Part shown: piece by piece, positions 1 through 34,229 of the stretch
Numbering within the stretch: position 1 is the first letter of the stretch
How the letters are laid out: each line of letters opens with the position of its first letter
IMG/VR virus record: IMGVR_UViG_3300042308_000040
Location: 1 to 34,229 of that record
From: a virus
Reading direction: 5' to 3' (one strand)
DNA: 34,229 nt
The notes under the pieces: generated by a model
Databases searched by the model: none
Told to the model about the DNA's origin: nothing
Seen by the model: the letters and a program-made list of their open reading frames with translations, nothing else
Translations under genes and position numbers: made by a program

Positions 1-127
1 TGCGAGAAATAGACCCGAATAAATGTATAGACTTTATTCTTGAAAACGCTGGTAAGTACGCATCTGCCAAGGGTGAGTTAGCCCAATTAGAAACCTTTAA
101 AAGCAGTCTAAAAGCCATAATGATGCA
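1..127. repeat. Terminal direct repeat, copy 1 (circular closure)
   Basis: Bases 1-127 are identical to 34103-34229. An exact overlap of 127 bases is what a de Bruijn assembler using k=127 leaves on a circular contig, so this is more likely an assembly overlap than a biological terminal repeat. It implies a circular or circularly permuted genome of 34,102 bp. A true short packaged terminal repeat cannot be excluded from sequence alone. Confidence 0.95.
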
Positions 128-329
128 GAAGTCAGGTGAGCAGACCATTGGGGCGCAGGAACGAGAAGCCTACGCCTGTCAGGAGTACCAAGACCTATGC
201 AAAGCTATTGGGGTAGCAACCGAGAACGCTGAGAAGCTGAAGTGGGAACTAGAAGCCGCAAGACTACGCCACGCTACATGGCAGACCCTAGAAGTATCTA
301 ACCGTAACCATGATCGGATATTAAAATGA
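1..329 (+). CDS. Small phage protein, 3' part of a gene that crosses the contig ends
   Basis: The frame is open from the first base and its true start is the ATG at 34102, on the other end of the contig. Joined, the protein is 109 residues and begins MREIDPNKCIDF. The internal Met at position 120 is residue 41, so starting there would cut off over a third of the protein. The product is charged and mostly helical, with heptad-like Leu/Ala spacing in its second half (AEKLKWELEAARLRHATW), suggesting a short coiled coil. It overlaps the end of the 56-residue gene at 33954 by 23 nt and the next gene start by 4 nt, so it belongs to the rightward early operon between the replication-type gene at 33590 and RusA. 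I do not recognise a family; a role in DNA metabolism is only suggested by position. Confidence 0.85.
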   Translation, partial: REIDPNKCIDFILENAGKYASAKGELAQLETFKSSLKAIMMQKSGEQTIGAQEREAYACQEYQDLCKAIGVATENAEKLKWELEAARLRHATWQTLEVSNRNHDRILK

Positions 330-493
330 TTGAATTGCTCAACGAGTTTCAGGTTCTTAGAACCCTAGTCCGTCACTATGACGATGCCCTAAAAAGCAAC
401 AACGCCATACAGATGATGGAGATTGCTGTAGACATTGCAGAATCCGCTGTAAAGCTAGAACAAGCCAGCGTGGATCATGCCAATGTATCGTAA
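326..493 (+). CDS. Small helical early protein, 55 residues
   Basis: The ATG overlaps the preceding stop (ATGA), the usual sign of translational coupling in this operon. The product (MIELLNEFQVLRTLVRHYDD...) is acidic and predicted to be two helices, with no cysteines, signal peptide or membrane segment. The stop lies inside the next gene, with a 17-nt overlap. The arrangement and open frame support a real gene even though it is short. No family recognised. Confidence 0.7.
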   Translation: MIELLNEFQVLRTLVRHYDDALKSNNAIQMMEIAVDIAESAVKLEQASVDHANVS

Positions 494-773
494 TAAAAGC
501 TTATTGGAAATAGCTAGAAGTTTCCCCTGCACCCATTGCGGGGCTACAGATGGCACAGTGGTTGCCGCACACTCAAATCAACTAAGGGATGGAAAAGGCC
601 GTGGACTCAAAGCACACGATTACAGAATCGCATCACTCTGCTACACCTGTCACACAGAAATCGACCAAGGTGCAACACTTAGCAAAACAGAAAGAGTGGG
701 TAGGTGGGAAGAAGCGCACAGAAAAACGATTGCCCTCTTATTCGAGTCGGGGTTTTTATATACCAAGTTTTGA
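477..773 (+). CDS. DUF1364/HNH-like zinc-binding nuclease-type protein
   Basis: This 98-residue protein has two zinc-knuckle halves: C18-x2-C21 and H32 in the first, and C55-x2-C58-H59 in the second, with the phrase LCYTCHTEID typical of the DUF1364 phage family, a compact treble-clef or HNH-like fold. Between them is a basic Gly/Lys stretch (RDGKGRGLKAHD), common in this family. Related genes lie beside RusA or NinG-type recombination genes in lambdoid phages, and here RusA follows directly. A structure-selective nuclease or DNA-binding role in recombination is a family-level inference. A second ATG six bases downstream is an equally possible start; no strong Shine-Dalgarno sequence decides between them. 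Confidence 0.75.
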   Translation: MPMYRNKSLLEIARSFPCTHCGATDGTVVAAHSNQLRDGKGRGLKAHDYRIASLCYTCHTEIDQGATLSKTERVGRWEEAHRKTIALLFESGFLYTKF

Positions 774-814
774 ACAAATGACCCAAGACACCGTGGAATT
801 GTTAAACTCTCTTA

Positions 815-1183
815 ATGTTGATTCTAAACCTACCACTACCCCCATCCGTCAATCATTACTGGGGGAGTCATGGACACAGGCGTTATATCAGCAAGGCAGG
901 AAAAGAGTTTAAGACGCAGGTCAGCGATTATGTAGTGGAGTGGAAAGTTCCCAAGTTAGGTACTGCCCGCCTAGAAATGCAGGTCACACTGTATCCAAAA
1001 GACAGACGCAAGCAAGATATTGATAACCGAATCAAAGCCCTTTGGGATGCCTTAGCGGATGCTGGCGTATTTGATAACGATGAACAAATTGATGTGTTGA
1101 TGGTACAGCGTGGCGCAATAAAAAAAGGTGGCGGTTGTCTTGTAGTTATTGATAAAATAGAGGAAACTACACCCATTACATAA
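815..1183 (+). CDS. rusA: RusA-type Holliday junction resolvase
   Basis: RusA is a homodimeric, metal-dependent endonuclease that cuts four-way DNA junctions symmetrically and so resolves recombination and replication intermediates before packaging. The 122-residue length matches the family. The catalytic acidic residues are visible: D68 and D70 in QDIDNRIKALWDAL, and D89 in the segment AGVFDNDEQID. The N-terminus (LPLPPSVNHYW) is the usual RusA opening strand and supports the start at 815. The gene follows the DUF1364-like gene after a 41-base gap and precedes a ferritin-like gene. With the PD-(D/E)XK nuclease and SSB-like protein of the leftward operon it would give the phage its own recombination set. 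Confidence 0.95.
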   Translation: MLILNLPLPPSVNHYWGSHGHRRYISKAGKEFKTQVSDYVVEWKVPKLGTARLEMQVTLYPKDRRKQDIDNRIKALWDALADAGVFDNDEQIDVLMVQRGAIKKGGGCLVVIDKIEETTPIT

Positions 1184-1191
1184 GGATTTGT

Positions 1192-1548
1192 ATGGAAAAC
1201 TGTGCATTATTCCTAGCAACAATGTTACATTCTGCGACCAACACGCATTTCTTTCATTGGTCAACCGATTCCTACGCAAAACATAAGGCTTTAGCTAAAT
1301 ACTACGATGGTATTGTTGGCTTGACAGATACCTTTGCCGAATCGTATATGGGTAAGTACGGTAAGTTTAACGCCTTCCCAAGCGTGTACCACCAGCCTAA
1401 AGACCCAATACGCTACATGGAATCCTTACAAAACTTTGTTAAAGAAGCCCGCCAAGACCTACCCCAAGACCCCGAACTACAAAATATCATTGATGAGATC
1501 GCAGGCCTCATTAACAGCACCGCTTATAAACTTAAGTTTTTGAAATAA
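1192..1548 (+). CDS. DUF5856 family ferritin-like phage protein
   Basis: This 118-residue protein matches the phage DUF5856 pattern, mainly known from cyanophages: an N-terminal helix rich in His and aromatics (HSATNTHFFHWSTDSYAKHK) followed by ALAKYYDGIVGLTDTFAE. H22, H31, D46 and E50 are spaced like the metal or Dps-type ligands of ferritin-like helical bundles, and the whole chain is predicted to be four helices. Dps and ferritin relatives bind iron or protect DNA; whether this one does is unknown. It lies between RusA and a run of small basic proteins in the early operon, 8 bases after RusA, preceded by a weak Shine-Dalgarno sequence (AAGGA). The family call is fairly firm, the function is not. 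Confidence 0.75.
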   Translation: MENCALFLATMLHSATNTHFFHWSTDSYAKHKALAKYYDGIVGLTDTFAESYMGKYGKFNAFPSVYHQPKDPIRYMESLQNFVKEARQDLPQDPELQNIIDEIAGLINSTAYKLKFLK

Positions 1549-1556
1549 GGATATTT

Positions 1557-1742
1557 ATGCCACTCGTAAAGTCAGGTAGCCCCGAAGCAGTCGGTAAGAA
1601 CATCAAAACCGAGATGAAAGCTGGCAAGCCAAAGAAGCAAGCCGTAGCCATTGCACTCAGCGTTGAGCGTGAGAACGCCAAGGGTGCAAGAAAAGCTAAG
1701 TTAGAAGAAGCGTACGGTAAGTACATTGAGGAAAAGGCATGA
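1557..1742 (+). CDS. DUF6496-like small basic protein
   Basis: The 61-residue product carries the DUF6496 signature: a short start (MPLVKSGSPEAVGKNI) followed by EMKAGKPKKQAVAIALS and a basic helical tail. Proteins of this type are common in phages and are about this size; their function is unknown. The Lys/Arg-rich, cysteine-free composition suggests nucleic-acid binding. An AAGGA sits just upstream of the ATG. The stop overlaps the start of the next gene (GCATGAG), so it is coupled to the following small basic genes. Confidence 0.75.
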   Translation: MPLVKSGSPEAVGKNIKTEMKAGKPKKQAVAIALSVERENAKGARKAKLEEAYGKYIEEKA

Positions 1743-2041
1743 GTCGTAGGGATGACATTCGTGCGGCAGTAGAAAAGCACGATAAGCCAATCCCCAAGAC
1801 TACGACAGGTAAGGATAAGAACTACCTGCCCACAGATCAAGGCGCAGGCATGACCGCCAAGGGGCGTGAAGCGTATAACCGTAAGAACAACGCTAACCTA
1901 AAAGCCCCAGCCCCAAATCCTAAGACCGATGCCGACAAAGGCAGAAAAGCTAGTTTTTGTGCAAGAATGGGTGGGGTAGTAAAAAACAGCAAGAACGCTG
2001 AACGAGCAAAAGCAAGCATGAGGAGATGGAACTGTGGCTAA
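1739..2041 (+). CDS. DUF6321-like small basic protein
   Basis: The 100-residue product resembles the DUF6321 family: a middle part AGMTAKGREAYNRKN, then a Lys/Pro linker, and a C-terminal motif KASFCARMGGV ending in MRRWNCG. The family is spread over many phages, including cyanophages, and has no known function. The protein is strongly basic and Gly/Pro-rich in the centre, so it may bind nucleic acid. It overlaps its upstream neighbour by 4 nt and its downstream neighbour by 8 nt. Three or four small basic proteins in a row is a frequent phage arrangement. Confidence 0.75.
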   Translation: MSRRDDIRAAVEKHDKPIPKTTTGKDKNYLPTDQGAGMTAKGREAYNRKNNANLKAPAPNPKTDADKGRKASFCARMGGVVKNSKNAERAKASMRRWNCG

Positions 2042-2219
2042 ACAAGGACTATACGCAAACATTCACGCCAAGCGGGAACGCATTAAGGCTGGATCAGGCG
2101 AGAAGATGCGTAAGGTAGGTAGCGAAGGCGCACCATCCGCTAAAGACTTTAAAGAATCTGCTAAAACTGCTAAACCTACTCGTAGAGAGATGATTGCTTC
2201 TAAGATGAAGGATATGTAA
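2034..2219 (+). CDS. Small basic phage protein (GLYANIHAKR type)
   Basis: The gene starts with GTG at 2034, preceded by a good Shine-Dalgarno sequence (GAGGAG, about 8 bases upstream) inside the end of the previous gene. The 61-residue product contains GLYANIHAKRERIKAGSGE, a phrase found in many unrelated phage genomes in proteins of the same size. It is very rich in Lys and Arg with no hydrophobic segment. Function unknown; DNA or RNA binding is a guess from charge. The stop TAA shares its last base with the next ATG. Confidence 0.75.
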   Translation: MAKQGLYANIHAKRERIKAGSGEKMRKVGSEGAPSAKDFKESAKTAKPTRREMIASKMKDM

Positions 2220-2377
2220 TGACACCAATTACCCCTATAAGCCGTAAGTACAAGAAAGAAGATGCCCTGTTACGCCCTGAACATCAATCTACGCTAGAAA
2301 AGCAACAAGCAGAACGCATTGCCCGTAGGAAGATGCTATCTAACAAACTTAAAGACTTGGATAAAGAAGTTAAGTAA
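2219..2377 (+). CDS. Small charged protein, 52 residues
   Basis: The ATG overlaps the previous stop (TAATG). The product (MTPITPISRKYKKEDALLRP...) is a basic, probably helical peptide with the pattern QQAERIARRKMLSNKL. Its TAA stop is followed directly, in the same frame, by the TTG start of the glycosyltransferase gene. The overlap pattern and composition match the neighbouring small basic genes. No family recognised. Confidence 0.65.
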   Translation: MTPITPISRKYKKEDALLRPEHQSTLEKQQAERIARRKMLSNKLKDLDKEVK

Positions 2378-3184
2378 TTGAAGTTTACGGTAGCAGTACC
2401 ACCTTATTCTAATAAAAGCGGTGGTCTTTGGTACTGTCATTACTTATGCCACGCATTAAACGAAATAGGTCACACGGCTACAATCTCATTCTATGAGCCA
2501 CCCTACAGGCTTAATTTTGATTGGAATACCCCATTAGGACATGACCCTGAAGCAATAGTCATATATCCCGAAGGCTGTAGAGATAATCCTTTAAATGCTA
2601 AAAAAGTGGTTAGATACTTATTAGCCCCCGAAGATTTCTTTCAAGGCCCAGCAATTCAATGGCAGCCCACAGACTTTAAGCTGGCGTTTTCTAAGACTTA
2701 TGCTAACGACTGTGATGTACTGTTTTACCCCATTACTGAATTAGAAATATTTAAACCAAGTGATGCACCTAAGAAGTTCAATACTTTTTATGTAGGTAAA
2801 GGACATTTTAAACAAGAGTGCCAGCCCCTTAAAGATTGCGTTGAAATAACTAGATCATGGCCCGAAAAAAAGCATGATTTAGCCAAAATTCTGCAATTAA
2901 CCCGTATATTTTTCACTTATGATGAAATTAGTGCAACTAACCTAGATGCCACATTGTGCGGTGCAATGCCTTATTTCCTTACTAAAAACCTGCCTTGGAT
3001 ACAAGACAACGAATTAGGCAAGCATTGGATATACAGCTTAGACCCTGAAGAAGTGGCGGAAGCCAAGGAAAACATTAGAACATTACGACCTAGAATCATA
3101 GAGATGCGTAAGAATTACCCTATCAAATTAGCTGATATGTGTAATAAAATAGAAGCACACTTTACAAATATAGGGTTGCAATAA
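2378..3184 (+). CDS. Glycosyltransferase-like protein (GT-B type)
   Basis: The 268-residue protein opens with MKFTVAVPPYSNKSGG followed by a helix and an IGH turn, the usual first Rossmann unit of GT-B glycosyltransferases (Ser-Gly-Gly loop, then a helix ending in G-H). The C-terminal part has a short strand FFTYDEISATNLDATLCG and AMPYFL, like the nucleotide-sugar side where an acidic residue and a Gly cap the donor. It starts at TTG right after the previous stop, with no clear Shine-Dalgarno sequence, so reinitiation is likely. Phage enzymes of this kind modify DNA bases, virion proteins or the host surface; the substrate cannot be told. It lacks a membrane segment. The next gene starts inside its stop codon. 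Confidence 0.7.
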   Translation: MKFTVAVPPYSNKSGGLWYCHYLCHALNEIGHTATISFYEPPYRLNFDWNTPLGHDPEAIVIYPEGCRDNPLNAKKVVRYLLAPEDFFQGPAIQWQPTDFKLAFSKTYANDCDVLFYPITELEIFKPSDAPKKFNTFYVGKGHFKQECQPLKDCVEITRSWPEKKHDLAKILQLTRIFFTYDEISATNLDATLCGAMPYFLTKNLPWIQDNELGKHWIYSLDPEEVAEAKENIRTLRPRIIEMRKNYPIKLADMCNKIEAHFTNIGLQ

Positions 3185-4488
3185 TGGCTACGCTTGCAGA
3201 AATGTTGCGCCAAGGTGCGAACAGGCTTATAAACCTGCCAACCGAAGCACAGCGTTTTATGTACAACCCTCAAGCATTTACCCAAATGTTTGGCAGAAAC
3301 CAGCTACCCAATGAAACAGGGTTTGCTGAAGGCGCAATGGTCGGTGATCGTAAATACGGTAGTGAAAAAGGATTTAAACAGGGTGAACCGTTGGCATTGC
3401 CAATAGCTGTAGCATCAATGGGCGCACCACTTGCCGCCCCTACCGCTAGAGCATTAGCACCTAAGGCCGCAAGCATGGCAGAAGATTATCTTGCCAAGAT
3501 AGGTGGCATTCAATATATTGCACCGCAAAACAAAGTTCTAGCTGAAGCTATCCGCAATAAGCCAATTGGTGACTTTGACCCACGCTTTGACCCTAGAGTC
3601 TTAGAAAAGCAAAAGATTGCAACTACCGTGCCTGTGGTCGAACAGATAAATAAGACCGAAATCCCAAAGGTATCGTTGGCAGACTTTGAGGGCAGACCAT
3701 TTATAACCAGTATGTCTGACCGTACTGCCGCTGGTGGTGACTTGCTTGGCGTTAACGATGTAATGTTTAAAAGACCCGTACACCTTTATGGTGGGCAAGA
3801 CTATATGTTTAACGCACCAAATCAGGTATGGGCATCAGCACAGCAAGCAGTATCTCCAATTACTAAAAATGCCGAGATGCTTAAAGAAGTTACTGGTCAG
3901 AATCCTTTGTATATTCCTTGGCGCATGGCCCCGACTAGCGGTGACTTTGCCCATATGACGGGCGAAAGTATGCTGGGTTACGCAGAAGCCGCCATGAGCA
4001 GGGGTGATAAGAAGCAACTAAATACTGCAATCAAAGACCTTATTCCAAACTGGAAGGGCGTAGATAACGCTGAAAGTATTGCCCAATACAGAGCCGCACC
4101 CAAGGTCGTAAGAGATTCCATTATGCAAATCATGGATCGTGACTTCAGGGATTTGGGTAGCTTAAACATAGGTCAAGCACGACTATCAGTAACCGACCCA
4201 CGCCAAATCAATGCGGTAGAGGGCGGTATACAGAATGTGGGTGAAATTTTTGCGGGTCAGCCTATGATTATGAAATCAGGTCACCCATCCTACCCACGGG
4301 GAGTAGCAGGTCAAGGACTCGGAACGCTAGAACGGGAACACAATATATTTGAACTTCTGCCCAATGTAATCAAGGAGCGTGGCATTGCTAACCCAACCGC
4401 CCCAGCGCAGACAGACTTACGGGCATTACAGATGAAACCCTATGCAGGAATCCTAACCGCAAACCTATTAAGACAGCTAGGGTACTAA
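3184..4488 (+). CDS. Polyvalent-protein-like putative virion protein, unknown function
   Basis: This 434-residue protein has no catalytic motif that I can name. Residues 1-100 contain a Pro/Ala-rich weakly hydrophobic stretch (LALPIAVASMGAPLAAP). Residues about 235-390 hold phrases that recall domains of large phage and plasmid polyvalent proteins: IPWRMAPTSGDFAHMTGE, a dense helical part ending FRDLGSLNIGQARLSVTD, and GHPSYPRGVAGQGLG. Polyvalent proteins are often carried in the virion and delivered to the host. The gene sits immediately before the terminase genes at the early/late boundary, where a delivered effector would be plausible. Its start overlaps the previous stop (TAATG). The converging small gene at 4485 overlaps its end by 4 nt. 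Confidence 0.55.
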   Translation: MATLAEMLRQGANRLINLPTEAQRFMYNPQAFTQMFGRNQLPNETGFAEGAMVGDRKYGSEKGFKQGEPLALPIAVASMGAPLAAPTARALAPKAASMAEDYLAKIGGIQYIAPQNKVLAEAIRNKPIGDFDPRFDPRVLEKQKIATTVPVVEQINKTEIPKVSLADFEGRPFITSMSDRTAAGGDLLGVNDVMFKRPVHLYGGQDYMFNAPNQVWASAQQAVSPITKNAEMLKEVTGQNPLYIPWRMAPTSGDFAHMTGESMLGYAEAAMSRGDKKQLNTAIKDLIPNWKGVDNAESIAQYRAAPKVVRDSIMQIMDRDFRDLGSLNIGQARLSVTDPRQINAVEGGIQNVGEIFAGQPMIMKSGHPSYPRGVAGQGLGTLEREHNIFELLPNVIKERGIANPTAPAQTDLRALQMKPYAGILTANLLRQLGY

Positions 4489-4670
4489 TACAAGTATTCA
4501 GGTTTAAATTGATTCGCTACCTGTTCGCCAAAGCGTTCAGATAGAAAATAACACACAGATTCATGCGTAACGGTATCAATCCCTGACGCAACACAAAAGG
4601 TTTCATGTAAGGTAAGAGCATCAAGCATTGGCTTAGACATAGGCACATCAACATTAACAGTGGGTGTCAT
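4485..4670 (-). CDS. Lone reversed 61-residue protein inside the late region
   Basis: This is the only leftward gene between 1 and 27.7 kb. It has its own strong Shine-Dalgarno sequence (AAGGAG, 7 bases before the ATG) and a plausible sigma70 promoter directly upstream, so it is not a shadow. The product (MTPTVNVDVPMSKPMLDALT...) is acidic, has two cysteines (C26, C40) and no membrane segment; I do not recognise it. A repeated half-site matching the operators of the control region lies between its -35 and -10, suggesting regulation together with the early genes rather than the late ones. Such isolated, independently promoted genes are often morons, meaning late-acquired accessory genes; that reading is an inference. 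Confidence 0.7.
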   Translation of the reverse strand: MTPTVNVDVPMSKPMLDALTLHETFCVASGIDTVTHESVCYFLSERFGEQVANQFKPEYLY

Positions 4671-4695
4671 TGCAATCTCCTTGTTTTGTAATATA

Positions 4696-4725
4696 ATTGT
4701 ACCAAAGATTAATCTATCTTAACAA
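4696..4725 (-). promoter_or_regulatory. Sigma70-like promoter for the lone reversed gene
   Basis: Reading leftward, -35 TTGTTA (4725-4720) and -10 TACAAT (4701-4696) are separated by 18 bp. The -10 matches consensus in 5 of 6 positions. The predicted RNA would start about 20 nt before the AAGGAG of the gene at 4670. Confidence 0.55.
4709..4722 (-). promoter_or_regulatory. Operator-like site, TTAAG-N4-ATTAA
   Basis: On the minus strand this reads TTAAGATAGATTAA, one mismatch from the TTAAG-N4-CTTAA palindrome found in both early promoters. As in those, it lies between -35 and -10, overlapping the -35 by three bases. One-mismatch versions are expected a few times by chance in this genome; only the position makes it notable. 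Confidence 0.4.
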
Positions 4726-4740
4726 CCACTTGGATAAGGT

Positions 4741-5034
4741 ATGAGTTCTATAGTAGATAAACCTAGAAAAAAGACAGGCGGGCGTGTTGCAGGTGTGCCT
4801 AATAAGTCAACAGCACTCGCTAGAGAGGCTATCGCTAAGTTCGTGGATGGTAACAGCCATAAGTTACAACAATGGCTTGACGAAATCGCTATGAACGAGA
4901 AGCTAGGGCCAAAGGTAGCGTTTGATTGCTTTATGCAAGTCGCTGAGTACCATGTACCCAAGCTGGCTAGGACAGAACACGCTGGTGATGCTACTGCACC
5001 TATAACCCATATCTACAAATGGCAAGATGAGTGA
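4741..5034 (+). CDS. terS: Terminase small subunit
   Basis: The 97-residue protein fits small terminase subunits of the KSTALAREAI type: a basic N-terminal arm (KPRKKTGGRVAGVPNKS), a helix-turn-helix DNA-recognition part, then HKLQQWLDEIA and FMQVAEYHVPKLARTE, with a C-terminal tail ending in KWQDE that would contact the large subunit. It recognises the packaging site and feeds DNA to the motor. It overlaps the large-subunit gene by 8 nt, which agrees with a terminase pair. A GGATAAGGT lies before the ATG. The gap between this gene and the lone reversed gene upstream holds only the promoter of the latter and this ribosome-binding site. Confidence 0.85.
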   Translation: MSSIVDKPRKKTGGRVAGVPNKSTALAREAIAKFVDGNSHKLQQWLDEIAMNEKLGPKVAFDCFMQVAEYHVPKLARTEHAGDATAPITHIYKWQDE

Positions 5035-6373
5035 AGTAGTAGTACATGAGTTTGAATACAAGGTCAGGGATGCGTTTAAAGACTTCCACAAACGTAAGCA
5101 ACGCTGGGCAGTCCTAGTCTGTCATAGACGGGCAGGAAAGACCGTAGCCAGCATCAATGACCTGATTAAGCGGGCAATTAAGGAACGCAAGCCTGATGGC
5201 AGGTACTTTTACCTTTGCCCACTTTACTCACAAGCAAAATCAGTAGCTTGGGACTACCTTTTACGCTTTGCTGCACCTGCACTAGAAAAAGTCAATCAAT
5301 CCGAATTATGGGTACAACTACATAACGGGGCTAAAATTCGCCTGTTTGGGGCTGATTCGCCTGACTCCCTTCGTGGAAATTATATAGATGGGATAGTACT
5401 TGACGAATTTGCTGATATGAAACCCCGTGTATGGGGTGAAATCATAAGACCAGCCCTTGCAGACAGAAACGGTTATGCCGTATTTATTGGGACTCCCCGT
5501 GGGCATAACGGGTTCTATGACATATACAAAGGTGCTCAAAACAATCCCGATTGGTATTCTAAGACACTAAGAGCAGATCAATCAGGCTTATTGCCACAAG
5601 CTGAACTAGAAGATGCCCAGCGCATGATGTCTACCAATCAGTATGAAGCCGAGTTCCTTTGTTCATTCGAGGCGGCCATAGTTGGCGCATTCTACGGTCA
5701 GGAGATGCGTAGGATCACCGACCTTGAGCGCATTACCTCGGTGGACTATGACCCAATGTTCCCATGCCATACCGTATGGGATTTGGGCTTCAACGATTCC
5801 ACGGCTGTGATTTGGTTTCAGGTCGTATACGGTGAAATACGGGTGCTAGACCACCATTCTAGTAACGGTCAGGCTATTCCTTACTACACAGGCTTACTAG
5901 CCCAAAAAGAGGATCAGTACGGGTACAAGTATGGCTATCACTACCTACCACATGACGCTAGGGCTAAAACATTGGCGAGTGGTGGTAAGAGCATAATCGA
6001 ACAAATTGCGACAAAAATTGACATAAAACATTTAAAAATCGTACCAAACCTATCACTTCAGGATGGAATACAGGCTACACGACTTGCATTAACACGCTGT
6101 TGGTTCGATAATAAGTGTGACGAACTAATTGAATGTTTGCGCCAATACCAAAGGGAGTGGGATGATGATAAGAAAGTATTTAGAGATCGCCCGAAACACG
6201 ATTGGACATCACACTCTAGCGATGCGATGCGCTATTTATCAATCGTTTGGAAAGATGAGGACAGCCCTATCCTCAAAGATACAAGGGTTAAAGGCGTATC
6301 TATCGGGGAAAACGAAATAACCCTAAACGAATTGTGGAAGCAAACACCTAAATCAACTTACAGGAGAATTTAA
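5027..6373 (+). CDS. terL: Terminase large subunit (packaging ATPase-nuclease)
   Basis: The motor of the packaging machine pumps DNA through the portal and cuts it. In the ATPase half, Walker A is CHRRAGKT (residues 32-39), Walker B with the catalytic acid is GIVLDEF (122-128), and the coupling motif is FIGTPRG (153-159). In the RNase H-like nuclease half the metal-binding acids are D252 in WDLGFNDSTA, D310 in LPHDA and D399 in SSDAMRY. The length of 448 residues is normal for this terminase group, and no intein or split is visible. It is placed between the small subunit (8-nt overlap) and a small virion-type gene that starts one base after its stop. Packaging mode cannot be read from the motifs alone. 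Confidence 0.97.
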   Translation: MSEVVVHEFEYKVRDAFKDFHKRKQRWAVLVCHRRAGKTVASINDLIKRAIKERKPDGRYFYLCPLYSQAKSVAWDYLLRFAAPALEKVNQSELWVQLHNGAKIRLFGADSPDSLRGNYIDGIVLDEFADMKPRVWGEIIRPALADRNGYAVFIGTPRGHNGFYDIYKGAQNNPDWYSKTLRADQSGLLPQAELEDAQRMMSTNQYEAEFLCSFEAAIVGAFYGQEMRRITDLERITSVDYDPMFPCHTVWDLGFNDSTAVIWFQVVYGEIRVLDHHSSNGQAIPYYTGLLAQKEDQYGYKYGYHYLPHDARAKTLASGGKSIIEQIATKIDIKHLKIVPNLSLQDGIQATRLALTRCWFDNKCDELIECLRQYQREWDDDKKVFRDRPKHDWTSHSSDAMRYLSIVWKDEDSPILKDTRVKGVSIGENEITLNELWKQTPKSTYRRI

Positions 6374-6374
6374 T

Positions 6375-6677
6375 ATGACAGCCGCTAACGCAACCTTTGC
6401 ATTACCCTACGAACACGTAGCAGCTTCACAAACAGCCCAAGTATTAGGCACAACTGGTGCTACAGGTGATTATTTGCACCGTTTAGTTATTACTGTATCC
6501 GCTACAGCTACTTCTACTGTAAGCCTGTTAGACAATACTACATCTCATGTATTAGTAGCCGCCAATACTGCAATCGGTGTTTATTCCATTGAAGTAAATA
6601 CTTTTTCTAAAAATGGTGCTTGGAAAGTAACTACTGGCGCAGGTGCAGAAGTAATAGCAATGGGTAACTTTACCTAA
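6375..6677 (+). CDS. Small beta-rich virion-associated protein
   Basis: The 100-residue product (MTAANATFALPYEHVAASQT...) is Ala/Thr-rich and alternates strands and turns, with no charged coil or membrane segment. Proteins with the same opening (LPYEHVAASQTAQVLG) and the closing VTTGAGAEVIAMG occur between terminase and portal genes of other environmental phages, so it is probably a minor structural or decoration protein. A GGAG precedes the ATG. Function is inferred from place and composition only. Confidence 0.6.
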   Translation: MTAANATFALPYEHVAASQTAQVLGTTGATGDYLHRLVITVSATATSTVSLLDNTTSHVLVAANTAIGVYSIEVNTFSKNGAWKVTTGAGAEVIAMGNFT

Positions 6678-6685
6678 GGATTAAC

Positions 6686-8953
6686 ATGGATCACACCTAC
6701 GAAGATTGGTACAACTGTATTGCTGGCTACGAGAGGTCGTATAAAGAGTGGGAAGCCCGTGCTGACCGCATCATCAAGCGGTATCGTGATGACAGCCGTA
6801 CTAGGAATAACCCTAACGCACGATTCAATATCCTTTGGTCAAATGTTCAGACCATCACCCCAGCTATCTTTGCCCGTCTACCAAGACCCGATGTAAGCCG
6901 TAGGTTCAGAGATAACGATCCTGTAGCACGGGTGGCATCGATGATGCTTGAACGGGCATTGGACTATGAGATTACACATTACGGTGACTACAAGTCTGCT
7001 ATGAGTCAGTCGGTTTTAGACCGTTTACTTGGTGGGCGTGGTACATCGTGGGTACGCTACGAACCACACATTGCTGGTAAAGAGGCTGGCATCCCCGAAG
7101 ATGGGCTACAGGTAACTGAGGATACAGACGAAGCTGAAACCGAAGGTGGTATCTACCGTGAGGATCAAGAGCGCATTGAATACGAATGTGCGCCTGTTGA
7201 CTATGTGTATTGGCGTGACTTTGGGCATACGATTGCCCGTACATGGGAAGAAGTAACCGCTGTATGGCGCAAGGTCTACATGGAACGCCCTGCCTTGGTC
7301 GAACGCTTTGGTGAGGAACTGGGCGGTAAGATACCCCTAGACACCAAACCCGAAACCACAAAAACTTTTAATGAGAAGATGGGTGAAGGTGCATCTGAAG
7401 CCGTTATCTACGAGATATGGGACAAGACTACGGGTGAGGTCATTTGGCTATCGAAGTCAATGGGTAAGATACTTGATACTCGCCCTGACCCGCTTAAACT
7501 TGAGAACTTTTGGCCCTGCCCTAAACCCCTGTACGCCACACTCACGACAGACAAGCTAGAGCCGATTCCTGACTTTGTTCTATACCAAGACCAAGCCAAG
7601 CAGTTAGACACGCTGGCAGACCGTATAGACGGCTTTATTAACGCCTTAAAAGTACGGGGTGTTTACGATGCTGCCGAGCCTAGCCTTGCAAGACTGTTCT
7701 CCGAGGGTGAGAACAATACCCTGATTCCTGTTAAAAACTATGCTGCCTTTAGTGAGAAGGGCGGGATGATGGGGGCTATTAACCTTGTGGATATTGCCCC
7801 AATATCCCAAGCCTTACAAATGTCGTATCAGGCAATGGATCAGGTCAAGAACCAAATCTACGAGATTATGGGTATTGCTGACATTCAACGGGGGCAGACA
7901 GACCCTAATGAAACCCTTGGCGCACAGATTATTAAGTCAAATAACGCCAGCGGTAGACTCAAGACCATGCAACACGCTGTCGTAGACTTTGCCACAGAAC
8001 TCTTGAGCATCAAGGCACAGATCATCTGCAACCACTTTACAGACGATACGATTGTTAAGATTAGTGGTGCAATGCAACTAAGCCCACAGGATCAGCAGTT
8101 AATCCCACAAGCCCTAGCTTTACTGCGTAACGAATCCGCTAAAAACTTCCGTGTTGAGGTGACTAGTGACTCGATGATATTCCAAGACGAACAGCAGGAA
8201 AAAGCTGACAGAATGGAGTTTTTATCCGCAATGAGTGGGTTCTTACAACAGGCAGTCCCAGCGGCACAATCTACCCCCGAACTGACCCCCATGTTGGTCG
8301 AGATGCTTAAGTTTGGAGTCACCGCATTTAAGGCTGGTAAAGGCTTAGAGGGCATGATTGACGAAACCGCTGACAAGTTCCGTGAGCAAGCTAAAGCGGC
8401 AGAAGGACAACCCAAGCCACCTAGCCCTGAACAACAGAAGATGCAAATGCAGATGCAGATTGAACAAGCCAAGATACAAGCTAAACAAGCTGAAATGCAG
8501 ATGCAATTACAAATTGACCAGCAAAAGATGCAAATGCAGATGGAAGTTGAGAAGGCTAAACAGGAATACCAAGCCCAAGAAAATCAGCTTAAGTTCCAAC
8601 TAGAAGAACAGCGCAATGCTATGGATCGTGAGATGGAGATCAAGGTCGCTCAGATGAAGATGCACACCGAACGCAATACGCAGGTCTTGTTAGCGCATAT
8701 TAACAACGGGGCTAAGATTGAGGTTGCCCGTATTGGTTCAGATGATTCGGATGGCGCACAAGCCTACATGACCGAGATGGATATGGCCGAATCTATGAAA
8801 CATCCTATGCAGCCTATTGCCGATGCTATTAGCATGAGCAACCAGCAAATGACCCTAGCATTAGGTGATTTGGTAAACACCATTAACGAGAATCACAATA
8901 GACCGAAGCAGGTAGTTCGAGGACAAGACGGTAAGATTATTGGAGTCCAGTAA
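6686..8953 (+). CDS. Portal protein, P22-like, with long C-terminal coiled coil
   Basis: The portal forms the twelve-fold ring at one capsid vertex through which DNA enters and leaves. The 755-residue length fits P22-type portals. The N-terminal part (YEDWYNCIAGYERSYKEW, then FNILWSNVQTITPAIFARLP) and the centre (MGIADIQRGQTDPNETLGAQ) are the usual portal wing and stem phrases. Residues about 582-670 are a Met/Gln/Glu-rich coiled coil with repeated KMQMQMQ-like units, corresponding to the helical barrel that P22 portals extend into the capsid. The stop shares one base with the start of the fibre-like gene (TAATG). Identification is firm; the unusually Gln/Met-rich barrel is the only oddity. 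Confidence 0.92.
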   Translation: MDHTYEDWYNCIAGYERSYKEWEARADRIIKRYRDDSRTRNNPNARFNILWSNVQTITPAIFARLPRPDVSRRFRDNDPVARVASMMLERALDYEITHYGDYKSAMSQSVLDRLLGGRGTSWVRYEPHIAGKEAGIPEDGLQVTEDTDEAETEGGIYREDQERIEYECAPVDYVYWRDFGHTIARTWEEVTAVWRKVYMERPALVERFGEELGGKIPLDTKPETTKTFNEKMGEGASEAVIYEIWDKTTGEVIWLSKSMGKILDTRPDPLKLENFWPCPKPLYATLTTDKLEPIPDFVLYQDQAKQLDTLADRIDGFINALKVRGVYDAAEPSLARLFSEGENNTLIPVKNYAAFSEKGGMMGAINLVDIAPISQALQMSYQAMDQVKNQIYEIMGIADIQRGQTDPNETLGAQIIKSNNASGRLKTMQHAVVDFATELLSIKAQIICNHFTDDTIVKISGAMQLSPQDQQLIPQALALLRNESAKNFRVEVTSDSMIFQDEQQEKADRMEFLSAMSGFLQQAVPAAQSTPELTPMLVEMLKFGVTAFKAGKGLEGMIDETADKFREQAKAAEGQPKPPSPEQQKMQMQMQIEQAKIQAKQAEMQMQLQIDQQKMQMQMEVEKAKQEYQAQENQLKFQLEEQRNAMDREMEIKVAQMKMHTERNTQVLLAHINNGAKIEVARIGSDDSDGAQAYMTEMDMAESMKHPMQPIADAISMSNQQMTLALGDLVNTINENHNRPKQVVRGQDGKIIGVQ

Positions 8954-10659
8954 TGCCTATAACAGTCAAGCATAGTAAGACTTCAGCAATACCTGACGCT
9001 GGGGATGCAAACCTAGTACAGCCATCCGATTGGAATGCTGACCATACCCTTACTGGGCTTGGCACGATGGCAGAACAGAATGCCAATACGGTAGCGATTA
9101 CGGGTGGAACAATATCAGGGGTGACTATCCCTGCATCCAATGTCACAGGAACGTTAGGCGTAACCAATGGCGGTACAGGGGCTACGACCCTGACAGGCTA
9201 TGTCAAGGGCGCAGGAACTACACCCCTTACCGCATCCTCGACCATTCCCAATACAGACATTACGGGTTTAGGCACGGCATCGACTAAAGATGCTGGGGTG
9301 GCATTAGGAGTAGCAACCCTAGATGCTGGCGGTAAAGTACCTGTTTCTGAACTTCCTGCCGCAGTCCTAGGCGCACTTAGCTATCAAGGAACTTGGAATG
9401 CAAGCACTAACACCCCTACTCTTACTTCCTCTACTGGTACTAAAGGTTATTACTATGTTGTCAGCGTTGCTGGTAATACTAACCTTGATGGGATTACTGA
9501 TTGGCTTGTGGGCGATTGGGCGGTATATAACGGAACTGTTTGGCAAAAGGTAGATAACACGGATGCCGTAACCAGCGTAAACGGGCAAACAGGCGCAGTC
9601 GTATTAACCACTACCAACATTGCCGAAGGTACAAATCTTTACTACACGGATGCACGGGCTAGGGCAGCAATTAGCGCAGGTACAGGCATTAGCTATAACA
9701 ATACGACAGGCGTAGTAACAAACGCTGCCCCTGACCAAACAGTAGCTATTGCAGGTGGTACTGGCATTTCAACTAGCGGTACATACCCTAGTTTTACAGT
9801 AACTAATACCGCACCTGACCAAACTGTAGTTTTAACGGCTGGTACAGGCATAAGCACTAGCGGCACATACCCTAACTTTACTATTACCAACACTAGCCCT
9901 AGCTTGGGCGGTGATGTTGTTGGCCCAGCTTCTTCTACAGACAATGCAATAGCCCGTTTTGACACCACCACAGGCAAATTGCTGCAAAACAGCGTAGTAA
10001 CAGTAGGTGATACAGGCGCAATAACAGGCGTTACTACATTAGCGGCTTCTACTAGCGTTACTACCCCAATAGTACAGGCTACCAATTCTGCTGGTTTAGC
10101 CCTTAAAAATTCTGCTGGAACAACCCAAATTAGCATGGGTGGTGGTGGTGGTGACAATGTAACCATTGCTGTAGCTACAAATATTAACGGTGCAAACGCA
10201 CAAATTGACATTAGCCCTACGGGTACTGGCCATGTACACATTAAGCCAACTGGTACAGGATCGCTTGAAATAGCACCTACAAACGCTGGAACAATGAATA
10301 ACATGGTTATTGGCGGCACAACTGCCCTAGCCATAACTGGTACTACCATTACAGCAAACACCCAATTTAGCGGTGCTGGCACAGGTTTAACGGGAACTGC
10401 CACAAGTTTATCCATTGGCGGCAATGCAGCAACCGTAACAAATGGTTTTTACACTACTTCTAGTTTTAATTTAGGAACTACAAGTATTGCAGTTAATCGT
10501 GCTTCTGCCAGCCAAACCCTTACTGGAATCAGTATTGACGGTAACGCAGGTACGGTTACAAATGGTGTAGTCACTACAGGGAGTTATGCAAATCCGTCTT
10601 GGATAACTAGCCTAGATGGAAGTAAAATAACAGGTAATCTTGACGGTGGCTCATTCTAA
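8953..10659 (+). CDS. Large tail-fibre-like repetitive protein 1
   Basis: The 568-residue product is a low-complexity Gly/Thr/Ala/Asn-rich chain typical of phage fibres. It begins with an anchor-like part (MPITVKHSKTSAIPDAGDAN), then VTGTLGVTNGGTGATTLTGY, a phrase common in trimeric fibre shafts, a globular part around residues 136-200 (SYQGTWNASTNTPTL), the segment NLYYTDARARAAI, and two tandem 28-residue repeats (259-314). There is no catalytic signature, S74 chaperone or C-terminal knob that I recognise. It lies directly after the portal, overlapping it by one base, which is an unusual place for a fibre, and is followed 12 bases later by a second fibre-like gene. Probably a receptor-binding or head-fibre protein. 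Confidence 0.75.
   Translation: MPITVKHSKTSAIPDAGDANLVQPSDWNADHTLTGLGTMAEQNANTVAITGGTISGVTIPASNVTGTLGVTNGGTGATTLTGYVKGAGTTPLTASSTIPNTDITGLGTASTKDAGVALGVATLDAGGKVPVSELPAAVLGALSYQGTWNASTNTPTLTSSTGTKGYYYVVSVAGNTNLDGITDWLVGDWAVYNGTVWQKVDNTDAVTSVNGQTGAVVLTTTNIAEGTNLYYTDARARAAISAGTGISYNNTTGVVTNAAPDQTVAIAGGTGISTSGTYPSFTVTNTAPDQTVVLTAGTGISTSGTYPNFTITNTSPSLGGDVVGPASSTDNAIARFDTTTGKLLQNSVVTVGDTGAITGVTTLAASTSVTTPIVQATNSAGLALKNSAGTTQISMGGGGGDNVTIAVATNINGANAQIDISPTGTGHVHIKPTGTGSLEIAPTNAGTMNNMVIGGTTALAITGTTITANTQFSGAGTGLTGTATSLSIGGNAATVTNGFYTTSSFNLGTTSIAVNRASASQTLTGISIDGNAGTVTNGVVTTGSYANPSWITSLDGSKITGNLDGGSF
9727..9894 (+). repeat. Two tandem 84-bp repeats in the fibre gene
   Basis: Positions 9727-9810 and 9811-9894 encode two 28-residue units, both starting APDQTV and containing GTGISTSGTYP and FT-TNT. 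Differences are mostly at third positions or conservative (S to N, V to I), so the copies have diverged while keeping the protein unit. Such repeats can expand or contract by recombination and so change fibre length. Confidence 0.85.
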
Positions 10660-10671
10660 AGGAAATTAAGC

Positions 10672-11991
10672 ATGGCAACGACAATTAAGCTAAAAAACAG
10701 CGTAACGACTACAAACGCACCTAGTTCATTAGTGCAAGGCGAAGTCGCTATTAATGTAACCGACAAAAAGGTATGGGTAGGTAATGCCGCCACAACCCCA
10801 ATTCAACTGTTAGGTGATGGTGGTAGCGTTAATTTTACAACTGTAGACACAACCAATTTACAAGTAACCAATATTAAAGCCAAGGACGGCACGGCTTCTG
10901 CCACTATTGCTAATAGTACTGGCATATTTACCCATTCAACTGCTACCATATTTACGGCAGGAACAGTATCTGCACCCGCTATCACCACATCAGGCGATAC
11001 CAACACAGGTATATTCTTCCCAGCAGCCGACACCATAGCCTTTACAGAAGGTGGTGCAGAGGCGATGCGTATTGACTCTAGTGGTAATGTAGGTATTGGT
11101 ACAAGTAGTCCTAACGGTGTTGGTAAATTAGCTGTTAAAGCTAGTAGCACTTCTGCTGGTGCTGGGTTATCCGTTATATCTTCTGCTGATGATAGTTTCT
11201 TAGCTTTAAATAACAATGGTTCATCTTTTAATATTCAATCTACATATAGTTCAACTGGCTCATACCAACCAATTAGTTTTACTACAAGTGGTTCAGAACG
11301 GATGCGTATTACTGCTGCTGGTGAAGTGTTAATAGGGGCTACTAGCACTAGCAGTCTTGGGGCTGCTACTGGTATTCAAGCATATCAAGCTGGTTATTTA
11401 TATGCAACTGTATCTAATGATGCCCCTGCTGGGTTTTCTAGGCGAACTAGCGATGGTGCTATTGTTCTCTTTAGACGAGATACTAGTGGTGTTGGTACTA
11501 TTGATGTGACTACAGCAGGCGTTACCTATACTGGCACAAACGGAATTACTTTTACCGCCACTCAAGCATCATCAGCTAACGCAAACACACTAGATGATTA
11601 TGAAGAAGGGACTTGGACACCGACAATAGTAAGTGGTATTACAAGCCCTACATACAGCAATCAAAGTGGAAATTACACAAAAGTTGGTAATGTTGTTACT
11701 TTTACTTTTAGAATTGCAGTTAGTGGCGGCACTAGAAACGGCACTACTTTAAGTTTTTCTTTACCATTTGTAGGAATAGCTAATGGCTATCTAACAGGCA
11801 GCGTTTCTTGGGGTTATGCAAATTCTAGTGTAATTGGCTCAACCACAACAAATTTACCAACGCTATATGCAAGCACTAATGAAGCAAGAATATATTGTTA
11901 TAAAACTTCCCCTGATGGATTTTATGGAACAGATTTAGTTGGAGAATTTCCCGATATTTATATTGGCGGAACTTTTTTAACAGCAACTTAA
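10672..11991 (+). CDS. Large tail-fibre-like repetitive protein 2
   Basis: The 439-residue product begins with KLKNSVTTTNAPSSLVQGEV and INVTDKKVWVGN, an N-terminal unit seen on many phage fibres. Two later segments, GGAEAMRIDSSGNVGIGTSSP and GSERMRITAAGEVLIGAT, are repeated shaft units of the kind that often precede chaperone domains. The C-terminal 140 residues (LDDYEEGTWTPT..., YTKVGNVVTFTFRIAVSGG) form a beta-sandwich-like head common in fibres, here without a following chaperone. The codon pattern and base composition of this last part are more AT-rich than the front, which fits exchange of tip modules. An AAGGAAATTAAGC precedes the ATG. Likely forms a receptor-binding complex with the gene before it. 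Confidence 0.75.
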   Translation: MATTIKLKNSVTTTNAPSSLVQGEVAINVTDKKVWVGNAATTPIQLLGDGGSVNFTTVDTTNLQVTNIKAKDGTASATIANSTGIFTHSTATIFTAGTVSAPAITTSGDTNTGIFFPAADTIAFTEGGAEAMRIDSSGNVGIGTSSPNGVGKLAVKASSTSAGAGLSVISSADDSFLALNNNGSSFNIQSTYSSTGSYQPISFTTSGSERMRITAAGEVLIGATSTSSLGAATGIQAYQAGYLYATVSNDAPAGFSRRTSDGAIVLFRRDTSGVGTIDVTTAGVTYTGTNGITFTATQASSANANTLDDYEEGTWTPTIVSGITSPTYSNQSGNYTKVGNVVTFTFRIAVSGGTRNGTTLSFSLPFVGIANGYLTGSVSWGYANSSVIGSTTTNLPTLYASTNEARIYCYKTSPDGFYGTDLVGEFPDIYIGGTFLTAT

Positions 11992-12011
11992 CTAACCCAT
12001 ATTAGGTTAGT
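11991..12011 (+). other. Intergenic hairpin after fibre 2
   Basis: ACTAACC (11991-11997) and GGTTAGT (12005-12011) form a 7-bp stem with a 7-nt loop starting at the fibre stop codon. There is no T-run, so it is not a normal terminator; it may protect the 3' end or mark processing of the message. Confidence 0.45.
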
Positions 12012-12034
12012 CGGACACTTAAAGGAGAAATAAA

Positions 12035-12301
12035 ATGGCATTAACAGAAACTAAAGTAATTGACAAAATTGAAGTAGTTGAAAATGGTACAGTTCAGGTG
12101 CGTGAAGTAACACGCATTATGAAAGACGGTAGTGAAGTTGCTCATACATACCATCGTTGGGTTCTTGAACCTGAAGCAGATTTAACAGGGCAGCCAGCCA
12201 ATGTTGTTGCTATCTGCAACGCAACATGGACACCTGAAGTTATTGCTGCTTATAAAGCACAGCAAGAAGCCAATAAACCTGTAGCACCTGCCGCAGAATA
12301 A
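12035..12301 (+). CDS. Small acidic virion-region protein, 88 residues
   Basis: The product (MALTETKVIDKIEVVENGTV...) has an N-terminal beta-type half with HTYHRWVLEPEADLTGQP and an Ala/Glu-rich tail (AAYKAQQEANKPVAPAAE). Proteins of this shape commonly follow fibre genes in environmental phages and may be fibre-assembly or small structural proteins; I cannot assign a family. A strong AAGGAGAAATAAA precedes the ATG. A hairpin region starts at its stop codon. Confidence 0.6.
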   Translation: MALTETKVIDKIEVVENGTVQVREVTRIMKDGSEVAHTYHRWVLEPEADLTGQPANVVAICNATWTPEVIAAYKAQQEANKPVAPAAE

Positions 12302-12329
12302 AGGCAAACCGCCAGCCTTTTTTGGCGGT
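12301..12329 (+). terminator. Weak terminator with two competing hairpins
   Basis: Two stems share bases here. AAGGC (12301-12305) can pair with GCCTT (12315-12319), followed by TTTT, a short rho-independent shape. ACCGCCA (12308-12314) can instead pair with TGGCGGT (12323-12329), a stronger stem with the T-run in its loop. Only one can form at a time. It probably tunes expression downstream rather than fully ending transcription. Confidence 0.45.
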
Positions 12330-12344
12330 AATTTGGAGAAAATA

Positions 12345-12566
12345 ATGGGAAAAAATGAAAAAGCCCCGTTTATTGTTTTAAATGATGTGGAATACGACAT
12401 TGACAGCATGACAGACCAGCAAAAGGTAATGATTAACCACCTTGCTGACCTTGATAAAAAGATAGGTTCTATGCAATTCAACATGGAACAATTGCAAGTA
12501 GGGCGTGAAGCCTTTATCAAAATGCTTTCTGAATCCCTTACCGCACCTGCCGAAGTAGTCCAGTAA
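12345..12566 (+). CDS. DUF6447-like small protein
   Basis: The 73-residue product fits the DUF6447 pattern: a strand with the motif VEYDIDSMTDQQKVMINHL, then a helix DLDKKIGSMQFNMEQLQ, and GREAFIKMLSESL. The family is common in phages and bacteria and has no known function. The frame is open to a TTG at 12333, but GGAG at 12335-12338 is correctly spaced for the ATG at 12345, which also gives the usual family length, so the ATG is preferred. It overlaps the next gene (TAATG). It lies between fibre-associated genes and the scaffold. Confidence 0.7.
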   Translation: MGKNEKAPFIVLNDVEYDIDSMTDQQKVMINHLADLDKKIGSMQFNMEQLQVGREAFIKMLSESLTAPAEVVQ

Positions 12567-13042
12567 TGTTTGCATCGGCTTTTCAAGCTAATGCGTTTCA
12601 AAATAACGCTTTTCAGGTATATGTACCGCCACCGCCTACCAATGAAAAGGTGGGTGGTGACGATGCAAGCTGGACTGCGGAAGAACTAAAGCGCATTAGG
12701 CGGCTACAGCAGAAAATTGCTGAACGGCAGCGTTTACTTGAAAAAGCCACCAAAGATGCTAATGCTTCACGCAAGCAAGCATTTAAGAATTTAATTGACC
12801 CTGTTGCTAAAGTTAAGCAACCTAAAGTACAATCCAAACAAGAGGTTAAGGCTGATAAACCGTCAGACGATACACAAGAATTACAGCGGTCTATAAGCTA
12901 CCTTGAAAGACAACGGGATAACATCCTTGCGGCAGTAGCTTACAGACACCAGCAATATCTTATTCAAGAGCAATTAAGGGTGATGGAAGCCAAACGCCAA
13001 GAGGAACTTGACGATGAGGCGGCATTATTACTACTAATATAA
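12566..13042 (+). CDS. Putative virion protein with AFQ-repeat start and coiled coil
   Basis: The 158-residue product starts with three short repeats (SAFQANAFQNNAFQV), a motif at the N-terminus of many small phage structural proteins, followed by VPPPPT and a long charged coiled coil (EELKRIRRLQQKIAERQRLL, then LERQRDNILAAV). It ends in a hydrophobic LLLLI. Its end overlaps the upstream edge of the following glycosyltransferase frame by about 16 bases in the -1 frame. Function unknown; place and composition suggest a small capsid or connector protein. Confidence 0.6.
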   Translation: MFASAFQANAFQNNAFQVYVPPPPTNEKVGGDDASWTAEELKRIRRLQQKIAERQRLLEKATKDANASRKQAFKNLIDPVAKVKQPKVQSKQEVKADKPSDDTQELQRSISYLERQRDNILAAVAYRHQQYLIQEQLRVMEAKRQEELDDEAALLLLI

Positions 13043-13932
13043 GTGCAGACGCACAATATAAATTAGCTTACGATCACCTACACGCAGGCAGATACGAGGC
13101 TGGCTTTCGGTTATTTGAATACCGCTGGCATCCTGACATCATTGCCAAGCAAACCCAGCCTTACAAACCTGTTTTAACGATCCCTGTATGGCGTGGCGAG
13201 TCCTTACTAGGCAAGTCTATTGTGGTACAGATGGAACAAGGCTATGGCGATGTATTGCAGTTTTATCGTTTTCTACCTGCCCTAAAGGTTATGGGGGCTA
13301 AAAAACTCATTGTCTTACAAGAATCCTCACTTCATTACCTCATTGGGCAGATTGAATGTATTGATCTCATTACCAATGCCACCGAAGTAGGGGAAGCGGT
13401 AGAAGCCGACTATTGGATTGGATCAATGTCGTTGCCATATTACATTTCAACCGCAATGCCTTATGTTAAAAGCCTGTTTCCAGTTACTAAAAAAAAGATA
13501 GTGGGTTCAGAAGGCTATTTAGAGGCCACGCCTAGCAATATTCCTGCAAGAATCGGGGTAAATTGGGAAGCATCCAACAAAAGCCTGTACTACATTAAGT
13601 CAATAGACAGTCGAGAAATGCTTGATTTAGTGGGCGATAACTGTTATTCCCTAAATCCTAAGACTGAAGGGCCATTCCACCCACTTCCTAACGATGGTTG
13701 GAAAAAAGATTGGTTAAAAACCGCCCAACACATGAAGGCGATGAAGGGAATCGTCACCGTAGACACAGGCACAGCGCATTTAGCGGGCGCATTAGGCGTA
13801 AAGTGCGTGGTTTTACTACCTAAAGAGGAATTTGTCTGCTGGAGATGGAAAAATGGCCGTTGGTATGACAGTATTTGCGTACTTAGACCCAATGAATACG
13901 ATCAATTACCTGACATCATAAGGAGAATGTAA
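13027..13932 (+). CDS. GT9/GT41-like glycosyltransferase with unclear start
   Basis: The C-terminal 150 residues carry the donor-sugar site of tetratricopeptide-linked and heptosyltransferase-type enzymes: GIVTVDTGTAHLAGALGVK, then a WRWKNGRWYDS segment. The middle has the linker phrase VVQMEQGYGDVLQFYRFLPA. The first in-frame GTG is at 13222, but the 60 residues before it (KLAYDHLHAGRYEAGFRLFE, then EYRWHP and VWRGESLLGKS) are classic family sequence, so the gene begins earlier. The frame opens after the TGA at 13015-13017 without any ATG, GTG or TTG before that block. GAGG at 13016-13019 is well spaced for a rare ATT start at 13027 (or 13024); a shift from the upstream frame or a sequencing error are alternatives. 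The substrate, perhaps virion protein or host surface, is unknown. Confidence 0.8.
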   Translation: MTTNISADAQYKLAYDHLHAGRYEAGFRLFEYRWHPDIIAKQTQPYKPVLTIPVWRGESLLGKSIVVQMEQGYGDVLQFYRFLPALKVMGAKKLIVLQESSLHYLIGQIECIDLITNATEVGEAVEADYWIGSMSLPYYISTAMPYVKSLFPVTKKKIVGSEGYLEATPSNIPARIGVNWEASNKSLYYIKSIDSREMLDLVGDNCYSLNPKTEGPFHPLPNDGWKKDWLKTAQHMKAMKGIVTVDTGTAHLAGALGVKCVVLLPKEEFVCWRWKNGRWYDSICVLRPNEYDQLPDIIRRM

Positions 13933-14309
13933 TGATTTGCCCGAATTGTGGATATTCCCAACAAAATCACATCGAAACCAAGCAAACGGATGAAGAATTC
14001 TTTTTAGAGTGGTGGACACCGACCATTGGTGAGGAAGCTGCTAGAGCGTCATGGCAAGATAAGGTCGCTATGAAGTCACGGGAAGCCCCTATGGTAATGC
14101 CCGATATTGAGGGGCATATCTCTATGGCAGACGGCACATGGGTTTCTAGTCGTTCTAAGCACCGTGAGAACCTTAAACGCAATAACTGTGTTGAATTGGG
14201 TAACGATGTACCTACACAGCAAAAGACCCACGAATTTAGCCGTAAAGACCAAGAAGCCCGTAAACGGCAAATTGCTGAAATAGCATACTCCAAACTTAAC
14301 TACCGATAG
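13932..14309 (+). CDS. Zinc-ribbon-like phage protein of unknown function
   Basis: The 125-residue product begins MICPNCGYS, a single CxxC knuckle, followed by a charged linker and the phrase HISMADGTWVSSRSKHREN with LKRNNCVELGND. This block is shared by many podovirus-like phages between capsid genes, so it is probably a conserved assembly or DNA-binding protein. The C-terminal third (SRKDQEARKRQIAEIAYSKL) is a basic helix. The stop of the glycosyltransferase overlaps its ATG by one base. Function not known. Confidence 0.65.
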   Translation: MICPNCGYSQQNHIETKQTDEEFFLEWWTPTIGEEAARASWQDKVAMKSREAPMVMPDIEGHISMADGTWVSSRSKHRENLKRNNCVELGNDVPTQQKTHEFSRKDQEARKRQIAEIAYSKLNYR

Positions 14310-14317
14310 GAAAAACC

Positions 14318-15406
14318 ATGTCAGATGACCGCAGAGAGATGTTGGAAGCCGCACTAGAGCAAGCTGAAGAAGGCACACTTGAAGCACCTATTGAAAAGGA
14401 GATTGAAGTAAATGACGATCCAATCGAAGCCGAAGAAAGTAACGCTCAAGAAAGCAATGACCGTGACGAAAAAGGTCGCTTCAAAGCAAAGGAAACCAGC
14501 ACAGAAAACGATAGCGAAGCCAGTACGGTTGATGAACCTGACAGCGTGGGACAAGTTTCTGCTGTGGCTGAAGAAGTAAAACGCCCAACGACTTGGAAAA
14601 AAGAGTATGTAGAGATTTGGGACAAGATGGAAAAAGGCGAACAGCTTAACAAAGAGGATTTTGTTAAGTTTGCTGAATACGCTAACCAGCGTGAAGCCGA
14701 GTACAAGAAAGGCGTTTCTGCCTACAAAGCAGAAGCCGACAACGCTAGAACTTTATCCGAGGCGATTGGCCCATTTGTACCTGAACTGCAAGCACAGGGA
14801 ATACACCCTGCGGCATGGATTAATAACCTTGGTCGGGCGCACATGATATTGTCAAAAGCACCTTACCAAGAAAAGGTGCAGATGTTCCATAGACTTGCAC
14901 AAGATTATGGAATACAATTAAATTCAGATAGCTTACAAATGCCTGAACAGGCGTATGTAGACCCGTATCAACAGCAGTTAATGCAACAGCTACAGGCAAC
15001 ACAACAGCAGGTGCAACAACTGTCAGCGATTCGGGAGCAAGAAGAAAATGCTCGTTTGATGTCAGAAATTGAACGGGTAAGCAGTAACAAAGAGAGGTTT
15101 CCTCACTTTGACATGGTTCGGGAAGATATGGCTCAATTACTTGAGAGAGGTATAGCCCAAGACCTTGAAACGGCTTACGCCAAAGCGGTGCGTATCAACG
15201 ATGAAGCGTACAAACTGGATCAGGATAGACTCCTGAAGTCAGCAAGTACCCAAGCATCTAAGGCACAGCAAGTAGCAAAAGCTAAAGCAACTGCTGTTAG
15301 TCCGAAGTCCGTTACTCCTAGCGGTCAGGTGTCTAAGACAGATGCAAAGGACAGACGCTCGATGCTGATGGCTCAAATAGCCGAAGCAGAAAGCGGTAGG
15401 GTTTAA
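14318..15406 (+). CDS. Capsid scaffolding protein
   Basis: Scaffolds help coat subunits form a correct procapsid and are then removed. The 362-residue product is strongly acidic at its N-terminus (REMLEAALEQAEEGTLEAPI), carries a DEKGRFKAKE segment typical of scaffolds, a central ordered region (VKRPTTWKKEYVEIWDKMEK), a Gln-rich coiled coil at about 216-250 and a basic C-terminal end that would bind the coat. It directly precedes the coat gene, as expected. No protease motif is visible, so removal by a separate protease or by exit through pores cannot be distinguished. Confidence 0.8.
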   Translation: MSDDRREMLEAALEQAEEGTLEAPIEKEIEVNDDPIEAEESNAQESNDRDEKGRFKAKETSTENDSEASTVDEPDSVGQVSAVAEEVKRPTTWKKEYVEIWDKMEKGEQLNKEDFVKFAEYANQREAEYKKGVSAYKAEADNARTLSEAIGPFVPELQAQGIHPAAWINNLGRAHMILSKAPYQEKVQMFHRLAQDYGIQLNSDSLQMPEQAYVDPYQQQLMQQLQATQQQVQQLSAIREQEENARLMSEIERVSSNKERFPHFDMVREDMAQLLERGIAQDLETAYAKAVRINDEAYKLDQDRLLKSASTQASKAQQVAKAKATAVSPKSVTPSGQVSKTDAKDRRSMLMAQIAEAESGRV

Positions 15407-15429
15407 CTTAACTTAATAAAGGAAATATC

Positions 15430-16410
15430 ATGGCATTCGCAAATAGCGCAATCACCGATATTATCGCTACCACCATTCAAAGTCGTAGTGGAGTATTGGC
15501 AGATAACTTGACGCAGAACAATGCTGTTCTACAGCGTCTAAACTCAAAGGGCAATGTACGACCCTTCTCAGGCGGTAATGTAATCCTTGAGGAAATCATG
15601 TACAACGACCCAGCGACTAATAATGTTAATTCATATAGTGGCTACGAAGTATTGAACATCACCCCTGATAGCCCAATCTCTGCGGCACAGTTCAGCATTA
15701 CTCAGTACGCTGACTCTGTAACAATGAGTGGTCTAGAAATGCTCCAAAACTCGTCTAAAGAAGCAATCATTGACCTGTTAGATGGTCGTATGCAAGTTTC
15801 TGAAGCCCGTCTTTTGAACCGCATTTCTACCGATATTTATGGTGATGGAACTGGAAATGGTGGCAAGAATATTACTGGTTTGGCAGCTGCCGTTGCTGTT
15901 GCTAATACAACTGGTACATACGGTGGTATTAATCGTGCAAACTGGGCGTTTTGGCAAAACCAAAGCTCTACAGGTGCAGATTCTTCTACTTTGATTCAAG
16001 CCGCTATGACTTCAGCCGCAATCAAGTCCGTTCGTGGAACTGATAAAGTAGACCTCATTATTGCTGGTAACACCCTGTATCAACGCTATGTTGCATCCTT
16101 ACAGGCTATCCAGCGTATTGCTGGTGTAGACGAAGGTGCTGCTGGCTTTGCATCCTTGAAGTTCTACGGTGGTGGTATGTCTGCTGATGTGGTACTCGGT
16201 GGTGGTATTGGCGCACAAGAGAATCCGCTTTATATGTATCTCTTGAACACCAATTACATTTTCTTCCGCCCACATAAAGAGCGTAATTTCGTTCCTATCG
16301 GTGGCGAGCGTCAATCGATTAACCAAGATGCAATCGTGAAGCTGTATGGCTGGGCTGGTAACCTTACCTGCTCTAATGCTTCATTGCAAGGCATCTTGTC
16401 AGGCACTTAA
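15430..16410 (+). CDS. Major capsid protein
   Basis: The 326-residue product follows the scaffold and opens with MAFANSAITDIIATTIQSR. It has an N-arm, a long helix (SGLEMLQNSSKEAIIDLLDG), a Gly/Ala insertion (GLAAAVAVANTTGTYGGIN), a TDKVDLIIAGNTLYQRY strand-helix unit and a C-terminal strand region (NYIFFRPHKERNFVPIGGER). This order fits the HK97 fold of phage coat proteins (spine helix, A domain, P domain). It has a good ribosome-binding site (AAAGGAAATATC). The next small gene and a strong terminator complete a coat transcription unit. Confidence 0.88.
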   Translation: MAFANSAITDIIATTIQSRSGVLADNLTQNNAVLQRLNSKGNVRPFSGGNVILEEIMYNDPATNNVNSYSGYEVLNITPDSPISAAQFSITQYADSVTMSGLEMLQNSSKEAIIDLLDGRMQVSEARLLNRISTDIYGDGTGNGGKNITGLAAAVAVANTTGTYGGINRANWAFWQNQSSTGADSSTLIQAAMTSAAIKSVRGTDKVDLIIAGNTLYQRYVASLQAIQRIAGVDEGAAGFASLKFYGGGMSADVVLGGGIGAQENPLYMYLLNTNYIFFRPHKERNFVPIGGERQSINQDAIVKLYGWAGNLTCSNASLQGILSGT

Positions 16411-16437
16411 TCCACTGATTAGAAAAGGAAAATTATC

Positions 16438-16731
16438 ATGGCATATACAACTCTCCCCATCGCTGGCGTAGACTTGGATGGTGTTGCTTACACCAATTCA
16501 AATTCCGCTGGCACAGCAATTCCTACCATTGGGCCACTCGGTCTACAGACTTTTGCAAATAATGGCTTACGCTATGTATTCGCACAAGCTGGTGCAGCAA
16601 TCGGTGCATCTACCGCAACTTGCTCAGTTAACGCTTCAACCTTTGTAGCAACTGCTTCAGGTGGCACATACCTGTCAGGTGCTTCAATGGCAAGCGGTGA
16701 TTATGGTTGGTTCAGTAAGGCTAGTGTTTAA
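16438..16731 (+). CDS. Small capsid-associated (decoration-like) protein
   Basis: The 97-residue product lies immediately after the coat gene and before a strong terminator. It is Ala/Gly/Thr-rich and beta-type (PLGLQTFANNGLRYVFAQAG, then TASGGTYLSGASMASGDYGW), with no coil or membrane part. Such genes are often capsid decoration or cement proteins and are made in similar amounts to coat. An AAAAGGAAAATT precedes the ATG. The assignment rests on position and composition. Confidence 0.6.
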   Translation: MAYTTLPIAGVDLDGVAYTNSNSAGTAIPTIGPLGLQTFANNGLRYVFAQAGAAIGASTATCSVNASTFVATASGGTYLSGASMASGDYGWFSKASV

Positions 16732-16753
16732 TAGCTTTTTGTAGTAAAAACGA

Positions 16754-16782
16754 GGGGTTACCTTAACGGGTAGCCCCTTTTT
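16754..16782 (+). terminator. Rho-independent terminator after the coat unit
   Basis: GGGGTTACC (16754-16762) pairs with GGTAGCCCC (16769-16777), nine base pairs with one G-U, a 6-nt loop, followed by TTTTT. It lies 23 bases after the decoration-like gene and is the strongest hairpin in the late region. It should let coat transcripts exceed those of the tail genes downstream. Confidence 0.9.
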
Positions 16783-16817
16783 CCTTTTAACAACCTAACT
16801 ACTTAGGAGAATTAAAA

Positions 16818-17465
16818 ATGGCATTACCTTCAGATGAAAACAACGCAGACAGCCGTTTACAGGTTCGTTTCTACAAACGACCCGTACAACAAGAACAAGA
16901 ATCCCTAGAAGCTGGCAGACCAATATTTAAAGAGTTCGACTTTGTACACATCTGTGTAGCTGGCGATACCCTGACCGAGATCGATACTTATGCGCTACCT
17001 AGCCATAAGACTCGTTTCCCGATCCAGTGGGCTAACTACATGAACCGTGTAGGCGCAAACGAACCTGATATTGTCGGCACTCCCGTATCAGAATGGCCTA
17101 TCGTATCGAAAAGCCAAGCCGAGGAGTTAAGGGCTTTGAAGTTTCATACTGTTGAAGCGATTGCACACGCATCTGACCAACAGTTACAGCGCATGGGTAT
17201 GGCGGCAGGAATGTCACCTTATGCGTTCCGTGACAAGGCAAAGGCATTTTTAAATCTAGCTACCAATGCAGCAGAAACCGATAAGCGGGAAAGTGAAATT
17301 AATTCTTTGAAAGAAGAACTTGCCAAAAAGGACTTAGAAACTGCTAAAATAAAAGCAGAAACAGATGCGAAGCTGGCTCAAATGCAGGATCAGATGGCCG
17401 CTATACTTGCCGCTGTTGGTGAAAAGAAAACCCGTAAAAAAGCGGTAGCCACAGAGGAAGCCTAA
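16818..17465 (+). CDS. Virion-region protein with C-terminal coiled coil
   Basis: The 215-residue product has an N-terminal beta-type domain (RLQVRFYKRPVQQEQESLEA, FDFVHICVAGDTLTEID), a middle helical part resembling a helix-hairpin-helix-like stretch (ELRALKFHTVEAIAHASDQQ), and a Lys/Glu coiled coil from about 150 ending in a basic tail (GEKKTRKKAVATEEA). Homologous-looking genes follow the coat gene in other environmental podoviruses, but I know no function. AGGAGAATTAAAA precedes the ATG. The next gene begins one base after its stop. Confidence 0.6.
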   Translation: MALPSDENNADSRLQVRFYKRPVQQEQESLEAGRPIFKEFDFVHICVAGDTLTEIDTYALPSHKTRFPIQWANYMNRVGANEPDIVGTPVSEWPIVSKSQAEELRALKFHTVEAIAHASDQQLQRMGMAAGMSPYAFRDKAKAFLNLATNAAETDKRESEINSLKEELAKKDLETAKIKAETDAKLAQMQDQMAAILAAVGEKKTRKKAVATEEA

Positions 17466-17466
17466 T

Positions 17467-18369
17467 ATGTCATACACCATGCTCGAATTAGTCCAGCAAG
17501 TCACCGCTGAACTAAACTTAGCTGTTCCCACCTATGTAGCAGGTAATACAAGTCAGGATGTTCAACAAGTCCTAGCCTTGATGAACCGTGCTGGGTTTGA
17601 CTTAGTTAAAGAGCATGATTGGCAAGCCTTGGAACTAGAGTACCGTTTCTACACCACAGCAATTACTACCACCTGCGACACTATTAACAACACATACGAT
17701 TTATTGAATGTTGGTAATGTCACGGGTCTGAACAATAATTACTCGGTAGTCGGTACGAATGTTCCACAAGATACTTATGTAGAAAGCGTAGCAGGGTCTA
17801 CCGTAACTGTTAGCCAGCTTGCATCGGCTACCAGCGTAGGTGGAACTGTTACCTTTTCACAAACCAAGTATCCCTTACCGCCTGACTTTGAAACCATTAC
17901 GGATAATACCCATTGGGATAAGACGAAACATTGGCAGATGCTTGGCCCTGAAGATGCCCAACAATGGCAATGGCTTAAGTCGGGTTATATCTCAACAGGC
18001 CCACGCATTAGGTGGCGTATTCTAGGCGATAAGTTCCAAATTTGGCCACCCTACAATACCCAAGAGTATTTAGGTTTTGAGTACCGTTCTAAAGGCTGGG
18101 CTAGAAGTTCTTCCGACCAAGTAAAGAACAGTTTTACGGCTGACAGTGATACTACCGTTTTTGATAATACAGTTTTAGTTTTAGCTACAAAACTTAAGTA
18201 TTTCCAAATTAAGTCGTTTGATACTACTGCGCTACAACAAGATTATATGAGGTATCTTAATATTGCCAAGGCTAACGACAAAGGTTCAGCAACCCTATCG
18301 TTTGCCCCATACCCAAGCAAAGTGCTTATTGGGTACGCTAATATTCCCGATACTGGTTATGGTAGTTAA
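17467..18369 (+). CDS. Head-tail adaptor protein (P22 gp4-like role)
   Basis: The 300-residue protein starts with the adaptor-type helical pair MLELVQQVTAELNLAVPTYV and LMNRAGFDLVKEHDWQALEL, the region that docks on the portal ring. A beta-rich insertion follows at about 75-135 (NVTGLNNNYSVVGTNVPQDT), then KYPLPPDFE and a core RIRWRILGDKFQIWPP. In P22-like phages the adaptor seals packaged DNA and links portal to nozzle. Its place between capsid and nozzle genes agrees with this. The insertion makes it longer than P22 gp4, but similar lengths occur in environmental phages. Assignment is from pattern and order. Confidence 0.72.
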   Translation: MSYTMLELVQQVTAELNLAVPTYVAGNTSQDVQQVLALMNRAGFDLVKEHDWQALELEYRFYTTAITTTCDTINNTYDLLNVGNVTGLNNNYSVVGTNVPQDTYVESVAGSTVTVSQLASATSVGGTVTFSQTKYPLPPDFETITDNTHWDKTKHWQMLGPEDAQQWQWLKSGYISTGPRIRWRILGDKFQIWPPYNTQEYLGFEYRSKGWARSSSDQVKNSFTADSDTTVFDNTVLVLATKLKYFQIKSFDTTALQQDYMRYLNIAKANDKGSATLSFAPYPSKVLIGYANIPDTGYGS

Positions 18370-18371
18370 GT

Positions 18372-20378
18372 ATGGCGGTCGCTAAAAAGTTTACCGCTAT
18401 TACTGCTTCGTTACCATCACCCATAGGTGGGTGGAATGCAAGAGATTCGCTTGCCGAAATGAACCCATTAGATGCCGTACAACTAACTAATTTTTATCCT
18501 ACCCCTACCGATGTCACTATGCGTAAGGGGTATACTCGTTATAGCCTTTTAACAACTTCTACTGGCGTTGTTTCGATTAGCACTATTACCCATGTTGGTA
18601 CGACTGCCACAGCTACGACAGCAACTTCACATAGTCTAACAACAGGCAAGTACATCAGTATTACGGGTTGTACTCCTAGCAATTACAACGGTATTTATGT
18701 AATTACGGTAATTAATTCAACAACATTTACTTATGTAATGACCTCTGTGCCTAGCGGTAATGCCACCGTTGTAGGAACTTACACTATTGGGCTGACTAAC
18801 GAAGTACAGACTTTGATTAATTATGCTGCGCCAAATACCGCCAATCAAAAACTGTTTGCAATAGCTGACGGCAAAATTTACGATGTCACCACAAACCCTG
18901 CTACTTTAGTGTATTCAGGGTTAACTAATAGCCAATGGCAACATATTAATTTTTCTAATGCTGGTGGTAATTTTGTTGTTATGGTAAATGGCGTTGATGC
19001 CGCTATGGTTTATGACGGCACGGCTTGGTACAAAATGGCTACTACAATCACCGCACAGACCATTTCTAGCATTACAAGCGCAAGCACAACGGCTACCGTT
19101 ACAACAAGTTCGGCTCATGGTTTAGCTAACGATAATCGAGTCGTAATTTCGGGTGCAGTAGAAGCCCCTTATAACGGCACTTTTAAAATTACAGTAACAG
19201 GAGCTACGACTTTTACTTACACAATGGCTAGTTCAACCACTAGCCCAGCTACAGGAACACCTGTTTATACCGTTTTAGGTATAGCTGGTGTTAATAGCAA
19301 TTTATTTGTACATATAAACAGCTTACAAGAACGCATTTATTTTGTTGAAAAAAACAGTTTAGACTTTTGGTATATGCCTGTTAATGTTTTATCAGGCACG
19401 GCTGTTCAATTTCCATTAGGATCGATTGCCCGTTCAGGTGGCTTTTTACAAGCAATGGGTACTTGGACACTAGACGCAGGTTACGGAGTAGATGACCTTG
19501 GTGCTTTTGTCACTTCTATGGGTGAAGTCATTGTTTATAAAGGTACAGACCCTTCAGACGTTAATTCTTGGTCATTAGTTGGTGTATGGCAAATGGGTCA
19601 AACCTACGCAAGACGCTGTTTCTTTAAATGGTCTGGTGATTTGTTACTTTTAACCCAAGACGGTCTTGTACCAATGTCAGCCGCCTTGCAATCATCCCGT
19701 TTAGACCCCCGTGTTAATTTAACCGACAAGATTTTTTATGCTGTTAACCAAGCGGCAAACCTTTATTCAAGTAATTTTGGGTGGCAAATAAACTATTTTG
19801 CTCCATCTAATATGCTAATTCTTAATATTCCTGTTACTTATGGCACAGAACAATTTGTAATGCACAATATTACAAAGTCTTGGGGTCGTTTTACTAATAT
19901 TCCTGCTAATTGTTGGGAAGTATCAGGTGCAGATGGAATGTTCTTTGGCTCTGCTGGCTTTGTTGGTAAGTTTTATGAAGGTTTTAGCGATGCTGGCAAT
20001 AACATTGTAGCCAACGCCCAACAAGCGTACAGTTATTTTGACAGCCGAGGGCAGTTAAAACGCTTTACGATGGTACGCCCTATTTTACAGACCGATAACA
20101 CTGTGCCAAATATTTTATGCGGTATTAGCACCGATTTTGACACCGTAAATTTATCTAATCAAGTTAGTTTTAACCCTAGTTTAACTACAGTTGGTATTTG
20201 GGATACAAGTACATGGGATAACGCTTTATGGGGGGCTGGATTAACGGTTTCTAAGGTATGGCAAGGGGTTAACGGTATAGGTTATGCTGGATCAATCAAT
20301 ATCTCTGTAGCTGCCCAAGGAATTGACTTTCATTGGGCATCAACTGATTATGTAATGGAAAAAGGTGGAGTTATTTGA
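18372..20378 (+). CDS. Tail nozzle / DNA-stabilisation protein (P22 gp10-like role)
   Basis: The 668-residue protein opens with the conserved phrase LPSPIGGWNARDSLAEMNPL and DAVQLTNFYPTPTDVTMRKG, typical of the podovirus nozzle family. A beta-propeller-like body with repeated Trp/Tyr strands follows (TWTLDAGYGVDDLGAFVTS, RCFFKWSGDLLLLTQDGL). Two similar inserted beta domains lie at residues about 67-138 and 229-300 (each with TTATxTT, YNG, ITV and TTFTY in order). The nozzle plugs the DNA channel and carries the fibres or spike. The gene follows the adaptor after 2 bases and its stop overlaps the GNAT start by four bases. Strong assignment by order and N-terminus. Confidence 0.8.
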   Translation: MAVAKKFTAITASLPSPIGGWNARDSLAEMNPLDAVQLTNFYPTPTDVTMRKGYTRYSLLTTSTGVVSISTITHVGTTATATTATSHSLTTGKYISITGCTPSNYNGIYVITVINSTTFTYVMTSVPSGNATVVGTYTIGLTNEVQTLINYAAPNTANQKLFAIADGKIYDVTTNPATLVYSGLTNSQWQHINFSNAGGNFVVMVNGVDAAMVYDGTAWYKMATTITAQTISSITSASTTATVTTSSAHGLANDNRVVISGAVEAPYNGTFKITVTGATTFTYTMASSTTSPATGTPVYTVLGIAGVNSNLFVHINSLQERIYFVEKNSLDFWYMPVNVLSGTAVQFPLGSIARSGGFLQAMGTWTLDAGYGVDDLGAFVTSMGEVIVYKGTDPSDVNSWSLVGVWQMGQTYARRCFFKWSGDLLLLTQDGLVPMSAALQSSRLDPRVNLTDKIFYAVNQAANLYSSNFGWQINYFAPSNMLILNIPVTYGTEQFVMHNITKSWGRFTNIPANCWEVSGADGMFFGSAGFVGKFYEGFSDAGNNIVANAQQAYSYFDSRGQLKRFTMVRPILQTDNTVPNILCGISTDFDTVNLSNQVSFNPSLTTVGIWDTSTWDNALWGAGLTVSKVWQGVNGIGYAGSINISVAAQGIDFHWASTDYVMEKGGVI

Positions 20379-20809
20379 GGACAATTACGACTGAAAATCA
20401 ACGCTATTTAGGCGAATGGTTAGTCAGAATCCTCAATTTTCCTCTACCTGAAACCACCCAATGTATCGGGCAGATGAAGGATGGTAATTTAGTAGCAGTA
20501 GCGGGATACACCAATTTTATGCCAAAGGCGTGTGAGATTCATATTGGTAGTGTTGGTGAGCATTGGGCGAGTAAAGATTTTATATGGGCGGTGTTTGATT
20601 ACCCCTTTAATAAACTCGGTGTTAGCGTTATACTAGGTCAAATCTGTAAGGACAATGAAGATGCCTTAAGATTAAACCGACACCTTGGTTTCAAAGTGGT
20701 AGCCGATATACCTGATGCCCACATGAGTGGTGATTTGGTGATTATGGCTATGAGAAAAGAGGAGTGTCGGTTTTTGAACATCCGATGCTCTTTAAACAAG
20801 GGAGAATAG
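20375..20809 (+). CDS. GNAT-type acetyltransferase-like protein
   Basis: The 144-residue product has the GNAT order: substrate strands (CIGQMKDGNLVAVAGYTNF, ACEIHIGS), then the region FDYPFNKLGVSVILGQI, and the acetyl-CoA side with KDNEDALRLNRHLGFK (93-107), where N94 and the L-x-LGF turn match the family. It starts at TTG overlapping the nozzle stop, with GGAG upstream. GNAT-like genes in this position between nozzle and ejection genes occur in several podoviruses, including ones where the protein modifies a virion or host target; the substrate here is unknown. The tail (ECRFLNIRCSLNKGE) is Cys-rich. Confidence 0.72.
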   Translation: MRTITTENQRYLGEWLVRILNFPLPETTQCIGQMKDGNLVAVAGYTNFMPKACEIHIGSVGEHWASKDFIWAVFDYPFNKLGVSVILGQICKDNEDALRLNRHLGFKVVADIPDAHMSGDLVIMAMRKEECRFLNIRCSLNKGE

Positions 20810-20810
20810 T

Positions 20811-22256
20811 ATGGGTGGTGGTGGATTTTTAGGACTAGGGCCTCCTCCGAGTGCCCCTGCTGCGCCTGATTATTCAGGAGCGGCTAGAGAAACTGCGGCA
20901 GGTAATGTGGATGCTGCCCGTGTTGCTACTGCGGCAAATCGAATTAACCAAGTTACTCCTTATGGAAGCCTGACTTATACACAATCAGGTGAAGATAAGT
21001 ATGGCAACCCTACATATACAGCTACACAAGCACTTAGCCCCGATCAGCAAAGATTATTAGATACCCAAAATCGAATAAGCGGCAGTTTAGGCGATGTAGC
21101 TAGTAAAGGCGTTAGTTATGTTGAGAATATGCTTAACACGCCTTTTGACACCAGTAGATTGGCAGAAATGCAATCTAGGGTTAATCCAGCGGATATGCAA
21201 CGCCTTACTGGTCAAGCCAATCTTGGTCAAATGGGTCAGGCAGAAGCCCAATTACGGGCTGGACAATCACCTAACTTACAAACCTCGTTAGGTCAAAATG
21301 TTGGGATGCAAGGATGGGATAGGGCTAGTAATTTATTAATGTCACGCCTAGACCCACAGTTACAGCGTCAAGAACAGCGTTTAGATGCTCAGTTAGCAGC
21401 ACAAGGCATTCCGCTTGGATCGGAAGCCTATACTCGTGCTAAATCTGACCTTGCAATGCAACAAAATGATGCTAGAACACAAGCGCAATTACAAGCGCAA
21501 GGTATTCAACAAAATCTATTTGGTCAAGAACTGCAAGCTGGTCAGTTTGGTAATCAAGCCATGTTGGGTCAAAACCAAGCGCAGTTGGCTAACCTTGGGT
21601 TTACTAACCAAGCCCAACAACAAGACTTTGCTAACCGCATGGCTGGTATGGGATTTAATAACCAGCAGATTCAGCAAATGTATCAAAATCAAGTTGCACA
21701 ACAACAAGCTAATAACGCTATTGCACAGCAAGAATATGCTAACCGTATGGCTGGTGCAAACTTGTCAAATCAAGCCCGTCAACAGGGTTTACAAGAGCAA
21801 GCGTACTTGCGTAATGAACCACTCAATACACTATCTGCGGTTCGTACTGGTTCACAGGTGACAGGCCCACAATTTGTTAATTCGTTTAATCAAGCAACAA
21901 CGGCTGGCCCTGATCTTTTAGGTGCTGCTGGTATGCAATACAACGCCCAAATGGGTGACTTTAACGCCAAGCAAGCCGCCCAAGCTAACCTTAATCAAGG
22001 TTTGTTTAGCCTTGGAAGTGCTGGAATTGCTAGATCAGATATTCGCACTAAAGAAAACATTGAACATATTGGCTGGCTACCTAACGGCTTGCCTGTATAC
22101 ACATACGATTACAAGCCTGAATTTAGGGATGATCCATTCGCAGGACATGGCAAGCATATTGGTGTTATGGCGCAAGAAGTTGAATTGGTTAAGCCTGAAG
22201 CAGTTATTACCGATGCTGATGGTTACAAAATGGTTAACTACGGACTATTACTATGA
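20811..22256 (+). CDS. Gln-rich ejection-type virion protein ending in an S74 chaperone domain
   Basis: The 481-residue protein begins MGGGGFLGLGPPPSAP, then PDYSGAARETAAGNVDAAR, and continues as a Gln/Asn-rich helical chain with repeated units such as FANRMAG and YANRMAG, characteristic of internal or ejected virion proteins. Residues 408-481 are different: RSDIRTKENIEHIG, followed by HIGVMAQEVE and VNYGLL. This is the peptidase S74 intramolecular chaperone, normally at the end of tailspikes and fibres, which trims itself after trimer assembly. Ser409 and Lys414 have the S-x4-K spacing of the catalytic pair in endosialidase chaperones, so cleavage before Ser409 is predicted. Its combination with an ejection-like body is unusual, though not unique to this phage. 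Confidence 0.75.
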   Translation: MGGGGFLGLGPPPSAPAAPDYSGAARETAAGNVDAARVATAANRINQVTPYGSLTYTQSGEDKYGNPTYTATQALSPDQQRLLDTQNRISGSLGDVASKGVSYVENMLNTPFDTSRLAEMQSRVNPADMQRLTGQANLGQMGQAEAQLRAGQSPNLQTSLGQNVGMQGWDRASNLLMSRLDPQLQRQEQRLDAQLAAQGIPLGSEAYTRAKSDLAMQQNDARTQAQLQAQGIQQNLFGQELQAGQFGNQAMLGQNQAQLANLGFTNQAQQQDFANRMAGMGFNNQQIQQMYQNQVAQQQANNAIAQQEYANRMAGANLSNQARQQGLQEQAYLRNEPLNTLSAVRTGSQVTGPQFVNSFNQATTAGPDLLGAAGMQYNAQMGDFNAKQAAQANLNQGLFSLGSAGIARSDIRTKENIEHIGWLPNGLPVYTYDYKPEFRDDPFAGHGKHIGVMAQEVELVKPEAVITDADGYKMVNYGLLL

Positions 22257-22585
22257 ACCCTTACATTATGCAGATGCAACAAGCACAAAACCTTAGTGGT
22301 GCAGACCCATATTTTCAAAATATTGCACAGCAACAAGCTAATCAAGCTGCCGCAATGCAACAAGGTATGGGCTTGACTAATCAAGCGGGTATGACTGTTG
22401 ATGGTAAGCAAGCTGGGGCTGGTTACAGCCAACTAGCTATGGCTAATGCCTTACGCAAACAACAAGAACAACAAAACATGAATATGGCTAATGCAGAAAT
22501 GTCAGCATTTAACCAAAGACCTGCACAAAACTATTATTCTGCTGGCATGAACCCGATGGACATTCCAAGCGATATGGATTATTGA
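22253..22585 (+). CDS. Small Gln/Met-rich virion protein
   Basis: The 110-residue product (MNPYIMQMQQAQNLSGADPY...) shares the Gln/Asn/Ala/Met composition of the genes on both sides, with helical stretches (NIAQQQANQAAAMQQGMG) and an acidic C-terminus (NPMDIPSDMDY). It overlaps the previous gene by 4 nt (ATGA) and the next gene starts one base after its stop. It is probably a minor ejection protein, the counterpart of small internal proteins in P22-type phages. No sequence family recognised. Confidence 0.6.
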   Translation: MNPYIMQMQQAQNLSGADPYFQNIAQQQANQAAAMQQGMGLTNQAGMTVDGKQAGAGYSQLAMANALRKQQEQQNMNMANAEMSAFNQRPAQNYYSAGMNPMDIPSDMDY

Positions 22586-22586
22586 T

Positions 22587-23915
22587 ATGGCTCAACAAGT
22601 ACCCATAATAAATGTAGGCGGTAGTAATTTACCCCCTGAAATAATGCAGCAACAGCAGGCGTTAAACCGCCAACAGCAAATGGCTCAGTTGCTAATGCAA
22701 CAAGGTCAATCTATGCCGTCAGGACAAATGGTGAGTGGGCGTTTTGTTGCTCCTAGTTTTTTTCAGTACGCAGCACCTTTATTCCAAACCTATGCGGGTA
22801 AGAGCCTTGCAAGAGAAAGTGATGCAGAAGCCGTTAAATTAGCTGAAAAATTGCGTAAAGGCGAAACCGAAGCACTTGCTGATTTTATGAAAATTAAACA
22901 AGGTAGACCAGCAGTTGAAGGTGGTATTTATGGCCCTGACAATCAATTAACCATGCAAACCACGCCCGATATGATTGGGCCACAAGGTGAACTTACATCT
23001 CAATATAGAAAAGTAGCCCCTGTTGCTGGTGTTGCGCCTAATACTCAATCAGCATACGCTAACCTTTACGCAGACCCAAGAGCTACGCAAGCACAAAGAC
23101 AATTTGCTTTCCAAAAAATGACTGAAGGCCCGATTAAAGTTGGCCCTGACGATGTTTTATTGGAAGCAGGAACATTTAAACCCTTATACCAAGGCGCAGG
23201 TAAACAACCTGATGTTATTAAATACGCACAGGCTGTTGGTCGGTTACCACAAGACCCTAAAACATGGACAGCAGAACAAGCGGCATACGCTAAACAATTG
23301 GTTGAAAGCAAAACCTCTGCTGGTGCTAATAAATTTGATTTTAGTAATATGCTTGGAAAAAGCGTTAGTGATGTTGCCCCAATGTTGGTTGCATCTAAAA
23401 CAGCAACTAGCGGAGCAATTCAACAAGCAGATGCCGCAAACCGCATCATTCAGTCTTTAGATACAAACAAAATATTTACAGGCGCAGGTGCAAACCAAAA
23501 ACTACAAGCCGCACAAATTGGTCAAATGTTAGGCATTACTGGTGGCAAAACAGAAGAAATTGTTGCTAATACAAGGCAAGCTATTCAAGGCTTGGCACAG
23601 CTTACTTTGCAAGGTCGTAAACAAATGCGTGGCGAGGGTGCAATTACAGAATCCGAAGGTGCATTGGCACAACGGGCTATGTCAGGCGATGTATCTTTAA
23701 CCGCTGGCGAACTTAGAATACTTGCTAATGCCGCTAAACGCTCCGCTAAATTTACTTATGACCAGCACCAATCAATGATGAGCGCATTGGCTAAAGATAG
23801 TCCAAATTCTGTTCCTTACTATCAGCTTGAAGTAAACCCAAGTATTTTTGGAGAGTCTACAACTGATGTAAGAAAAAAAGCAGATGAAATTATAAAACCT
23901 AAATCTACACCTTAA
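22587..23915 (+). CDS. Putative internal (ejection) virion protein
   Basis: The 442-residue product is helical and Gln/Ala-rich at the start (PEIMQQQQALNRQQQMAQLL) with a Pro-containing middle (GGIYGPDNQLTMQTTPDMIG). The C-terminal half is ordered (FDFSNMLGKSVSDVAPMLVA, RGEGAITESEGALAQRAMSG), phrases also present in ejection-type proteins of other environmental podoviruses. It has no signal peptide and no lysozyme or transglycosylase motif. Ejected proteins form a channel through the cell envelope. Coupling to neighbours is close: one base from the gene before and one base to the gene after. Confidence 0.65.
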   Translation: MAQQVPIINVGGSNLPPEIMQQQQALNRQQQMAQLLMQQGQSMPSGQMVSGRFVAPSFFQYAAPLFQTYAGKSLARESDAEAVKLAEKLRKGETEALADFMKIKQGRPAVEGGIYGPDNQLTMQTTPDMIGPQGELTSQYRKVAPVAGVAPNTQSAYANLYADPRATQAQRQFAFQKMTEGPIKVGPDDVLLEAGTFKPLYQGAGKQPDVIKYAQAVGRLPQDPKTWTAEQAAYAKQLVESKTSAGANKFDFSNMLGKSVSDVAPMLVASKTATSGAIQQADAANRIIQSLDTNKIFTGAGANQKLQAAQIGQMLGITGGKTEEIVANTRQAIQGLAQLTLQGRKQMRGEGAITESEGALAQRAMSGDVSLTAGELRILANAAKRSAKFTYDQHQSMMSALAKDSPNSVPYYQLEVNPSIFGESTTDVRKKADEIIKPKSTP

Positions 23916-23916
23916 T

Positions 23917-25926
23917 ATGGCAAACGCAACCGAATACGCTGAATGGCTTGTAAAAAACGAAGCCAAAAAAGGTACGCCTGAATTTGAAACGGTGGCAGAA
24001 GCATATCGTGAAGCCAAAGCTGAAGAAGGTATACAAGCTGGACAATACACCAGCGTTTTAGGTGAAACTAAAGATGCCAGCGTTCCTAGAAAATTAACGC
24101 AAAGCATGATGAAAGGCGTTACTGGTCTTGGAGATATATTTTTAGGCGCACCCGAAAATGTAAAAAGACTGTATCAATACGCTACTACGCCTGATATGCC
24201 TATACCAAGGGCGGCTTCACCCTCAAGAACATTTTTGACCGAAAAAAACATTATCACGCCCGAAGCTGAGTTTAAATCGCCAGTAGGTAGGGTAGCTGGG
24301 TTTACTACAGAATTAATGACTAGCGGTGGTTTAAACCCATTCTCTATGACCAAAGCGGTAGCAACAAAGCCGTTATTGCCCGCTAGTAGAGAAATAGGTA
24401 GCCAAGTAGGTCGCACCGCATTTCAGGGTGCTGTTGGTGGTTCAACTTCTGAATTATTAAACAGCATAGGAGTTGAAAGCCCTGTTGCTCAATTTTTAGC
24501 TACAGGTGGCGCAATGACTGCCGCTGGTTTGCCTGTTGGCGGTTTAAGATCAACCCCTGCCGACATTGTTAACCGTAATATAAAAGGTGTTACTCCTGAA
24601 CAATTACGCCTAGCTCAACAATTGCAAAAAAATTCTGTAAACATAGGAATGCCAATTACAGGTGCAGAAGCTATTGCACAAGTATCGGGTCAGCGTGGTT
24701 TAACAACGACTCAACGATTCTTAGAGCAAGCCGAGCCTAGCCAAGGCACTATGAATCAATTTATGGCTGGTAGACCTGCTGGCGTTCAACAGGGTTTTGG
24801 TAATCTAATGCAACAAGTTAGTCCTAATACTCCTACATCTGCTACTCCATTTAACTTACAGCAAGCAGGACAAAATGTTATTCGTGGTGCTGAATCGTCT
24901 GTTACAGGCAATGTTAGTCCATACTTTATGCAAGCTGGAAAACAAGCCGTACCAAATACAGATATTGCTGGCATGATGACAAACCCTAAGATTGCAGATG
25001 CGGTCGAACATGTACGATCTACAGGCACATATGGGGTTAAAAATGAACCTGCTAATTCAGTTAAAACATTAATAGCCGCTAAACAATATCTAGATGATCA
25101 ATACAGCAAACAAATGAACGCTGTAACGGGTGCTGAAAAAAATGCCGCAAGGGTCACTTATTCTGCTAATCGGCAATTAGATGATTATCTAAATACTGTT
25201 TCTCCTGATTACGCTAAAGGCAGTCAAAAATTTGAAGTAGCGCAAAAAACTCAAATGACCCCTTTAAAACAAGGAGTAATAGGTCAAATTGCAGAAGGTG
25301 CTACGGGCGCAGATGTCTTAATGCCACAAAAACCCGTATCTTTATACCCTGCCGACATTAAGCGCACGGCAGACCTGTTACGCAGAAAAGACCCTAACGC
25401 ATTACCTGAGTGGACACGCCAAAACTTAGAAGGTATTTTTAATGAAACTACCCAAAATTTAGCTACTGGTCAAAATCAATTTGGTGGCCCTAAATTTGCT
25501 GCTGCAATTGCTGGTAACAAACAACAGCGTGACAATTTGCGTACTTTGGTTACAGAAACAAGCGGTATGCAAGCATGGCAAGGTTTTGAAAGGTTTTTAG
25601 ATGTAGCGCAAGCACAAGGTCAGCGTATGCCAGCTAACTCCGCTACAGCGTTTAATGAAATGATTAAAGGCGAACTTGGTAGCGGAATTGTGTCTAAAGG
25701 TTTAACTGTATTTAAACCATCAAACATTGTAAATTGGGCTGAAAATGTACAACTTGGTCGCAATGCCGATATGTTAGCTAAAATGTTAACTGACCCTGAT
25801 TCAGTCAATAAATTGCAAGAACTTGCAAGAACTGGCCCAAGATCGGCTAAAGCACAAACATTGGTAAATTCAATTGCAGGCGGTTATATTGCACAAAAAC
25901 CTGAAATTACAGAGGAATCAAAATGA
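23917..25926 (+). CDS. Large putative internal (ejection) virion protein
   Basis: The 669-residue product opens with ATEYAEWLVKNEAKKGTPEF and ETVAEAYREAKAEE, a helical repeat phrase at the start of many podovirus ejection proteins. Residues about 45-180 contain weak hydrophobic helices that could enter a membrane (KGVTGLGDIFLGAPENV, VGGSTSELLNSIG). The remainder is helical with many Gln, Asn and Ala. No enzymatic peptidoglycan motif is visible, unlike T7 gp16. It would form, with the two genes before, the channel for DNA entry. It overlaps the fibre-anchor gene by 4 nt. Confidence 0.65.
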   Translation: MANATEYAEWLVKNEAKKGTPEFETVAEAYREAKAEEGIQAGQYTSVLGETKDASVPRKLTQSMMKGVTGLGDIFLGAPENVKRLYQYATTPDMPIPRAASPSRTFLTEKNIITPEAEFKSPVGRVAGFTTELMTSGGLNPFSMTKAVATKPLLPASREIGSQVGRTAFQGAVGGSTSELLNSIGVESPVAQFLATGGAMTAAGLPVGGLRSTPADIVNRNIKGVTPEQLRLAQQLQKNSVNIGMPITGAEAIAQVSGQRGLTTTQRFLEQAEPSQGTMNQFMAGRPAGVQQGFGNLMQQVSPNTPTSATPFNLQQAGQNVIRGAESSVTGNVSPYFMQAGKQAVPNTDIAGMMTNPKIADAVEHVRSTGTYGVKNEPANSVKTLIAAKQYLDDQYSKQMNAVTGAEKNAARVTYSANRQLDDYLNTVSPDYAKGSQKFEVAQKTQMTPLKQGVIGQIAEGATGADVLMPQKPVSLYPADIKRTADLLRRKDPNALPEWTRQNLEGIFNETTQNLATGQNQFGGPKFAAAIAGNKQQRDNLRTLVTETSGMQAWQGFERFLDVAQAQGQRMPANSATAFNEMIKGELGSGIVSKGLTVFKPSNIVNWAENVQLGRNADMLAKMLTDPDSVNKLQELARTGPRSAKAQTLVNSIAGGYIAQKPEITEESK

Positions 25927-26201
25927 GTAGAAACGGATCGGGAGTCTATTCACTCCCAGCAGGCAACCCAGTAGTAGCAGGCACAACAATTACATCAACA
26001 TGGTCAAATAACACATTAAATGATGTAGCTTCTGCTTTAACTGGTTCTTTAGCGGCAGACGGTCAAACCCCTGCAACGGGTAATCTTAATATGGCAAATA
26101 ATCGCATTATTGCGGTGTCTGACCCTATAAATTTACAAGACGCTGCAACTTATAATTTTTTACAAGCTGGCACTTATACAATCGATTGCGGTACATTCTA
26201 A
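25923..26201 (+). CDS. Isolated tail-fibre N-terminal anchor domain
   Basis: The 92-residue product is the well-known fibre anchor that starts MSRNGSGVYSLPAGNPVVAG and contains TWSNNTLNDVASALT and GNLNMANNRIIAVSDP. In other phages this unit is the front of a much longer spike or fibre that continues past the alpha-helical linker. Here the frame stops after TYTIDCGTF, and the next gene is a membrane protein. So the anchor exists alone, either as a docking adaptor for the large fibre proteins encoded at 8.9-12.0 kb, or as a remnant. An intact Shine-Dalgarno sequence (GAGGAATCAAA) and overlap with the gene before favour expression. Confidence 0.75.
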   Translation: MSRNGSGVYSLPAGNPVVAGTTITSTWSNNTLNDVASALTGSLAADGQTPATGNLNMANNRIIAVSDPINLQDAATYNFLQAGTYTIDCGTF

Positions 26202-26211
26202 GGTGGAATCT

Positions 26212-26442
26212 ATGGCATTCGAGATTGATCCAGTTAAATATGGGGTTCTATGGCAAAAAGTCGAAAATTACGAAGTTAAGTTCGATGAAATGTCAAAAAA
26301 GATCGACAAGATGGAAGCATCTGTTGAAGAACTTGTTGCAATGGCTAATCGCTCTAGGGGCGGTTTTTGGGTCGGAATGGGGTTTGTATCTGCTTTTAGT
26401 TCACTCGTAGGATTTATTGCACATTGGTTCAGTAAGGGTTAA
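26212..26442 (+). CDS. Putative holin-like small membrane protein
   Basis: The frame is open to a GTG at 26203, but GGTGGA is spaced for the ATG at 26212 and the product then starts MAFEIDPVKYGVLWQKVENY, the usual front of this phage family. A coiled coil (KFDEMSKKIDKMEASVEELV) is followed by NRSRGGFWVGMGFVSAFSSL and a hydrophobic helix ending HWFSKG, one membrane pass near the C-terminus. Position before a GTA-type holin and an endolysin suggests a holin, antiholin or pinholin-like role. The next gene begins 5 bases after the stop. Confidence 0.6.
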   Translation: MAFEIDPVKYGVLWQKVENYEVKFDEMSKKIDKMEASVEELVAMANRSRGGFWVGMGFVSAFSSLVGFIAHWFSKG

Positions 26443-26447
26443 TCAAT

Positions 26448-26900
26448 GTGTCAGATGATCTTGGGTTGTCAACAGGTGCAAAGGGCATTAGCGAGGGTAT
26501 AAAGACTGGTCGTGAAGCTGGTCGTGAGATTGGCAAGAACATTGAAGAAGTACAAAAGGAAGCAGTCGATGTAGCGAAAGAACGGGCAAACGCAAGAATC
26601 CGTGAACGCAGGGAAGCAGAGTTTAAGAAGGAACGGGCGATATTCAAAGCCCTTGAGGAGTATCGACACCGTAAACAAATTACGGATGAGGAGTACAAAT
26701 TAAGGGTGGAGTTTATTAAGAAGTTCGGTACTAAAGAGTGGGATAAGGTCATTCAGATAAAGACCGAAATTGAAAAGATAGAAAAGGCAGACAAAGACTA
26801 CTTTGATGCCGAGTTGTCAAAAGTAAGATGGGTGCAATTTTGGTGCTTTTTGGCGGCTGGTTGGATTGCTTATTTTATTGTATGGGGTGGTAAAAAATGA
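26448..26900 (+). CDS. Coiled-coil protein with C-terminal membrane anchor
   Basis: The 150-residue product starts at GTG and is a charged coil (EAGREIGKNIEEVQKEAVDV) followed by an EFKKERAIFKALEEYRHRK segment and a single hydrophobic helix near the end (VQFWCFLAAGWIAYFIVWGG) with a short basic tail. This orientation (C-terminal anchor) is unlike a normal i-spanin, which is anchored at its N-terminus. It lies between two membrane proteins of the lysis cassette and overlaps the next gene by 4 nt. A spanin-replacing or holin-regulating role is possible but unproven. Confidence 0.6.
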   Translation: MSDDLGLSTGAKGISEGIKTGREAGREIGKNIEEVQKEAVDVAKERANARIRERREAEFKKERAIFKALEEYRHRKQITDEEYKLRVEFIKKFGTKEWDKVIQIKTEIEKIEKADKDYFDAELSKVRWVQFWCFLAAGWIAYFIVWGGKK

Positions 26901-27307
26901 TTCCATTAATGGCATTAGTCGATGTTGGGATGAAAGTCCTAGACAAGTTTATTCCTGACCCTGAAGCCAAAGCCAAGGCTCAAAAAGAACTCTTACAGAT
27001 GCAACAAGAGGGCAGGTTAGCTGAACTACAAGCTGACAATATCGAAGCTCAAGAACTTACTAAACGCCAAGAAGCGGATATGGGTAGTGACTCATGGCTA
27101 TCTAAAAACATCCGCCCAATGACCTTAATCTTTATTCTTGGTGGGTATTTTGTTTTTGCCATGATGAGTGCCTTTGGAAACAACGCTAATGAAAAATATG
27201 TAGAGTTGTTAGGCCAATGGGGGATGCTGGTTATGTCATTCTATTTTGGCGGGCGTACGCTCGAGAAGATCATGGATATGAAGGCTAAGAATGAACCTAA
27301 GTCCTAA
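26897..27307 (+). CDS. Holin, GTA_holin_3TM type
   Basis: Holins form lethal holes in the inner membrane at a set time. The 136-residue product has the family's opening (VLDKFIPDPEAKAKAQKELL), a Gln/Glu helix, and membrane segments at about 73-92 (PMTLIFILGGYFVFAMMSAF) and 103-121 (LLGQWGMLVMSFYFGGRTL), with a basic tail. A further amphipathic N-terminal segment may be the third pass that gives the family its name. It overlaps the membrane protein before it by 4 nt and the endolysin by 17 nt, a compact lysis operon. Confidence 0.8.
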   Translation: MIPLMALVDVGMKVLDKFIPDPEAKAKAQKELLQMQQEGRLAELQADNIEAQELTKRQEADMGSDSWLSKNIRPMTLIFILGGYFVFAMMSAFGNNANEKYVELLGQWGMLVMSFYFGGRTLEKIMDMKAKNEPKS

Positions 27308-27716
27308 CTTCACCCTAGACGAACTGACCCACACGGATCACAGGCAGTTTGATAACACGCCTAACGCCTCAGAGATGGCTAACCTTGTGCGCCTAGCTGG
27401 GTTCTTAGAGGAAGTTAAGACCGTCTTAGGTGGCAAGCCCGTGATGATTAACTCAGCCTTTCGTTGCAAAGAAGTCAATGACGCTGTAGGATCAAAGGAC
27501 ACTAGCCAGCATCGGATTGGTTGTGCCGCAGATATTCGAGTACCTAGCATGACCCCCGATGAAGTCGTTAAGGCTGTGATTGGATCGGGGATAGGCTATG
27601 ACCAAATTATTCGAGAATTTGACCGTTGGACACATATTAGTGTGCCTAGTGTTGCTGGCGATAGTCCTCGCAGGCAAGCACTAATTATCGATAAACAGGG
27701 TACTAGACCGTACTAG
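27291..27716 (+). CDS. Endolysin, M15-family peptidase
   Basis: This 141-residue enzyme should cut peptide crosslinks in peptidoglycan. Motifs of the M15 (D-Ala-D-Ala carboxypeptidase, VanY-like) family are all present: NSAFRCKEVN (54-63), the zinc ligands H74 in TSQHRIG and D81 in AADIR, and H115 in RWTHISVP. There is no signal peptide, so release needs the holin encoded just before. The stop codon lies in CTAG at 27713-27716, on which the leftward gene also ends, so the two operons meet tail to tail without a terminator. Confidence 0.92.
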   Translation: MNLSPNFTLDELTHTDHRQFDNTPNASEMANLVRLAGFLEEVKTVLGGKPVMINSAFRCKEVNDAVGSKDTSQHRIGCAADIRVPSMTPDEVVKAVIGSGIGYDQIIREFDRWTHISVPSVAGDSPRRQALIIDKQGTRPY

Positions 27717-28144
27717 AACAGGTCTGTTAGGTCTACGACCTTCCACAAGTTTTTGGGAACATCGTAGAAGTATTCGTCACGGGCTACCGCTTTGTTCGGT
27801 ACTTCAACTAACGGGCAATCTTTAATCTTGTTGGCCCTAATCCAGTAAGCATGGGTTAAGGGGCGATTAACCACATACATCGTGGTTCTAGGGTGGTTAA
27901 ACAGCTTATCCTTGCGCTGGGCGATATGGATCGTTTCAAACGGGCAAAACTCCCAATCCCTAACCTCTACCTCGGCATACCCTAAAAACTCCCCTTTCAG
28001 GCTTAATACGAGGTCTACAGCGTACTTATCGGGGTTAGGTAAGGCATCTATATACCAAAGGTTATTGAGCCACCTAGCAACCGCATCACGGGCAGGTGGG
28101 TCACAAGCATCGTGCAGGGCTTGGTCAAACTTCTTATATTGCAT
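27713..28144 (-). CDS. PD-(D/E)XK-like nuclease-fold protein (tentative)
   Basis: The frame extends to a GTG-type start upstream at 28210, but the ATG at 28144 overlaps the end of the gene before (ATGCAATATAA) and gives a normal coupled start. The 143-residue product has VDLVLSLKGEFLGYAEVEVR (43-62) in which D44 and E58-x-E60 could be the metal-binding acids of a PD-(D/E)XK fold, then WEFCPFETIHIAQRKDKLF, a pattern in small phage proteins often called nuclease-like. The usual lysine is replaced by Glu or Arg, so activity is doubtful. It is last in the leftward operon. Confidence 0.6.
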   Translation of the reverse strand: MQYKKFDQALHDACDPPARDAVARWLNNLWYIDALPNPDKYAVDLVLSLKGEFLGYAEVEVRDWEFCPFETIHIAQRKDKLFNHPRTTMYVVNRPLTHAYWIRANKIKDCPLVEVPNKAVARDEYFYDVPKNLWKVVDLTDLF

Positions 28145-28376
28145 AGCCGTGCATGAGGTAGTTAGTACCAAAGAACAGCACGCAAAATAGGACTGCCGCC
28201 AAACCACCAAGCAAGAACATACGGATAGACTCGATACGCTCCTTCTTCTTCTCTGAGGCCCGTAAAGCGTTGTACGCCTCTAGGTCACCCCAGCCTTTAT
28301 CAAGCATCCTTTGGCGGTCAGTAAACTTACGTTGGGCCTCATAAAATAACTCTGCATCTCGTTCGCTTTTTAACAC
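28134..28376 (-). CDS. Small protein with C-terminal membrane segment
   Basis: GTG start with AGGAG five bases upstream. The 80-residue product has a charged helical N-terminal half (RDAELFYEAQRKFTDRQRML, then LRASEKKKERIESIR) and one strong membrane helix (MFLLGGLAAVLFCVLFFGTN) followed by a short periplasmic tail. It overlaps the following gene by 11 nt and follows a lipoprotein gene by 8 bases. A role with the lipoprotein in the cell envelope is possible; function unknown. Confidence 0.65.
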   Translation of the reverse strand: MLKSERDAELFYEAQRKFTDRQRMLDKGWGDLEAYNALRASEKKKERIESIRMFLLGGLAAVLFCVLFFGTNYLMHGYAI

Positions 28377-28384
28377 GATGACTC

Positions 28385-28636
28385 CTAGTGAAATATCTTA
28401 TAACGGGGGTTACAGGTCACTTCTACGGGTACATCAGACATAACCCCGTTGATCCTGCGCTTTGCCGTGATGACTACGGGGCGTGTACCAGCATCCTCAC
28501 ACTCTGTAATGCCCAGTATGACTTGGGCACGGCTCATGTGAAACGCCTGTTTGTCAGTTTCTAAGCTGACATTGGGTGGGGAATAAGAACTACAGGCGGT
28601 AAGACTTAGCAGGCTTAGCAATAAAATAGACTTCAT
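28385..28636 (-). CDS. Small phage lipoprotein
   Basis: The product starts MKSILLLSLLSLTACSS: a short signal peptide ending in a lipobox LTAC with the lipidated Cys15. The mature protein of about 68 residues has two further cysteines (C46, C75) that could form one disulphide and a beta-type body (TRPVVITAKRRINGVMSD). It is made on the strand opposite the lysis genes, so it is less likely to be an o-spanin; superinfection exclusion or receptor masking are typical roles for phage lipoproteins. AGAAAGG precedes the ATG. Confidence 0.75.
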   Translation of the reverse strand: MKSILLLSLLSLTACSSYSPPNVSLETDKQAFHMSRAQVILGITECEDAGTRPVVITAKRRINGVMSDVPVEVTCNPRYKIFH

Positions 28637-28648
28637 AAAAACCTTTCT

Positions 28649-28662
28649 GCCCCCGAAGGGGC
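28649..28662 (-). other. UUCG-capped hairpin between leftward genes
   Basis: In the leftward RNA, GCCCC-UUCG-GGGGC forms a 5-bp stem with the very stable UUCG tetraloop, 12 bases before the lipoprotein ATG. The bases after it (AGAAAGGTTTTT) include the ribosome-binding site. It may act as a message stabiliser, partial terminator or ribosome-access control. Confidence 0.6.
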
Positions 28663-28667
28663 GTTGA

Positions 28668-28946
28668 TTAACGGGCTGTAACTTTAAGGGTAATAACTGC
28701 GGTGGTTTTGGTGTGTTTCTCGATTAACTCGGCAGGTACATTGGCTTCTGCGTATACAGCCTTGTTATCTACTGTCTTGCGCTGGGATAGGGTCACACAG
28801 GCTTTATAAAGGTTGCCCTCGATGTGTCCTTCTTCTTGCTTGAGTTCGGTCTTGAGTGCTTCTGCTTGGGCTTCTAGGTCAGCGATTTGAGCCAAGAGCA
28901 TACCGAGTTGGTCAACTTTGGTAATTTGTAGGTCTAATACTTGCAT
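28668..28946 (-). CDS. Leftward early protein, 92 residues, coiled coil plus small domain
   Basis: First gene after the leftward control region. The product starts with a coiled coil (LGMLLAQIADLEAQAEALKT) and continues with a small domain in which YKACVTLSQRKTVDNKAVYA and KHTKTTAVITLKV stand out; similar sequences are common in phages next to replication genes, function unknown. AAGGAG lies 7 bases before the ATG. Expression is presumably controlled by the promoter and operator at 28987-29039. Confidence 0.65.
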   Translation of the reverse strand: MQVLDLQITKVDQLGMLLAQIADLEAQAEALKTELKQEEGHIEGNLYKACVTLSQRKTVDNKAVYAEANVPAELIEKHTKTTAVITLKVTAR

Positions 28947-28965
28947 TTGATTCTCCTTATCTATC

Positions 28966-28982
28966 TCACTCGAATTGAGTAA
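28966..28982 (-). promoter_or_regulatory. Leader hairpin of the leftward unit
   Basis: In the leftward RNA, UUACUC and GAGUGA (loop AAUUC) form a 6-bp stem with one U-G pair just after the predicted transcription start, followed by GATAG. The rightward early leader has the same hairpin with C-G at the U-G position, so the pairing is conserved while the base changed. Confidence 0.6.
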
Positions 28983-28986
28983 GACA

Positions 28987-29016
28987 ATTATAAGTTAAGT
29001 AATCTTAATAATGCAA
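28987..29016 (-). promoter_or_regulatory. Leftward promoter with perfect -10
   Basis: Read leftward, -10 is a perfect TATAAT (28992-28987) and -35 is TTGCAT (29016-29011), 18 bp apart. The -35 is weak (3 of 6), suggesting help from an activator. The spacer holds the palindrome at 28995-29008. It would drive the genes from 28946 down to 27713. Confidence 0.65.
28995..29008. promoter_or_regulatory. Operator-like palindrome in the leftward promoter
   Basis: TTAAG-TAAT-CTTAA is a perfect 10-position dyad between -35 and -10. A second perfect copy with a different centre is in the rightward promoter at 32523-32536. A repressor bound here would block polymerase. Confidence 0.6.
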
Positions 29017-29018
29017 GA

Positions 29019-29039
29019 TATTTTATAGGGATATACCCT
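29019..29039 (+). repeat. 21-bp control element, leftward copy
   Basis: These 21 bases, with the dyad core AGGGATATACCCT at 29027-29039, are identical in inverted orientation to 32489-32509. The match continues with one mismatch to 24 bp. It sits just upstream of the -35 of the leftward promoter, the position of an activator or antitermination-loading site. The remaining stretch up to 29211 holds no gene that I can support. Confidence 0.75.
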
Positions 29040-29211
29040 TAGAAAACAGGGCAATATTTGGCAGTTACGATCAATAGGGCAGAAAGCCGCAAAACTCCCT
29101 AATTACTGCATCCTATTTTGACGGCTTAACGCCCTTAAAAAGTGGGGTACTTGCGGGCCTAGATATGTGAAGCCAAATCCGCTTTCCCCCGTTCCCGTGA
29201 AGGAACTTTAA

Positions 29212-29955
29212 TTATAAGCCGTTCTTTATTTGATAAACCCGCAGTAGATGCTCAAAGCACTCCCAGCCCTTTTGAAGCCGATCCTGCTCAATTTCTATCA
29301 ATTTGACCTGATCGGTCGTACCGTTGACAAAGACGATAGCGCACCTAGCCGTTGGTACTCCTAGACCCTCTCGGTAAGCGGCTAACTGCATCTCATGCTC
29401 AAAGTACACATCCACCTTATCTAAGTCGGTATCTTTAGTCTTAAAATCGACTATAAAGCCCGCCCTAGCCATTAAATCACATTTACCACCATACCCTAAC
29501 GGATGGGCAAAAGACTTCTCTGAGAGCCATAGCTGGCTTCCAAAGGCATTCTCTAGGGTTTCTATGATGGTATTAATGTAAGGTGGCTTTTCAGGCATAT
29601 AGACCCCCTCAAACCAGCTTTGAATGATGGCGTGGATCGCAGTACCTCGTTCTGCCGCTTCTCGACCCTGCGCTTTACTATCCTGCATCACCCTAGCTAA
29701 CCAGTCTGATTCGGGTTCGTCAGGCAGTCTAGGCAGGGTTAAGGCCGCTAAGAGGACTTGTTGCTGTTTCCATGTATCAAGCCCTGCTTTCGATAGCATT
29801 CCGTTAATTGTTGTAACACTTGGCAGAAGTCCGAGCTTCCGTGCGTCACGGAGCGTTGTTGCCCGTTCCCCAGTTTTGCCGATGGTTGTGTAGGCTGGAG
29901 TGCCATCTTTCTTATACCAGTGACCTGATTCACTTAGTTTCTCCTTAACTATCAT
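29212..29955 (-). CDS. PD-(D/E)XK exonuclease, RecB/Cas4-like
   Basis: The 247-residue protein has the conserved order of phage RecB-type exonucleases: ERGTAIHAIIQSWFEG with H108, then YGGKCDLMARAGFIVDFKTK in which D160, D170 and K172 are the catalytic metal-binding residues, and HEMQLAAYREGLG (187-199), the motif that follows the active site. Such enzymes digest DNA ends and supply single strands for recombination; an SSB-like gene lies just upstream in the same operon. There is no four-cysteine iron-sulphur cluster, so it is not a standard Cas4. AAAGG precedes the ATG at 29955. Confidence 0.88.
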   Translation of the reverse strand: MIVKEKLSESGHWYKKDGTPAYTTIGKTGERATTLRDARKLGLLPSVTTINGMLSKAGLDTWKQQQVLLAALTLPRLPDEPESDWLARVMQDSKAQGREAAERGTAIHAIIQSWFEGVYMPEKPPYINTIIETLENAFGSQLWLSEKSFAHPLGYGGKCDLMARAGFIVDFKTKDTDLDKVDVYFEHEMQLAAYREGLGVPTARCAIVFVNGTTDQVKLIEIEQDRLQKGWECFEHLLRVYQIKNGL

Positions 29956-29973
29956 TTTTTACCTTTATTGGTA

Positions 29974-29997
29974 GGGGCTAACTGCGCCCCTTTTTTT
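29974..29997 (+). terminator. Rightward rho-independent terminator inside the leftward operon
   Basis: GGGGC (29974-29978) pairs with GCCCC (29986-29990), loop TAACTGC, followed by seven T. The T-run exists only in the rightward direction, although every neighbouring gene is leftward; read leftward it has no T-tract. The first rightward terminator I can see after the endolysin gene, it may end late transcripts that read through from 27716. Confidence 0.8.
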
Positions 29998-30124
29998 ATC
30001 TACAAATAGTTACCCATTGGCAACCGCCACCACCGCAAACATACTGTTGCCAGCAATTAGCTTGTTGGGCTACTGCAAAACCAACTACAAAAGATGCTGC
30101 AAGAATTACAAGTGCTTTTTTCAT
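29996..30124 (-). CDS. Secreted Cys-rich micropeptide, 42 residues
   Basis: AAGGAG is well spaced before the ATG. The product begins with a clear signal peptide (MKKALVILAASFVVGFAVAQ, likely cut after AVA) and the mature peptide of about 22 residues contains four cysteines and a glycine run (NCWQQYVCGGGGCQWVTICR). Two disulphides are plausible, so a small stable periplasmic peptide would result. Its stop overlaps the T-run of the rightward terminator. It lies between the SSB-like and exonuclease genes. No family recognised; an envelope-acting role such as exclusion of other phages is speculation. Confidence 0.75.
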   Translation of the reverse strand: MKKALVILAASFVVGFAVAQQANCWQQYVCGGGGCQWVTICR

Positions 30125-30134
30125 GGTTTTCTCC

Positions 30135-30749
30135 TTAAAATGGAATATCACTTAAATCATCATCTTGAATCTTAGGCGCATTTTTTTCACGCTCTTGTTG
30201 CCCACGCCACTCACTACTTTCCGCTATCTTTTCCTTATAGTACTTAGGTAGCGCATCGTATTCTTCCTGCTTAAAACTTTGTAGCCAAAAGATTTTGGTG
30301 GGGTTGATGCCTTCAGGCTGGGCGTTACGCAAGGCAGACGGCACAGGGCTAATACCTGAGATATTAGCGTACTTACCATCCTCAGAGTGCGTAATATTGA
30401 CCATGCAAAACTTACCCAAAAGGTTCTTGAGGTCAAAGTTTTTACGATCCTCGGTAGTCATTTTTTTATTCGACCACGCCTCTAAGTCTTGGCGCAAACG
30501 GGCCTGATCCCCAAGGCTAACGGTATACCGCTTAGATACGATTAACGGCTTGCCATCGTCTGTCTGCAAAGGTAGCCCTGCATCATCATCCCCGTGCAAC
30601 TCCCAAGTCAACACAACTTTGTGCATGATCTTGGTTTCTCCAGCCCACTCGGTAGCTTGGTGACCTAAGTCAATGACAGAGTAAAGCCTTGCCATATGCA
30701 AGCCAGCAGGGGCAATTCTAAAATCTTTTTGAGTATCAGAAATAATCAT
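30135..30749 (-). CDS. Single-stranded DNA-binding-like protein
   Basis: The 204-residue product has a beta-rich body (AGLHMARLYSVIDLGHQATE, ETKIMHKVVLTWELHG) like the OB-type fold of phage SSB proteins, with LLGKFCMVNITHSEDGKYAN as a further strand pair. It ends in an acidic tail DDDLSDIPF, the hallmark used by SSB to recruit repair and replication partners. It overlaps the ParB-like gene by 4 nt and precedes the secreted peptide and exonuclease genes. Fold assignment rests on the tail and strand pattern rather than a full-family match. Confidence 0.75.
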   Translation of the reverse strand: MIISDTQKDFRIAPAGLHMARLYSVIDLGHQATEWAGETKIMHKVVLTWELHGDDDAGLPLQTDDGKPLIVSKRYTVSLGDQARLRQDLEAWSNKKMTTEDRKNFDLKNLLGKFCMVNITHSEDGKYANISGISPVPSALRNAQPEGINPTKIFWLQSFKQEEYDALPKYYKEKIAESSEWRGQQEREKNAPKIQDDDLSDIPF

Positions 30750-31540
30750 TTTTTTTCCTTTGTTAATAGGTTTCTAACAACATTACGGCAATAAGCTACT
30801 GCGGCACTTGCATCTGAATCGGTTACTGTAAGCCTAGTCGTGTCTTTTATAGAAGCATCAAACACCTTTAATGTTCTAGCCATAAGGTCGTATCTATTAC
30901 CTACAGTAGCCCTTTTATCGTTTACTTGACGAATAAAAGATTGAGCAATATTGGGCAATTCGTTAAACTTTTGGTTACATAAATTTGAATATATATTTTT
31001 AATATATTGTTGACTATGCCCGTCAAGAATCATGCAAGTAGCTACGGTTCTAATTGGGGCAGAGGACAAGACAGCAATGTTCTTTCCACAATATTCGACT
31101 AGGTTATCGTGTACCTCGCCTACGCCTGTATTGTAAATTTCAATAATTTGATCTGCGCTGTTTACAGTATCTCCGCCATACGCTAACCGAGCCAGTACAC
31201 GGCAAACCTCTGCGGTTCTCATGTGCATACCCGTCAAGTCAGCCATAGTCCTTTTGATGCCGTTATCTAAGACCTTAAAGGCTTCATCGCTAACCTCGGT
31301 AGTAACTAGCATTTCAATGGAAATATTAGATTCAATAATCCCTTCTAAACGATGTTGCCCATCTAACAATCGACCTGACTTAGTAAACGCTATGCCCTGA
31401 TGCGTCAATATCCACTCACCACGCTTAATCATGCTTGCAATACCTGATGCCCACCAACCCCTTTTATTGCGGTTATCAATGTTTTTGGCAAGGTACGATT
31501 TTGCAATTTCAGGCGTAATTAATTGAATTTGCATTTTCAT
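30746..31540 (-). CDS. ParB/DGQHR-domain protein
   Basis: The 264-residue protein has the ParB/sulfiredoxin-type motif RLLDGQHRLEGI (58-69) after MIKRGEWILTHQGIAFT, as in DGQHR-type proteins found in phages and plasmids. The C-terminal two-thirds is helical (DLTGMHMRTAEVCRVLARLA) with no partner-binding arginine patch of chromosomal ParB visible. Members bind DNA or nucleotides and may act as nucleases or partition-like factors. Coupled by ATGA overlaps to the genes on both sides. The function in this phage is unknown. Confidence 0.8.
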   Translation of the reverse strand: MKMQIQLITPEIAKSYLAKNIDNRNKRGWWASGIASMIKRGEWILTHQGIAFTKSGRLLDGQHRLEGIIESNISIEMLVTTEVSDEAFKVLDNGIKRTMADLTGMHMRTAEVCRVLARLAYGGDTVNSADQIIEIYNTGVGEVHDNLVEYCGKNIAVLSSAPIRTVATCMILDGHSQQYIKNIYSNLCNQKFNELPNIAQSFIRQVNDKRATVGNRYDLMARTLKVFDASIKDTTRLTVTDSDASAAVAYCRNVVRNLLTKEKK

Positions 31541-31746
31541 TGTGATCTCCCGTATGGGTTTAGATCGTTAAATACACCTTGTAAGAAATCACGCTGACGG
31601 TTAACTGGCGCAAAGCCACAGCCATAGCGCAGTAAGTCAATTTGTTCTTTGGATAAGTCTGTGCCACCTTCTAGCACAGTAAAGATGCGTTCAAGTTCAC
31701 CTTGAAGCTGTAGTAAGTCATTGGTTTGCGATTCTATTTCACTCAT
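31537..31746 (-). CDS. First gene of the leftward operon, 69-residue acidic protein
   Basis: The product (MSEIESQTNDLLQLQGELER...) is acidic and helical, ending in NDLNPYGRSQ, with one Cys and no membrane part. AGGAG is well placed before the ATG. Its upstream region contains a perfect palindrome and three tandem TTAAC units, so it is probably under the regulator encoded divergently at 31834. No family recognised. Confidence 0.65.
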   Translation of the reverse strand: MSEIESQTNDLLQLQGELERIFTVLEGGTDLSKEQIDLLRYGCGFAPVNRQRDFLQGVFNDLNPYGRSQ

Positions 31747-31764
31747 TTGAGTTCTCCTATTAAC

Positions 31765-31802
31765 ACAGCATATGCTGTATCACCATATTAACTTAACTTA
31801 AC
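31765..31802. promoter_or_regulatory. Divergent control region: perfect palindrome and TTAAC repeats
   Basis: ACAGCATATGCTGT (31765-31778) is a perfect 14-bp palindrome 18 bases before the leftward ATG. It is followed by TTAAC three times in tandem (31788-31802). These lie between the divergent leftward operon and the regulator gene, where operators of a Cro- or CI-like protein are expected. The palindrome is not a LexA box, because its half-sites are in the opposite orientation. Confidence 0.6.
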
Positions 31803-31821
31803 AGACAATGCAAGAAATATG

Positions 31822-31835
31822 TTAAGATACCTTAT
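31822..31835. promoter_or_regulatory. Operator-like site over the regulator start
   Basis: TTAAG-ATAC-CTTAT has one mismatch to the dyad of the two early promoters. It covers the ATG at 31834, so binding would suppress expression of the regulator itself. It also overlaps a possible TAAGAT -10 (31823-31828). Confidence 0.45.
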
Positions 31836-32061
31836 GCCATTAAATTCAATTGCTATCATCAAACTTTTAGGTGGCCCTACCAAGGTTGCTAAATTGCTAA
31901 ATATCAGCGTTCCTGCCGTATCCATGTGGCAAAACGGGGATATACCCTACGATAAGCTGGTGATCCTAGCCGCTACCCTTGAGAAACAAAGCCACGGGCT
32001 AGTAAACCGAAAGACCCTATTTCCTGAAAGTTATAAATTAATTTGGCCTGAATTAGATTGA
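31834..32061 (+). CDS. Cro/YdaS-like helix-turn-helix regulator
   Basis: The 75-residue protein (80 if the ATG at 31819 is used) is a short XRE/YdaS-type DNA-binding protein: LGGPTKVAKLLNISVPAVSM is the helix-turn-helix, NGDIPYDKLV the turn before helix 4, and the ending RKTLFPESYKLIWPEL is a tail seen in Cro-like regulators of freshwater betaproteobacteria and their phages. It has no CI-type peptidase domain. The second ATG is preferred because a TTAACA/TAAGAT promoter would put the RNA start at it, giving a leaderless message as with lambda cI; neither start has a good Shine-Dalgarno sequence. Its coding sequence also contains the 12-base core of the control element (31937-31948). Confidence 0.8.
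   Translation: MPLNSIAIIKLLGGPTKVAKLLNISVPAVSMWQNGDIPYDKLVILAATLEKQSHGLVNRKTLFPESYKLIWPELD
31937..31948 (+). promoter_or_regulatory. Core of the control element inside the regulator gene
   Basis: GGGATATACCCT is identical to the core of the 21-bp elements at 29028-29039 and 32489-32500 (inverted). A chance 12-base match on either strand of this genome is expected at well below one (about 0.004 for even composition). An intragenic operator is one explanation, coding constraint another. Confidence 0.45.
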
Positions 32062-32120
32062 TGTATACTGTGGGGGCAGATTCGACCCTGTTTAGTGCTA
32101 AATCGGACAAGACCCTTTAG
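32061..32120 (+). other. Possible 19-codon leader ORF after the regulator
   Basis: ATG overlaps the regulator stop (TGATG) and the frame reads MYTVGADSTLFSAKSDKTL, then TAG. It runs through the 5' half of the structured RNA, so translation would disturb that fold. Expression is uncertain, as the structure may come from its own promoter at TATACT (32064-32069). Confidence 0.25.
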
Positions 32121-32198
32121 GGTTGCTTTGAGCGTTTAGGTAATGTTCCGATTCATTACTTAAGCGGGTCGAACTTAGAGCAACCTTAAGGGGTTTTT
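32076..32198 (+). ncRNA. Double-pseudoknot structured RNA candidate with terminator
   Basis: Four helices fit one fold. A 15-bp outer stem (32113-32127 with 32179-32193, two G-U) carries a 13-bp upper stem (32133-32145 with 32154-32166, two G-U) and ends in TTTTT (32194-32198). The 8-nt top loop (UCCGAUU at 32147-32153) is complementary over 7 bases to AATCGGA at 32101-32107. The 3' side of the internal loop (GGTCGAA, 32167-32173) is complementary over 7 bases to TTCGACC at 32081-32087. So both free loops pair with the upstream segment. TATACT at 32064-32069 would start an RNA near 32076. I do not recognise a known family. Function could be regulatory or enzymatic (ribozymes also use double pseudoknots). 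Confidence 0.65.
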
Positions 32199-32480
32199 CT
32201 ATTTCTGCCTAGCCCGTACTCATTGGTGTTGCTACGGTAAAGGCTGTAAATACCCCTAGAAACTACTAGCGCAATTGCGCCTCATTTAGCTGTATTGCTT
32301 GGCTACCTAAGAGAACCGTACTGTACGGATAGACCGATGATGTGATAAAGACAGACCTAGGCACGACAAAGACATCGAAGCAATATGAACCGACAAACTC
32401 AGCAAGATCGTAAATAACACCTATTCCTCATAGTAGGGATAGGTGTGTCCTCAAAATCTAGCAATCTCGTATTAAAAAAG
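32199..32480. other. Gene-free stretch with several palindromes
   Basis: No convincing ORF or tRNA is seen here. It holds a perfect palindrome GCGCAATTGCGC (32269-32280), CCGTAC-T-GTACGG (32316-32328), TGCCTAG (32206-32212) complementary to CTAGGCA (32357-32363), and a hairpin at 32417-32446. A second structured RNA, a replication origin or a packaging-related site are all possible. Confidence 0.5.
32417..32446. other. Strong hairpin before the rightward early promoter
   Basis: ACACCTATTCC (32417-32427) pairs with GGGATAGGTGT (32436-32446), 11 bp with one G-T and an 8-nt loop. There is no T-run in either direction, so it is not an ordinary terminator. Confidence 0.55.
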
Positions 32481-32488
32481 CAACACTT

Positions 32489-32509
32489 AGGGTATATCCC
32501 TATAAAATA
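32489..32509 (-). repeat. 21-bp control element, rightward copy
   Basis: Identical, in inverted orientation, to 29019-29039. It ends 5 bases before the TTGACA of the rightward promoter, the same relative place as in the leftward unit. The dyad core is AGGGTATATCCCT. Confidence 0.75.
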
Positions 32510-32513
32510 ACTG

Positions 32514-32542
32514 TTGACATACTTAAGCTACCTTAATAAACT
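32514..32542 (+). promoter_or_regulatory. Rightward early promoter with perfect -35
   Basis: TTGACA (32514-32519) and TAAACT (32537-32542, 4 of 6) are separated by 17 bp. The spacer holds the palindrome TTAAG-CTAC-CTTAA. It should start the rightward early operon at 32579 that continues across the contig ends. Confidence 0.75.
32523..32536. promoter_or_regulatory. Operator-like palindrome in the rightward promoter
   Basis: TTAAG-CTAC-CTTAA, a perfect dyad between -35 and -10, matching 28995-29008 in arms and spacing. Binding here would exclude RNA polymerase. Confidence 0.65.
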
Positions 32543-32546
32543 GGTA

Positions 32547-32564
32547 TCACTCAATAACGAGTGA
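32547..32564 (+). promoter_or_regulatory. Leader hairpin of the rightward early unit
   Basis: UCACUC and GAGUGA with loop AAUAAC form a 6-bp stem at the start of the predicted RNA, followed by GATAG and the AGGAG ribosome-binding site. It matches the leftward leader hairpin in stem, spacing and following bases. Confidence 0.6.
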
Positions 32565-32578
32565 GATAGGAGAAATAG

Positions 32579-32869
32579 ATGAAATACATGGCAATAGAAA
32601 ACAAAACACAAAAAAATGTGCGCTTTCGTGCTACAGCTTATGGCGATTTTTTAACATTTTTAGAAGATGTTATGTTGCATAACGAAGAATCGGGCTGGAT
32701 TTATTATGTTGAAAATGTCATGGTTTCTTACGAACAAGCCCGTGCCGCTGTAGTTCAAGCATTTGCTGACGCTAAAGCAAAAAAAGAATTGACCCACAAG
32801 CGTGTACGCATCAGTGTTGGTGCTACCTGTTTGCCAAATACATACAGAGAAGTTTGGGTTAAAAAATGA
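32579..32869 (+). CDS. First rightward early protein, 96 residues
   Basis: The gene follows the rightward promoter, with AGGAG seven bases before the ATG. The product (MKYMAIENKTQKNVRFRATA...) is a small mixed alpha/beta protein with FEDVMLHNEE-type acidic helix residues (LEDVMLHNEESGWIYYVENV), an Ala/Lys helix (VVQAFADAKAKKELTHK) and a basic final strand. No cysteine cluster or membrane segment. No family recognised. First-gene position under a strong promoter suggests an early host-acting or regulatory protein. Overlaps the next start by 4 nt. Confidence 0.7.
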   Translation: MKYMAIENKTQKNVRFRATAYGDFLTFLEDVMLHNEESGWIYYVENVMVSYEQARAAVVQAFADAKAKKELTHKRVRISVGATCLPNTYREVWVKK

Positions 32870-32967
32870 TCGAAACCATAATGACCGTGTTTGCAATAGC
32901 GACATTTATCATCTTTTCAGCAGTAATGATAATTGCCGCATTTCTTTATTACTGGATGGATAAATGA
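32866..32967 (+). CDS. Single-pass membrane micropeptide, 33 residues
   Basis: The ATG overlaps the stop before it (ATGA), and its own stop overlaps the next start in the same way, so translation is coupled on both sides. Nearly the whole product is one hydrophobic helix (MTVFAIATFIIFSAVMIIAA, then FLYYWMDK). Such tiny membrane proteins in early phage operons can affect host membrane proteins or exclude other phages; nothing more specific can be said. Confidence 0.7.
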   Translation: MIETIMTVFAIATFIIFSAVMIIAAFLYYWMDK

Positions 32968-33593
32968 CCTTTCTTGTTGCTAACATACCGCCAGTTAAAT
33001 GCTTTGTACGCAGAGAGTTTCTTTATAACCACCAGTCAGGGCATGGAGAACTTGAACCCTGTGTGTGGATGACCGCTAAGGCTATTAAGGGTCAAGCCTT
33101 TCGTATAGAGTCAATGCTGACAAACTACGGGGCGTTGTACGACAAGTTACCTATTCATGCTTATGTGTGGAAAGCCGTAGATGACCCGTTACCCTTAGAC
33201 TTCTTACAGATATGGGACTGCCTTAGTTATGACATGGCGGTAATTGAGAAGTCTAATTTACGGGGGCTTAAGGTCAAGTTCTTTGGTAAGGACAAACAGT
33301 TTCATTTTGGTAACTACCTGTTCACCATTGACTTTGCCAGCCCTGAAGCTAACCGCCTTGACACTAGCTTTAGTGAGGGGGTCGAGGAACATAAGTCTTA
33401 TAACTTTATTAAGCTAGATAACGGGCAGTTTGCCTGCCAGCCCAATAACCGTTGCCTTTGGTACGATGTATCTCTTGTACCTGCTGTATTAAAGACCCCC
33501 GACTTTAAGATACCAACCGAGGTCTACAGCGTAGAAAATCACGCTAAATGGAGTGCTAAAGACGAATGGTTCTATAACTTTGACGCACTATGA
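32964..33593 (+). CDS. Early phage protein of unknown function, 209 residues
   Basis: The protein belongs to a group common in environmental phages, recognisable by ELEPCVWMTAKAIKGQAFRI, LPIHAYVWKAVDDPLPLDFL with QIWDCLSYDM, FGNYLFTIDFASPEAN and NNRCLWYDVS. The strand-rich pattern suggests a compact beta domain. No nuclease or ATPase motif can be named. It precedes a replication-type gene and overlaps it by 4 nt, so a replication-linked role is possible but not shown. Confidence 0.65.
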   Translation: MTFLVANIPPVKCFVRREFLYNHQSGHGELEPCVWMTAKAIKGQAFRIESMLTNYGALYDKLPIHAYVWKAVDDPLPLDFLQIWDCLSYDMAVIEKSNLRGLKVKFFGKDKQFHFGNYLFTIDFASPEANRLDTSFSEGVEEHKSYNFIKLDNGQFACQPNNRCLWYDVSLVPAVLKTPDFKIPTEVYSVENHAKWSAKDEWFYNFDAL

Positions 33594-33967
33594 CCTTTCA
33601 AGACTTCTACTCTCTCTATCCCCGCAAAATGGCTCGTAAAGACGCTGAACGGGCATGGAATAGACTCACCCCTACCCAGCAAAAAGAATGCCTAGAAGCC
33701 CTGCCAAACTACCTTAAATACTGGAAGATTAAGGAAACCCAAAAAGACTACATTCCGTACCCCGCCTCGTTTTTAAACGCTGAACGGTGGACTGACGAGA
33801 TTGACCTAGAACCCAATAAAAAGCCTGAATTACCGTGGTATTCCACAGAGGAACTGACCACCCGTAAGGCCCAAGAGGTAGGTTGCCCAGCTTACGGTGG
33901 AGAAACTTGGCAAGCATGGAGAGCAAGGATCAGCCAAAAGATTAAGCAATTAGATGAACAGCTATAA
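33590..33967 (+). CDS. DnaT/replication-O-like C-terminal domain protein
   Basis: The 125-residue product has the order FQDFYSLYPRKMARKDAERA, then a middle helix (LTPTQQKECLEALPNYLKYW) and YIPYPASFLNAERWTDEID, the C-terminal domain of many phage replication initiators and of DnaT-like primosome proteins, which binds single-stranded DNA or the helicase loader. Here it stands alone without the N-terminal winged-helix domain, so it may work with the host replisome as a helicase-loading partner. It overlaps the gene before by 4 nt and the next gene by 14 nt. Confidence 0.7.
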   Translation: MTFQDFYSLYPRKMARKDAERAWNRLTPTQQKECLEALPNYLKYWKIKETQKDYIPYPASFLNAERWTDEIDLEPNKKPELPWYSTEELTTRKAQEVGCPAYGGETWQAWRARISQKIKQLDEQL

Positions 33968-34124
33968 GCAAAGGATCGAGTATTTGGCCCAATCCTACAT
34001 AGCCATAGCCCAGCGTTATAGGAACTGGGATATGGTCAAAGAATTAATCGAGCGCAATAAAGACACAGAAGCAGATGTAAAAAAACGAATAAAGGAACTG
34101 TATGCGAGAAATAGACCCGAATAA
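33954..34124 (+). CDS. Small helical early protein, 56 residues
   Basis: The ATG lies inside the end of the replication-type gene (14-nt overlap), and its stop lies 23 bases into the gene that crosses the contig ends. The product (MNSYKQRIEYLAQSYIAIAQ...) is basic and helical, with no cysteines. The overlap on both sides fits the operon style. No family recognised. Confidence 0.6.
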   Translation: MNSYKQRIEYLAQSYIAIAQRYRNWDMVKELIERNKDTEADVKKRIKELYARNRPE

Positions 34125-34229
34125 ATGTATAGACTTTATTCTTGAAAACGCTGGTAAGTACGCATCTGCCAAGGGTGAGTTAGCCCAATTAGAAACCTTT
34201 AAAAGCAGTCTAAAAGCCATAATGATGCA
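34102..34229 (+). CDS. 5' part of the gene that crosses the contig ends
   Basis: ATG at 34102 begins the 109-residue protein completed at positions 3-329 after circular closure. A GGAACTGT just before it may serve as a weak ribosome-binding site (AAAGGAA, about 6 bases upstream). Details are given under the entry at the start of the window. Confidence 0.85.
   Translation, partial: MREIDPNKCIDFILENAGKYASAKGELAQLETFKSSLKAIMM
34103..34229. repeat. Terminal direct repeat, copy 2 (circular closure)
   Basis: Identical to bases 1-127. See the first copy. Joining here restores one uninterrupted reading frame (109 residues), which supports the closure as genuine. Confidence 0.95.

Follow-up and report, generated by a model that had tools for sequence, protein, structure and literature searches.

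A phage RNA family with two covarying pseudoknots and interchangeable structured 3' modules, adjoining a Cro-type regulator gene

Small phage RNAs include phi29 pRNA, which binds the portal and of which adjacent molecules pair via complementary loops into a ring, and P4 CI RNA and c4 antisense RNA (RF01695), which are located near immunity genes. Loop contacts are also known from the ColE1 RNA I/RNA II kissing loops, where a 7-nt loop is fully paired in the contact, and two pseudoknots are used by twister and other ribozymes. GOLLD and ROOL, two structured RNAs encoded by phages, have no assigned function and contain covarying loop-loop pairs, and the loop pairs detected by covariation were later proved to be intermolecular by cryo-EM (PMC12286853). 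In GOLLD, a conserved 3' region is joined to a less conserved 5' region (PMC12286853).

The RNA described here is encoded in a 34,229-base virus record (IMGVR_UViG_3300042308_000040), which was analysed over its full length and is referred to below as the window. It resembles GOLLD and ROOL as a structured phage RNA with covarying loop pairs, but both of these are far larger (several hundred nt, compared with ~139 nt for the domain described here) and their covariance models gave no match. It shares no sequence match with phi29 pRNA and sits among early genes rather than beside packaging genes. In contrast to ColE1 RNA I/RNA II, the loop partner is a bulge of the same RNA, and no antisense RNA or replication primer was seen. 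The domain also differs from P4 CI and c4 RNAs (RF01695) by the lack of any Rfam match and of loop targets in its own contigs above chance. As the longest matches complementary to the loops in their own phage contigs equalled those of swapped controls, an antisense immunity RNA is unlikely. Tandem pseudoknot repeats preceding a toxin gene, as in type III toxin-antitoxin RNAs, were not found in the window. The first-pass annotation had recognised no known family, and this agrees with our searches: no Rfam 15 family scored above its gathering threshold in the window, matches at E values up to 10 were attributable to chance (the best, MIR5070, reached 23.2 bits where the cut-off is 100), and we found no literature describing this domain.

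Many related phages carry the RNA directly past an early regulator gene, and the neighbouring phage regulator proposed in the first-pass annotation is of the Cro type (PF14549; Table 1). Despite this P22-Cro-like gene, no CI repressor or integrase was found among the scanned genes of the window. No plus-strand ORF of at least 60 aa covers positions 32076-32480, and the next gene, which starts ~370 nt from the RNA, matched no PHROG or Pfam family. The window is bounded by a 127-base direct terminal repeat (1-127 and 34103-34229), consistent with a complete phage genome record. An 86-bp promoter-like stretch occurs in two copies (32486-32570 on the plus strand and 28961-29042 on the minus strand; 78% identical), each ahead of an early operon and each containing the palindrome GGGTATATCCC. 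The cro gene itself harbours a third palindrome (31937-31947), and these sites are possible Cro operators.

The elements of the domain are listed in Table 1. Both stems reported initially (32113-32127/32179-32193 and 32133-32145/32154-32166), the following TTTTT and the two 7-base upstream matches to the loops were found at these positions, although the first stem, described as 15 bp, is real but extends to 24 bp (P1) and includes the T run. The nested fold has a predicted energy of -52.7 kcal/mol (z -6.5), and none of 200 shuffled sequences folded equally well. When the 39 upstream bases were shuffled, a 7-bp match to the bulge arose in 0.3% and one to the loop in 0.5% of cases, and both together in 0 of 20,000. 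In diverged copies, the 5' hairpin GCAG/CTGT is replaced by other stems, e.g. ATTGAG/CTCGAT.

Table 1. Features of the RNA locus, with positions in the window.
Feature	Positions	Strand	Evidence or remark
P22-Cro-like regulator, adjoining gene	31840-32061	+	PF14549, E 7e-8
-10 box TATACT	32064-32069	+	TATACT in 83/108 copies; TATAAT, TACACT, CATAAT or similar in most others
P0 5' strand GGCAGA, approximate transcription start	32075-32080	+	pairs with 32204-32209
Alternative 5' hairpin GCAG/CTGT, loop 32080-32087	32076-32091	+	main family
PK1 5' strand TTCGACC	32081-32087	+	pairs with bulge 32167-32173
13-nt linker, length suits spanning 13-bp P2	32088-32100	+	CTG-to-PK2 distance 10-12 nt in 57/73 copies
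PK2 5' strand AATCGGA	32101-32107	+	pairs with 32147-32153
P1 5' strand, 24 bp	32109-32132	+	96.9% of cells paired, 7 pairs changed on both sides
P2 5' strand, 13 bp	32133-32145	+	96.8% of cells paired, 9 pairs changed on both sides
Apical loop, with PK2 3' strand TCCGATT at 32147-32153	32146-32153	+	loop match and covariation
P2 3' strand	32154-32166	+	covariation
7-nt bulge, PK1 3' strand GGTCGAA	32167-32173	+	94.8% of cells paired, 6/7 pairs changed on both sides
P1 3' strand, ending in T run	32174-32197	+	covariation
T5, terminator-like	32194-32198	+	conserved; T runs in diverged copies too
P0 3' strand TCTGCC	32204-32209	+	covaries with 32075-32080
3' module C, adjoining structured RNA, one of four alternatives	32210-32450 (borders approximate)	+	consensus fold

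Related copies were collected from viral contigs by neighbouring-gene and pattern searches, which yielded at least 108 distinct copies (71 after near-identical ones were dropped); the family is larger than this count, and further, diverged copies were recovered with a model of the RNA (R1). Many of the Cro-neighbour loci missed by the pattern matched R1, and the remainder gave no match, in several cases because the contig stops shortly past cro. A one-pattern scan of bacterial and archaeal genomes returned two stretches, neither of which matched R1 and which were therefore attributed to chance; as this collection held no true copy, the family was seen here in phage contigs only. Nucleotide similarity searches of phage and plasmid collections recovered short pieces or nothing, self-BLAST identified a single copy in the window, and in Cro relatives of Acinetobacter phages the next gene directly abuts cro, leaving no space for the RNA. 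In eight relatives (L003, L004, L014, L015, L021, L026, L039 and L125) other genes directly precede the RNA, the -10 box of which is retained; by eye, their products are glycosyltransferase-like, PAPS-reductase-like and methyltransferase-like proteins.

Covariation was assessed column by column in 34 aligned sequences (alignment A1), and the pseudoknot partners were compared in 75 non-redundant copies. Across the four helices counted in this way, 95.5% of cells are paired and 24 of the 50 pairs (172 cells) have changed on both sides, compared with at most 55.6% of cells paired and 33 cells changed on both sides in slid controls. Among the 75 copies, the mean number of uninterrupted Watson-Crick pairs is 7.15 for PK1 (23 distinct helix sequences) and 6.57 for PK2 (45 distinct helix sequences), whereas partners swapped between copies form 3.8 pairs (maximum 4.2). 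The outermost helix, P0, covaries from AU to GC and from GC to AU on both sides (GGCAGA/TCTGCC, AAGCGGA/TCCGCTT, TGCAGA/TCTGCA); its pairing value of 87.7% is an underestimate, because a one-base shift affects five rows of alignment A1 there. Two P1 pairs are invariant G-U (columns 47-133 and 66-114) and R1 scores 137 bits on the plus strand versus 28 on the minus strand, which together fix the strand as plus. PK1 is retained even in far relatives with little else alike, as CTGAAAC/GTTTCAG (L196), CTTGAAC/GTTCAAG (L187), GTGGAAAA/TTTTCCAC (L191) and, by eye, GGGTGGAA/TTCCACCC (L203), and reaches 8 bp in L115; PK2 is not evident in the group of L187, L196 and L202. PK1-like leads were seen by eye in two Manatee Spring phages, MW202674 (L011) and MW202520 (L211), as TTGGCGGA/TCCGCCAA and TGGCGGG/CCCGCCA after a TATAAT or CATAAT box; the automatic descriptor flagged neither. 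Homologues in which pairings break without compensation would have spoken against the fold, and PK1 is broken in a single one of 108 copies (L122, GTGATGT against ACTTCAC). L122 gives the impression of two PK1 types joined by recombination or by chimeric assembly. Since the pairings keep changing and yet both sides are almost always repaired, the fold is real, and these compensatory changes among homologous copies show that P0, P1, P2, PK1 and PK2 are all under selection. The initial proposal of a structured RNA with two pseudoknots, beyond chance expectation, is thus borne out by both the shuffles and the comparison of copies, the latter being by far the stronger evidence.

Directly after P0, four alternative conserved noncoding modules were identified (34, 22, 20 and 19 copies), all of which have strong consensus folds (z -7 to -11) with compensatory changes. 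The window carries module C, represented by 20 copies, in which 8 pairs have changed on both sides and the alifold value is -95.4 (z -7.2 relative to column-shuffled alignments), and relatives have the three other modules in this place. One of these is RF02932 (Betaproteobacteria-1), which is annotated in Rfam as an sRNA gene, reportedly goes back to Weinberg et al. 2017, and differs from the 5' domain in sequence and fold. It matches directly 3' of the RNA with 94-102 bits in L012, L021, L026, L028 and L038, and its covariance model has no match in the window. Module B (L013, L014, L019) seemingly has its own covarying loop pair, seen by eye as GTCAAG/CTTGAC against GTTGCG/CGCAAC. Of 34 apical loops, 12 were found with more than one module; the occurrence of the same 5' types with different modules indicates that 5' types and modules recombine freely, with the P0 border as the point of exchange. 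With the next ~250 bases structured and four modules interchangeable, the RNA considered here represents the 5' domain of a two-part locus of ~390 nt.

The -10 box is located 6-9 nt upstream of the GCRG core in 107 of the 108 copies (5 nt in the remaining one) and is retained when the preceding gene is a different one and cro is separated from the RNA by other genes. Its near-constant distance from P0 and its retention past inserted genes argue for an own promoter. A -35 element scoring at least 4 is present in 58% of copies versus ~21% of shuffles, and no convincing one was found in the window. The TATACT box of the first-pass annotation is therefore supported by its conservation at a fixed distance, whereas the proposed transcript of ~123 nt is incomplete, because TTTTT is followed by the covarying 3' strand of P0, a stem overlooked in that annotation, and then directly by another structured module. 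With P0 included, the domain ends near 32213 (~139 nt), and TTTTT probably does not mark a simple end of the transcript. The P1 stem followed by T5 has the conserved layout of an intrinsic terminator, and a simple terminator scan of the window did not list it.

The arrangement of the helices places constraints on PK2. Its 5' strand ends 0-6 nt before P1 in most copies, and its partner loop lies 37 bp away on a straight hairpin (~104 A), so that a straight P1-P2 and PK2 are mutually exclusive: PK2 can form only if the RNA folds back sharply, if it pairs between molecules or if it arises ahead of the long stem. As its loop strand abuts P2 without a gap in most copies, PK2 could stack on P2, with PK1 stacked beneath P2; CTG and PK2 are separated by 10-12 nt (13-15 nt when CTG is counted), a length that suits a run along the 13-bp P2. 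In a coarse rigid-helix search, P1 could be placed alongside P2 and PK2; a 4-nt gap left all pairs closed, and a gap of 0-1 nt required ~4 of them to open. We therefore dropped the notion that PK2 is impossible in cis, as in this coarse model all helices can coexist if P1 folds back.

We tentatively favour an independently transcribed, compact phage RNA that acts in trans and forms the 5' domain of a noncoding RNA gene. Its own promoter would drive this gene separately from the preceding regulator gene. PK1, P2 and PK2 would stack end to end with the 13-nt linker running along P2, and the 24-bp P1 would fold back beside this stack, yielding a compact bundle in which hardly any loop is left free. 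RNA polymerase would pass or partly stop at the T run, and read-through would join the 5' domain to one of the four structured 3' modules in an RNA of ~390 nt. This RNA might be made early, in concert with cro and the genes for recombination and replication, and might act in trans, binding a host or phage partner as a stable structured RNA; it would then be neither a ribozyme nor a ligand switch nor an antisense RNA. Several points count against this reading: the window has no good -35 element, P1 with T5 looks like an intrinsic terminator and leaves room for a role in cis, and the modelled fold-back is coarse and would require a few P1 pairs to open at gaps of 0-1 nt.

That room could be filled by a cis-acting transcription switch, which we consider rather unlikely. 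PK1, P2 and PK2 would then form first, during transcription, and delay or block P1, the stem of a terminator with T5, whereupon polymerase would continue through the 3' module towards the early operon, and P0 would exist in the read-through RNA only. Such a switch would account for the T run after P1 in every subfamily, for the covarying P0 strand beyond T5 with structured modules coming next, and for the proximity of PK2 to P1, which excludes a straight P1-P2 together with PK2. It is harder to reconcile with a -10 box exactly at the 5' end, with noncoding, swappable 3' modules and with the lack of a conserved ligand core, and the fold-back model lets all helices coexist.

By analogy with phi29 pRNA, GOLLD and ROOL, PK2 and perhaps PK1 might instead pair between molecules, giving a self-assembling structural RNA that forms rings, chains or cages. 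We regard this as improbable, since a fold-back in cis is sterically possible and PK1 and PK2 are joined by a tight linker that suits stacking in cis. In its favour, a straight hairpin does not allow PK2 to form in cis, every phage type keeps a matching pair of its own, as would be required to prevent mixed assemblies, and covarying loop pairs of ROOL and GOLLD did prove intermolecular by cryo-EM (PMC12286853). A more elaborate version, slightly more doubtful still, would be a two-domain phage RNA machine in which a loop-sealed 5' domain pairs with itself via PK2 into rings, chains or cages, carries one of four swappable 3' modules and uses a private pairing code for each phage type.

Equally doubtful is a simple strong terminator of the cro operon with pseudoknots serving merely as nuclease protection: the location after cro and the stem with its T run would fit, but a terminator needs neither two pseudoknots nor a P0 strand past the T run, nor would it have its own -10 box or be retained after unrelated inserted genes. 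Of the functions initially suggested (regulatory RNA, ribozyme or transcription switch), the ribozyme was not supported, and a self-cleaving ribozyme or ligand-binding riboswitch is very improbable despite the compact double-pseudoknot fold, because once the helices are drawn no conserved unpaired core of the kind found in twister, HDV-like and other ribozymes remains, the invariant columns lying almost wholly in helices that are free to change sequence, few unpaired bases being conserved and Rfam giving no match.

While structured phage RNAs of unknown function such as GOLLD and ROOL were already known, the RNA family with a two-pseudoknot fold and swappable 3' partners is new. As its pairings change fast yet stay matched, a few mutants can distinguish between a stable fold, a switch and self-assembly. 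With this locus, phage biology gains a large RNA family with strong support, and the orphan RF02932 gains a genomic setting as one interchangeable half of a two-part RNA.
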